A DNA stretch of 64,000 nt from Adineta ricciae. Taxonomy: Eukaryota > Rotifera > Eurotatoria > Adinetida > Adinetidae. Made by a program: the position numbers and the translations under genes. The first letter of the stretch is position 1. Every line of letters starts with the position of its first letter. The DNA lies in the NCBI GenBank assembly GCA_905250025.1, contig CAJNOJ010000369.1:1-64000 (forward strand). Direction: 5' to 3'. Below, piece by piece: positions 1-64,000 of this stretch. Below the pieces are notes generated by a model that had not been told where the DNA came from, did no database searches, and saw only the letters and a program-made list of their open reading frames with translations.

Positions 1-868
1 TGTCACAGAAAAGTTCAACGATAGGACACGCAAGAGACGGTGCAGCACTATGGCTAGTAAGAATGAGTCCTTGTGTATGCCAAAATGGATGTTGAGCTGG
101 TAATGGTTCTTCTCGACAAACGTCGATTATTGCACCTGCTAACCATTTCTGTTTCAAAGCCATGATGAGATCGGCATCGACAACTGCACTGCCACGTCCA
201 ACGTTGATAAACAGAGCTGTTGGCTTCATTCGAGCAAATAATGTTGCATTCCAAATATTCTGTGTTTTTGGCGTGTTAGGTAGGAGATTCACTGCGTAGT
301 CTGCAGTTTCTACAAAGCGAGGAAGATCGTCCAGTGTTCCACAAAGACGAAATGGACTGAGAGAACGAGTTGTACTGACGATTCCAATTAGATCGACACC
401 AAAAGGCGATAGCATTTGAGCGACAACACAACCAATATCTCCGGCTCCGACAATAAGAAGTTGCCGGTTTTTGAGAGTACCTGGTTGTAGATCACACCAT
501 TTCTCTTCTTTTTGATGATCGATTCGTTGCATTACTTGACGTTCGTGTGCGAGAAGATACGTTAACAAATATTCGACCATTAGCTGCCCGAAAACACCGA
601 CCGCTCTGGTCAATATATAATCGTGCGGTAAATCATCTGCCAACAATGGTGAGACACCTGCCCAGGTCGATTGAATCCATTTAGGTTTGATATTCAAACG
701 CAGTAGTTCTGCAACTAAATGAGGATCTCCTAACCAAATAGGACATTCTCTAGCGGCATCGATCACATTAGATGCCTCGTCGCTTGCAGTAAACTGTAAA
801 CTAAGATTTGCTTTCGATAATTCATCAGTGTAGAGATTATAGTCAGATGCAAGGACGAGTATATGCAT
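1..868 (-). CDS. D-isomer 2-hydroxyacid dehydrogenase (glyoxylate/hydroxypyruvate reductase-like), 3' end outside window
   Basis: Reading the minus strand from the ATG at 868-866 gives about 289 codons with no stop before the window edge and no intron. The order of motifs is that of NAD(P)-dependent 2-hydroxyacid dehydrogenases: an N-terminal substrate domain, a Rossmann dinucleotide motif LIVGAGDIG, the NVGRGSAVVD segment holding the substrate-binding Arg, DVCREEPLP with the Glu of the relay, and TSHSAAPS with the catalytic His. Enzymes of this family reduce 2-keto acids such as glyoxylate or hydroxypyruvate in the cytosol; the short form here looks closest to the GhrA type, which is inference. 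Only some 20-30 C-terminal residues should be missing. All key residues seen are intact, so the gene is probably functional. Confidence 0.9.
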   Translation of the reverse strand, partial: MHILVLASDYNLYTDELSKANLSLQFTASDEASNVIDAARECPIWLGDPHLVAELLRLNIKPKWIQSTWAGVSPLLADDLPHDYILTRAVGVFGQLMVEYLLTYLLAHERQVMQRIDHQKEEKWCDLQPGTLKNRQLLIVGAGDIGCVVAQMLSPFGVDLIGIVSTTRSLSPFRLCGTLDDLPRFVETADYAVNLLPNTPKTQNIWNATLFARMKPTALFINVGRGSAVVDADLIMALKQKWLAGAIIDVCREEPLPAQHPFWHTQGLILTSHSAAPSLACPIVELFCD

Positions 869-1139
869 CATTTACAATGAAACCGCGTTGTTTGTATCTC
901 AAAACTAAATTCGAGATATGCACTTCTTTTCTTCCCCTCTACGCAATGATAAGAACGAGTGCAAAACAAATATGTTTTATTCTTCACCTCATAAAAAAAA
1001 GACGTTTAGTTTCTCTTGCGTTCTGCTGTTAGCGATTCGATCATTAGTTCCACTACATCCACCTTCAAGAGATGATATTTCTATTGATATCCATTTCTAA
1101 TTGCATTTCGTACTTTTTTCACGGTGTGGAATTGTTCCG

Positions 1140-1149
1140 TATATAAATA
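1140..1149 (+). promoter_or_regulatory. TATA box of the 1187 gene
   Basis: TATATAAATA lies about 40 bp before the ATG at 1187, a spacing that leaves a very short 5' leader. The same arrangement recurs before several other genes in this window. Confidence 0.6.
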
Positions 1150-1186
1150 CTCGGATTGAACACAAATACGATACTGTTCAAGCAAA

Positions 1187-1813
1187 ATGGTATTTCAATG
1201 GTTTCTAATTTTCTCGCTGATAGAACATGCTTATGCTAAACCAACTGCCGCAAATGTCCCGTTATTCGAAACGAAAAATACTCATGACGATGTGTACGAG
1301 AACGTTTACTTTAGTGTTTCGATGAAGAAACCTGCTGAATGGTACACAATGACTTTGAAAGAACTTCATCTTTTTATTCCAAACGGTACTGCTGCGTTTA
1401 AATCTCATCGTATTGTTCCGTTATTTGGCTTTTCGGCATATCGGATGGGTTCAAGACCTGATCGTATCAATGCGAATATCATTGGATTCGTTGAACGCAT
1501 AGCAAAAAGGACGAAATTTCACGATGATTGCGATTTCTTCAAAGACAATGAAAATGCCTTTCCGAAGATGTTCACTTTGGAGAATATGTCTGAATGTTAT
1601 CCTTATGAGATTAATGGAGTGAAATATGCCCGGAAGGATCTTAAAGTGAAATTTCTCGACGTATCTATTCTTGAACAAATTCGATTCTTTCGAAGTACTA
1701 AAAGTGGTTATTTATTTGCCTTCACGCTGACATTCGGTGAATCCGATGATATAAATCAACTCATGCATGCCATGTATACGATTCAATTTTCAAATAAATC
1801 GTACATTTTGTGA
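1187..1813 (+). CDS. secreted protein of unknown function, 208 aa
   Basis: A single-exon frame of 208 codons starting shortly after a good TATA box. The first ~17 residues are hydrophobic and end in AYA-K, a likely signal peptide, so the product is probably secreted or lumenal. The rest is mixed alpha/beta with a few cysteines (in the segments DDCDFF and MSECYPY) and no repeats. I do not recognise the family. The termination region carries an AATAAA-like sequence (gaaaataaac) just after the stop codon. The neighbouring dehydrogenase is divergently transcribed. Confidence 0.6.
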   Translation: MVFQWFLIFSLIEHAYAKPTAANVPLFETKNTHDDVYENVYFSVSMKKPAEWYTMTLKELHLFIPNGTAAFKSHRIVPLFGFSAYRMGSRPDRINANIIGFVERIAKRTKFHDDCDFFKDNENAFPKMFTLENMSECYPYEINGVKYARKDLKVKFLDVSILEQIRFFRSTKSGYLFAFTLTFGESDDINQLMHAMYTIQFSNKSYIL

Positions 1814-2018
1814 AAATAAACTTGTCCTTGTATCCACTCAGAAAGCAATAGCCCGAGAGAATTTTATTCGAACATACTGAATATGGTTATATATTTGCAT
1901 TCATAATAACCTATATAATAATCATATACGTAATAATAGCAGTTCATCATTAGAGATTTTTTTGCGCAGATAGTATTTAATCAAATGAAAGCCTTCTGCT
2001 TATATAACTCGAAACATT

Positions 2019-2369
2019 TCAGACACGTGGATTAATCGATTTGATTCCATCATCTTCAACATCGAATTGCCATTCTTTTTCATGGTGGTCGACTAAACCG
2101 TCGTACGGCCATTTGATTTCCAATGTTTTCCCATCCGCAGTTTCGACTTCGATTTTGTAAATATGCCGATCGATGATCATATGCGCGTCAGCATAGGAAC
2201 GCGTTTCAGCAAAATAATGTCCGCCATGGCCTTCCAATTGGTTTAGACGTATCATTTCATGTTCGTGATGTTGATTCTCGCCACAGTAGTAAATTTTTAA
2301 GTCGATTGCTTGCGCCGTTCGATTGTAAATATGAGCAGAATGGACGTAATATTTCTGTTTCAACGGCAT
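2019..2369 (-). CDS. small His- and acid-rich protein of unknown function, 116 aa
   Basis: An uninterrupted 116-codon minus-strand frame with start ATG at 2369. It lacks a signal peptide and membrane segments and is predicted cytosolic. It is rich in His and Glu (GENQHHEHEM, DHHEKEW) and has an alternating pattern suggestive of a small beta-sandwich. No family is recognised. Codon use resembles the neighbouring genes and the frame is longer than chance frames nearby, but with no recognised homology it remains a moderate call. Confidence 0.5.
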   Translation of the reverse strand: MPLKQKYYVHSAHIYNRTAQAIDLKIYYCGENQHHEHEMIRLNQLEGHGGHYFAETRSYADAHMIIDRHIYKIEVETADGKTLEIKWPYDGLVDHHEKEWQFDVEDDGIKSINPRV

Positions 2370-3020
2370 CGTTGATGCTTCTCTTGTAAAAGAAATAAAA
2401 AGAAAATGTTTGTTTTTTTTTGCGTTCTATGTGATACCGTGCATCTTGTATGTATCGTCGAGAAATGTATTTAGGTTCGGTTGATACCAGGAAAGGAAAA
2501 AGAAAGATATTCTTATCTGCAATAAGCGTATGTTGTGACAGATGAAGAAAGAGAACACGATTAGTATAAGTTAAGGCTATATTTAGGTTGTTTCCGTCGA
2601 AAGAGTATATTAACCGAAAGAAATTTCAAGGAATGTGATGATTTTATCTTTGTTTATATCGTCATATCCACTCCAGGTGCATAAAAGAGATGGAATGCAT
2701 AAGATCAGAACTTATTTTCTTCGACTCCTGATAAATTTTCGAACGTTTGATTTGTTTTTTTTTTAAACAAACAGTACTCCGGTGTTGAACAAATATAAAA
2801 TAGAAAATTCTATCGAGAAAACTCCTTCGTGCATTGTTATGTGCATAACGATGTTGCAGTCTGGTCCGCTAACTTTGCACTTTTTCTATCGTGAAGCCGT
2901 AGTTGAAAGTTGACATGTACCTGTTTTTGCCGTGTCGTACACATCTATTGTAATAAATCTCATTCAAACTTCAAGCACTTGACACTCTTTGGCAATTCCT
3001 TTATCAATTCATTTCATTCA
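2370..3020. other. intergenic, nothing recognised
   Basis: AT-rich spacer between two divergently read genes, with short T and A runs (a run of T near 2750). No open frame with coding character, RNA gene or repeat was recognised. Confidence 0.4.
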
Positions 3021-4658
3021 ATGTCTGGTCTCCTGCTTTTTATACTAATGCATGTAGTAACATCATTACAAGTTGCCATTCTGGATAATCGAATGTATGC
3101 GACGAGCAATTATTCCTTGATACTATTTAATCAGACTCGTCTTCAATGTATATGCAGCGCTTTCGCTGACAACTCATCGTCCATTGTGTTGTTGAACTTC
3201 TATGCGAATGCTAGTCGATGTGAACTCTTTGATCATTATCCGACGGTAGCATCGATGCTGGTAGCTATGAATAACTCGACTATCATCATGCGCCCATATA
3301 ATGCATCATCACAGACAGGTGCGACACATGAACTGACTAGAAGAGCAAGGATAATATGTGAATCGCTCGCTCGTGTTTCAAGAGAGTTCACCATAAACGC
3401 TATTGAGATTGATAATTGTTTTCATTTTCTTCTAGGCAATACTACAATCTGGTTCAATAATAATACAAGTGAGTAGAACGGACGTGTCTATGAAGCCATT
3501 GTACTTAATGAATATAGGCATTTACTTTTTACCTCTAAAATGTGAATACTGAGTTTGCCTTTCCTTGCATCTACAATTTAAAGGTGCTGTTTTAAATGTT
3601 AAAAATGTAAGATCTATTTTCTTTTCAGCAACTAGCGGAATCAATCACACAGTCAGTAAGTAATAATTGATCTCTAATTACACTTTGTGGTATTTTTACT
3701 ATTTGAATGTGTTTGACTGTTTTAGCTAGTACAACATCCACCACTTCAAGTAAGATCTGTTTTTTTCCTGCTAAGTTTGTTATCAATCCTACACACTCTG
3801 TTGCTTTAGTGACAAGCAGTACCACCAGTAAGTAAACCTATTCTTGTATCACATCATTGAATTTACTGATTATCATGTCGTATGTCATGATTTAGCTAGC
3901 ACAACATCAAGTAAAATTTGTTTTGTTCACAAAGGTAGCTAATTAAATTGCATATATTGATATTCTAGCGACCAGCACGACTAGTCGTACTACCAGTGAG
4001 TGTTAATAATTTTTTCGTGACTCTCTATGATAAATTCGTCACTGAAATTGTTATCAACACTTATTTTAGCAACTTCCTCAACAGCGACGACGACAAGTAA
4101 GTCATTTATGCTGCAGTAAGAGCTGCGCTTGTGTTTTTCTTTTACATTCTCATCCTCACTGTCGACACTGTTCTCAATTCAGGTCAAACACCTACTCAAC
4201 TGTGGAACGTATCAAATGACCATGGTCTCGTCGGTGCATACCAAAATTATTATTTTTCATGGACAGCATTAACTACAAGAAATGCCACTATAGCCTTTCA
4301 AATGCGAAACGCAGCAAGCAGTTGGTGTTTAGATGATGTGTCTGTTACTTCAGGTGGTGTTGAAAAGCTTATAAACAGAGGATTTGAGACGGGCACTCTG
4401 TCGCCATGGGTTCGAACAACACCCAACGGAAATTGTAATGGCACAGCAGCCAGTACTTCGAATACAAATAGTATTCTTGTGGGATGCATACCAAGAACAG
4501 GCTCATATTATGTAGTTGATGGAAGCTCGAGTTGCGCCGATCAATTGCAACAATCTTTTGGCGTCACGATCGGTACTGTTTATAACATATCGTTCTGGAT
4601 TAAAGCAGTGTTCAGTTTCAGTAGTGGACAACAGTATGTCAGTGTCTCTGTTATCTGA
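3021..4658 (+). CDS. secreted two-domain protein with a micro-exon Thr/Ser linker
   Basis: Eight exons inferred from GT-AG ends and one shared phase: 3021-3468, 3629-3655, 3726-3749, 3810-3827, 3896-3910, 3969-3995, 4070-4096 and 4183-4658. The start is the ATG at 3021 (MSGLLLFILM), which opens a signal peptide; the frame extends upstream to 2910 but has no other ATG. Exon 1 encodes a Cys-containing domain with many N-glycosylation sites. Exons 2-7 are 15-27 nt, all multiples of three and all phase 1, and encode almost only Thr and Ser, a mucin-like O-glycosylated linker. Exon 8 encodes a ~155-residue domain with WCLDDVSVT and LINRGFETGTLSPW, a galactose-binding/MAM-like beta-sandwich seen in many secreted animal proteins (family assignment is inference). 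A polyadenylation signal lies near 4826. Function unknown. Confidence 0.72.
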
Positions 4659-5470
4659 ATTCAACTCTGCGCGCGTCTACACACTTTGTATGTGTGAAAG
4701 AGTCTAGAATTATGGCACTATATGTTTCACTAAGTTCATTATGTTGCTTACTGTTTTCGTGTGCATCATCTTTTCTTATCGACTTTGCATGGAACTTCGG
4801 AATGTAGATTTACTCTTATCGATCAAATAAATTTCTGATTCTGTAACATATGTTCAGGAATCTTTTTAGTTTGCATTGCATTCTGTCCTAGAGAGTATAA
4901 ACATAATTACACATAGTATTGTGATATCGAAGTCCATCGATATCCATCTGCTTAGCTGAATGACACAGCGAACGATAAATCAATTCCATTAGATCGCACC
5001 AAATGCTAAGCAGAATGGTAACCGCTTCATATTTCGTTTGTTAGTACGTTGCTTACAGCAAGAAGCTATGCTTAGATGGCAATACTGGTGTTTACTTGTC
5101 TTTCTCGATGGAATCATGCGCATAACAACTACTTTGAACAATTTTGTTATGATATTCTCGATATAAGCTTGCAAATATCGTTTCTTCCTCATAGTTTGTT
5201 GAGATTGGCCTACTTAAACATACTGATAAGACTCTAAGAATGGAATTTAGGTGTGTCGATTAAAAATATCACACATAAGTAACAAAAATGTTATTTTTCG
5301 TGCGCTGGCATTGTATCAAGAAAATCCGATTGAAAAACGAAAATATTCGAAAACGTGTAGTGTCTTTTTTCGATTGTTGATCTGGAATAGTCAACTAATT
5401 AATTGTGTATTTGATCCGAAGGAACGTCTCGCACTTTCGTTATCACATCTGTCGATATTTGTGCAACTGC
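4659..5470. other. 3' flank and intergenic region
   Basis: Contains the AATAAA at about 4826 that ends the preceding gene. The rest is AT-rich spacer with no coding sequence or repeat that I recognise. Confidence 0.4.
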
Positions 5471-5558
5471 GCGATAGTTACCTTTTCTTATCATTCGTTT
5501 AGAAGCCAAACAAGGTGTGCATTTATATTAGTGAAAAGAAACACTATCGACCATCATA
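5471..5558 (+). promoter_or_regulatory. upstream region of carboxylesterase 1, duplicated before carboxylesterase 2
   Basis: About 88 bp before the ATG at 5559 are almost identical to the sequence before carboxylesterase 2 (7470-7560), including a TATA-like atttatatta about 30 bp before the start codon. Conservation stops abruptly upstream, so this marks the left boundary of the tandem duplication and probably holds the core promoter. Confidence 0.5.
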
Positions 5559-7337
5559 ATGATCTTGTTTTTCTTTTTCACTGTTCTACTACCAACTATT
5601 TTTGCTAATGAACCTGTCGTAGTTCATACTCAGTATGGTGACATATTAGGATATCAGACGAATCTATCTCGAGTATTCTATGGAATTCCCTTTGCTCAAC
5701 CACCTGTAGGCCCATTGAGGTAACGAACTGCACGAATGTTCTTGTTCATTTGTGTTTATTTGTGAATAGGTGGGAAGCACCTGTGCCGGTGGTCAGATGG
5801 GCTCCGAAAATGGTCAATGCTACACAACCACCATCTGCTTGTCCACAACCTCCTGTGCCACAATCAAAACGATTAGTAAGATATGCCAATCCACAAATTG
5901 TAAGTCGATGATCTGAAAAGAAAGCAGAGTTCTCATGTCATATACACTCTCATTTAGATGTCTGAAGACTGTCTTTATTTGAATATTTTTACACCATTAT
6001 CGAGTAACTTGTTATCGACGAATCCTCTTCCTGTGATGATTTTTATTCCTGGTGGTGATTTCCAATTTAATTCTGCTTCGGCCTCAGCCTATGAATCTGA
6101 GCACTTAGTCAATAACACAAATATTATTATTGCCCTAATCCAGCATCGATTAGGTCAGTTTGGTGCATTTCCGCACTGTTCATTTGAAGGGTTAATCTCA
6201 TTTCAGGTGTTCTTGGGTTCTTGGCAACCGGTAACGGTCCTAATGATATCAAGGGCAACTATGGAATACTCGATCAACGTCTGGCGATCGCTTGGGTGAA
6301 ACAGAATATTGATGCATTTGGAGGTGACCCTAATCAGATAACGCTATTCGGACAAAGTTCTGGTGCGCAGTCAACTGCTCTTCATTATGTGACAAAAGAG
6401 ATGCAATCATATTTTCAACGTGCAATCATTCAAAGTGCTCCGATGAATTTTCCATTCAAGTACTGTATAACGACATGAGTATAATGAAAATAATGATTTA
6501 TCTTTACTTGTCTGTAGAACATACTTGGAGAATGTACCCACCGTTGTCCTTCTCGCTGAGCAATTACATTGTTCTCCAAATGATTTCGCATGTTTTCGAG
6601 CTCGCTCAGCTGATGAAATTATCACTGCTCAGAATCAAGTAAACCAAAAACTAACTTCATTGGATCTTCTACTTCTTCTCGAACCATGGCTACCAGTTAT
6701 TGATAATGATATTGTTCATGGAACGCTTATTTCTACAATAAGGAATGTATCATTTCCACTCAAACCATTGATAATTGGTTCGTTAACTGACGAATGCTAT
6801 TATATGATCTATGGTGCATTAAAAAAGAATGTAACAGTGATTGAATATATGGCTATGGGCGTTGGTCTTTTTGGTGAAAAGGCCTTGAAAATTCTTGAAC
6901 ATTATCCACCTTTGCCTTCAGGTGATCAACGACCGAATATCGCCAAGATAGCGACAGAATGGATCTTCACTTGTTCAACTCGTGTTTTCGCTCGAAAAGC
7001 GGCCACATATTCCTATGTTTTCGGTTATCCTGATAATACACTCAATTCACTCAACTGCAAAGATCACGCTTGCCATGCAGATGAACTACCCTATATCTTT
7101 CAATCGTTTTGGGACCGGTTCACTGACGTTGGTCGATACATATCTCATGGAATGGCTACTTATTGGACAAACTATGCCAAGAGTGAAAATCCGAATGAAC
7201 CTTCGAGTGTGCCTGTATCGTGGCCAAAGTACACAAGTGGAAACGAAACGTACATGTACATTCAAAATCCTTTTCAAGTGGGACAAAGCTATGTGAAAAG
7301 TGATTGTGATTTATGGGATGAAATCGGTTACAAATAA
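5559..7337 (+). CDS. secreted carboxylesterase 1 (type-B carboxylesterase/cholinesterase fold), 519 aa
   Basis: Five exons: 5559-5719, 5770-5899, 5958-6153, 6207-6459, 6518-7337, with introns of about 50-60 bp. A signal peptide (MILFFFF...IFANE) is followed by the type-B carboxylesterase hallmarks FYGIPFAQPPVG, EDCLYLNIF, the nucleophile elbow GQSSG (Ser near residue 213), an acidic residue in TDECYY and the His of CHADELPYIF, so the Ser-Glu-His triad is present. These alpha/beta hydrolases cleave carboxyl esters; here probably extracellular. Oddity: the oxyanion-hole HGG is PGG (FIPGGDF), while copies 2 and 3 read FIHGGDF, which may impair or change catalysis. Exon 2 carries three extra codons compared with the paralogues. 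AATAAA occurs near 7374. It is the first of a tandem pair. Confidence 0.9.
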
Positions 7338-7469
7338 GACTGCATTTATATTTCACTGTAAACACCTTATTTCTAAATAAAGAAGACAATCGTTTTTCAG
7401 TACACATTCGTATTTCGTATCAAAAGACTATCTGCTTTCCCTCAACCCATGTGCGTATATCTGAGCGAC

Positions 7470-7560
7470 TGCGCGATAGTTACCTTTTCTTATCATTCGT
7501 TTAGAAGCCAAGCAAGGTGTGCATTTATATTAGTGAAAAGAAACGCTATCGACCATCATA
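7470..7560 (+). promoter_or_regulatory. upstream region of carboxylesterase 2
   Basis: Near-identical to 5471-5558, including the TATA-like atttatatt about 30 bp before the ATG at 7561. Confidence 0.5.
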
Positions 7561-9326
7561 ATGATCTTGTTTTTCTTTCTCACTGTTCTACTACCAACTA
7601 TTTTTGCTAATGAACCTGTCGTTGTTCATACTCAGTATGGTGACATATTAGGATATCAGACGAATCTATCTCGAGTATTCTATGGAATTCCCTTTGCTCA
7701 ACCACCTGTAGGCCCATTGAGGTAACGAACTGTACGAATATTCTTGTTCATTTGTGTTTATTTGTGAATAGGTGGGAAGCACCTGTGCCAGTGGTCAGAT
7801 GGGCTCCGAAAATGGTCAATGCTACACAACCACCATCTGCCTGTCCACGACCAAAGCGCACAACGCGTTCTACCACTCGCACTCCATTTGGGGTGAGTCT
7901 TTGATACGAAAACCGATGAACAAATCTCTTATTGTAAATTATAGATGTCAGAAGATTGTCTTTATTTGAATATTTTCACGCCGTTATCAGGTGACGTACC
8001 GTCGACAGATCTTCTTCCCGTGATGCTTTTTATTCACGGTGGTGATTTCCAATTTGGCGCTGCAACAGAGTCAATGTATAAATCTGAACTCTTAGTAAAT
8101 AACACAAATATTATTATTGCCTTAATTCAATATCGTCTAGGTAAAATTCATTCTTTTCATCGGTAACTGACGCTTTATGTGATATGTTTGTAGGTGTTCT
8201 GGGATTCTTGGCAACCGGCAATAATCCGAATGACATCAAGGGCAACTATGGAATACTCGATCAACGTTTGGCGATCGCCTGGGTGAAAAACAACATCAAC
8301 GCATTCGGCGGGGATCCCAATCAGATCACACTATTCGGTCAAAGTGCTGGCGCACAATCAACTGCTCTTCATTATGTAACTAAAGATATGCAACCATATT
8401 TTCAACGTGCAATCATTCAAAGTTCTCCACTGACTATACCATTCAGGTACAAGAAGAAAAGTTGAAATGATATATATACTTGATTGGTATTTAGAACATA
8501 TTTGGAAAATATTACGCCAACTGTTCTTCTCGCTGAACAGTTACTCTGCTCTCCGAATAACCTATCGTGTTTTCGAACTCGTTCAACTGATGAAATTACT
8601 GCTGCTCAAGCTATAGTGAATAAAAAAATTACTTCATTGAACGCACTGTTCTTTTTCGAACCATGGCTACCAGTTATTGATAATGAGATTGTTCATGGCT
8701 CATTAATGAGCATGATTCAGAATGCATCATTCTCACTTAAACCATTGGTGATTGGTACAGTGACTGAAGAATGTTATGATTTCGTTTATACTACATGGCA
8801 CAAAAATGTGACAATCAGTGAATATATAGCCTTTGCGGTTGGCCTTTTCGGTGAAAAATCGTTGAAAGTTCTCGAGCATTATCCACCAACTGCTTCAGTT
8901 GATCAACGGCCGACTCTCGTTCGTATGGCAACACATTGGGTCTTTTCTTGTTCAACTCGTGTTCTTGCTCGAAAAGCAGCCACATATTCCTATGTTTTTG
9001 GTTATCCTTATAATACACTCAATTCACTCAACTGCAAAGATCACGCTTGCCATGCAGATGAACTACCCTATATCTTTCAATCGTTTTGGGACCGGTTCAC
9101 TGACGTTGGTCGATACATATCTCATGGAATGGCTACTTATTGGACAAACTATGCCAAGAGTGAAAATCCGAATGAACCTTCGAGTGTGCCTGTATCGTGG
9201 CCAAAGTACACAAGTGGGAACGAAACGTACGTGTATATTCAAAATCCTTTTCAAGTGGAAGAAAATTACTTGAAAGATGATTGTGATTTATGGGATCAAA
9301 TCGGTTATAAAGCAAGCGTGATTTGA
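7561..9326 (+). CDS. secreted carboxylesterase 2, 520 aa
   Basis: Exons 7561-7721, 7772-7892, 7945-8140, 8194-8446 and 8495-9326, at the same positions and phases as carboxylesterase 1. Signal peptide, intact oxyanion segment HGGDF, nucleophile elbow GQSAG, acidic residue in TEECYD and His in CHADELPYIF are all present, so an active secreted esterase is expected; the substrate cannot be told. Exon 1 and about 208 bp of exon 5 (9010-9217) match copy 1 almost or exactly, while most of exons 3-5 resembles copy 3 at 20471-22175 instead, a patchwork suggesting gene conversion. Downstream follows a decayed ADP-ribosyltransferase, the same order as after copy 3. Confidence 0.9.
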
Positions 9327-9420
9327 ATGAAACAACAACTTATTGCCGTATTTTTCCTTCTGCAGAGTATTATTTTTAAGAGCCGATTGAAGTAAAAGAA
9401 AGCATAAGTTGGTGTTACCG

Positions 9421-10275
9421 CCTAGATGCACCGTCTTCCTCGTTTTTTTGCGCAGCGAGAATCAACAAAAATTGACGAGAAAAAAAGAGAATGGTTTATT
9501 TTGTATTCTGATACTTTTTTTCAACGAGAACATCTGCATCAATGCAATCTCTCTACAGCTAAAAGAATGGTTACTTCTGCTGATCAAGAAGGATTATCGC
9601 GGAATATGGCTGTATCGATGCTTATCACAATTCACTCTCAATTACACCGAGTAGAAAGTCTTGATGAAGCTGTTCAGGAAGCCAGAAGTCATTACAAAAA
9701 GAGATCCGGGGTAGGTGAGGTAGATGACGATGTGACCAAACAGTACCAAAAAAGAACACCGTTTGTTGGTGGCAGTTCACTTCTTGTACGATCCAGATTT
9801 CAGCAACACGAGCTTTTCTTCGCGACAAGAAAAAGGCCACGATCTTTATGAATGAATGTCTTACGAGTAGAAATGTCGTTGAATATTCACATATGCCTAA
9901 AGACGACGAACTTATTCGCTTATACCTCGGATCAAACTAGAAGTGGTAGATAATGTTTTCTCTCATTTCGATGAGAATTGTGCATTTCAACATCTCAATT
10001 ATCTTCATAGTTAGGAGCTAAATATTTGAAAGAATGTTAATTATAAACTCAGATCAAAAACCACTTGTTGCAACTATCGAAAAGAATTCTAACATTTAAA
10101 CTGTCCCTATTGCTTCAGAGCAATTTCTTGAAAAAAAACCATTATAAGGAAGGTCAACGAGTCACAGGTTCGAATCGTTCGCATTGCGATGTCGAGAACT
10201 TCTGCAAAACCGCTAGCATTTCTTCGAATACTCGAGTGGACTCTTATGCGTGTTCAAAAATATTTTGAATCATAC
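9421..10275 (+). pseudogene. decayed ADP-ribosyltransferase with zinc-ribbon tail
   Basis: Fragments in shifting frames resemble ART proteins: DEAVQEARSHYKKRSG followed by VDDDVTKQYQK near 9660-9750, then, best read in the sister copy, CWWQFTSCTT (the Ser-Thr strand), then MNECLTSRNVVEYSHMPKDDE near 9850-9910, matching the MIECLNGKNISKYSS region of the intact gene at 10619. Further on (10060-10265) come broken zinc-ribbon pieces (CCNYRKEF-like, HLNCPYC-like). Several stops and frameshifts interrupt it. The sequence differs from the intact neighbour throughout, so this is an older, separate ART copy, also preserved after carboxylesterase 3 (22260-23380). Confidence 0.7.
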
Positions 10276-10618
10276 AGCAGGGTGAAGCTGAACATGCTTT
10301 CTTTGTTGTTCTCCTCAAACTGCTAAAAAAATTTTGAAAGCGAATCAATGTTTGCCTTCATTTGGATGATCGCAAGAAATGAATGTGCAACAAACTTTCG
10401 CTTTTGCTCACATGCACATTTGCTTCCCTAGATAAACACACAAGTCATTGTGCGTCAAGTCGCTTTGTCGTTCTCGAAATAGTTTTAAGTGTGAGAGAAA
10501 AGACATACGTGATTTTTCTTTTGCAAAAACAAACCAAATGGAATAAAACCAAGTGAGCCAAAACATTTAAAAGCTTTGCGTTTCTTTTCTTGATCATTTT
10601 TCTCGGGAAAGTGAAAAT
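10276..10618. other. upstream flank of the ART gene
   Basis: Non-coding; closely matched by 23340-23681 before the second ART copy, so it is part of the duplicated block and presumably includes the promoter. No clear TATA box is seen. Confidence 0.4.
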
Positions 10619-12322
10619 ATGACACAACGAATTGTCTACGATGACGTTGCGAATGAATATCTCCAAGTCGAAAATGGTGTTGACGGCTTTCTGAATTCAC
10701 CTCTGGTGTCTTTCGACGACGCAATCCTTCCTATGGTGAAACATATTGAAAACCTTGACATCGCCGTCCACCGAGCGAAGCAGAACTGGAATAAAACATC
10801 GTCTCGTCTGAATGCTGACGAATGTCAAGCTATTTATTTGTATACAATAGAAATGCAGACCGATAGTGTCTACACTATTATTAATCGATATCTCCGCGCT
10901 AATGATACATTTCCAGCCCGACCTTGGTTTCCATATATGAAATTGTTATACACCGCTTTAGAAAAGCTCCCATCACACGTTGGCTCAGTTTGGCGAGGAG
11001 TCAATCGGGACATAAGAGTAAACTATAAGAGAGGAGCAATCATTTCCTGGTGGGCGTTCACTTCCTGCACAGCCAAACTTGCTGTCATTAAAGATTTCCT
11101 CGCTGACAAAGGAAAAAGCACAATTTTTATGATCGAATGTCTTAATGGGAAAAACATTTCGAAATATTCAAGTATTTCGAGAGAAGATGAAATTCTGTTG
11201 CAACCTGGAATCAAGTTGGAGGTTGTCGATAATGCACTGGATTTGAGTGGACTACGTATCGTACACTTGAGGGAAATCGCTACGAAGTCTCGGGCTATGA
11301 CAGCTCACAAGCAGACTTCATCTAAAACAGCAGCAGTGTCAACGGATAAACATAAAATACAAAAGGAGATAGCGAATCAGTGCTCGAGCAACAAAGCAGC
11401 TGTACCGAAGGCAATACGTACGTTTTCACAAGCGAATGAGAATGATTATAACCGACTGAAATCGCTTCTTTTTTATGGTTTAGATACAGAGAGAACGAAG
11501 ACATCTTGTCCACATTGTTCAACAAAGATAGATTTATCACCGGAGTACAAAGAAGGTACCCAACTCGTTTGTCATTCATGCAAGAAGACATTCATCGAAT
11601 TAACCTGTGTTCATTGCAATGAGCTTAACTCATGGAAACATCCGCATCGAAGGGAAGGTGAAGTACGCACTTGTTGGAATTGTAAAAAACAGTTTCAATA
11701 TCTCAACTGTCCACATTGTACAGCCCCGTACATCTGGAAACGTGCCAATTATGTACAGGGTCAGAAGGTATCATGCTGGAATTGCAGAAAGCAATATCAG
11801 CATCTCAACTGTCCTAATTGTTCGCATGCGAATTTCTCTACTGCAGCAGATTATACAGAAGGACAAAAAATCGGATGTGCCGCTTGTAAGAAACCATTTC
11901 AACACATTAACTGCCCGCATTGTACGAAAGAAAACTTCTGGAAGAACGCAGACCGTGTGGTGGGTGTCAAAACGCCCTGTTTTCATTGTGGAAAATCTTT
12001 TCAGGTTGTCAACTGCCCTCATTGTCAAAAGCCAAATCATTGGCGACAACTCGATTATAAGCAAGGATTGACGGTGACATGTTGTAATTGTCGAAAAAAA
12101 TTTCAGCATATCAATTGTCCACACTGCTTAACTGCGGCTTATTTTTCGAATACTGACAATGAACAGAGCCGTCTGTTTGCGTGTCGATCGTGTCAGCATC
12201 GTCTTCATCATGTCATTTGTCCGGATTGCAACTCGCAAAACTTTCTCCAATCAACAAGTCTCTTAGGATTGGCTTTTGTAACATGCGCTCATTGTTCATC
12301 CTCGTTTTTGAATACTTTTTAA
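10619..12322 (+). CDS. ADP-ribosyltransferase fused to eight zinc ribbons, 567 aa
   Basis: Single-exon gene. Residues ~1-222 form an arginine-type mono-ADP-ribosyltransferase domain with the R-S-E signature: VWRGV (Arg126), WWAFTSC (Ser149) and the E-x-E of REDEILLQPG (Glu189, Glu191), so NAD+-dependent transfer activity is plausible. Residues ~223-290 are a Ser/Lys-rich linker. From residue ~297 to the end are eight repeats of about 33 residues, each a CxxC...CxxC zinc ribbon with shared phrases such as QHLNCPHC; they could bind nucleic acid or protein. No signal peptide or membrane helix, so it acts inside the cell. ARTs are numerous in bdelloids; the ribbon tail is unusual. A diverged and interrupted copy lies at 23682-25574. 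The target is unknown. Confidence 0.88.
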   Translation: MTQRIVYDDVANEYLQVENGVDGFLNSPLVSFDDAILPMVKHIENLDIAVHRAKQNWNKTSSRLNADECQAIYLYTIEMQTDSVYTIINRYLRANDTFPARPWFPYMKLLYTALEKLPSHVGSVWRGVNRDIRVNYKRGAIISWWAFTSCTAKLAVIKDFLADKGKSTIFMIECLNGKNISKYSSISREDEILLQPGIKLEVVDNALDLSGLRIVHLREIATKSRAMTAHKQTSSKTAAVSTDKHKIQKEIANQCSSNKAAVPKAIRTFSQANENDYNRLKSLLFYGLDTERTKTSCPHCSTKIDLSPEYKEGTQLVCHSCKKTFIELTCVHCNELNSWKHPHRREGEVRTCWNCKKQFQYLNCPHCTAPYIWKRANYVQGQKVSCWNCRKQYQHLNCPNCSHANFSTAADYTEGQKIGCAACKKPFQHINCPHCTKENFWKNADRVVGVKTPCFHCGKSFQVVNCPHCQKPNHWRQLDYKQGLTVTCCNCRKKFQHINCPHCLTAAYFSNTDNEQSRLFACRSCQHRLHHVICPDCNSQNFLQSTSLLGLAFVTCAHCSSSFLNTF

Positions 12323-12577
12323 AATTAGAACTAAATATCCTCGAGAAAATTTATTCATTAGTATCTCGCTTCGCCCACTTTTTCATTTTATCCTCAAAAA
12401 TAGATCAAAGTAAACACAGCATGTCATTTACACACGTATGACCATAAAAATAAAGGATCTTTTAGCCATGAAATCCTAGCATGCGTTGCAATTAGTTCTT
12501 CCGGGTGAAATCGAATAAAGACGGCTGCCTTCATTCCATCATTTTCATTTGTATCAATTAGAAGAAAACTTCTCGCT

Positions 12578-13566
12578 ATGTCCTTATCATACATTGGCCA
12601 ACAATGTATAATCTATGGCGGATCAGTTTTCCTCATCGGCGGATTAATTGGTAATACAATTAATATACTCATATTTTCAAAAGTTCGCAAATATCGTCAA
12701 ACACCATGCACCTTTTATTTTCTCGTTGCTTCTATTGCCAATCTGATTTACATCTCATTTAACTTTACCACTCGTATCTACAGCAACATTATCGGATACG
12801 ATTTATCCAATCTATCGATAGCTTGGTGTAAAACTCGACAATTCCTCATCGTTGCATTCAGCATGATCACACTAACCAATTCTTGTTTAGCAACCATCGA
12901 TCAATTTTTAGCCACATCAAAACATGTCCATTTTCGAAGGCTCAGTAATATGAAATGGACATATCGGCTTATTACTTTTGTCATTCTTCTTTGGTTTCTT
13001 CATGCCATTCCATGCCTGATCTTCTACAATGTTCCATCCAGTACAAAAAAATGTGCGATCACTCATCCGATTTATGCAGTTTACAATCGCATCTATCTTC
13101 TCGGTTTACTTTGCCTAATGCCAATAATGGTCACAACAATATTTGGATGTTTGACTTACTATAACATTCGTACAACACGCGGTCTTGCCGGACAAAATGT
13201 GGATCGTCAATTGGTAAAAATGACTTTACTTCAAGTGTTTCTGATCGTTCTCAGTCTGGCACCGTATGGTTTGCTGAGTATTTATAGTTTAATAACCGAA
13301 AATTTCGTTAAAGACTCCAATCGATTAGCACAAGAAAATTTTGTGCTGACAATTTTTACTTTAATGACCTATTCGTATTATTCGGTAAGTTCTTTCTTAT
13401 TTGACACGATTTTCTGAGCCAGTATGCATTCTAGGGTAATTGTTATATGTTCTGGTTTTCTTCAAGTCAATTTCGACGACGAGTTAAACGTGTAATTTTA
13501 CTTTGGCGAACAAATCATCAAATAGTTCCATCGGATGTTCGCGGATCAAAGATAGTTACACGGTGA
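12578..13566 (+). CDS. rhodopsin-like G protein-coupled receptor (GPCR-a), 312 aa
   Basis: Two exons, 12578-13384 and 13435-13566, joined in phase 0 inside TM7. Seven hydrophobic helices are visible. Landmarks are IGNTINILIFS in TM1 (the GN motif), Cys of IAWCKTRQF before TM3, ATIDQFLATS at the end of TM3 in place of DRY, and a basic C-terminal tail (FRRRVKR). A single-exon frame would stop shortly after the donor; splicing adds GNCYMFWFSSSQF, which completes TM7, and the tail. This type belongs to large families of orphan peptide or chemosensory receptors in rotifers; the ligand is unknown. An allele-like copy is at 25831-26819. Confidence 0.88.
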
Positions 13567-14056
13567 AACAATTTTTCCATCGTAATAAACGGTTTTATAT
13601 TCGCTTGTAGTTCTTCTAAACGTAACGTTTTTCTACTTTATTAAAATGCACCTAAATGACAAAAATATTAGTTTGAATGCTCATAAGCATCTGTAAATAA
13701 TGTAGTTCCGTTTTTAAGCAGTGACAATGTCACTGCTGTAAATCGTTTATAGAATGCCGCACAATTAATAGATTGTGTAGTTCTCACATCGATGCATCAT
13801 ATCTGCAAATGAAATTACTTCGTAACTGTGTAAAAAGCAACGTTTGTTTATCGCATACATTAAAACGCCCATTTTAATTTTCATGAAAGTGCACATTCAA
13901 CCAGTTCGTGGAGATTCAGAATGTTTGCTTACATTTTTGTTCTGTTCGAAAAGTAGATAATGCCTATGCAATTTGTAATCATAACAAAAAATAAAGAAAA
14001 GAAATATTCAACTATTTCTACAGCGGAAGGTTTACTCGACGTTGCGCGCAGTTTGA
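13567..14056. other. intergenic, duplicated at 26820-27312
   Basis: Non-coding spacer between GPCR-a and the type II membrane protein. It is conserved in the second block and includes a perfect hairpin at 13717-13737 (separate entry). Nothing else recognised. Confidence 0.4.
13717..13737. repeat. perfect inverted repeat, 9-bp stem and 3-nt loop
   Basis: AGCAGTGAC-AAT-GTCACTGCT. The same 21 bases occur unchanged at 26973-26993 although the flanks have diverged. It could be a structured RNA element in a 3' UTR or a binding site; function unknown. Confidence 0.5.
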
Positions 14057-14912
14057 ATGGCTAAGTCGAAATCAAAACCCAATGAAATAATCAATTCCAA
14101 GTTCAGTACAAAGTCAACTAGGATCAGCACGATAGATCCTGCTGAACAATCCAATGTTGTTTATCGAAATGATCCGAACTATTTTCATTCCCTCCCGTCA
14201 CGTGCAAAACCGAAGTATGACAATTCTTAAAACACGTTCTCAGCTGTATTCTTTATTATTTATAACTAGGTGGTCCGTGTCACGATGTCTTTGCATACAA
14301 TTGTTGGTGTTGTTAGGTCTTGCGACGCTGGCAGCGATTACCATACCAATGGTTGTGATCGTATTAGGTAAGTGTACTCATTCTGATCAGAAAAACTTGA
14401 CCAATTGAGAAAATATTTTCTCTCCTTTATAATTTAGATTCGATATCGTCATCACCGCGTAAGTCTACTGATTCATAATTATGTCCTTCATTATTTTTCA
14501 TATAGCATGTGCTTCCACCTATTCTGACGTATTTACAAATGGAATTACTCCAACGACAGCTCAATGTACAGCATGGAGAGAATTTAAAAACAACTTGATA
14601 TGTGCTTCATACTCAAAAGTGAGAATGTACGGGTCAAATGATCCAATAGGCATAACGTCGACTGATTCATCTGTAGCCACTGCTCTTGCAATAGCATTAC
14701 GATACAATACAACGATTACTACTGTTTCGAACGGAGTAACATGGCGAGTCGGTGCTTGCGGTAGTGGTTACGAAATTAGTGCAACTGGAACAATATGTTC
14801 CTGTCCGACTGGTTACACAATTCGACCATGCATCGGTAGTTCTAATTGGGGAGGAATTAATAGCGCAACATGTGGCGCCGCGACACAAACAATGTCTCTT
14901 TATTTCGAATGA
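14057..14912 (+). CDS. type II single-pass membrane protein with Cys-rich ectodomain, 227 aa
   Basis: Four exons fit: 14057-14214, 14270-14367, 14438-14458 and 14506-14912. The first encodes a basic, Ser/Lys-rich cytoplasmic tail of ~52 residues (MAKSKSKPN...). Exon 2 supplies a 23-residue membrane helix rich in Leu, Val and Ile. Exon 3 is only 21 nt (DSISSSP). Exon 4 encodes an extracellular domain with about nine cysteines, including GTICSCPTGYTIRPC, and repeated Thr/Ser. The donor after exon 1 (GTATGA) is used in preference to one 9 bp downstream because only this site is intact in both copies. No family recognised; the ectodomain suggests a small disulfide-bonded surface protein. A copy lies at 27313-28171. 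Confidence 0.7.
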
Positions 14913-15477
14913 AGGAATTTGAATGAAAGCGAATTGTAAAAATAGGGGTTTTGGTGACTAGGCAAAAGTAAATATCGTGTGTCACTTTGCATAATACTAG
15001 TTCGCATCTGATACCATTCTCGCACTGCATATAGCGCTGATCTGTCTATATCAGGGATGGGGAACGCTGCACGTTTTAAATTACATTTTCTAGCAGTTTC
15101 CCTGCATAGATCAATCACATTTATATGTTACGTTACAATTTTAAGCCAAAGTATTATGCGTTCCTCGTTCATGGAACGGGGGAATGGACAACTGTGCGTG
15201 AACAGTTTGATTATACTTGAAAAAACTCTATAAAATATACCTGGAAATATATTCCGTCCCTGAAAATGGAGCGGGGGGTACTCATACCCTCAAGATGAAA
15301 TTCCCTATTTCTATTATTCTGCTAGTGACAATTTTTTGACGATAATTATTTACCGTAATCGACTTGAGACCATCAAGATGCTTTACGTGGAAAATCTGCT
15401 TTTGATCTTTCGTTTCTGTACTTGATTGAACTACCTTCAAAATTGATACGTATTTCTTTGCCAGAAAGAGATTTCTC
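14913..15477. other. intergenic, duplicated at 28172-28685
   Basis: Non-coding. Copies in the two blocks differ by several insertions and deletions (for example around 15000 and 15240). No gene recognised. Confidence 0.4.
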
Positions 15478-15490
15478 TATATAAATATAC
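15478..15490 (+). promoter_or_regulatory. TATA box of GPCR-b
   Basis: TATATAAATATAC about 55 bp before the ATG at 15543; conserved before the copy at 28751. Confidence 0.55.
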
Positions 15491-15542
15491 AAAGGGGCAT
15501 TCTTATGAGCATTCGAATATTATTTACAATAGTTCATCGACC

Positions 15543-16571
15543 ATGTCCTTGCTATACATCAGTCAACAAACGACTATCTATGCTGGTTGCTCTCTCGCTT
15601 TCATTGGTATCCTTGGCAACTCAATGAATATTCTCGTCTTTTCAACTGTTCCATCCTATCGAACAACATCTTGTACGTTCTATTTTCTCATCAGTTCCAT
15701 CTTCAACATTGCATATATCGTCATCAATCTTATTTCACGCATCGTTAGTGCCGGATTCGGTATTGATCCTACACGAACATCTCTCGCATGGTGTAAAACA
15801 AGACAGTTCTGTCTATTCACACTCAGTTTGGTCACAATCACATGTTCATGTTTGGCAACCATCGATCAATACTTCGCATCATCACAGAATGTTCGAATTC
15901 GTCGTTGGAGTAACATTCGATGGGCTCGTCGAATCGTCGTCATTATCATTATTATCTGGTGTATTCATGGCATCCCACCTATCTTGTATTCCGATATCTC
16001 GCCTATAACAAAAGCCTGTGGAAATATGAATGCGAGATATGCTGACTACATTCCTTTCTATCTGTTGGGATTGATTTGTGCCATTCCCATCGTTGTAATG
16101 GTGACATTCGGATACCTCACTTATCGCAACATTCATCTCACTCGTGCTCTTGCAAGACAATACGCTGATCGACAACTGGTTCGAATGGTTCTCTTTCAGA
16201 TCATTCTTGTCATCATTAGCTTCGTTCCATATGGAACATACAGTGTGTATAGTTTGGTGACGACCGGAATGCCAAAAGATATTTATCGATTGTTGCAAGA
16301 AGCATTTGCGATAACAGTGCTTAGTCTTGTGCCTTATTTCTACTATTGTGTAAGTGAAAGCGTAAAGGAAGGAGAGAGTGATGAAGGATGTTTATTTGTT
16401 TAGGGAAGTTGTTATGCGTTTCTGATGTCGTCAAGTCGATTTCGTCGATCTGTTCGAAATCAAGTGTTATTCTGGCGAAGACCAACTCAAATCGACAAAA
16501 CGATACGACTAACAGCTACCGTTCACAGTTTAAGAAAAGTCGGTGTAGCTGCTCCAACTCATAATCAATAG
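15543..16571 (+). CDS. rhodopsin-like G protein-coupled receptor (GPCR-b), 324 aa
   Basis: Exons 15543-16349 and 16404-16571, phase 0, with a 54-bp intron in TM7. Seven helices, LGNSMNILVFS in TM1, a Cys in LAWCKTRQF, ATIDQYFASS in place of DRY, a second extracellular loop Cys (KACGN) and a basic tail FRRSVRNQ. It is a paralogue of GPCR-a but closest to GPCR-d at 33859. The coding exon, the intron and the start of exon 2 match GPCR-d almost base for base until about 16480, where the C-terminal tails become unrelated (RRPTQIDKT here against RRAGQVIPF there). AATAAA follows near 16580. Ligand unknown. Confidence 0.88.
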
Positions 16572-17225
16572 AAGTTCTAAAATAAACGAGCATTAAGTAA
16601 ATTGGTGTAGTGTCTCACAGAAAAGAGTAAAAATTTTTTACGTAATTGATTGAAAACATATGGCATAATAAGGACAATTATCTCTTCTCAATATCTGATA
16701 CCGATTCTTTGCGCCAAGTAAAAACGATGAAAATATAGAATGTGCAATAGCATACGAGGTAATATTTGTAGATGCTGGCAAGATTAATTCATTATTGAAT
16801 GCGAAATATACCCCCAACATGAGGTAAATCTTATGTTTTCACCTGCTCATTATGTCAAATCGATATGATCGTATTTCGCCTTATGAAAATAAATAAGTAT
16901 AATTTTTATAGTTGTTTTAATTTCACTGTTAAAGCAAATAACCACAGTTATTAACTAATTTAGTCTTTCTTGCGTATATCAAACTCAGACGTCACCATTG
17001 CGTCTGTCATTGTTTTTAACCAACAGAAGTTTCACGCAACACACATCATCATTAAAAACTCTTAAATTAAAAGTCTGATGATGACAAATGTACTGCCATA
17101 TTTAATGAGTTTGATACTAAACGTGCAGTACGTTTATCGTTCCTGTGCAAAGTTGATTATATAATTACACGACATATGTACTGATATATAAACCCCTATA
17201 CATCATTTGCGGCAACTCATCTACT
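16572..17225. other. intergenic
   Basis: AT-rich spacer with a polyadenylation signal just after GPCR-b and a TATA-like sequence (atatataaac, ~17183) upstream of the following GPCR pseudogene. Nothing else recognised. Confidence 0.4.
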
Positions 17226-17950
17226 ATGTCTCTATCATACATCAGTCAACAAACAACTATCTATGCTTGTTTCTTTCTCGTCTTCTCAACTACTAGATTG
17301 TATCGAAAACCATGGTGCACTTTCTATTTCCTCATCAGCTCCATTTTCAACATCGTTTACATTGCTATCAATCTGATTTGGCGCCTCGCTAGTGTTGGAT
17401 GTGGTACGGATTTTACAGGGACTTCCGTTTTACTGTATAAAATGAGATCCTTTTTCTTATGGTGCCTCTTTTAATTACAATCACTTGCTCATGCTTAGTT
17501 ACCATCGACCAATACTTCGCATCATCGCAAACTGTTCGGATTCGTCGAATCGTCATTATTATCTTGTGTATTCAGATATCTTGCCTGCAACAAAAGTTTG
17601 TGGAAATATGAATGCAAAATATGCTGACTACATTCCCTTCTATCTGGATTTTGATTTGTGTCATGACCATCGTTGTAATGGTGACGTTCGGATATCTCAC
17701 TCGTACTCTTGCAAAACAATGTGTGGATCTACGGCTGGTTCGAATGGTCTCTTTCAGATCATTAGGTTCGTTCCATATGGAACACACAGCATGTATAATT
17801 TGGTCACCGCCAAACTAACAGAATACATTTTAGTTACCGACTACCACACGAAGCAATGGCAACAATAGTGATGAAGGTTATTATGCATTTGTGCTGTCAT
17901 TCAGTCGCTTCCGGCAATCTGCTCGATGCCATATCATAATATATATTTGA
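17226..17950 (+). pseudogene. GPCR pseudogene
   Basis: Starts like GPCR-b (MSLSYISQQTTIYA) and keeps the TM2 segment CTFYFLISSIFNI, but TM1 is shortened, the frame breaks near 17470 and again several times, and parts of TM4-TM5 are deleted. The remnant of exon 2 (FVLSFSRFRQSAR) ends at a stop near 17950. Clearly non-functional, in tandem with GPCR-b. Confidence 0.85.
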
Positions 17951-17978
17951 ATATCTCGATGACATTCATCTATTCCAT

Positions 17979-19610
17979 AGGTTTTATGCTCAGAATTATC
18001 GTTTTAACGGATTACTTCTATGGCGCATAGTCGACAGTGTCGATTGAATTTTCAGTCTATATCTAAATCTGCTTTGCATCAAGTACTTCGCCAGTATTTA
18101 CCATTAATTATCGATCGAGTGATTTCGTTGGTCATTTCCGCTGACGACGAAACTGCAAATCTTATTGATGATTTTTGCTCGTTGGGCCGATTTCCTAATT
18201 TACAATGTTTATCAATGACTCAAGTAAACTCCATCGAAAAACTCAATCAAGCGTCATATTCACATTAACTGACACGTTTAACCTTCATTGATTGCTACTC
18301 AATGCAGCAAAATGGTCTAATTAATTTCATTAATGATGTTTGATATTTGCTTCAACTTAAATACTTTTTCCTTTCAATGTGATATCATCTATAATTCGTT
18401 CTTTTCAAAATTAACAACACTCCCAATCAATTCAATTCATTGTCGTGAGATTTTGTCGATTTAATTTTAAAGACTTGATTAATCTATTCAGCTTAACACC
18501 TCGACTTCGTCACCTTCGAGCAACATGTTTTGCTGACATTGATGTTGATTCACCAGCGGTACAGAAAAGCTTCATTTTTAACAAATTTAAACATCAACAT
18601 GTTTAAGTCATTGTTCGCGGTTTGACTACTCTTTTACAAAACATACCGAATTTGCGCCATCTGACCGTTATAATACGTCGACTGTTTTTTTAAATGGTCA
18701 TGAATGGCAGCGAATCACATAAAAACATTTCGATTATGTATATGGAATTCAAATATAATCAAGAAATGAAAAGGAAAAACAAATTGATGATTTATTGGAT
18801 ACACTTCGAACCGATTTTTGGCTCGCTGAACATCAATGGTTCGTTCGATGTGAATGGAGTTCGACTGACAATGATTCAATATACTCTATACCTTACTTTA
18901 TCATTTAGATCGATACTCCATTCAAAACTCAAATCGACAACTTCAAACGATGAAATCTGTTGGTCATATGAATTAGTGCGCAACTTAACTTCGAAAAATA
19001 CTAAGATTGATAATTGACGTGTATATCCGATATTCGTTTTACAAATCTTTCGTCTCTACATATTGAACTCCAGCACACAGCAACCTTTACTCAGTCATTC
19101 TGACGCTCAGTAGTCTGACATGGTTAACAGTAAGCATCTATGACAGCACTGTTGAATCGGAGTTGCAAACCTCGATCAATCGAATACCGAATCTTTATCG
19201 ATTAACATCTGATTTATCATTGCCGGATTTATTACTGATAGTATGGAGGATCAGTAACCCATCAGTTCGTCGGCTCGATCTATTTCGGGAAGCATTATCA
19301 AATAGCTGCTCTCTTGATGCTTCTTAATGTTTAGATTTGATCAATTCGCCACTAGGACGTCAATGTGAACTGCTTTCAATTAGTGTGGTAGATCAATCCA
19401 CGATTCTTGATTTTATCAATAAAAAAAATCGAATATTCGTTCGTTGATATATCTATGGGAAGAAGAGAACATCAATCGTAGTGTCAACAAACAAGAACTT
19501 GTTGAATGGTTACAAAATCATTCGTCGTCGAACAGCAATGTTCGTCATGTAGGTTTTTTAACTCATAGAATCCAAATTTGGATTAATCAATATGCTGAAT
19601 AAAAAAAGAT
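17979..19610 (+). pseudogene. F-box/LRR-like gene relic
   Basis: Scattered pieces in different frames resemble the F-box-type proteins common in rotifers: FYAQNYRFNGLL at 17980-18020, the stretch FPNLQCLSMTQV near 18190, LLDTLRTDFWLAEHQWF near 18790-18850 and WSSTDNDSIYSIPYF near 18860-18900. Stops and frameshifts separate them. It is unlike the intact F-box gene at 49206, so it derives from another family member. Exact limits are uncertain. Confidence 0.6.
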
Positions 19611-20469
19611 GTTCAAGTGTTGTTTTTAGATATGCACCGATCAGATTGAGCGATCTAGGCAGAAAACATACGTCTTCGAACATATAGAAACTGAACATTG
19701 AATTGATCTGAATTGAATGATTATCAGTACAATCGTCGTGATCAAGATGTTGTTTTCAAATCTTGAACAACTACAAAGTTCACTAGATGATATCAGACTT
19801 GTAAATTATTGACACAGAAAACTCAAATACGAACTGCTTGATTTAATTTAGACAGAATAAATTCGTTTACTCCAAATAGTCATTTACTACACACATTTTT
19901 CTATCAAATCTCTTCGACAGCAATAACGATTCTACTAAGAAAGCGAAACTTAATATCAAGTGAAAAATCAATCAGAGAAATGATCTGACAATTTATGACA
20001 AAAGCTGATACTATATGTTTCAAAGCGCTCTGGTCGGAAACTAGTTCGGCTAATTGGATCTGATGTGAATATTTTTGGCTAGTATTTATTTGAGCAATAA
20101 AAATACTTAAATGAGCATGAATAAAAACTACAAATGAGCAATAATCTTCGAACAATAATAAATTCTTTTTTGAGCTATTTAGTACTACGGAATGAGTAAT
20201 AATTAATTCATTAAATACCAGTATTAAATTAATTTTTTAGTAATAAGAGAAAAAAAACGTCAGTTTTTATTTGGGCATTTAACAATAATAAAGAGAAAAT
20301 TCAGTCTAATTGATCGTAGTTCAGTGTATTATACTTTTTTCTAAACGGACGCAATATATATACGTATCCGTTCAAAGGATGGGAAAATTCAAAGATAATA
20401 AGGAATAAAACAATCAGAAAGATAAGTACTTGAAGGTGACGACATTTGGAAAATACCTGGCATGAGAAG
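19611..20469. other. AT-rich region ending at a gap
   Basis: Very AT-rich and non-coding. It contains a repeat of the TTATTGCTC type (20040-20160, separate entry) and ends at the single N at 20470. An imperfect palindrome lies near 20345-20372. No gene recognised. Confidence 0.45.
20040..20160 (-). repeat. TTATTGCTC-type repeat, inverted relative to the copy at 38330
   Basis: On the minus strand this reads TTATTGCTCATTT, then TGCTCATTTAAGTATTTTTA and TTGCTCAAATAAATA, closely matching the tandem repeat at 38330-38475. Both lie beside assembly breaks. Confidence 0.55.
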
Positions 20470-20470
20470 N
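20470..20470. other. single-base assembly gap (N)
   Basis: One N separates unique AT-rich sequence from a contig that begins inside exon 1 of carboxylesterase 3. The 5' end and signal peptide of that gene are missing exactly here. Confidence 0.9.
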
Positions 20471-22175
20471 CGTTGTTCACACTCAGTACGGTGACATATT
20501 AGGATATCAGACGAATCTATCTCGAGTGTTCTATGGAATTCCCTTTGCTCAACCACCTGTAGGCCCATTGAGGTAACGAACTACACGAATGTTCTTGTTC
20601 ACTTGTGTTTATGTGTGAATAGATGGGAAGCTCCTGTGCCGGTGGTCAGATGGGCTCCGAAAATGATCAATGCTACACAACCACCACCTGCTTGCCCACG
20701 ACCAAAGAGCACAACGCGCTCTACCACTCGCACTCCATTTGGGGTGAGTCTCTGATACGAAAACAAATGAGCAAATCTCTTATTATAAATTATAGATGTC
20801 AGAAGATTGTCTTTATTTGAATATTTTCACGCCGTTATCAGGTGACGTACCGTTGACAGATCTTCTTCCTGTGATGCTTTTTATTCACGGGGGTGATTTC
20901 CAATTTGGCGCTGCAACAGAGGCAATATATGAATCTGAACTCTTAGTAAATAACACAAATATTATTATTGCCTTAATTCAATATCGTCTAGGTAAAATTC
21001 GTTCTTTTCATCGGCAATTGACGTTTTATGCGATACGTTTGTAGGTGTTCTTGGCTTCTTAGCAACCGGCAATGGTCCGAATGACATTAAGGGCAACTAT
21101 GGAATACTCGATCAACGTTTGGCGATCGCCTGGGTCAAAAACAACATTAATGCATTCGGCGGGGATCCTAATCAGATCACACTATTCGGTCAAAGTGCTG
21201 GCGCACAATCAACTGCTCTTCACTATGTAACTAAAGATATGCAATCATATTTTCAACGGGCAATCATTCAAAGTTCTCCACTAACTATACCATTCAGGTA
21301 CAAGAATAAAAGTTGAAATCATATATATTTGATTGGCATTTAGAACATATTTGGAAAATATTACACCAACTGTTCTTCTCGCTGAACAGTTACTCTGTTC
21401 TCCGAATAACCTATCGTGTTTTCGAGCCCGTTCAACTGATGAAATTACTACTGCTCAAGCTATAGTGAATAAAAAGATTACTTCATTGAACGCGCTGTTT
21501 TTTTTCGAACCATGGCTACCAGTTATTGATAATGAGATTGTTCATGGCACATTAATGAACATAATTCCGAACGTATCATTCCCACTTAAACCATTGGTGA
21601 TTGGTACAGTGACTGAAGAATGTTATGATTTCGTTTATAGTACCTGGCACAAAAATGTGACAATCAGTGAATATATAGCCTTTACGGTTGGTCTTTTCGG
21701 TGAAAAATCGTTGAAAGTTCTCGAGCATTATCCACCAACTGCTTCAGTTGATCAACGTCCGACTCTCGTTCGTATGGCAACACATTGGGTCTTTTCCTGC
21801 TCAACTCGTGTTCTTGCTCGAAAAGCGGCCACCTATTCCTATGTTTTCGGTTATCCTGATAATCGAGTCAACTCGCTGAACTGCAAAGATCACGCTTGCC
21901 ATGCAGATGAACTACCCTATATCTTCCAATCGTTTTGGGATCGCTTCACTGACGTTGGTAGATATATATCTCATGGAATGGCTACTTATTGGACAAACTA
22001 TGCTAAGAGTGAAAATCCGAATGAACCTTCGAGTGTGCCCTTATCGTGGCCAAAGTTCGCTAGTGGCAACGAAACGTACATGTACATTCAAAATCCGTTT
22101 CAAGTGGAAGAAAATTACTTGAAAGATGATTGTGATTTATGGGATCAAATCGGTTATAAAGCAAGCGTGATTTGA
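20471..22175 (+). CDS. carboxylesterase 3, 5' end lost at gap
   Basis: Exons 20471-20572 (partial), 20623-20743, 20796-20991, 21045-21297 and 21344-22175 correspond one to one to carboxylesterases 1 and 2. The oxyanion segment HGGDF, nucleophile elbow GQSAG, acidic TEECYD and the catalytic His of CHADELPYIF are intact. It is nearer to copy 2 over most of its length, including the C-terminus KASVI, but lacks the tract shared by copies 1 and 2. Its position, ahead of an ART relic, ART, GPCR-a, type II protein and GPCR-b, makes it the counterpart of copy 2 in block A'. Truncation is due to the N, not to mutation. Confidence 0.85.
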
Positions 22176-22259
22176 ATCAAACAACAACTTATTGTTGTAT
22201 TTTTTTCTTCTGCAGAGTAATTTTTAAGAACCGATCGAAGTAAAAAAACAGCGTAAGTT

Positions 22260-23380
22260 GGTGTTACCACCTAAATGCAACATCTTCCTCGTTGTTTTGC
22301 GCAGTGAGAACCAATAAAAATTGACGAAAAAAAAAGAGAATGGTTTATTTTGTATTTTGATACTTTTTTCAACGAGAATATCTGCACCTATGCAATCCCT
22401 CTACGGCTAAAAGAATTGTTACTTCTGCTGATCAAGAAGGATTATCGTGGAATACGACGGTATCGATGCTTATCACAATTCACTCTCAATTACACTGAGT
22501 AGAAGGTCTTGATGAAGCTGTTCAGGAAGCTAGAAGTCACTACAAAAAGAGATCCGGGGTGGGTGAGGTAGATGACAATGTGACCAAACAGTACCAGAAA
22601 AAGAACACCGTTTGTTGGTGGCAGTTCACTTCTTGTACAACTTAAATTACAGCAACACAAGCTTTTCTTCGTGACAAGAAAAATGGCACAATCTTTATGA
22701 CTGAATGTCGTACGAGTAGAAATGTCGTTGAATATTCACGTATGCCTAAAGACGACGAGCTTATTCTCTTATACCTCGGATCAGACTAGAAGTGGTAGAC
22801 AATGTTTTCTCTCATTCCGATGAGAATTGTGCATTTGAAATACATAGAAATACTGTCAGCGGCTGTCTCGAAGGAGAGACTTTTCGGTGCCTACCATCAT
22901 GATTCATCGAAAATACAGAAATCATTCGGTAGAAAGCTACAAAAGAGAGAACATGCAGGATTTTATCATCTGAATGTTTCAGGTATACGAGCGAAGTGGC
23001 AATCTGTTGGTCTTGCAAACAAACATTTCAACATCGGAATTATCCTCATTGTGAGGAACTAAAAATATTTGGAAGAATGCTAATTATAAACTCGGATCAA
23101 AAATCACTTGTTGCAACTATCGAAAAGAATTCCAACATTTAAACTGTTCCTATTGCTCCAGAGCAATTTCTTGGAAAAAAGCGCATTGTAAAGAAGGTTA
23201 ACGAACCACACGTTCGAATTGTTCGTATTGTGATGTCGAGAACTTTTCCAAAATCGCTAGCATTTCTTCGAATACTCAAGTGGACTGTTGTGCATGTTCA
23301 AAAACATTTTGAAACAGACAGCAGGGTGAAGCTGAGCATGCGTTCTTTGTTGTTCTCCTCAAACTTCTAAAAAAATTAAT
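22260..23380 (+). pseudogene. decayed ADP-ribosyltransferase, second copy
   Basis: Matches 9421-10275 with further indels. In pieces one reads DEAVQEARSHYKKRSGVGE, KNTVCWWQFTSCTT, MTECRTSRNVVEYSRMPKDDE and a broken zinc-ribbon region near 23095-23300. Stops interrupt every frame. About 290 bp around 22800-23060 (a Lys/Arg-rich open stretch with KSFGRKLQKREHAGF) are present here but absent from the first copy. Confidence 0.7.
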
Positions 23381-23681
23381 TCAAATGAGAACATATTGAA
23401 AGCGAATCAATGTTTGCCTTCATTTTGATGATCCTAAGAAATGAATGTGCAACAAACTTTCGCTTTTGCGCACATGCACATTTGCTTCTCTAGATAGACA
23501 CTCAAATCATTGTGCGTCAAGTCGCTTTGTCGCTCTCGGAATAATTTTAAGTGAGAGAAAAAAAGACATTCATGATTTTTGTTTTGCAAAAACAAACCGA
23601 ATGGAATAAAACCAAGTGAGCCAAAACATTTAAAAGCTTTGCGTTTCTTTTCTTGATCATTTTTCTCGGTAAAGTGACAAT

Positions 23682-25574
23682 ATGACACAACGAATTGTCT
23701 ACGATGACGTTGCGAATGAATATCTCCAAGTCGAAAATGGTGTTGACGGCTTTTTGAATTCACCTCTGGTGTCTTTCGATGACGCAATCCTTCCTATGGT
23801 GAAACATATTGAAAACCTTGACATCGCCGTCCACCGAGCGAAGCAGAACTGGAATAAAACATCGTCTCGTTTGAATGCTGACGAGTGTCAAGCTATTTAT
23901 TTGTATACAATAGAAATGTCGACCGATAGTGTCTACACTATTATTAATCGATATCTCCGCGCTAATGATACATTTCCAGCCCGACCTTGGTTTCCATATA
24001 TGAAATTATTATACACCGCTTTAGAAAAGCTCCCATCACACGTTGGCTCAGTTTGGCGAGGAGTCAACCGGGACATAAGAGGAAACTACAAAAGAGGAGC
24101 AATCATTTCTTGGTGGGCATTCACTTCCTGCACAGCCAAACTTGCTGTCATTAAAGATTTCCTCGCTGACAAAGGAAAAAGCACAATTTTTATGATCGAA
24201 TGTCTTAATGGGAAAAACATTTCGAAATATTCAAGTATTGGGACAGAAGATGAAATTCTGTTGCAACCTGGAATCAAGTTGGAGGTTGTCGATAATGCAT
24301 TGGATTTGAGTGGACTACGTATTGTACACTTGAGAGAAATCACTACGAAGTCTCGGGCTACGACAGCTCACAAGCAGACTTCATCTAAAACAGCGGCAGT
24401 GTCAACGGATAAACATAAAATACAAAAGGAGATATCGAATCAGTGCTCGAGCAACAAATCAGCCGTACCGAAGCCAATACGTACGTTTTCATCAGCGAAA
24501 GAGAACGATTATAACTGACTTAAATCGCTTCTTTTTTATGGTTTAGATACAGAGAGAACGAAGACATCTTGTCCACATTGTTCAACAAAGATAGATTTAT
24601 CCCCGGAGTACAAAGAAGGTACCCAACTCGTTTGTCATTCATGCAAGAAGACATTCATCGAATTAACTTGTGTTCATTGCAATGAGCTTAACTCATGGAA
24701 ACATCCGCATCGAAGGGAAGGTGAAGTACGCACTTGTTTGAATTGTAAAAAACAGTTTCAATATCTCAACTNNNNNNNNNNNNNNNNNNNNCCGGAGTAC
24801 AAAGAAGGTACCCAACTCGTTTGTCATTCATGCAAGAAGACATTCATCGAATTAACTTGTGTTCATTGCAATGAGCTTAACTCATGGAAACATCCGCATC
24901 GAAGGGAAGGTGAAGTACGCACTTGTTGGAATTGTAAAAAACAGTTTCAATATCTCAACTGTCCACATTGTACAGCCCCGTACGTCTGGAAACGCGCCAA
25001 TTATGTACAGGGTCAGAAGGTATCATGCTGGAATTGCAGAAAGCAATATCAGCATCTCAACTGTCCTAATTGTTCGCATGCAAATTTCTCTACTGCAGCA
25101 GATTATACAGAAGGACAAAAAATCGGATGTACCGCTTGTAAGAAACTATTTCAACACATTAACTGCCCGCATTGTACGAAAGAAAACTTCTGGAAGAACG
25201 CAGACCGTGTGGTGGGTGTCAAAACACCCTGCTATCATTGTGGAAAATCTTTTCAGGTTGTCAACTGCCCTCATTGTCAAAAGCCAAATCATTGGCGACA
25301 ACTCGATTATAAACAAGGATTGACAGTGACATGTTGTAATTGTCGAAGAAAATTCCAGCATATTAATTGTCCACACTGCTTAACTGCGGCTTATTTTTCG
25401 AACACTGACAATGAACAGAGCTGTCTGTTTACGTGTCGATCCTGTCAGCATCGTCTTCATCATGTCATTTGTCCGGATTGCAACTCGCAAAACTTTCTCC
25501 AATCAACAAGTCTCTTACGACTGGCTTTTGTGACATGCGCTCATTGTTCATCCTCGTTTTTGAATACTTTTTAA
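23682..25574 (+). pseudogene. ADP-ribosyltransferase-zinc ribbon gene, second copy, with premature stop and gap
   Basis: The ART domain (Arg126, Ser149 and E-x-E all kept; ILLQPG follows) is nearly identical to the gene at 10619. Codon 279 is TGA at 24516-24518 where the first copy has CGA (Arg), so the zinc ribbons would not be translated with the ART domain; the frame then continues open in the same phase to the same end point. A run of 20 Ns (24772-24791) falls in the second ribbon and the 169 bp before it are repeated after it with one difference seen. The product could be an ART domain alone, or the stop could be an allele. I treat it as an interrupted allele-like copy. Confidence 0.75.
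24772..24791. other. assembly gap of 20 N inside the zinc-ribbon region
   Basis: The sequence just before (24603-24771) and just after (24792-24960) the Ns is the same apart from one base change that makes Trp into Leu in the first. A fixed-length gap with overlapping ends suggests an unmerged contig junction rather than a real ribbon duplication. Confidence 0.85.
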
Positions 25575-25830
25575 AATTCGAACTAAATATCCTCGAGAAA
25601 ATTTATTCATTAGTATCTCGCTTCGCCCACTTTTTCATTTTATTCTCAAAAATAGATCAAAGTACACATAGCATGTCATTTGCACACGTATGACCGTGAA
25701 AATAAACGATCTTTTAACCATAAAATCCTAGCATGCGTTGCAATTAGTTCTTCCGGCTGCAATCGAATATAGACGGTTGGTTTCATTCCATCATTTTCAT
25801 TTTGTATCAGTTAGAAGAAGACTTGTCACT

Positions 25831-26819
25831 ATGTCGTTGTCATACATTGGCCAACAATGTATAATCTATTGTGGATCAGTTTTCCTCATCGGCGGATTAA
25901 TTGGTAATACAATTAATATACTCATATTTTCAAAAGTCCGCAAGTATCGTCAGACACCGTGCACCTTTTATTTTCTCGTTGCTTCTATTGCCAATCTGAT
26001 TTACATCTCATTCAACTTTACCACTCGTATCTACGGCAATATCATCGGATACGATTTATCAAATCTATCTATAACTTGGTGTAAAACTCGACAATTCCTT
26101 ATCGTTGCATTCAGCATGATCACATTAACCAATTCGTGTTTAGCAGCTATCGATCAATTTTTAGCCACATCAAAGCATGTTCGTTTTCGAAGGCTCAGTA
26201 ATATGAAATGGACATATCGACTTGTTACTTTCGTCATTCTCCTTTGGTTTCTTCATGCCATTCCATGCCTGATCTTCTACAATGTTCCATCCAGTACAAA
26301 AAAATGTGCGATTACTCATCCGATCTATGCAGTTTACAATCGCATCTATCTTCTCGGTTTAATTTGTCTAATGCCAATAATAGTCACAACAATATTTGGA
26401 TGTTTGACTTACTATAACATTCGTACAACACGCGGTCTTGCCGGACAACATGTGGATCGTCAATTAGTAAGAATGACTTTACTTCAAGTGTTTCTGATCG
26501 TTCTCAGTCTGGCACCGTATGGTTTGCTGAGTATTTATAGTTTAATAACCGAAAATTTCGTTAAAGACTCCAATCGATTAGCACAAGAAAGTTTTGTGCT
26601 GACGATTTTTACTTTAATGACCTATTCGTATTATTCGGTAAGTTCTTTCTTGTTTGACACGATTTTCTGAGCCGGAATGCATTCTAGGGTAATTGCTATA
26701 TGTTCTGGTTTTCTTCAAGTCAATTCCGACGACGAGTCAAACGTGCAATTTTACTTTGGCGAACAAATCATCAAATAGTTCCATCAGATATTCGCGGATC
26801 AAAGATAGTTACACGGTGA
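25831..26819 (+). CDS. GPCR-a, second copy, 312 aa
   Basis: Exons 25831-26637 and 26688-26819 at the same positions and phase as the gene at 12578. The ATG matching that gene is at 25831; the frame is open further upstream to 25738, but that stretch aligns with the non-coding leader of copy one. Differences are mostly silent, with a few conservative changes (for example AIDQF for TIDQF, RIYGNIIG for RIYSNIIG). All seven helices and the tail are intact, so both copies look functional. Confidence 0.88.
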
Positions 26820-27312
26820 AACAATTTTTCCATCGGAATAAAAAGATTTTTTATTCGCTTGTAGTTTTTTTTAGACGTCACGTATTCGTACTTTATTAAA
26901 ATATACCTAAATGACAAAAAATATTAGTTTAAATGCTCATAAGCATCTCTAAATAACGTAGTTCCCTTTTTAAGCAGTGACAATGTCACTGCTGTAAATC
27001 GTCTATAAAATTTCGGACAATGAATAGATTGTGTAGTTCTCACATCGGTGTATTATATCTGCAAATGAAATACTTCGCAACTGTGTAAAAAGCAACGTTT
27101 GTTTATCGTATACATTAAAACGCCCGTTTTAATTTTCATGAAAGTGCACACTCCACCAGTTCGTCGAGATTCAGAATGTTTACTTACATTTTTTGTTCTG
27201 TTCGAAAAGTAGATAATGCCTATGCAATTTGTAATCATAACAAAAAATAGAGAAAAGAAATATTCAACTATTTCTGCAGCGGAAAGTTTGCTCGACGTTG
27301 CGCACAGTTTGA
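26820..27312. other. intergenic, counterpart of 13567-14056
   Basis: Non-coding; keeps the hairpin AGCAGTGAC-AAT-GTCACTGCT at 26973-26993 unchanged. Nothing else recognised. Confidence 0.4.
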
Positions 27313-28171
27313 ATGGCTAAGTCGAAATCAAAACCCAATGAAACAATCAATTCCAAGCTCAGTACAAAGTCAACTAGGATCAGCACGATAGATCCTGCTG
27401 AACAATCCAATGTTGTTTATCGAAATCCTCCGAACTATTTTCATTCTCTCCCGTCACGTGCAAAACCGAAGTATGACAATTGTAAAAACAAGTTCTCAAT
27501 TGTATTCTTTATTATTATTTATCGCTAGGTGGACCGTGTCACGATGTCTTTGCATACAATTTTTAGTGTTGCTAGGCCTTGTGACGCTGGCAGCGATTAC
27601 CATACCAATCGTTGTGATCGTATTAGGTAAGTGTACTCATTCTGATCAGAAAAACGTGACCAATTGAGAAAATATATTCGCTTCTTTATAATTTAGATTC
27701 GATATCGTCATCACCGCGTAAGTCTACTGATTTAGATTTTTATCCTTTATTATTATCGATATAGCATGTGCTTCCACCTATTCTGATGTATTTACAAATG
27801 GAATTACTCCAACAACAGCTCAATGTACAGCATGGAGAGAATTTAAAAATGCGTTGACGTGTGCTACCTACTCAAAAGTGAGAATGTACGGGTCAAATGA
27901 TCCAATAGGTATAACGTCGACTGATTCATCTGTAGCCACTGCTCTTGCAATAGCATTACGATACAATACAACGATTACTACTGTTTTGAACGGAGTAACA
28001 TGGCGAGTCGGTGCTTGCGGTAGTGGTTACGAAATTAGTGCAACTGGAACAATATGTTCCTGTCCGACTGGTTACACAATTCGACCATGCATCGGTAGTT
28101 CTAATTGGGGAGGAATTAATAGCGCAACATGTGGCGCCGCGACACAAACAATGTCCCTTTATTTCGAATGA
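27313..28171 (+). CDS. type II membrane protein, second copy, 227 aa
   Basis: Exons 27313-27470, 27529-27626, 27697-27717 and 27765-28171, same lengths and phases as the gene at 14057, including the 21-nt exon 3. The cytoplasmic tail, membrane helix and Cys-rich ectodomain are conserved, with a few substitutions around the start of the ectodomain (NALTCATY for NNLICASY). Conservation of the reading frame across all four exons supports the model and suggests selection on both copies. Confidence 0.7.
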
Positions 28172-28750
28172 AGGAGTTTGAATGAAAGCGAATTGTAAAA
28201 TAGGGGGTTTTGATGACTAGGCAAAAGTAAATATTGAGTTACACTTGATGCCATTCTCGCACTGCATATGGCGCTGATCTGTCTATATCAGGGATGGGGA
28301 ACGCTGCACGTTTTAAATTACGTTTTCTAGCAGTTTTCCTGCATAGCTCAATCACATTTATATGTTATTTTAAGCCAAAGTATTATGCGTTCCTCCTTCA
28401 TGGAACGGGGGAACGGACAACTGTACGTGAACAGTTTGATTATAATTGAAAAAACTCTACAAAATGTACCTAGAAATGGGACGATAAATACTGACACCCC
28501 TAATGAAAATCCCTATTTCTATCATTCTGCTAGTGACAATTTTTTGATGATAATTATTTTCCGTAATAGACTTGAAACCATTAAGATCCTTCACCTGGAA
28601 AATCTGCTCCTGATCTTTCGTTTCTGTACTTGATTGAATCACCTTCAAAATTGATACGTATTTCTTTGCCAGAAAGAGATTTTTCTATATAAATATACAA
28701 AGAAGCATTCCCATGAACATTCGAATATTATTTACAATAGTTCATCGACC
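28172..28750. other. intergenic, counterpart of 14913-15542
   Basis: Non-coding, ending in a TATA box (TATATAAATA, 28686-28695) about 55 bp before the next receptor start. Nothing else recognised. Confidence 0.4.
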
Positions 28751-29073
28751 ATGTCTTTGCTATACATCAGTCAACAAACGACTATCTATGCTGGTTGCTC
28801 TCTCGCTTTCATTGGTATGCTTGGAAACTCAATGAATATTCTCGTCTTTTCAACTGTTCCGTCCTATCGAACAACATCTTGTACGTTCTATTTTCTCATT
28901 AGTTCTATCTTCAACATTGCATACATCATCATCAATCTCATTTCACGCATTGTTAGTGCCGGATTCGGTATTGATCCTACACGAACATCTCTCGCCTGGT
29001 GTAAAACAAGACAGTTCTGTCTATTCACACTCAGCTTGATCACAATTACATGTTCATGCTTGGCAACCATCGA
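28751..29073 (+). CDS. GPCR-b, second copy, cut at assembly gap after TM3
   Basis: About 107 codons covering TM1-TM3 (LGNSMNILVFS, LAWCKTRQF, CLATI) end at the N at 29074. By flanking sequence it is the counterpart of GPCR-b (15543), but its coding sequence is closer to GPCR-d' at 56097 (IGMLGN, SLITITCSC) than to 15543 (IGILGN, SLVTITCSC). Truncation reflects the contig end. Confidence 0.8.
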
Positions 29074-29074
29074 N
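29074..29074. other. single-base assembly gap (N) joining unrelated genes
   Basis: Left: middle of GPCR-b'. Right: the last exon of an F-box gene, identical to 50764 onward. The junction is an assembly join, not a gene fusion. Confidence 0.9.
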
Positions 29075-29265
29075 TACTCTTGCAAACAAAAACTCATCTT
29101 CCATGTTTATTGAATCTCTCGGTGGAGTGGAATCAACTCACAAATATCACCAAGAACTTCACTGAAAAGCCGACACAGTTCAATCTGAAGAGATTGAAAT
29201 GTCTTGATGTCTGTCAACCGTTCGTTCGTCCTGAAGGCTTTGATCAATACTGTCCTTTTCTCTAA
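29075..29265 (+). CDS. 3' end of F-box/LRR-like gene, cut at gap
   Basis: Matches the last ~63 codons of the gene at 49206-50952 (QTKTHLPCLLNLSVEWNQL ... EGFDQYCPFL, stop at 29265). The upstream part is missing because the contig starts here. Confidence 0.8.
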
Positions 29266-30219
29266 TTGTTGTCAATAAAAGATCGAAATCCGAACCATTC
29301 TATGATTGGTTATGCGCACGCTTGTTTGTTGAAGTTGATGGAGAGGAAAGTTAAAAAGCAGAACAAACAAGATGGAAGGCGAGTGTAGAATGATGAAATT
29401 CTCAGCGAGGAAATTGAACGTTTAAAAGTACATTTTACTCCTACAAATGGAACTATTATTGCCAATAGTATTCTTATTTTGAAGGATATGAATAGTAAAA
29501 ATGTCGGGCACGACAAACACCGTCTCACTCTTATCTAAATGATAAAGCCACCAATTCCATGAGGTTCATTAGATGCACTATTAGACCTGATGAATGACAG
29601 CTTGTGAGGTGAAAATTCTAGGTCACCTTGTGCTGAAATAATGCCAAACAGCAGAGCTAATTTCAAGAGAACAAACTGTATTGAAAGAATGATTTAAATA
29701 ATGGATGATAACTTTAAAGGAGATTTTTGTTATCGTTTGTTATTGCCGTTCCATAGACAAAGCGTTCGTTCGCCAATGTCAAGAGAAGAAAAGAGCGAGA
29801 AAGACAAGGAAGCCTAGGAAAAGAAGAAATTATTTGGTAGGCTTTGTAGTAGTAGTAATACTGTTCCTATTGCGTGTGCACGTTTATGTTTACTAACAAA
29901 GCATGTCAAGAATAACAAAATCGATCCGAATGATCTACAAGTAAGTTCGGAACATTTGGTTTTTCGTCTATCGTTTTCTCCCTTCCGAACATTTACACGA
30001 TTTCTACTAATAAATTTCTCGACAATTATCTCAAACATCAGTATTTATTTTCCCATAGCACAGCGAATATCTTCTCGATAATAATAATACGATGGGTCGA
30101 AAGAAATAGAACATATTACTTGTTGTTTTCATCTAAGTGATTCCTCGATTCATAGGCGGAAAGCAACTAGAAATAACTATGTCATGGTATTAGTTTTCGT
30201 TTATGAATTATGTCTTCTC
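29266..30219. other. non-coding, counterpart of 50953-51974
   Basis: Downstream flank of the F-box gene. Both copies keep the same order with small indels (for example a ~70-bp deletion near 29720 relative to 51400-51480). No gene recognised. Confidence 0.4.
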
Positions 30220-31040
30220 AAACAATAGCCTGATTTCTGAGTAGGAATTTCGGTTGGAATAGCTTACGAGTATCATCGGTGAGTTTCTGAACTTGGGTTA
30301 CATTCAGCAGGTAAATCTTCGATGATACTGTCGAAGGATTAATAGAGATCGCTTGCGAAAATGGTATTAATTTGTTCGATACTGGTGGAAAGTAAGACTT
30401 ATTCGTTTGTACAGAAAATACTCGGTAATGAGAAGTTCGTTGGAGCGGAAATAAGTCTGGGCAAAATCTCGAAGAAGAAGAAATGGAAAAGATCAACATA
30501 CGCTGTTTCAACAAAACTATACTGGGGTGGAAAGAAATGAAAGTTTTCTTCTCTTTGAAATGCCTAATCTTGGATTTCGCTAGATCGTCTACAACTGGAT
30601 TATGTCGATACTGTTCTTGCGAACAAACTCGACAGTTCCGTACCGATTGAAGGTAGATTTTCTCTTATTCGGAGAACAAAACGCCTATTTTCCTTTTTCT
30701 ATTCCTTGGAGAAATTGTTTTTGCATTTACTCAAGTGATAAATAATAATTTTCGCTTCTACGGGGACACATCACGATGGTCCCCCATGGAAAATACTGGT
30801 AAAGTGAAATGAACGTCGAAAACAACATCCGAGAACTTGTAATTCCAGTGTTGACATTCGATTGTACAGTTCCCCAATTAGTTATCGGTAAATATCACAT
30901 CAATCTTATTCCCTCTAATGGTTTCGTTTGTAAACTGATGTTTGAAGAATGATAGCGTACATTGTGTCTTACTCGGTGCTTCATCTGTTGAGCAACTATA
31001 CGAATATCTCAATTCTTTACATGAAAATATCGAATTTAGG
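30220..31040 (+). pseudogene. Kv-channel beta subunit (aldo-keto reductase) relic, block B copy
   Basis: Plus-strand pieces match the Kv-beta/AKR6 family in order: IFDDTVEGLIEIACENG near 30315, LFDTGG, SLGKISKKK near 30465, WKRS and TKLYWGGK near 30490-30530, LQLDYVDTVLANKLDSS near 30590-30645, then ERRKLVIPVLTFDCT near 30815-30860 and HCVLLGASSVEQLYEYLNS near 30960-31025. Compared with the copy at 51975 it lacks ~57 bp encoding SRKHIIACLKSS and ~260 bp covering an EQA...FQ exon. Stops and frameshifts show it is dead in both blocks. Confidence 0.75.
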
Positions 31041-31265
31041 AACTAAATAAACATGTTCACTATCAAACAATCGTTGACCATATGCCAAAGTAATATTGGA
31101 AGATTTAATAAGAAAGAAAATAGCCAAACTAATGGAATCATTAACCAACACGAACGAATATTTAATAGAATTTGTTCAGTTACATGAAGAATACGAAAGA
31201 TTGACCAGAGAACACTTTGACTAGATATTTATAAGAAAATTTGTTTGATTCTCCGTTTGAAATGT
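31041..31265 (-). pseudogene. internally deleted fragment of a GPCR-e-like gene
   Basis: Minus-strand sequence matches the start of GPCR-e exon 2 (region 44480-44660; VCLV, WLFSFLLNLPIL, LLNVR) joined directly to the first codons of its exon 1 (near 45010), with most of exon 1 and everything after the WLFS region missing. The same fragment lies at 53091-53285. Confidence 0.7.
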
Positions 31266-32261
31266 AAAAAAAAGAAGGATAAAGTTATGTTTTCTGTCAC
31301 TGATCCTCTTTGAGATAAAGTAGAACAGTTTTTATATAGAAAATTTTAATTATCGAAAGTAGGCTTTTACCTTCATCTTAATATAATGTTTTGTTATTAA
31401 TATTTCTTTTACGACTCATCCTCTTCACACTCGCATCTTCAAGATAAGAACTGAAAGATGTGTTCAGAAAGTTCATACTACTTTCAGATTGTTTCATTGG
31501 GTAGAAATGTTTGAAGAGGCAAACTTCATGTTTATACAAACAAAATAAGGATTTTGTGTATTCAAGTTTCTGTAAAATCAAGTATTGAAATATATTAGAA
31601 CTGAAAAGAAACAAAAGGTATCTGCATTTTCTCAAGAGTACCTAAGAACTGACTAAATCTCATTAAAATAGTCTCATCTTGAGGATGTTTTTTTCGATAC
31701 AAGCAAAAGTTGCTGATTGATATAAAAATCTTGATTATGCCACTACTAGGGACAACATCCCAGCTGATAAGATGGGCTTCGCTTCATAGATGAGTGACAT
31801 TCTATGAGTTTCTTCCAAAACAGAATAAGGAATCATATAGTTTGCTGTTACAAGTTCTCTGAGTGAAAAATACTTCAAGCACGTAAAATATTTTTATCTT
31901 TCCATCTGTATTTTTAATCTGCTGATTCTGTTAGATCTTATAAAAACTAAAATTACCGAATCTATATCCTTCGATATAATTTTATTCTTGTTTCATCCTT
32001 AAGATAGATCAAAACCACCATTGCATTCAGCGTTGTCTCGTTTGTGCATATAAATCTCGGAGAACATTGTTTTGTATTCGACGGCTTGTAATAATCCAAA
32101 ATTTCCGTGACATGTGTCATCATTTAGAGTCTTTATATTGAAGATTCTATTTTGATGAACTTACTGTCAAAAATTTAGAACGTTTATTTTTCTGAGAACC
32201 ATCTTGTTCTAGAAACATAAAAGCATTCTACTAAACCATCAAACATCATTCTGTCTCTACC
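31266..32261. other. non-coding upstream region of GPCR-c, three copies in window
   Basis: Shares long stretches with 45060-46384 and 53286-54654, in the same order and orientation, with deletions here relative to those copies (the stretch matching 45420-45650 is absent). No coding sequence recognised. It carries a TATA-like gcatataaatc near 32047, rather far from the start codon. Confidence 0.45.
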
Positions 32262-33228
32262 ATGCTTTTGTCATATATCAGCCAACAAACGACTATCTAT
32301 GTTGGTTGCTTTCTCGCTTTCATTGGTATTCTAGGCAATTCAATGAATATTCTCGTTTTTTCAACTGTTCCGTCCTATCGAATCACTTCTTGTACGTTCT
32401 ATTTTCTCATCAGTTCTATCTTCAACATTGCATACATCGTCATCAATCTCATTTCACGCATTCTCAGTGTAGGATATGCCATCGATCCTACACGAACATC
32501 TCTCGCATGGTGCAAATTCAGACAATTCTGCTTGTATGTACTTCTTTTGATCACAGTCACGTGCGCATGCTTAGCAACCATCGATCAATACTTCGCATCA
32601 TCACAGAATGTTCGAATCCGTCGTTTGAGTAACATTCGATGGGCTCGTCGAATCGTCGTCATTGTCATTATTATCTGGTGTATTTATGGCATCCCACCTA
32701 CCTTGTATTCCGACATCTCATCTACTACAAAAGCCTGTGCAGTTACTAATGCAGGATACACTGTCTATTTTCCGTTCCATGTTATAGGACTGAACTGCAT
32801 CATTCCCACAGTTGTAATGGTTACATTCGGATATCTCACTTATCGCAACATTCGTCTCACTCGTGCTCTTGCAAGACAATACGCTGATCGACAACTGGTT
32901 CGAATGGTTCTCTTTCAGATCATTCTTGTGATCATTAGTTTCGTTCCATATGGAACATATAGTATGTATAGTTTGATCTCTACTGGGTTAACCAAAGATG
33001 CTTACCGGTTATCACAAGAAGCATATGCATTAGCGGTTATCAGTCTCGTAACTTATTTTTATTATTGTGTAAGCGGCAAAATTGAAAAAGAGAAGTTGCA
33101 ATGATGGTTGTTGTTTATTTTAGGGAAACTGCTATGTATTCGTACTGTCATCGAGTCGATTTCGTCGATCTGTTCGAAACCGGATATTATACTGGTGGAA
33201 TCCAATCCAAATCGATCCAGCGATATGA
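32262..33228 (+). CDS. rhodopsin-like G protein-coupled receptor (GPCR-c), 303 aa
   Basis: Exons 32262-33068 and 33124-33228, phase 0. Seven helices, LGNSMNILVFS, LAWCKFRQFCLY, ATIDQYFASS in place of DRY, and a short basic tail (FRRSVRNRILYWW). It differs from the GPCR-b/d type in TM3 and in the loop between TM4 and TM5 (KACAVTNAGYTVYFPF). Intact, while its counterpart at 54655 has an early stop. Ligand unknown. Confidence 0.88.
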
Positions 33229-33858
33229 CAAGCAATTATTTAACGTAGCTCAAGAGACGTGAACATAGCGGCTGTTAGAACCGCTTAGAGCTAGCAAGTG
33301 TTTTAGTTCTGCTTTACCGATGGCAAGATGCTATCATTATCATGAGTAGATAGTTTAAATAAAATCAGATGAAGCACAGTTCACAACCGGACCGATGATA
33401 ACGGTTGAGTGGTTTAATCAATAAGAAGTGTACAGAACAAATAAATTGAGATTTCCCATTGGAATATATTCCGTTCTTAAACTGACAGGCTTTATGATTC
33501 GATTACTTTCTATGTGAATAAGTGATCATAAAATTATAGTAGTGAAAACTACATGCATCTATTTATGTCTATTGAAAACTTTTGCATCGAGTCAAAATAA
33601 ACTTTTGCTAGATTGAGTTTTTAGAGACTGATTTTACGCGTTGAAGGCGGCAATAGACGTGCTATCAGAAAAAAACTACGAATTAATTCCACTGCTACTG
33701 TTCCATTCAAAGAAGCAAAGATTGCTTTAAAATGTTCAAACATGGCACTTTTAATGATATATCGTTAAAAATCTTTTTACCTTCTACATTGAACATAACG
33801 AGGTTTTCTCGACGCCCTTAATAAAAGCAAGTTTATCTTCCAGCGATAGTGCTACATC
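33229..33858. other. intergenic between GPCR-c and GPCR-d
   Basis: Non-coding, counterpart of 55613-56096, but with about 150 bp more (33270-33420). Nothing else recognised. Confidence 0.4.
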
Positions 33859-34866
33859 ATGTCTCTGCTGTACGTCAGTCAACAAACGACTATCTATGCT
33901 GGTTGTTCTCTCGCTTTCATTGGTATTCTTGGCAACTCAATGAATATTCTCGTCTTTTCAACTGTTCCATCCTATCGAACAACATCTTGTACGTTCTATT
34001 TTCTCATCAGTTCCATCTTCAACATTGCATACATCGTCATCAATCTCATTTCACGCATCGTTAGTGCCGGATTCGGAATTGATCCTACACGAACATCTCT
34101 CGCATGGTGTAAAACAAGACAGTTCTGTCTATTCACACTCAGTTTGGTCACAATCACATGTTCATGTTTGGCAACCATCGATCAATATTTCGCATCATCA
34201 CAGAATGTTCGAATCCGTCGTTGGAGTAACATTCGATGGGCTCGTCGAATCGTCGTCATTATCATTATTATCTGGTGTATTCATGGCATCCCACCTGCTT
34301 TGTATTCCGATATCTCGCCTACAACAAAAGCCTGTGGAAATATGAATGCGAGATATGCTGACTACATTCCTTTCTATCTGTTGGGTTTGATTTGTGCCAT
34401 TCCCATCGTTGTAATGGTGACATTCGGATATCTCACCTATCGCAACATTCATCTCACTCGCACTCTTGCAAGACAATATGCTGATCGACAACTGGTTCGA
34501 ATGGTTCTCTTTCAGATCATTCTTGTCATCATTAGCTTCGTTCCATATGGAACATACAGTGTGTATAGTTTGGTGACGACCGGAATGGCAAAAGATACTT
34601 ATCGATTGTTGCAAGAAGCATTTGCGATAACAGTGCTTAGTCTTGTGCCTTATTTCTACTATTGTGTAAGTGAAAGCGTAAAGGAAGGAGAGAGTGATGA
34701 AGGATGTTTATTTGTTTAGGGAAGTTGTTATGCGTTTCTGATGTCGTCAAGTCGATTTCGTCGATCTGTTCGAAATCAAGTGTTGTTCTGGCGCAGAGCA
34801 GGTCAAGTAATTCCATTTCAAAGTGTAACGCATGCACAACGGGCATTTTCAAATAAAACTTATTGA
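33859..34866 (+). CDS. rhodopsin-like G protein-coupled receptor (GPCR-d), 317 aa
   Basis: Exons 33859-34665 and 34720-34866, phase 0. Seven helices, LGNSMNILVFS, LAWCKTRQF, ATIDQYFASS and tail FRRSVRNQVLFW followed by RRAGQVIPFQS. The coding exon is almost the same as GPCR-b at 15543, more alike than to its own positional counterpart at 56097, which points to sequence exchange between loci. AATAAA overlaps the last codons (caaataaaac). Confidence 0.88.
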
Positions 34867-35394
34867 CGAACTACTATTTCCAGACATGGTATTTTCGATG
34901 GAATATTAATCAAAGCAAAGAAATATTCCATTATATTCATAGAAAATGTTCTAGCTACACAATCAGACTAAAAATAGGCCAATGCTGTTCTTAAACTTCA
35001 AAGTTAATCACCTGAAAGGCATATAAAGAATATGCGCGAACTTTTTCTCAAAATAAAAATAGCATTAAATGAAATCATGAAAAAATGAAGCAGCGCTCTA
35101 CACAAGGGCGTTAATTTGACTGACATACCTACGCGTATGCACGCATCCATCTAACCATCATCAATAAGATAATGTAGCTATTTACAATGTATTTTAATAT
35201 AATCTCGTTGTCAAGGAGGTTGTTTCACGACGGTTTCAGTAGAATATCGTCATAAATTCTACAACAAAACATTTTCAAACATATTGACACATGCTTAGAT
35301 AAGATATGCGTCACATTGATTAAGTGGTGTTGTATAAAAACACACCATTCTCTATGTTTTATTTCGTTTCATCCTATAGCAAAGCAACATTTCA
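34867..35394. other. intergenic with TATA box of the next gene
   Basis: Non-coding. TATAAAAA at 35333-35340 lies about 55 bp before the ATG at 35395 and is conserved in the second copy (57578-57585). Nothing else recognised. Confidence 0.5.
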
Positions 35395-36156
35395 ATGACT
35401 TTGATGACGAATACAAGTCAAGAAAAGATCGTCAATTACGGAAGCATGCAACATCCAGTGGCTATCGAGCATGCTCAACGTAAAAATTCAATCAAATTTT
35501 TGATTGCTTTACAAATTTTGACAACGGTTCTCACTTTGATATTGGTTGGTACATTGTATAGTATGACCTACAAGCATCCTACTCGTGAAGAAAAACACCA
35601 ACCATACACCAATATTGTTCCGACACAGTCGAAGAGAAATGGCAGCATTTCAGTTCTCTATGTACTCGATCCAATTGGTCATTCATTCTGTTTTCGTGAT
35701 GGACTCTACGGTGAAACAATAACAGATTGGACTGTTTACAATCGATGCAGCGATCTTGATTTCAATACCTATTATAAAGGTAATTTTACTGTTGGTGTTG
35801 AAGGTGGCCGAGTTGCAACAATCATTGACCTTGGCACAGCCACCGAACTTAGAGTCAAATACAAATATGAAGAGACTGTTGGAAATGGTCAAGGATACGC
35901 ATCGATTCATCGGCAAAACAAAACTTTACTTATTCTTAAGGATTATCGAAATCGTACTTATCAAATAATGGACGAATCACCTGCATTATTCCAAGAAGGA
36001 AAAGTATTATCGACTGCTGCTGTCAAACAAGGACATATCTATGCTCTTCGAATTAGTGACAGTTATGATCTAACATTCGAACGTATCGTCAAAATGTTAG
36101 TCATCGCGTATGAACCAAATGTATCAGTCACAATTCGTTGGGAAGTTTTATTTTGA
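35395..36156 (+). CDS. type II single-pass membrane protein of unknown function, 253 aa
   Basis: Single exon. A ~32-residue cytoplasmic N-terminus with RKNS is followed by a strong membrane helix (residues ~33-57, FLIALQILTTVLTLILVG) and a ~190-residue extracellular domain with two cysteines (HSFCFRDG, NRCSDLD), several N-glycosylation sites and a regular beta-strand pattern. No family recognised. The copy at 57640-58398 is highly similar with the frame intact, which supports a real gene. The promoter has a clear TATA box. It is unrelated to the type II protein at 14057. Confidence 0.75.
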   Translation: MTLMTNTSQEKIVNYGSMQHPVAIEHAQRKNSIKFLIALQILTTVLTLILVGTLYSMTYKHPTREEKHQPYTNIVPTQSKRNGSISVLYVLDPIGHSFCFRDGLYGETITDWTVYNRCSDLDFNTYYKGNFTVGVEGGRVATIIDLGTATELRVKYKYEETVGNGQGYASIHRQNKTLLILKDYRNRTYQIMDESPALFQEGKVLSTAAVKQGHIYALRISDSYDLTFERIVKMLVIAYEPNVSVTIRWEVLF

Positions 36157-36456
36157 TTCTATTTATGATTCACATTCCTAAACAATCATTTTCAAGTAAT
36201 TTTTGATTCAAATCAATAAATCTATCGGATTGTCTTTTCACATACATGAGCATTGTTTTCTAACGTGTTGAACGTAAATGGATTTTTATTAGTTTTATGA
36301 AAAGAATCTCGGAGGAATGAATAGCGTTCATGAAAAAGATGGAGCGATTTTAATTGAGTTTTGTCAATGCAACTGATTCATCGTGATTGGATGATTCGTG
36401 AACATCAACTAAATCTAAATACGCAAGAGAAATTTCGAGAAAAAAATTTCATTCAA

Positions 36457-37249
36457 TCAAAGAAACAAACGTTGTTGACGTGGTCGAGCCGCTGTTTTTG
36501 TGAACCATGGAATTGAAATTTGTTGTTTGCATCGTGAATGCTCAACATCACAGGTATATCCATGTGGACAGCAATGAAGATGATCGCTACAGCAGACAGC
36601 ATCGTCTAAAACATACAGTACATTGTGTGAGATGATCTTCTAGGGTCCGCAAGTTCAGTTACCTAATGGACAGCATCCATAGTCACCGGATTGTAATTTA
36701 CAGCAAGTTGAACCATCTGGGCATGATGATGAACCTAAATCGAACAAAATGGAATTCGAATTGCTGCATGTAAAACTCGATCTTCGTACCGCCTGGACAT
36801 GGAACATCATTTACTGGACGATCGAATTTCTTTTTGCATCGTGAATGTTCGGTATCACATGTGTATCCGCTGGGACAGCAATGAAGGTGATCACTGCAGC
36901 AGACAGCATCAGCTAAAGAAAACGATCGGTTTTTTGGAGAAGTGATTACAAAAGACAAACAACGCATACCAAGTGGACAACATCCATATTGTCCTGATGA
37001 TAACTGGCAACACGTATTTCCATCGGGACATGAGCTTCCATCTAGAGAAAATTATTTATTCATAAACGAACGAACTCCAGTTTGAACAAACCTGGACATG
37101 GAACTGAATTGTTAGCTGCTCGTTCCTTTCCTAATAAAACTAGTGGCTAAACAAAAACTAATCTATGAATTGATTCGATCTAGACGATATTTCTTTACAT
37201 TAATTGCACCGGCGCCGACAACTAATAACAAAAACACCAACGACCGCAT
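36457..37249 (-). CDS. secreted granulin protein with two granulin modules, 173 aa
   Basis: Minus-strand gene with six exons: 37249-37199, 37146-37092, 37041-36970, 36912-36790, 36734-36663 and 36605-36457. Exon 1 encodes a signal peptide ([15 protein letters not shown]). Each granulin module is split over two exons of matching design: [20 protein letters not shown] then [18 protein letters not shown], and again [20 protein letters not shown] then [18 protein letters not shown]. The cysteine spacing is that of the granulin/epithelin family, secreted growth-factor-like or lysosomal proteins. All internal junctions after exon 2 are phase 1, so modules could be duplicated as exon pairs. The C-terminus is a short basic tail. 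A TATA box is at 37321-37330. A copy lies at 58723-59515. Confidence 0.88.
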
Positions 37250-37828
37250 TTTTCAGTATTCAATAGGACAGAGATAAAATACACACACGAAACAATGAAA
37301 CAGTTGTGAGAAAGACACGAATATATATACAGAAACTGATAAGACTTTTCATTCGAAGGCATATCATAGGTGTGTTTGGTTTTAAACACGAGAAGGTTTA
37401 TCTTTTAAGATAATACTTGCATTGCTGCGTAACGATGTCAGAGCAGCGAGAAAGAAAACCAGGCAAGATTTACTTTTTCTCGAGCAAACAAATGACACAA
37501 TTATCTTTACGTCCTTCAGAGACTGTTGGCTTTGTATGTAACTATATAATGCAGTTATTTATACACAATTGAATGCACGTCCATATTATAGATTAAGGAT
37601 CATTCGGAAAAATCCATGATTGCTCATATGTATAGAAATGACACTGCACTGTGGTGTGATTTTGGATATTTCCTTACACGTCAGTCTGACACGAACATCG
37701 ATGATTCATTTTTTCCTCCATTAAAGACGTATTCTTCCTAGAGGTGATCAAGTCAGCCAATAAAAAAAGACTAATTGTGTATACAATGTAGTACAATTTG
37801 ACATAGGAAAGCTTTTTTAACTATTAAC
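37250..37828. other. divergent intergenic region between granulin and RING genes
   Basis: Holds the granulin TATA box (tatatat, 37321-37330, minus strand). The RING gene has no clear TATA. Conserved at 59516-60102 with small indels. Confidence 0.45.
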
Positions 37829-38235
37829 ATGACTGTGTTAACGGATCAGTATGAATATCTGAATGAAGATGCAATTGACGATCAATTTAAATGTGTTATT
37901 TGTATCCAGCCATTTCGATCTCCGATCATACTGCATTGCCAACATACATTTTGTCAAAAATGTATCGAAACGTGGGTGGAAAGTAATAAATCGTGTCCGG
38001 TATGTCGTCAACCGGCCGAGATTTCGGTGATAAAAATCAATGAAACTCTCAACAAACAACTCGATGAATTTCTTGTTCGATGTCTTCGATGTAAAAAGAC
38101 AAATATTCAACGAAGCCGTTTCGCCAAACATTATCAGCATTGTTCAAAACGACGACTTCAAACTGTTTCAGATTTATTCAAAACTCGTTGGGATGGCCTG
38201 CGAAGCAGCGTTCGATCGAGATGTCGAAGAAAAAA
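37829..38235 (+). CDS. RING-finger protein, 3' part lost at gap
   Basis: About 135 codons identical in design to the gene at 60103. A C3HC4 RING is at residues 22-59 (CVIC, HCQHTFCQKC, CPVC), followed by a second Cys/His cluster (CLRCKKTN...HYQHC, ~85-107). The frame is cut by the N at 38236, so the C-terminal half with the membrane segments is missing from this contig. Expected to be an E3 ubiquitin ligase. Confidence 0.8.
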
Positions 38236-38236
38236 N
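38236..38236. other. single-base assembly gap (N)
   Basis: Cuts the RING gene; sequence to the right is unrelated to the expected RING 3' half and begins an AT-rich repeat region. Confidence 0.9.
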
Positions 38237-38329
38237 AACATAGATGAAGGACATTGTAGCACCTGGATTTTTATTGCTCCCTACACACATGGTTTATTGC
38301 CAGTTTAGATAAATGATTGGTCATTAAGT

Positions 38330-38475
38330 ATTATTATTGCTTATTCAGTATTATTATCTCTCATTCAGTATTAATATTGCTCAGTCAGTATTTTTATTGC
38401 CGGAATTTGGTTATTGCTCATTTAAGTATTTTTATTGCTCATTTAAGTATTTTTATTGCTCGTTTAAATAGAAGT
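38330..38475 (+). repeat. AT-rich tandem repeat, unit about 21-23 bp
   Basis: About six imperfect units of the type TTATTGCTCATTTAAGTATT (variants CATTCAGTATTA, CAGTCAGTATTT). The last two units are nearly perfect. The inverse of this sequence occurs at 20040-20160. Such repeats commonly break short-read assemblies, consistent with the nearby Ns. Confidence 0.65.
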
Positions 38476-38890
38476 CAATATTTTTCCCTGAGTAAATTCT
38501 GTTTGCATATTCCCGTTTTTTCAACTTAAAACTGGCTTCCCGCTTTCTCTTTTTTTCAGGAAATACATTTTCTTGCAGTATTTTTTCCTTTCCTTTTGCA
38601 AAAAACTTAAACATCACTGAATATAAGTTTATAAAAAATGCGAAGTAATAATGTAGACAAGAAAATAGAGAAAACTAAATAAGAGAGAAAAGGAAAAAAG
38701 AGGAGGAGTGGGACGCCAAACGCGAAAGCATGGGACTTCCGTCTCGCTTAAAAGCTTTTTTATTTATTTGTTTTCTGGAAATAAAGCGCATTGTTCTTTA
38801 AACATTAGCTTGGAATCTTCCAACTACGCTCATATATATAGTTCATAGTTGAACGCAAATACGTTGAATTCTTATTCATTTACAACGATC
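38476..38890. other. AT-rich intergenic
   Basis: Pyrimidine-rich, then purine-rich stretches (A/G-rich around 38640-38720). A TATA-like catatatatag near 38831 may serve the GTPase gene about 55 bp downstream. Nothing else recognised. Confidence 0.4.
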
Positions 38891-40204
38891 ATGAGTGATT
38901 ATCAACAGCAACGAGTAGGATTAATATTTTTGCCTTTTAGGAAATAATATAGTTTGTCTTAATAGCAAAACATTCAGCTCACTGAAAATGATTGGCGAAC
39001 TCTTTTGAGAAACGGCGGAATACAGGCTTTGATACAAAAGCAAAAAGACATCGAGAATGAATACAAAAATCAACCGGTGCTGATTGCTTTGATTGGTGAA
39101 GCGGGCTGTGGTAAATCAACACTTATTCGCCGTTTTATGGGCATGTCACCCGACGACGAAGGTGAGCCAAAGATTGGCGAATGTGTTAGTGAATGTACAA
39201 AAGAAGGCAGAGAATATCGCAAATCTGGTACTTCAGTTGTATATGTGGATTTACCTGGCGTTGGTAGTACTACTAGCTCATGTGCTTTCACAACTCCCAA
39301 AGAACAAATTAACTATTGCAAACTCTACAGGCTTCATACGGTGGATTATTTCGTTCTTCTCTCGCACAATAAATTTACTGAACAAGACAAGCGTCTGGCT
39401 AAATACATCACTGATGAATTGAAGAAAAAATTCGTTTTCGTACAAACAAAAATAGATTTGTTACGTTTGGAAGGCGGAAATAAATTGCTAGAAAAGCGTG
39501 CAGGTTTTGATGCCGTCAAGGCCAAGATTCGTGAGCAACTTCAAACGCAACTTGCTGCTGACAATGTTCACAAAATCTTTCTTGTGTCCAATCAGTTCAT
39601 CGAAAGTGAATCCGACGGAAAAACAATTTACGAATATGACCAATCTCCAGATTATGAATTTGATCGATTATGGGAAGCGATACAAAGTGACATGATATCG
39701 GAAGATGGATTGGGTGCTGAGAAGGGGAGAGCGTTTGTATTAGCAACTGGTGCTGTTTGCGAAAGTGCTATCCGTACCGCAGCTAATTCGCTTCGAAAGC
39801 AGAAATGGGGATGGGCAACGCTCTCGGGAGTAATTGGCGCTGTGCCTATACCAGGTGTTTCTATTTCATGTGATATTGCTATTATTGTCACCAAAGCAAC
39901 GGACTACTTTTTTCTATTTGGACTCAATCCAATCAATTTCATGGGACCAGGTACTGCCAAAGAAAAATTAACAAATCTAATCCAAGCTTTGTACGCAAGC
40001 CTGGGAGTTCGTGCTAGTGCAATCTTGGGAACAATGCTAGGTATTAGTGCAGGCGAAGAATCTGTCAAAGCTGTGCCTGTTGTTGGTGTTGCAATCGGTA
40101 GTTTTGTAGGTGCTGGTGTGTCTTTCGCATCGACGTGCGTTATACTAGGTCAAGTGATCGATTTTTGCGAGAAGGAAGCTCTCAAACTTATCCATAGAAA
40201 CTAA
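38891..40204 (+). CDS. IRG-like (interferon-inducible/immunity-related type) GTPase, 420 aa
   Basis: Exon 1 is only 24 nt (38891-38914, MSDYQQQR), then a 51-bp intron, then exon 2 38966-40204. The large exon has no ATG before the GTPase domain, which supports the small first exon. Motifs: P-loop GEAGCGKST (residues ~52-60), a Thr in the switch region, VDLPGVGS (G3) and TKIDLL (G4). After the G domain comes a helical C-terminal part with AVPIPGVSISCDIAI and a Gly/Ala/Val-rich hydrophobic region, the layout of the dynamin-like IRG family, which in vertebrates acts at intracellular membranes and pathogen vacuoles. A defence role here is inference. It is single-copy in the window. AATAAA near 40209. 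Confidence 0.82.
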
Positions 40205-40583
40205 TAACAATAAAACAAAAACCATGTAATCACTATAAGCGTACTACGATCGAGAAGCAATTCAACGTTAAACTTTATTGATAAACCACAAATACATATT
40301 TTTTTCATTTATTCAAATGTTTTAATCCCGAATAAAATCGCTTTCTTCAATAATAAGAGAACGTGATCTAAATCAATTCGTGACAAAGAGATTATTTATC
40401 GACGAAAGAAAATTTGAAATTTTATTTTCATTTAGAATACGCAGAATCATCAACGTGAGTTTTATGATTTCTCTTTAGCATGTTTTTATATAAGTTATAA
40501 CTGTTCCCCCGATAGCTTTACATTACAAAAAAATCCATGTCAAAGAAAGAAACAATATCTTTTGATTGTAATCAATTATTCTG
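40205..40583. other. intergenic
   Basis: AT-rich spacer with the polyadenylation signal of the GTPase gene at its start. Nothing else recognised. Confidence 0.4.
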
Positions 40584-43500
40584 ATGAGAAAGAAGTATCT
40601 GCCCTTCAGCATGTTGATAAAAATTAATTTCATTCTAATTCTTCTCATTTTGATCAATAATGTATCAGGTATTTATTCATTCAAGTTTCAAAACGAATTT
40701 TACTGATGGTTTAATACTAAGAAGAAAACATTACTCCAAAATTAGACAGATTCAGATTCCGTTTCTATTACTGTATTTCATGTAGGAGAAAATACAAACT
40801 TTTTTAAAGATCAATAACGAATAGTATCATATGATACACTCAAAATTCATTCACATCGTAGGTCTTTGGTGTAATCAACCAAAATTTTGTTCAGCAAAAA
40901 TTTGCGATCAAAATGAAATTACATTTGCTGATAATACTACTGTTGGCTCTAGGCCTCATAAATATTTATTAATATAGGCAATACAATTTATATATTTCAT
41001 CCTCTATTGTCGTATCTGTCTGTATGGTTCAACAATCGTATTCATCCATCAACAATAGATACTAAAATATATTCGATGGGATACTTTATTTTCGTTACAG
41101 AAAACGAAAATATTTTCTTTGAAAAGTTTTCCCAACCTCATCAAGTTTATAAGTTGAATTAAAATACAAATCAACGAACTATTATTATGAATGTGAGTCT
41201 ACCATGTTTTGGTATTTTTGCTGATATCAATAATACTTTGTAATGTTTGTTAACTAGAAAAAGTCAAGTTGTAAAAAGAAAACTGAATGTGATTTCAATG
41301 GAAACGGAAATTGTTGCTGGAACAGGTATCGAAGGATCTGATCTGAATCAACTTGGTTATCCCATGGGAATTTTTGTTGACATAAACTTTGATTTATATG
41401 TGGCAGATTGTGAAAACAATCGCGTTCAACTCTTTCAATTAAATCAATCAAATGGACAAACAAAAGCAGGAGACACATCATTATATCCACCAATTACTCT
41501 TCTTTGTCCATCGGAAATTGTACTCGACATCAATAGATATTTATTCATTGCAGATAATAATAGTCGTCGTATTGTAGGAGAAGAACCAACTAGTTTTGGA
41601 TTTACAATTGCGTGTTATAACCTAGGTCACAATCAAATCAACTGTTTGGTGCAATAATTTTGAGTTTCGATAGCTTCGAAAACATGTTTGTAACTGATCT
41701 AGTGAACACATGCATTCAAAAATTTCTATTCATCGATAGCTCTTGCAGTAAATATCAGAGAAGAATTTGAATTGAAATTGTTCTATTTATTGTGCGATTT
41801 TGTAGAAAATTCATCATTGACAGAGTCAATGTATCCAACAGCGATTACACAGAATAGTTCAACTTTTTTCACAGATTGTTCAAAAATAAATTCTTATTAC
41901 GAAATAATTCAAATGAATTTATTTATTTCTGGCGTTTACTCCTTTTCAATCGAAAGCAATTTACGGAACATATTTGGATACATTTACAAAGTCAAACTGA
42001 ATCCATTCAATCCTCTTGAGAATGTTCTTTACAAGATGTTGACAATGATAAACATGTTCGAATAATACTCAGCACTTCTCTTCAAGTCAATACCTCATAC
42101 ATACTGATCGTAGCAACATCTTCTTTGAGTATAACAAGATATTTTTCAATTCTAACAAGCGGTCCAGGTGATATTAATTTCAAGCGTATCAGTACGTCTA
42201 TTGTTTACACAATACAAACTTCGATTATGTCTATTTTTGTTCAGTAGATATGCCATCAACTATTCAATAGATATACACGTTAACATTAACGATCGACAGT
42301 GCAATTTATATCCTCGAAATTGTATAGATTCAACATATTACTATGTAGCTATATAAGTCAAAGCCTCTACAGATGGTTTATATACTTTTCTAAGCCATAG
42401 TAATATTCTATTAGTTGATTATATCTGTAAAAAGTATTTCAAACCGTTTTCTTCGGACATGAATTTACTGCTAGAGGATAAGAGAATGCGTGAGTCTTTC
42501 AATTTTCGACTACGACCTTTTCTTGAGACCAGTACTACATACATCTTGGATGTAACAATGATAAATCGATATGAAAAAGAAACATTTTCCGTATTTTTAT
42601 CTGGCCCAAATACTGTTGATCTAAGAAAAAACAAGTGAGTATCTATTTGCTAGGAAAAAAAACTTTCAATAATATTTGTCGACAATTTTCCAAATAGTTT
42701 ATCCGTCGTTGATTCCGTTAACTCAAATGTCACAGTGAAATTTTCATCAACACCAACTCCCTTCAGTCAAATGCATTCTCCACAATGCGAAAAACCAGAC
42801 TATTATTATCAAGCAATACAAATAGATATATCTGGAAGTGCATATTACAGTTTTGAAAGTAAAGACGTTCGTGACCTTCATCCGAGAGGTTTTATTTATT
42901 AAAATGATTTTTATGCCGACCAAGTCCTTCGAAAATCTATTAAATAACGATGACAAGTCCAACGATTTCAATCAAAATAACTACAGCGACAACAATGTTT
43001 ATATTTAGTGGAGGTTTGATTAATAGTATCTTTTCTCTTTTAATATTTAAAAATAAAGATTCACGACAAGTTGGTTGTGGAATATATCTTCTTTGCATCA
43101 TCCAGTACTTTCTTGCTTACAATTGGAACGTTTACAAAGAAATTCTGGTTTTTTATTGTTACTCAAATAGATTTATCCATTCCATTGTCGATTCTTGAAG
43201 GAGGAGGTTGTAAATCTATTGAGACACTTCTGAAGTTATGCCTACATTCGAATGGTTGGTTTAATGCTTGTGTTGCGATCGAAAGAATGATTTCTTGTTT
43301 ACGAAGGAGTTATTTTCAATAAAGAAAAGAGCAAATGGATTGCTCCTAGGATTATTTTCATCTTATCATTTTGTGTTATGGGTTCAATTATTCAAAAAAA
43401 TTGAAGAAAATGGACGTTAGTACTTGGTGTAGAACTCGATATTCGTCTTCGCTTCAATATTCTGATACAATTGTTTTATTCATTCATCTGATTGGTCCAT

Positions 43501-43850
43501 TTCTTGCGAATCTTTGTTCTGCATTATTTATTATATGTGGATCTACTCGACAACGGTCAAAAATTCGAGAAAATAACACTTGTCGAACTCATATTTATAA
43601 ACAACTTCATGAACATAAACAATTATTAATTGGTCCCATTATTTTACCATTCCTATCATTACCTCATGTTATTATCTTATTATCATCTGAATGTGTCAAT
43701 ACTAATCGATATAAATGGTTACTTCTCTTCAGTTATTTCATTTCGTTCACGCCGTCAGCGCTTATCTTTGTTATTTTTGTCTTACCATCGGATTTATACA
43801 AGAAATCGTTTGAAAAGTCATAGAAAAACCTCCTTCAAAAGACGGCGATG
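40584..43850 (+). pseudogene. NHL-repeat / PPC-like / 7TM receptor, decayed
   Basis: Exon 1 (40584-40668) encodes a signal peptide (FILILLILINNVS). From 40862 come NHL beta-propeller pieces: EITFADNTTVGSRP, YPMGIFVDINFDLYVADC and NNRVQLFQ, LCPSEIVLDINRYLFIADNN, then, after a one-base shift near 41655, SFDSFENMFVTDLVNTCIQKF. Next are up to three domains like bacterial pre-peptidase C-terminal (PPC) modules: SYYEIIQMNLFISGVYSFS (41900), YYYVAI (42340) with TYILDVTMI (42535), and DYYYQAIQIDISGS (42790). Finally 7TM fragments: VGCGIYLL, WFNACVAIERMIS and a last helix pair near 43630-43800. Many frameshifts and stops make it non-functional as sequenced. The whole order matches a composite receptor type known from rotifers; that is from family knowledge. 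Confidence 0.7.
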
Positions 43851-44065
43851 ATAAGAATGGGAAAAAAAATCATATGAATAATGATAGGATTATATTTGGT
43901 GGCCCACTAAGAATTCCAATACCAACTATAACCATCACATTTCATCTTTTGTTTTACGCGCTCGAATAATGTATTACATACAAATACTGCCGTAACATTA
44001 TGTTCGACAGGAATTGTGAGAATATTTTGATCCGACTCGATTATAAATTTGTAAAATGAGGAATT

Positions 44066-45029
44066 TCAAAGATTAGTGTTCTGTTGAAGGGTAACTATTG
44101 GATAAACTCGTGTCTTTCGACAATAAACTTGAATTTGATGATTAATTTGTGGTGTTATATAAATTAATGCTAAGCTTAATGTTAAAACACATATGGATAT
44201 ACTTAATACAAGAACGCGATAAAAACAAAAGGCAAGTTCATTGGTAAAGGCAAGAATGATTAACATAATACTTGTTGGGATACCATAAATACCTAATAGG
44301 ATAAGAATAAGAATGATACGACGAAAAACCACAATGTCTCGTTGTTGAGACCGTTGAATTTGTGGAAGATTTCGATTTAAACTTTGTTTATGTAAAAATT
44401 GAGTTACACGAAAATAAATAAATGAAATGGAAAGAAAAGGAATGCCATAAATTGTCAAAATTGAATATGCAATTGTTCGAGAATCATCTTTAGGAACTAA
44501 ACAAACATGCTCACTATCAATCAATCGTTGGCCATGCCAAAGTAATATTGGAAGATTTAATAAGAAAGAAAATAGCCAAACTAATGGAATCATTAACCAA
44601 TACGAACGAACATTTAATAGAATTTGTTGTGTTACATGAAGAATACGAAAGAGACGAAAGATTGACTAAATAAAACTTTGATTAAATATTTAGGAGAAAA
44701 AAGAAATTGATTACTTGTAAAACAAATGATTGATAAATAGCTGAAATAAATGCATAAAATATATAAGAATGAATTCGACATATTAATGTTTCTTGTTCGT
44801 CACTGAATTCTTTTAAATCGCCTTGAAGAACTCGAATATTAATTGAAAACGTTAGTATACCAAGAATGAATAAAACAAAATAATTATTTGTACAAAGAAG
44901 TAATTGAACATCAAAGAAAGTTTTTCGTCGAAGTAAAATGAAGATTAAAATAATCGTTGTTATGATTGTACCAATGAAATTGATTATTAGAGAAATTAGA
45001 TTTAGAAGAAAATTTGTTTGATTTTCCAT
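44066..45029 (-). CDS. rhodopsin-like G protein-coupled receptor (GPCR-e), 304 aa
   Basis: Two minus-strand exons, 45029-44715 and 44665-44066, phase 0. The chosen start gives MENQTNFLLN, a short N-terminus with a glycosylation site before TM1; an in-frame ATG at 45077 would add 16 hydrophobic residues and could act as a signal sequence. Seven helices are visible, with Cys in TLICRIHSY before TM3 and Cys in EHVCLVP in the second extracellular loop, the conserved disulfide pair. The DRY position reads IFRLFRI. It belongs to a different receptor subfamily from GPCR-a to -d, and its intron is after TM3, not in TM7. Two internally deleted relics lie at 31041-31265 and 53091-53285. Confidence 0.82.
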
Positions 45030-46384
45030 TTGAAATGTAAAAAAGAACAAGAAGGATAAAGTTATATTTTCTATCACTGATCCTCTTTGAGGTAAAGTAG
45101 AACAGTTTTTATATAGAAAATTTTAATTATCGAAAGTAGGCTTTTACCTTCATCTTAATATAATGTTTTGCTATTAATATTTCTTTTACGACTCATCCTC
45201 TTCACACTCGCATCTTCAAGATAAGAACTGAAAGATGTGTCCAGAAAGTCTATACTACTTTCAGATTGTTTCATTGCGTATAATCGTTTGAAGAGGCAAA
45301 TTTCATGTTATACAAACAAAATGAGGATTTTGTGTATTCAAGTCTCTGTAAAGTCAAGTAATGAAATATTTTAGAACTAAAAAGAAACAAAAGGTATCTG
45401 CATTTTCTTAAGAACTATTTTCAAAATATGCGTCGTGCGATATAAACAAAAGCCGAACAGCAATGGCAAAACCAGGAGGAAGCCAAATGGATAATTGTCG
45501 ATTTCATTTCGACCTTCGCCTATTGAGAATTTTAGTTTTTGGAAATTTTTTATTTATCTTTCGGTAAGATATTCATTGATCTTTTTCTCCCATTTGAATT
45601 TAATGTGCAATTCTTGTATAAGAAAAAAGTGGCTAAGAACTGACTAGGTCTCATCAAAAGAGCTTCATCTTGATTGATTTTCAACTACAAAACAGATAAC
45701 GAATAATCAGGTTTTTTCCTCGTTTTTTACATGAACATGGATGTTTAGCTCATTGAAATTTGAAAAATGACGCTAATCATCCGAGTTTCATATTTCTCAT
45801 GAAAAGAACACCATGTTACGTTTTTGTTCGGCCCCGTCAATAAAATTCTTTTCCATTTTACCAGTCAGTGTTTTTCGATACAGGCAAAACTTGCTGATTG
45901 ACGCAAAAACCCTGATGACGCCGCTGCTAGACACAACATCTCAACTCATAAAGTAGGCTTCGCTTCCTAGATACAAATTCTTCCACTAAAAAATACTTCA
46001 AGCCCGTAAAATATTTTTATCTTTCTATCTGTATTTTTAATCTGCTGATTCTGTTAGATCTTATAAAAACTAAAATTAGCGAATCTATATCCTTCGATAT
46101 AATTTTATTCTTGTTCCATCCTTGACGTGAATCATAACCATCATTACACTCAGCGTTGTCTCGTTTGTGCATATAAATCTCGGAGAACATTGTTTTGTAT
46201 TCGACGGCTTGTAATAATCCAAAATTTCCATGACATGTGTCATCATTTAGAGTCTTTATATTGAAGATTCTATTTTGATGAACTTACTGTCAAAAATTTA
46301 GAACGTTTATTTTTCTGAGAAACATCTTGTTCTAGAAACATAAAAGTATTCTACTAAACCATCAAACATCATTCTGTCTCTACC
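45030..46384. other. non-coding region shared with the upstream regions of GPCR-c and GPCR-c'
   Basis: Matches 31260-32261 and 53286-54654 in order and orientation. It links GPCR-e to a truncated receptor start at 46385. No gene recognised. Confidence 0.45.
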
Positions 46385-46490
46385 ATGCTTTTTTCATATG
46401 TCAGTCAACAAACGACTATCTATACTGGTTGCTCTCTCGCTTTCATTGATATCCTTGGCAATTCAATAAATATTCTCGTCTTTTCAACAG
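46385..46490 (+). pseudogene. 5' fragment of a GPCR-c-like receptor
   Basis: About 35 codons (SYVSQQTTIYTGCSLAF ... NILVFST) match the start of GPCR-c, then homology stops abruptly near 46490 and unrelated sequence follows. A broken third copy of the GPCR-c 5' region, marking a rearrangement breakpoint. Confidence 0.8.
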
Positions 46491-46708
46491 GCAGTCGTTT
46501 CTGTCGAAACTAGGTGAACTCCGTCGTTTAATAACAGATTTCGTTCTTCTTTTATTATGACTACAATTCGAAGGATTTGACAGAAGAAAATAATCCGCGA
46601 ACACATCTCAATGCATACGAGAAACAGAAATAGAAATAAATAAACATCGACATACATAAGAAGAATTCGTTCGATTGAAAAAATCCCTTTCTAAAATGAA
46701 TCATTTAA

Positions 46709-47093
46709 TTATTTATTGCGCTCAAAAAATAGCACAGGCACGTGACGAGATTTGTTATTCAAAGAATAAACTGATGAATCATTGAATTCATGCCATTGAT
46801 TAGTACATGGATGCTTGCCTTGGGTGATAGAATGATCTGAGTAAGCCATGTCACTACGATTCGATACACCAAATAGATTGAAACTCGCGACAGACCCTAA
46901 ACATACGTAAGACTATTCAATCACTTCTCTTAAAAGGCAGATTACCTTCATAACTTTCGGACGCCACATCGATTAGATCATTAAGATTGAGATCGTTGAT
47001 TGTCAAGTCCACACGAGTATTCAATTTCGTTTGACTGCGAGTTTGTGAAAAACGTTTTCGACGAAGTACGAGAACGTCCGAATACTTTCTGAA
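46709..47093 (-). pseudogene. ubiquitin-specific protease C-terminal relic
   Basis: Two minus-strand exon-like pieces, 47093-46946 and 46896-46709, join in phase 1. The first reads YSDVLVLRRKRFSQ ... KLNTRVDLTINDLNLNDLI, resembling the USP segment before the catalytic His (vhLKRF ... VdfPi..LdL). The second reads SVASFNLFGVSNRS ... CTNQWHEFNDSSV, like the Y-L-Y-A-V-S-N and W-x-x-F-D-D-S-x-V blocks. Between them the usual G-G-H-Y-T catalytic His box is replaced (SDMAYSDHSITQG), and no Cys-box exon was found upstream. A stop precedes the first piece at 47096-47094. I read it as a decayed or catalytically dead USP. Confidence 0.55.
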
Positions 47094-48671
47094 TCAAGAA
47101 CTTGTTCGTACATCATTGTTTCTGTTTATACTTTGTACACAGATAAAAGAACAATTTCGTCGGATGATCAGCATGCATACTCTTCTCCTGCCGGCTTTTC
47201 ATTTCCATCCAAATCTTCTTTGCTTACAAACAATTGAATGCATTCCTGAACATTGCTCGAATCTTTCGCTGGTATTCTTGAACGTTCATCGGCTAGAGTG
47301 GATATTTAAATCATGTACAAGAAGCAGAAGATGTATTTCAGATAGTTTTCTTTTATTCTTTTGTGAAAATAAACAACAATGCAATCATGGATATATTTGT
47401 TGACCGCTTGTGTTTTCTAGAAATATGTATGTGAACAATGTGTTGTAAAACTTGGATCGCTTTCTTACGATCAATGAAGCGAAAAAATCATGTTCCACGA
47501 AGAACCATGAATTTTTTCAACGTGTCGATAATTTCAGTCTCGAATTTGGCTTGTTCGAGATAGAATTTCGATGTGTCTTTTGTTTGTGTGTCAATATTTT
47601 CATTCTGAATCATTGTTTGATACGATTTGGCTCTTTGCTCCAATAGATTTTCGGCATCTTTTAAGCTATGTGTCTACAGAAATGAACAAGTTAAGCTATC
47701 GAGGTATTTTGAATTTTCTTACGCTAATATCGGTAATAGTAAGCGTACGAAGAAACGCTTCGATCGACATTTTGGGTATATCTAGATGAAAAGAGAAAGA
47801 AACTATTTATACTGTGGCCTGCAAAGCTATTAACATATCTCTCCGTTCTTTTAATGTATTTTCTTCTAGATGTGATTACTTTTCTTTGTTTTCCTCTGAT
47901 GTCTATGCCTCGAAAACGAATACATTTATCTAGCTTGAAATAGAGAGAGAAGAATCGAAACATCATACCTCGAGAATATTTTGATCACGTCCGTTTTCGT
48001 TAATGAACAGAGTCCATGGCGATGGACGGTCTTCCCAACATTTTATACCTCAGTCAGACCACTTTGTGGTTGTGATAACCTCGTCGAGTTAACCATAGAA
48101 AATCTCGCAGAGAAAAAACACATTTTCCTTCTCAATCGAATAAATATCGTCTCTTACTTACTTGACTTTCAAGCCATCAAAGTATCTCACATGTCATAGA
48201 CGACATTCCGTAGCAGACAAACGTTCAACCTTCGTGACTTGAATGGTCGACGATCGAGTATGATGTTTCACGGACATATCACAATAATATTGTGTGATAA
48301 CTAATGTTCGTGCTGAATCTCGATATTCTTGGTACATCATATCGAAGCCAAACATAACCCTCTTCACCACTATAATGATTTATGTTAGTTGACCAACTAG
48401 CGTTTGAAAATCTCATCAGCGCTCTTCTTCAATGTTCCAGCTGACATAAAAAAGAACAGAAACGTGATTTCGCTTAGATAATTAGTTGTTTGTTCTCTCC
48501 AGAGATGAGAATAAAATCTAGAAATTTTATAAGCTTTAGGCCATCATGTACTTGCACATAACCCAACAGGACTCATATCTTCATTCGTTCAATAGATCGA
48601 AATGACAATGGCTTTTAAAAATGACTTTGCAGAAGGTTCGTGATTGCTGCTTCCATCGTTTCTATTTAATC
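47094..48671 (-). other. region with scattered exon-like minus-strand pieces, gene not identified
   Basis: Minus-strand open stretches bounded by plausible splice sites include SLKDAENLLEQRAKSYQTM (near 47640), MSIEAFLRTLTITDIS (near 47770-47720), ENTLKERRDMLIALQAT (near 47865-47810), WTLFINENGRDQNILE (near 48010-47970) and FDMMYQEYRDSARTLVITQ (near 48330-48270) followed by ERLSATECRL and an in-frame TGA. They look like parts of one or more multi-exon genes upstream of the USP relic, now broken by stops. I do not recognise the family. Confidence 0.35.
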
Positions 48672-48852
48672 CTATTCAGTTGAACAATCAGTCGGCCAAT
48701 AAGAGAAATTCGTGTTTTCTTGAAATGTTTCAGGCGGTGGAGTAGCACACACATCTTCTAGTGCTGATATACGTCTGAATAAGCAACGATCATTACGGGC
48801 ACAGGCGCAATATTCATTGAGGAACAACTGCTGAGTCAACACCTACGGTGGT
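48672..48852 (-). pseudogene. Cys-containing exon relic
   Basis: A minus-strand stretch of about 60 codons (QQLFLNEYCACARNDRC, then ISALEDVCATPPPETFQ, ending NFSYWPTDCSTE stop) has the look of a secreted Cys-rich domain. No start codon or partner exon was found. Part of it (48640-48740) resembles 51405-51480. Confidence 0.35.
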
Positions 48853-49205
48853 GCATTAAGTATCAAAGATATAAAAAATATTTATTAATGTCGTTCGAAC
48901 GAATCGTTTGTATATGCGTCACGTATTACATAAGCAGTAAAATCATTGGTGATCGATCTGAAACCATTTTGTATATAATCATGCATCACATTCATCCTCA
49001 AGAACGAAGTGGGAGGAAACCACGACGGTTATCAAACAAAAATTTCGTTGTGTTCATTTCGTATACTATCAACATGGCTAGCTGTTGAACTTCAGCAAGA
49101 AAAGATGATGAATATTCATATCGATTGGTTCATTCTTAATTGATCTAGTGTATATCTTTAGTTCAATGTGAACATGTCATTGTTCCTGTAGACGACGAAG
49201 AGGAA
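48853..49205. other. upstream region of the F-box gene
   Basis: Non-coding, AT-rich, no clear TATA box; nothing recognised. Confidence 0.35.
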
Positions 49206-50952
49206 ATGGAAAGAAATATGTATATAAAGAATGACAGAAATTCATCCGTACATACAGACATGAGCGAATCTAATAATAATCTACTTCATCTACCCGATGA
49301 AATCTTCCTCATCATTTTCAAAGAACTCACCATGCTTGATGTGTTCTCTTCACTTGTGAATGTTGATCGACGTTTTCATCGACTAGCAATGGATTCTCGT
49401 TATGTTCGTGATTTTGATCTCACTGACACGAGAATGATTAGATCACTCTGCAATCAATCTTCAATTGATACTCGGTTCCTTCCGCGATTCAGTGAAGAAA
49501 TCTTACCTCGAATTCATCGTCATGTCCATCAACTTACTCTCGAGCAGTCTTCGATCAAGTCGCTTCTAACTGTCAATTATCCTCACCTCGATTCACTGTC
49601 ATTGATCAATCTCGAAGAAGAAGTGCTTTATCAATATGTAACTGGTAGAGTCTTTCGACTTTGATTCTCTCAAAAGATAGAATCGATGTTTTTGTTTCTA
49701 GATGATGTAGTACTTCGTGCTCTTTTCAAACAGGTGACAAAACTTAACATTGACATGAAGAAATCGAAAGAGAGTCTCTCTAATACTGTTCGAAACATTT
49801 TCGCATTAATCATCTCTCACTGTACACAATTAACGGATTTGAATTTTTGTTATATGTTCACTCTGGGACAGTGTGAGGCGTTAGTTTACACTATTCCACG
49901 AGAAAGTAATATTTCTTCCAGTTTAACAAAATTGAAAATCAGTGTCCCCACGTTCATCGATTGTGTTTATCTTCTTGATGGGCGCTTCGAATGTTTATCG
50001 ACATATATTGTCAAAGTTGGACACATTTTTGATATACAATGGAATATCCATGGAGGAGTAAGTCGAATTTCCAACGATCATTTTCACTCCTCAAATAAAA
50101 TCATTTTCTGTTGTATAGAAACCGCTTCCAAAACTGAAATGTTTTTCATTGATTAGTTTCGAGAGGACACCTGATTATGACAAGCTTGTTGTTCCTTTAC
50201 TTCGTCGGATGATCAATCTGGAAGAACTACAGTTATTTTTATCCGTATTAATACGCGAATCGTTTTGTATTGATGGCTATGGCTTATGGCACGACTTTGT
50301 CGGTCGTATGACGCAGCTGAGGAAGTTTACTTTTAACATCTATACAACCGTGTGGTTTCGGAGCATGGATATTGCAATTCCATGGAATGAATTTATTCAA
50401 AGCACTTTCCATGGAAGAAACTATCCATCAGTAGCAGCATATGTTACGAAGAAACCAAATTGGTGTGACCATGACTGTCACATATACTCTCTTCCATATG
50501 ATTTCGAATATTACCATGATCTAGACAATCACTTTCCCGGTGGCATGTTTTCTAAAGTTCGACTATTGAAGATGCGTGACAGCGTGTCCTTCAAACATCG
50601 CTTATTCGAGGTTGTCGCTCACGATTTTCCGTTCCTCGAGTTCCTGCGAATATCAAATACGAAGCCTATGGAAGACAAAGAAGATTCTTGTGCATCCATC
50701 GCATTTCCTTGTCTAACATTTCTCGATCTCCGTGATGCACATGTTGACTATGCTGAAATGTTACTCTTGCAAACAAAAACTCATCTTCCATGTTTATTGA
50801 ATCTCTCGGTGGAGTGGAATCAACTCACAAATATCACCAAGAACTTCACTGAAAAGCCGACACAGTTCAATCTGAAGAGATTGAAATGTCTTGATGTCTG
50901 TCAACCGTTCGTTCGTCCTGAAGGCTTTGATCAATACTGTCCTTTTCTCTAA
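49206..50952 (+). CDS. F-box protein with LRR-like C-terminus, 542 aa
   Basis: Three exons, 49206-49644, 49702-50057 and 50119-50952 (introns of 57 and 61 bp, phases 1 and 0). The N-terminal F-box (residues ~26-70) reads LLHLPDEIFLIIFKEL and FSSLVNVDRRFHRLAMDSR. The rest is long, Leu-rich and repetitive with LRR-like strands (LDSLSLINL, LTDLNFCYM, LPCLLNLSVEW). F-box proteins are substrate receptors of SCF ubiquitin ligases; this one would bind Skp1 through the F-box and its substrate through the C-terminal part. Rotifers carry many such genes. Its last exon is duplicated at 29075-29265. A stop directly after QYCPFL ends both. Confidence 0.82.
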
Positions 50953-51974
50953 TTGTTGTCAATAAAAGATCGAAATCCGAATCATTCTATGATTGATTAT
51001 GCGCACGCTTGTTTGTTGAAGTTGATGGAGAGGAAAGTTAAAAAGCAGAACAAACAAGATGGAAGGCGAGTGTAGAATGATGAAATTCTCGGCGAGGAAA
51101 TTGAACGTTTAAAAGTACATTTTACTCCTACAAATAGAACTATTATTGCCAATAGTATTCTTATTTTGAAGGACATGAATAGTAAAAATATCGGGCACGA
51201 CAAACACCGTCTCACTCTTATCTAAATGATAAAGCCACCAATTCCATGAGGTTCATTAGATTCACTATTAGACCTGATGAATGACAGCTTCTGAGGTGAA
51301 AATTCTAGGTCTGAAATAATGCCGAACAGCAGAGCTCATTTCAAGAGAACAAACTGTATTGAAAGAATGGTTCAAATAATGGATAATAGCTTTAAAGGAG
51401 ATTTCTGACCGTTGCTTTCATCGTTTTGATAGAAGTCTATTCGATTGATGAGTTGACCAAGCAATAGAGGAAGGTTGTCTTTTTTTATCGTTTGTTGTTG
51501 TCGTTCCATAGGCAAAGCGTTCGTTCGCCAATGTCAAGAGACGAAAAGAGCGAGAAAGACAAGGAAGCCTAGGAAAAGAAGAAATTATTTGGTAGGCTTT
51601 GTAGTAGTAGTAATACTGTTCCTATTGCGTGTGCACATTTATGTTTACTAACAAAGCATGTCAAGAATAACAAAATCGATCCGAATGATCTACAAGTAAG
51701 TTCGGAACAATCTCCCTTCCGAACATTTACACGATTTCTACTAATAAATTTCTCGACAATTATCTCAAACATCAGTATTTATCTTCCCATAGCACAGCGA
51801 ATATCTTCTCGATAATAGTAATACGATGGGTCGAAAGAAATAGAATATATTACTTGTTGTTTTCATCTAAGTGATTCCTCAATTCATAGGCAGAAAGCAA
51901 CTAGAAATAACTATGCCATGGTATTAGTTTTCGTTTATGAATTATGTCTTCTCAAACAATATAGCCTGATTTCT
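50953..51974. other. non-coding downstream of F-box gene
   Basis: Counterpart of 29266-30219. The short segment 51405-51480 resembles 48640-48740. No gene recognised. Confidence 0.4.
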
Positions 51975-53090
51975 GAGTAGGAATTTCGGTTGGAATAGCT
52001 TATGAGTATCATCGGTGAGTTTCTGAACTTGGGTTCCATTCAGCAGGTAAATCTTCGATGATACTGTCGAAGGATTAATAGAGATCGCTTGCGAAAATGG
52101 AATTAATCTGTTCGATACTGGTGGAAAGTAAGACTTACTCGTTTGTACAGAAAATACTCGGTAATGAGAAGTTCGTTAGAGCGGAAATAAGTCTGGGCAA
52201 AATCTCGAAGAAGAAATGGAAAAGATCAACCTACGTTGTTTCAACAAAACTATACTGGGGTGGAAAGAAATGAAAGTTTTCTTCTCTTTGAAATGCCTAA
52301 TCTTGGATTTCGCTAGATCGTCAACGGAAAAAGATCTCTCACGAAAACATATTATCGCATGTTTAAAATCTAGTCTCGATCGTCTACAACTGGATTATGT
52401 CGATACTGTCCTTGCGAACAAACTCGACAGTTCCGTACCGATTGAAGGTAGATTTTCTCTTATTCGGAGAACAAAACGCCTATTTTCCTTTTTCTATTCC
52501 TTGGAGAAATTGTTTTTGCATTTACTCAATTGATAGATAATAATTTTCGCTTCTACGGGGGCACATCACGATAGTCCCCCATGGAAATACTGGTAAAGTG
52601 AAACAAACGTTGACCACTGTTTGAAATCTTCTCTCTCTCGATAATTCAGCTTAATTCCACCTATTTCTGAGCAAGCGTAGTACAATTCATTTCAATGGGA
52701 AAAGGGCCGAAGTACTTTTGCCCGATGCTTTTCAAAAGATACGCATCAGCACCATGACTTACTCACATTCAAGAGCTGCACTTAAAGTAAGTCACAATCA
52801 TTTTCAGAAAAAGAGCTCGCAGCGTTTATTGTAGGGTCACGGATTATTAAAAGAAATAGTTCTGAATGAAGAACGTCGAAAACTAGTAATTCCAGCGTTG
52901 ACATTCGATTGTACAGTTTCCCAATTAGTTATCGGTAAATATCACATCAATCTTATTCCCTCTAATGGTTTCGTTTGTAGCCTGATGTTTGAAGAATGAT
53001 AGCGTACATTGTGTCTTACTCGGTGCTTCATCTGTTGAGCAACTATACGAATATCTCAATTCTTTACATGAAAATATCGAATTTAGGAAC
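51975..53090 (+). pseudogene. Kv-channel beta subunit (aldo-keto reductase) relic, block B' copy
   Basis: The fuller of two relics. Order of recognisable pieces: YRNLG-like FLSRNFG near 51975, IFDDTVEGLIEIACENG and LFDTG near 52055-52115, SLGKISKKK and STYVVSTKLYWGGK near 52190-52265, STEKDLSRKHIIACLKSSLD and LQLDYVDTVLANKLDSS near 52325-52440 (ends at a GT donor), SEQA...FQ and ARC/PDAFQKI with MTYSHSRAALK near 52650-52790 (again a GT donor), ERRKLVIPALTFDCTVSQL near 52875-52935, and HCVLLGASSVEQLYEYLNS near 53010-53070. This follows the Kv-beta order from beta-barrel start to C-terminal helix. Old intron sites are visible, so it is a decayed genomic copy, not a retrocopy. Confidence 0.8.
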
Positions 53091-53285
53091 TAAATAAACA
53101 TGTTCATTGTCAATCAATCGTTGACCATATGCCAAAGTAATATTGGAAGATTTAATAAGAAAGAAAATAACTAATACGAACGATTATTTAATAGAATTTG
53201 TTGAGTTACATGAAGAATACGAAAGATTGACCAGAGAACACTTTGACTAGATATTTAGAAGAAAATTTTTTTGATTTTCCATTTG
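53091..53285 (-). pseudogene. internally deleted fragment of a GPCR-e-like gene
   Basis: Same structure as 31041-31265, abutting the Kv-beta relic at the same point, but with an additional deletion (the ALTNGI-equivalent stretch is missing). Derived from the GPCR-e type at 44066. Confidence 0.7.
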
Positions 53286-54654
53286 AAATGTAAAAAGGAA
53301 AAAAAGGATAAAGTAGAACAGGTTTTATATAGAAAATTTTAATTAAAGAAAGTGAGATTTTATCTTCATCTTAATATAAGATTTTATTATTAACACTTCT
53401 TTCACGACTCATCCTCTTCACACTCGTATCTTCGAGATAAGAAGTGGAAGATGTGTTCAGAAAGTTTATACTACTTTCACATTGTTTCATTGCGTAGAAA
53501 TGTTTGAAGAGTCAAACTTCATCTTTATACAAACAAAATAAGAATTTTGTGTATTCAAGTCTCTCTGAAATCGAGTATTGCACTGTATTAGAACTAAAAA
53601 GAAACAAAAGGCATCATCATTTTCTTAAGAACTATTTTCACATGCATAAATTGTTATTAAAACATCTATTTTCAAAATGAGTCTTTTATAAAATCTAACA
53701 GATGCAAAATATGCGACGTGCGATATAAACAAAAACCGAACAGCAATGGCAAAACCAGGAGGAAGCCAAATGGATAATTGTCGATTTCATTTCGACCTTC
53801 GCCTATTGAGAAATTTAGTTTTTGCAACTTTTCTATTTATCTTTCGGTAAGATATTCATTGATCTTTTTCTCCCATTTGAATTTAATGTGCAATTCTTGT
53901 ATAAGAAAAAAGTGGCTAAGAACTGACTAGGTCTCATCAAAAGAGCTTCATCTTGATTAATTTTCAACTACAAAACAGATAACTAATGATCAAGTTTTTC
54001 CTCGTTTTTACATGAACATGGATGTTTAGCTCATTGAAATTTGAAAAATGACGTTAATCGTCCGAGTTTCATATTTCTCAAGAAAAGAACACCATGTTAC
54101 GTTTTTGTTCGGCCCCGTCAATAAAATTTTTTCCCATCTACCAGTCATTTTTTTTCGATACAAGTAAAATTTGCTGATTGATATAAAAATCTTGATTGCG
54201 CCACTGCTAGACACAACATCTCCACTGATAAGGTGATGTTACTAGTTCTCGGACTGAAAAATACTCCAAGTCCTTAAAATATTTTTATCTTTCCATCTGT
54301 ATTTTCAATTTGCTGGCTCTATTAGGCCTTATAAAAAATTAAAACTAGCTAATATATCCTTCGATATAATTTTTGTTTCATTCTTGAGGTAAATCACAAC
54401 CATCATTACACTCAGCGTCATCTCGTTTGTGCATATAGATCTCGGACGGCGTTGTTTTGTATTTGAAGGCTTGTAATAATCCAAAATTTCTGTGGCATGT
54501 GTCATCATTTAGAGTATTTATATTGAAGATTTTATTTTGAAAAACTTACTGTCAAAAATTTAGATTATTTATTTTTCTGAGAGAAATCTTGTTCTTGAAA
54601 CATAAACGTATTCTACCAAACCATCAAACATCTTTCAACATACTACCCCCTGCC
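53286..54654. other. non-coding upstream region of GPCR-c'
   Basis: Counterpart of 31266-32261 and of 45060-46384; longer than the block B copy because the stretch 53640-54000 is retained. No gene recognised. Confidence 0.45.
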
Positions 54655-55612
54655 ATGCTTTTGTCATATATCAGTCAACAAACGACCATCTATGCTGGTT
54701 GTTCTCTTGTTTTCATTGGTATCCTTGGCAACTCAATGAATATTTCCGTCTTTTGAACTGTTCCATCCTACCGAATCACTTCTTGTACGTTCTATTTTCT
54801 TATCAGTTCTATCTTCAACATTGCATACATCGTCATCAATCTCATTTCACGCATTGTTAGTGCCGGATTCGGTATTGATCCTACACGAACATCCCTTGCA
54901 TGGTGTAAATTCAGACAGTTCTGCTTATATGCACTTCTTTTGATCACAGTCACATGCGCATGTTTAGCAGCCATTGATCAATACTTCGCATCATCACAGA
55001 ATGTGAGAATTCGTCGCTGGAGTAACATCCGATGGGCTCGTCGAATTGTCGTTATTATCTGGTGTATTCATGGCATCCCACCTATCTTGTATTCAAATAT
55101 CTCGCCTACAACAAAAGCCTGTGGAAATATGAATGCAAGATATGCTGATTACATTCCTTTCTATCTGTTGGGTTTGATTTGTGCCATTCCCATCGTTGTA
55201 ATGGTGACATTCGGATATCTCACTTATCGCAACATTCATCTCACTCGTGCTCTTGTAAGACAATATGCTGATCGACAACTGGTTCGAATGGTTCTCTTTC
55301 AGATCATTCTTGTGATCATTAGCTTCTTTCCATATGGAATATACAGTGTGTATAGTTTGGTGACGACTGGATTAACCAAAGATAGTTACCGGTTATCACA
55401 AGAAGCATATGCACTAGCAGTTATCAGTCTCGTAACTTATTTTTATTATTGTGTAAGTGGCAAAATTGAAAAAGAGAAATTGCAATGATGGTTGTTGTTT
55501 ATTTTAGGGAAGCTGTTATGTATTCGTACTATCATCGAGTCGCTTTCGTCGATCTGTTCGAAACCAGATATTATATTGGTGGAATCCAACCCAAATCGAT
55601 CCAGCGATATGA
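54655..55612 (+). pseudogene. GPCR-c, block B' copy, with premature stop in TM1
   Basis: Exons 54655-55452 and 55508-55612. Codon 34 is TGA (54754-54756) where the intact gene at 32262 has TCA (Ser); the rest of the frame is open and TM2-TM7 are complete, so this is a recent nonsense allele or a base error. Exon 1 is 9 bp shorter, losing three Ile/Val codons in TM4 without shifting the frame. The middle (about 55010-55370) matches GPCR-d' at 56097 (SPTTKACGNMNARYADY, ALVRQYADRQ, SFFPYG) instead of GPCR-c, then returns to the GPCR-c type (LTKDSYRLSQEAYALAV). Confidence 0.8.
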
Positions 55613-56096
55613 CGAGCGATTATTTAATGTAGCTCAAGAAACGTGAACATAAAACTAGCAAGTGTTTTAGTTCTATTTTAACAATGGCAAGAAGAAGTGT
55701 ACAGAACAAGTAAATTGAAATTGACAGGCTTTATGATTCGATTACTTTCTATATGAATAAGTGATCATAAAAATAGTAGTGAAAACTACATGTATCCATT
55801 TGTGTCTACTGAGGACTTTTGCATCGAGTCAAACTCACCTCTGGTCGGATTGAGTTTTTAGATACTGATTTCACGCGTTGAAGGCGGCAATAAACGTGCT
55901 ATCAGAAAAAAACTACGAATTAATTCCACTGCTATTATTCCATTAAAAGAAGCGAAGCTTGTTTTAGAATGTTCAAACGTGGCACTTTTAATGATATATC
56001 GTTAAAAATCTTTTTTACTTTCTACATTGAACATAACGAGGTTTTCTCAGCGCCCTTAATAAAAGCAAGTTTATCTTCCAGCGATAGTGCTACATC
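55613..56096. other. intergenic between GPCR-c' and GPCR-d'
   Basis: Counterpart of 33229-33858 with about 150 bp deleted. Nothing else recognised. Confidence 0.4.
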
Positions 56097-57104
56097 ATGT
56101 CTCTGCTATACATCAGTCAACAAACGACTATCTATGCTGGTTGCTCTCTCGTTTTCATTGGTATGCTTGGCAACTCAATGAATATTCTCGTCTTTTCAAC
56201 TGTTCCGTCCTATCGAACAACATCTTGTACGTTCTATTTTCTCATTAGTTCTATCTTCAACATTGCATACATCGTCATCAATCTCATTTCACGCATTGTT
56301 AGTGCCGGATTCGGTATTGATCCTACACGAACATCTCTCGCCTGGTGTAAAACAAGACAGTTCTGTCTATTCACACTCAGTTTGATCACAATTACATGTT
56401 CATGCTTGGCAACCATCGATCAATACTTCGCATCATCACAGAATGTTCGAATTCGTCGTTGGAGTAACATCCGATGGGCTCGTCGATTCGTCGTCATTGT
56501 CATTATTATCTGGTGTATTCATGGCATCCCACCTATCTTGTATTCAGATATCTCGCCTACAACAAAAGCCTGTGGAAATATGAATGCAAGATATGCTGAT
56601 TACATTCCTTTCTATCTGTTGGGTTTGATTTGTGCCATTCCCATCGTTGTAATGGTGACATTCGGATATCTCACTTATCGCAACATTCATCTCACTCGTG
56701 CTCTTGTAAGACAATATGCTGATCGACAACTGGTTCGAATGGTTCTCTTTCAGATCATTCTTGTGATCATTAGCTTCTTTCCATATGGAACATACAGTGT
56801 GTATAATCTGGTGACGACTGGAATGCCAAAAGATGCTTATCGATTGTTCCAAGAAGCATTCGCAATAACAGTGCTTAGTCTTGTGCCTTATTTCTACTAT
56901 TGTGTAAGTGAAAGTATAAAGGAAGGAGAGAGTGATGAAGGATGTTTATTTGTTTAGGGAAGTTGTTATGTGTTTCTGATGTCGTCAAGTCGATTTCGTC
57001 GATCTGTTCGAAATCAAGTGTTATTCTGGCGCAGAACAGGTCAAGTAATTCCATTTCAAAGTGTAACGCATCCACAACCGGTATTTTCAAATAAAACTTA
57101 TTAA
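56097..57104 (+). CDS. GPCR-d, block B' copy, 317 aa
   Basis: Exons 56097-56903 and 56958-57104, phase 0, same lengths as the gene at 33859. Seven helices and the ATIDQYFASS motif are intact. Differences from 33859 include GMLGN for GILGN, RFVVIV for RIVVII, ALVRQ for TLARQ and SFFPYG for SFVPYG. The tail (RRTGQVIPFQSVTHPQ) agrees with GPCR-d, so it is the positional counterpart. Functional as far as can be seen. Confidence 0.88.
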
Positions 57105-57639
57105 CGAACTACTATTTCCGGGCATGGTGTTTTTGAGGGGAAGGTTTTTGATGGAATTAATCAAAGCAAATAAATATTCCATTATATTCATAGAAAATGT
57201 TCCTATTACACAAACAAACTAAAAAAAAGCCGATGCTGTTCTTAAAGTTAATCATCTGAAAGGCATATAAAGGGTATGCGCAAGGCTTTTTCTCAAAATA
57301 AATGCAACATAAAATGAAATCATGATAAAATGAAGCAGCACTCTACACAAGGACGTTAATTTGACTGAAATACCAATGTGTGTGCACACATCCATCTAAT
57401 CATCATCAATAAGAGAATGTATCTATTTACAATGTATTTTAATATCATCCCGTTGTCAAGGAGGTTGTTTCACAACGGTTTCAGTAGAATATCGTCATAA
57501 ATTCTACAACAAAACATTTTCAAACATATTGACACATGCTTAGATAAGATATGCGTCACATTGATTAAGTGATGTTGTATAAAAACACACCATTCTCTAT
57601 GTTTTATTTCGTTTCATCCTATAGCAAAGCAACATCTCA
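57105..57639. other. intergenic with TATA box
   Basis: Counterpart of 34867-35394. TATAAAAA at 57578-57585, about 55 bp before the next ATG. Nothing else recognised. Confidence 0.5.
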
Positions 57640-58398
57640 ATGACTTTGATGACGAATACAAGTCAAGAAAAGATCGTCAATTACGGCAGCATGCAACATT
57701 CAGTAGCTGTCGAACATGCTCAACGTAAAAGTTCAATCAAATTTTTGATTGCTTTACAAATTTTGACAACGGTTCTTACTTTGATATTAGTTGGTACATT
57801 GTATAGTATGACCTACAAGCATAATCGTGTAGAAAAACACCAACCATATACCAATATTGCTCCGACACAATCGAATCGAAATGGCAGCATTTCAGTTCTC
57901 TATGTACTCGATCCAATTGGTCATTCATTCTGTTTTCGTGATGGACTCTATGGTGAATCAATAACAGATTGGACTGTTTACAATCGATGCAGTGATCTTG
58001 ATTTCAACGCCTACTATAAAGGCAATTTTACTGTTGGTGTTGAAGGTGGCCGAGTTGGAACAATCATTGACCTTGGCACAGCCACCGAACTTAGAACCAA
58101 ATACAAATATGAAGAAACTGTTGGAGATGGTCAAGGATACGCATCGATTCATCGGCAAAACAAAACTTTACTTATTCTTAAGGATTATCGAAATCGCACT
58201 TATCAAGTAATGGACGAATCATTTGAATTATTCCAAGAAGGAAAAGTATTATCGACTGTTGCTGTCAAACAAGGACATATCTATGCTCTTCGAATTAGTG
58301 ACAGATATGAATCAACATTCGAACGTATCGTCAAAATGTTGGTCATCGCTTATGAACCAAATGTATCAGTCACAATTCGTTGGGAAGTTTTATTTTGA
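57640..58398 (+). CDS. type II single-pass membrane protein, block B' copy, 252 aa
   Basis: One codon shorter than the gene at 35395 (KHNRVEKHQ for KHPTREEKHQ region) and otherwise collinear. The membrane helix, the two ectodomain cysteines and the C-terminus VTIRWEVLF are conserved. Many substitutions between the two copies are silent or conservative, which suggests the protein is under selection. Function unknown. Confidence 0.75.
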   Translation: MTLMTNTSQEKIVNYGSMQHSVAVEHAQRKSSIKFLIALQILTTVLTLILVGTLYSMTYKHNRVEKHQPYTNIAPTQSNRNGSISVLYVLDPIGHSFCFRDGLYGESITDWTVYNRCSDLDFNAYYKGNFTVGVEGGRVGTIIDLGTATELRTKYKYEETVGDGQGYASIHRQNKTLLILKDYRNRTYQVMDESFELFQEGKVLSTVAVKQGHIYALRISDRYESTFERIVKMLVIAYEPNVSVTIRWEVLF

Positions 58399-58722
58399 TT
58401 CTATTTATGATTCACATTCCTAAACATTCATTTTCAAGTAATTTTTGATTCTAATCAATAAATCTATCCAATTATCTTTTCATGTAAACGATAAATTTAA
58501 TTAAAACGTCTATGAGCATTTTTTTCTAACGTGTTGAACGTAAATAGATTTTTATTAATTTCATGAAAAAAATCTGGGAGGAATGAATAGCGTTCATGAA
58601 AAAGATAGAGCAGTTTTAATTGAGTTTTGTCAATGCAACTGATTCATCGTGATTGGATGATTCGTGAACATCAACTAAATCTAAATAAGCAAGAGAAATT
58701 TCGAGATAAAAATTTCATTCAA

Positions 58723-59515
58723 TCAAAGAAACAAACGTTGTTGACGTGGTCGAGCCGCGGTTTTCGTGAACCATGGAATTGAAATTTGTTGTTTGCATCG
58801 TGAATGCTCAACATCACAGGTGTATCCATGTGGACAGCAATGAAGATGATCGCTACAGCAGACAGCATCCTCTAGAACATACAGTACATTATATGAGATG
58901 ATCTTGTAGAGCTCGAGTTCAGTTACCTAATGGACAGCATCCATAGTCACCGGATTGTAATTGACAGCATGTTGAACCATCTGGGCATGATGATGAACCT
59001 AAATCGAACAAAATGGAATTCGAATTGCTGCGTGTAAAATTCGGTCTTCGTACCGCCTGGGCATGGAACATCATTTACTGGACGATCGAATTTCTTTTTG
59101 CATCGTGAATGTTCGGTATCACATGTGTATCCGTTGGGACAACAATGAAGGTGATCACTGCAGCAGACAGCATCAGCTAAAGAAAACGGCCGCTTTCTTA
59201 GAGAAATAATTACAAAAGACAAACAAAGCATACCAAGTGGACAACATCCATATTGTCCTGATGATAATTGGCAGCATGTATTTCCATCGGGACATGAGCT
59301 TCCACCTAGAGAAAATCATTTATTCATAAACGAACGAACTTCAGTTTGAACAAACCTGGACATGGAACTGAATTGTTAGCTGCTCGTTCCTTTCCTAATA
59401 AAACTAGTGGCTATAAACAAAAACCAATCTATGAATTGATTCGATCTAGATAATATTTCTTTACATTAATTGCACCGGCGCCGACAACTAATAATAAAAA
59501 CACCAACGACCGCAT
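58723..59515 (-). CDS. secreted granulin protein, block B' copy
   Basis: Six exons in the positions seen at 36457-37249, start ATG at 59515-59513 ([11 protein letters not shown]) and stop at 58725-58723. Both granulin modules keep their cysteine pattern ([48 protein letters not shown]). The final exon begins EDAV instead of DDAV. Splice sites are intact, so both copies should be functional. Confidence 0.86.
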
Positions 59516-60102
59516 TTTTCAGTATTCAACAGGACACAGAGATAAAATACACACACGAAACAATGAAACAGTTGTGAGAAAAGCACGAATATATATACAG
59601 AAACTGATAAGACTTTTCATTTGAAGACATATCAGAGGTGTGTTTGATTTAAACACGAGAAGGTTTATCTTTTAAGATAATACTAGCATTGCCGCGTAAC
59701 GATGTCAGAGCAGCAAGAAAGAAAACTAGGCAAGATTTACTTTGTTTCGAGCAAACAAATGACATAATTATCTTATGTCCTTCAGAGACTGTTGACTTTG
59801 TATGTAACTATATAATGCAGTTATTTATAAACAATAAACTAATTTATTGAATGCACGTCCATATTAGATTAAGGATCATTCGGAAAAATCCATGATTGGT
59901 CCTATGTATAGAAATGACAATGTACTGTGGTGTGACTTTGGATATTTCTATACACGTCAGTCTGACACGAACGTCAATGACTCATTTTTTTCCTCCATTA
60001 AAGACGCATTCCTCCTAGAGGTGATCAAGCCAGCCAATAAAAAAGACTAATCGTGTATAGAGTGGTACAATTTGACATAGTAAAGTTTTTTTTACTATTA
60101 GC
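59516..60102. other. divergent intergenic region between granulin and RING genes
   Basis: Counterpart of 37250-37828, including the tatatat motif upstream of the granulin start (59588-59597). Nothing else recognised. Confidence 0.4.
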
Positions 60103-60792
60103 ATGACTGTGTTAATGGATCAGTATGAATATCTAAACGAAGACGCAATCGACGATCAATTCAAATGTGTTATTTGTATCCAACCATTTCGATCTCCGAC
60201 CATACTGCATTGTCAACATATATTTTGTCAAAAATGTATCGAAACGTGGGTGGAAAGTAATAAATCGTGTCCCGTATGTCGTCAATCGGCCGAGATTTCA
60301 GTGATAAAAATCGATGAAACTCTCAACAAACAACTCGATGAATTTCTTGTTCGATGTCTTCGATGTAAAAAGACAAATATTCAACGAAGCCGTTTCGCCA
60401 AACATTATCAGCATTGTTCAAAACGACGACTTCAAACCGTTTCAGATTTATTCAAAACTCGTTGGGATTGCCTGCGAAGCAGCGTTCGATCGAGATGTCG
60501 AAAAAAAACAAATCAAACTTCAAACCTCGACTTCCCTACTCCACAATTACAATTTCATTATTCACGAAGTCCATCACCTATCCAACAAACATATTCACCA
60601 TCACCGAATACGCAGCCTTTATATAGAAATTCCCAACCACGTGGTTTGATACGAAAAGAAATCGGTTTCTATGCTTTTATTGTAATATTGGTTCTATTGC
60701 TCGTGATTATTGAACAATTATCCACTACTTTTTTTCGACGTCTTGCAATAACTTTTGGTATTATATTTTTATTTTATTACATGATGAAATAA
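60103..60792 (+). CDS. RING-finger E3 ubiquitin ligase with C-terminal membrane anchor, 229 aa
   Basis: Single exon. C3HC4 RING at residues 22-59 (CVIC, HCQHIFCQKC, CPVC), then a second Cys/His cluster (CLRCKKTN...HYQHC, ~85-107) similar to the small zinc fingers that follow RINGs in TRAF-like ligases, a Pro/Ser-rich linker, and two hydrophobic helices at the C-terminus (IGFYAFIVILVLLLVII and LAITFGIIFLFYY). The product is expected in an intracellular membrane with the RING in the cytosol, transferring ubiquitin from an E2. The truncated counterpart is at 37829-38235. Confidence 0.88.
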   Translation: MTVLMDQYEYLNEDAIDDQFKCVICIQPFRSPTILHCQHIFCQKCIETWVESNKSCPVCRQSAEISVIKIDETLNKQLDEFLVRCLRCKKTNIQRSRFAKHYQHCSKRRLQTVSDLFKTRWDCLRSSVRSRCRKKTNQTSNLDFPTPQLQFHYSRSPSPIQQTYSPSPNTQPLYRNSQPRGLIRKEIGFYAFIVILVLLLVIIEQLSTTFFRRLAITFGIIFLFYYMMK

Positions 60793-60826
60793 ATATACAT
60801 TTTACAGTATTAGCATCATTACGTGA

Positions 60827-61164
60827 TTAGTGGCATGTTGTCTTCCGTGGAATATCGCAGTTTTTTATTCGATCATTCCATTTGAGTCCAACATTACATT
60901 TTTGATAATAAACTTTTCCGGAATCATCGCATTGAATAAATCCACCACAATCATTGGGATTTTCATAGATGCATTCTTTTGGATCTTTGCATCCTCCGAG
61001 AATATCTTTTTCCGGGCAGACAAAATCCTTTCGACCATGAATTGCATGAAGTAAACTAGAACAAAAGTTCATCAAATGGTTCAAATTAATAGAGAAAAAA
61101 AAACACTTTCTACTGACCTTGTGACAATCACACAAATCATTAGAATAGATCGATACGACGCCAT
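60827..61164 (-). CDS. secreted chitin-binding (peritrophin-A/CBM14) protein, 91 aa
   Basis: Two minus-strand exons, 61164-61118 and 61055-60827, join in phase 2. They encode a signal peptide (MASYRSILMICVIVT...) and one small domain with eight cysteines. Its core follows the peritrophin-A spacing: CIYENPNDCGGFIQC, then YYQKCNVGLKWNDRIKNC and a final Cys three residues before the end (KTTCH). CBM14 domains bind chitin in cuticle, gut lining or trophi-associated matrices. A single-domain protein of this size is common. A TATA box lies at 61220-61227. Confidence 0.82.
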
Positions 61165-61219
61165 CTGATTCGGTTATGTAACTATGAAAGGATTATATCA
61201 TCGATCCATTCGATCCGGG

Positions 61220-61227
61220 TATTTATA
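61220..61227 (-). promoter_or_regulatory. TATA box of the chitin-binding protein gene
   Basis: TATAAATA on the minus strand, about 60 bp before the ATG at 61164. Confidence 0.6.
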
Positions 61228-61231
61228 GTGT

Positions 61232-62838
61232 TCGATTCAGTCTTTGTCTTCTATAACAAATGATCGAGGGTGAGAGAGAGCGATCGATATATATGTTTTC
61301 TTTTTTTCTTTTTGTCAGTGATCGTTCTAGGTCATTATATATCTCGCCTTGTTTGACGAACAAATAAAGAGAATTTATCTTCGAAATGCTGAATTATCCA
61401 AATTCCAGAGATTTCGAAAACAGTAGATTGTCACGATAATAATTACAAATAAATCTCTGTTCCGGAGTTGAAAGGATGGCTCTAGTGGATAAGCAGGTCA
61501 AGCCGAAATAGCTCTACTGCTCTCCTCGATCACGATGAAAACAGTCCTCATTGGCATTCATCTTCACCTAAGTGACATTTCTTTCAATTATCGCATCTTT
61601 TTTCTGATATAAATAGAGAAAAGTGCACTTTGAAGATCGTTTGAAATGTTGTTTTCCTATCTGTCTAACTCTAACAGTGTATAAGTCCATCGATTGAGAT
61701 AATAAACAAAAGGTACAAAAATATAACTAAAAGAAAGTTGTCTTGCTTCTGTAAAGAACATTCTTTGGATTTGGATACGTAATTATGCTTTTACAATAAA
61801 GTCATGCATACTAAGATATTGCCAGCGGTTTCACCAAAAAAAAATGAATGAATTGGACCAGAGATTTAAAACTAATAGCTTGTTTGCGCAATTTTCTTAG
61901 ATTCTCCGTTCTTCTAATGATTGTCGTAGTAATACAAAAGAGTCGCTGAGATCAAAGATAGAACTTTTTATAGAAGGGGTTTACGATGAAAGTACGGACG
62001 GTTTCTAACAGATTCATCAACAGTATATTTGGTCACAACTACAAATGCTATAATGAACCGAAGATGTCTCGAGAATAGATTAATTTTACCTTCCGTTATG
62101 TTCGGAGTTATCTCTGGAACATCAAGTGCTAAAAAAAGATTTACTAACAATAAGATGCTTCAAGAAAAAAAACTGATGCAACAGCAGAGTTTTCGAAATC
62201 AAACAATTATACGATGATGGAAATGAAGAAATCATAAGTTGTTATGATCTAATCGATGATGTTGATGTTTATTGACCAAATCGACGCATTATCAAAAAAT
62301 GACGAACGTGTTCCACATTCACACCCTCAAGAGAATATAAAGCAGCTTTTGGGGTAATAATTCACATGCTCAATGTGAATAGAGCAATACAACAAACAAT
62401 ATTTTGTTGTAGAATTCCAAACGCTTCACTATTACATAAATAAATCGCATGAAATCAACAGACTCGTGCGTATGTGCAAAAAGAAACAGAATACCGAAAC
62501 ACATCTTATCATACAAGTAGGCGTGAATCCTACTCAATACATAACTCGTTCGGTATGTTTCATTTTGTATACTGTACGTGATTGTATGATGAATTCAACG
62601 GCTCACGAATATTCCATTATCTGAAGTTATTCCAGTAGAAACAAATAATACGGAGTGAATCATGATATCTTCTTCATTCTTTTCTGCCATTTGAGAGAAA
62701 TTTATTTTATACAAGTAAAATAATGCTGTTGATTTGTTTACATCACAGATTTTTACATGTAAACATTCAGAACAATTGAATCAGTAACTGATGAGATTTC
62801 CCTCCTACTTCCCGAAATATTTTCTCCCTTTCGTAGCA
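61232..62838. other. long intergenic region, possible exon relic
   Basis: No convincing gene. A plus-strand stretch at about 61940-62260 has a few protein-like pieces (TKESLRSKIELFIEGVYDES, YDDGNEEIISCYDLIDDVDV) separated by stops and could be a decayed gene that I cannot name. Otherwise AT-rich sequence with short homopolymer runs. Confidence 0.35.
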
Positions 62839-62845
62839 TATAAAA
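62839..62845 (+). promoter_or_regulatory. TATA box of the 62873 gene
   Basis: TATAAAA 34 bp before the ATG at 62873. Confidence 0.6.
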
Positions 62846-62872
62846 TGTCAGATTCGTCCATTTGTCCGCACA

Positions 62873-64000
62873 ATGATATTCTCTCTCTCAACAATGAGAA
62901 ACTATTTTCTCATTTCGATACTCATCTGCATAATTAATATAAATCAAGCGAACACCGACGGTAAGATACTGATTTCAGTTCTAAATAAACATATTATATT
63001 CATTCTATTAGAAGCTGATGATCAGCATCATGATTCAAGAATTCGTCGATCATACGATGTAGGAAATATCGATAAACAAATGTTTCGTTCCGTATAATAT
63101 TGTGTTTTCATTCAGGATCCGGAAGATGATCAAGGTTATTTGAACTTCTATATTCGTGACTCGTGTAATGATGAAAGTGAATACGCGAAAAAGCCTATGC
63201 GTTTTCCATACAAACGATTTGATCGTCGCAGATATGGTACGAATTATCCATGTGGTTGAAAACGAAATTGTGATTTCCATATTTAGAATTATCGAGTTCT
63301 TGGATAAAATATTCACCTTATATGCACATTTATGTTGAACGGTTTACCCGACAAACGATGATCTATGGACCAACTGGAGGTAGGATCTTTCCGAAAATGA
63401 AGTTCGTTGGTTGTTATTCTCAATTATAGCTTATTTAATACCTCCATTGGTTAATTTCTATGGAGATCTTATTCCAGTAGCTCGATTGCTAGTATACGGA
63501 TACGCAACTTTACTGAGCAACGGCGTACCGATGTTGCCTTCTTTCGATATTCGATATTTTCTTCGTAATAATCCACGTTCGTATTTCATTTGCACTCTTT
63601 TCGGTAACCTGCAAAAACATATGTTTATCTGATCTAGGTTTTCTTCGCAATATGCCGAGATATGATTATGGAAAACATGCTTTTGATAAAGGAGTCCGCA
63701 CTAAATATCAGTCAGATTTTGATGAAAACTGTCTGGACGATGACGATTCCGAAGAATATGAAAACTATAATTCGCGACCTCGTTATCCAGAGCAGCAATA
63801 CTACAATAGGAATTGTAAGTTGTCTCCGCAATTGAAGACTATCTCTAATTTTCATTCACTTCTCTTCAGTTCTCTTACCTTAAGTTCACACGCAAAATGC
63901 CTTCATTGATAGGAATCTCTTGTTCTTTGTCTAATAGATTATTTATCTCGAAGAAGAACACGAACCAGCACCACAACGATTCATACAACAACCCCATCAC
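62873..64000 (+). CDS. secreted multi-exon protein of unknown function, 3' end outside window
   Basis: Seven exons fit one continuous frame: 62873-62960, 63012-63058, 63116-63236, 63287-63379, 63430-63576, 63638-63814 and 63938 to the edge; introns are about 50-60 bp except the last (123 bp). The product starts with a signal peptide (YFLISILICIININQANT), then an acidic stretch with the basic site RIRRS that could be cleaved by a furin-like protease, a domain with Cys in RDSCNDE, a hydrophobic middle (AYLIPPLVNFYGDLIPVARL) and an acidic/Tyr-rich part (DENCLDDDDSEEYENY), ending in Arg/Thr-rich sequence. For exon 2 the donor at 63059 is preferred because the alternative at 63092 would leave a 24-bp intron. 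Family not recognised. Confidence 0.65.

Follow-up and report, generated by a model that had tools for sequence, protein, structure and literature searches.

Arginine-type ADP-ribosyltransferases (ARTs) of animals are mostly regarded as surface enzymes. The vertebrate ecto-ARTs (ART1-ART5; e.g. rat ART2.2), the bacterial enzymes Vis and HopU1 and the ART of 6drh have in common an R-S-ExE motif, an ART fold and a place in the Pfam ART family (PF01129). These features are shared by a predicted protein of the rotifer Adineta ricciae, which differs from those PF01129 ARTs in having no hydrophobic leader and in carrying a tail of eight zinc ribbons. Its closest outside relatives are actinobacterial UDG-ART and Macro-UDG-ART proteins (UDG, uracil-DNA glycosylase), which are 32-37% identical to it over the ART, many of them including the N-terminal extension (up to residues 10-244); in those proteins a UDG-like domain precedes the ART and there are no ribbons, whereas the rotifer protein has ribbons and no UDG match. 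The tail resembles the CxxC-CxxC beta-ribbons DZR, Lar and Zn_ribbon_4, from which it differs in its regularity: the rotifer genes encode 5 to ~15 tandem units, each 34-36 residues long, with the consensus CPHC...W...Y..G...C..CKK.FQ..N. Zinc ribbons bind many kinds of ligand. Both parts are of known kinds and their combination appears to be new; no ART-ribbon fusion was found in the consulted titles and passages of the literature on rotifer and bdelloid ARTs and on ARTs with zinc ribbons, and a literature search on UDG together with ART returned no title on the bacterial fusion.

An arginine-type ART domain

The window is the whole 64,000-nt stretch of contig CAJNOJ010000369.1 (C369) that was analyzed, in which an ORF at 10619-12322 on the plus strand is open for 567 codons. 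The parts of this gene (the window gene, encoding the window protein) are as follows:

10619..11417, plus strand: exon 1, ART domain with N-terminal helical extension and basic linker (Pfam match ~10778-11290)
11418..11483, plus strand: predicted 66-nt phase-1 intron (GTACGT...TTTAG), stop-free and in frame, with a GT-AG signal common to relatives
11484..12322, plus strand: exon 2, with the tandem array of eight CxxC/CxxC zinc ribbons (11507-12319), as read from the CxxC pattern and Pfam, and the stop

Residues 54-224 of the window protein matched the Pfam ART family (39.3 bits, cut-off 22.3), and R126, S149, E189 and E191 sit in alignment columns that are invariant with bacterial relatives; in other words, the R-S-E-x-E domain is intact, as originally predicted. 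The R, S and E-x-E residues were all kept in 84/84 bacterial relatives and in 41/42 of the other ARTs compared from the rotifer's own genome. When its structure model was compared with solved folds, the window protein was predicted to have an ART fold, and the nearest solved ARTs among the matches listed included ART2.2, Vis, HopU1 and the ART of 6drh, the ecto-enzyme ART2.2 being closest or tied closest. Several of these nearest solved ARTs (ART2.2, Vis and HopU1) modify arginine in proteins. In DNA-guanine ARTs of the pierisin/ScARP type, Q-x-E replaces E-x-E; the window protein reads E189-x-E191. The best NCBIfam match was XopAI (E 3.5e-7; 29.7 bits, cut-off 300), PADLOC gave 0 matches for the four proteins scanned, and no UDG domain was found in the window protein by Pfam and NCBIfam scans. 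From its sequence, the window enzyme is most likely an arginine-type mono-ADP-ribosyltransferase. Given the E-x-E motif and the arginine specificity of several of the nearest solved relatives, arginines of nearby proteins would be its likeliest acceptors.

The absence of a secretion signal had also been predicted, and the hydropathy profile, on which this point rests, agrees: the N-terminus is not hydrophobic (maximum 11-residue mean of 0.78 in the first 30 residues), and no strong membrane segment stands out in the profile, the top 19-residue Kyte-Doolittle mean being 1.34 at residue 546, near the C-terminus. Because the protein has no hydrophobic leader and CxxC ribbons suit a reducing compartment, we would place it inside the cell.

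A basic array of eight putative zinc ribbons

The tail contains 16 CxxC pairs at residues 297-559, with alternating spacings of 22 and 12, which form eight ribbons; the two CxxC knuckles are present in 8/8 units. The original prediction of eight tandem ribbons joined to an ART holds, given that none of 20,000 shuffles of the tail reached 16 CxxC (maximum 13), whereas the unit length of about 33 residues given with it has to be amended, since the spacing yields 34 residues for every unit except the first, which alone has 33. The tail comprises 271 residues with 33 cysteines and a net charge of +17, and all seven arrays measured are basic (net +7 to +39). When scanned alone from ribbon 2 onward (238 residues), the tail passed the Pfam cut-offs for DZR (30.5 vs 27.3) and Lar (35.6 vs 28.6); in the scan of the full-length protein, both were under the cut-off (DZR 24.1, cut-off 27.3; Lar 18.8).

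Among the fold matches listed for a model of two ribbons, all of them weak, zinc ribbons from carrier proteins, ribosomal proteins, RNA polymerases and ubiquitin ligases fitted equally, and the best match of the ribbon profile in the PDB was 2nb9 (E 0.018). No ligand class was singled out by the fold search or by the sequence search. The modelling that had been proposed with the original prediction therefore yielded ribbon-like, though weak, matches, but no choice between nucleic-acid binding and other binding classes.

Relatives in bacteria, phages and plasmids

With the whole protein as a tblastn query, 4 of 72,556 plasmid records matched, in each case over the ART only; these four come from actinobacteria (32-34% identity, E to 1e-33), and the best of them covered residues 10-244 at 33% identity (E 1e-33), N-terminal extension included; weak ART-only matches were present in 16 of 50,697 phage records. 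Among bacteria and archaea, with one genome per species, 135 ART relatives were confirmed, and the best 80 of these 135 were examined together with the four plasmid records, giving 84 bacterial ART relatives. The GQxPYP motif of a UDG-like domain occurred in the same frame as the ART in 83/84; in the 84th, from Planctomycetota, the second half of the domain was recognized by eye, and the first half was not in that frame. One UDG-ART protein gave NCBIfam matches to uracil-DNA glycosylase (E 3e-20) and, at its N-terminus, to ADP-ribose-binding proteins, both below the curated cut-offs, and Pfam Macro was over the cut-off in the same protein; Pfam scans of three bacterial proteins reported a UDG domain in none. 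A Macro-like motif stood in front in 19 of the 84. The loci (L050-L133, e.g. L052:2039-4660) are nearly all actinobacterial, and the copies that were read have GQNPYP, with Asn where Ung has Asp. Judged by its domains, this widespread bacterial protein looks like a candidate DNA-linked ADP-ribosylation system.

In genome samples that included the centre genome, 5/396 Actinomycetota matched (three with E < 1e-34), as did 2/199 Planctomycetota, of which the one strong match was the centre itself. Many other ARTs of the rotifer are about as close to a bacterial ART as the window gene is, and the bacterial link is therefore one of the entire rotifer ART family. The ART tree described below separates the rotifer and bacterial groups with full support, and does not tell direction or timing.

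The search for ART-ribbon fusions outside the rotifer, also proposed at the outset, thus returned ART relatives in bacteria, plasmids and phages but no ribbon fusion among the 84 bacterial relatives, none of which (0/84) has three or more CxxC. With the tail as query, six phage records matched only at E 8, and plasmids gave one weak match (24% identity, E 2e-3). In viral contigs, 0 stretches were confirmed out of 54 pattern stretches for the tail, 38 for the fusion alignment and 36 for the ART alignment. The ribbon profile was run against three bacterial genomes, and one of the three had matches at E <= 10, the best being 1.7e-4 over 33 positions.

Proposed function of the ribbon-tailed ART

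We tentatively favor, at a strength somewhat short of probable, the reading that the spliced, working gene would encode an intracellular NAD+-dependent arginine-type mono-ADP-ribosyltransferase in exon 1, and in exon 2 a multivalent docking module of eight basic zinc beta-ribbons. The array would bind, most likely, nucleic acid or nucleoprotein, and the ART would then modify arginines of the proteins bound there, with the nucleic acid itself a less likely acceptor; the window gene would represent one specialized branch of the rotifer's very large ART family. The ORF, motifs, domains, family, conserved intron signal, excess of synonymous change and basic tail are read from the sequence, and from them we infer that the gene is spliced, that the ribbons bind zinc and the enzyme is catalytic, and what its location in the cell, its ligand and its substrate would be.

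The original prediction that the enzyme may be delivered to nucleic acid was upheld to a suggestive degree. In its favor, the tail is basic in all seven arrays measured, the repetition of a single surface along the array is what a multivalent binder would have, and a UDG-like domain is fused to the ARTs that come closest outside the rotifer. Against it, basic charge is common, the ribbon model fits several classes of ribbon equally, and several of the nearest solved ARTs modify protein arginine; moreover, since the UDG fusion belongs to the bacterial relatives of the whole rotifer ART family, it says little about the ribbon branch. On these grounds, nucleic-acid targeting appears a reasonable idea. 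An alternative is that the ribbons of this enzyme bind protein (a ubiquitin-like modifier, a ubiquitin-ligase-like partner or a large protein complex), which would aim the ART at protein complexes without nucleic acid; we consider this possible but unlikely.

It is distinctly improbable that the main role of the cysteine-rich tail is to sense zinc or redox state and thereby switch the ART in oxidative or desiccation stress, with ribbons that have no part in targeting. The 33 cysteines in the tail would suit such a sensor, and in Adineta vaga the genes over-expressed on desiccation, and those over-expressed on rehydration, were enriched for ADP-ribosylation (PMC10809525); in space-flown A. vaga, however, it was enriched among under-expressed genes (PMC12220480). 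The former enrichment is at the level of the process (GO class), and the ART-ribbon genes are not named in the consulted parts of the two texts. Residues other than cysteine are conserved as well: among 32 ribbons, G at position 18 occurs in 27/32, W/F at position 10 in 26/32, Y at position 15 in 22/32 and Q at position 31 in 28/32.

The ART-ribbon family in the genome

We searched the Adineta ricciae genome (130.5 Mb, 1033 contigs) with the tail and obtained 35 matches, which lie on C369 (two genes and two decayed copies), C346 (two), C365 (two places), C634, C36 (two), C53 and C45; broken ribbon places were found on C456, C688 and C478. Over the full length, the C634 protein and the window protein show 37% identity, and every one of the 32 cysteines that make up the 16 pairs is common to both. 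Between C346 and C365, 11 of 13 ribbons had their best match at the same rank and the last fitted the last, while ribbon 12 of C346 fitted ranks 12 and 14 of C365 about equally (a repeat beside an assembly N). For the window gene, same-rank best matches numbered 2/8 with C634, 1/8 with C346 and 1/8 with C365, ribbon 1 being included each time.

The ART tree comprised 68 sequences: 20 of the 84 bacterial relatives, the six ribbon ARTs and 42 other ARTs of the same genome, after eight own-genome rows had been dropped (seven with a low score and one duplicate of C634). The six ribbon ARTs, which represent three diverged lineages, formed one branch with a support of 92/69, below the program's star level. 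The catalytic residues are all present in 5/6; in the sixth, C365, an assembly N cuts the sequence in two, and the second half has E-Q-E. One branch that holds three diverged lineages is most simply explained by a fusion that arose once and was then kept, and together with the phase-1 intron common to the relatives it bears out the original view of the fusion as a lineage trait. A one-off open frame is rejected on the strength of that intron and of the gene family. In total, the genome has at least 150 ART matches of one subfamily, a very large expansion (150 of 306-553 first-look candidates were scored). In keeping with a bdelloid, one glutamate-receptor frame of the genome has its best PDB match in AvGluR1 of the bdelloid Adineta vaga (E 2e-74; next best 2e-41); in a telomere-repeat test for bdelloids, the repeat and its reversed control were one and the same repeat in different phases.

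Second copy, decayed copies and selection

A second copy, ~97% identical to 10619-12322, lies at 23682-25571 in the window, and a decayed relative precedes each of the two genes:

23682..24480, plus strand: second copy, exon 1, 97% identical ART
24481..24546, plus strand: second copy, intron, with an in-frame TGA
24547..25571, plus strand: second copy, exon 2 to the last codon, interrupted by an assembly gap of 20 N at 24772-24791, the flanks of which are repeated
9761..10274, plus strand: decayed ART-ribbon relative upstream of the window gene, an ART fragment at 9761-9988 and ribbon fragments at 9985-10274, broken by stops and changes of frame
22568..23348, plus strand: decayed ART-ribbon relative that precedes the second copy, an ART fragment at 22568-22957 and ribbon fragments at 22981-23348

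The first of these decayed relatives is the older ribbon-tailed copy that had been noticed just upstream, and it is confirmed as a broken ART with ribbons. The extra ribbons of the second copy were rejected as an artefact of the assembly gap. A genuine 13-kb tandem duplication is doubtful: the segment 20471-29073, which is 92-97% like the stretch 13 kb upstream in the parts compared, has a single N on either side, at 20470 and at 29074, and could be an allele or haplotig that the assembly put into the scaffold. Further assembly Ns occur at position 38236 of the window and in loci L040 and L041.

The comparison of dN/dS between the two copies is valid for alleles and duplicates alike. By the NG86 method, dN/dS was 0.018/0.090 = 0.20 for the ART (exon 1) and 0.014/0.090 = 0.16 for the ribbons (7/8 units), which suggests that both parts of the gene have been under purifying selection. 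That the gene is instead decaying, intact by chance and out of use, as the broken relative upstream and the broken ribbon places elsewhere might indicate, is very improbable: YN00 gave a milder value for the ribbons (0.018/0.047 = 0.38; ribbons only), but the catalytic residues are intact, and bases changed in amino-acid-changing codons are outnumbered by synonymous ones in both the ribbons (8 vs 12) and the ART (11 vs 15).

A predicted, conserved phase-1 intron between the two parts

A GT-AG intron stands directly before the first ribbon, after base 1 of a codon, in C346 (two copies), C365 and C634, and the window gene has an intron signal at the same place and in the same phase, which reads through. 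The equivalent stretch of the second copy holds the in-frame TGA, and that copy would therefore be fused only if spliced. The two copies differ at 6 of 66 sites in this stretch and at 46 of the 1513 exon sites that were compared (Fisher p 0.019); the divergence of the stretch is about the NG86 synonymous rate of 0.090, as expected for an intron. Judging from these signals, 11418-11483 is very probably an intron that reads through by chance, with a mature protein of 545 aa and not 567. Spliced or read through, the window gene is predicted to place ART and ribbons on one protein.

There is only a slight chance that ART and ribbons are two separate genes with a spacer that is open by chance. In the second copy, C365 and both copies on C346, the ART frame does end at a stop that precedes the ribbons, but each such stop lies inside the GT-AG intron, in the same phase and place; furthermore, the frame of C634 and of the window copy is open even without splicing, and exon 2 of the window gene has no ATG upstream of its first ribbon. 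Least credible of all is that the ART is secreted or sits on the cell surface, as vertebrate ART1-ART5 do, with its ribbons outside the cell. The closeness of the fold to ART2.2 speaks for this reading; the non-hydrophobic N-terminus (by hydropathy) speaks against it, and CxxC zinc ribbons are unusual outside the cell.

A second domain that shares the ribbons

In C36 (twice, one crossed by an assembly N) and C53, the ribbon array is joined to a different, ~200-residue domain with a Y-H-G-T motif (YHGT domain):

L045:3012-4451, plus strand: ribbon array and YHGT domain
L044:2654-4357, minus strand: ribbon array and YHGT domain
L044:4936-6443, minus strand: ribbon array and YHGT domain

The genome contains 39 match rows to the YHGT domain, some of which are pieces of one gene, and ribbons overlap them at C36 and C53 only. 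On C45, ribbons occur with neither an ART nor a YHGT domain in the 8-kb stretch examined. A consulted passage of one paper gives the motif of PARP-like toxins as HG[ST], Y and E (PMC3482391). By our own reading, the YHGT domain has Y-H-G-T followed by a later aromatic residue and a Glu, a motif that may point to the H-Y-E class of PARP-like enzymes; unlike PARP-like H-Y-E ARTs, the domain has no Pfam match and no PDB sequence match, and one copy gave no plasmid match.

A broader scenario, doubtful and on balance improbable, is that bdelloids took up, or share with actinobacteria, an ART whose bacterial form works with DNA-glycosylase-like and ADP-ribose-binding domains, that its genes multiplied in them to well over a hundred, and that one branch swapped its DNA-reading partner for a basic ribbon array that also serves a second, PARP-like family. 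This would amount to modular nucleic-acid-directed ADP-ribosylation, possibly with RNA or DNA itself modified. For the docking function that we tentatively favor, the conserved branch within a very large rotifer ART expansion offers a testable ART with a putative built-in targeting device, and the same array beside the YHGT domain provides a natural comparison. The bacterial UDG-ART link makes ART action at DNA or RNA directly testable.

Neighboring genes

Tandem carboxylesterase-like genes with introns adjoin the ART genes at 5500-9330 and 20471-22840 of the window (by eye; repeats). Genes resembling seven-helix receptors were recognized by eye at 12509-13417, 15447-16403, 28.7-34.5 kb and 54.6-56.8 kb, and several of them fall within a repeat family of six copies.
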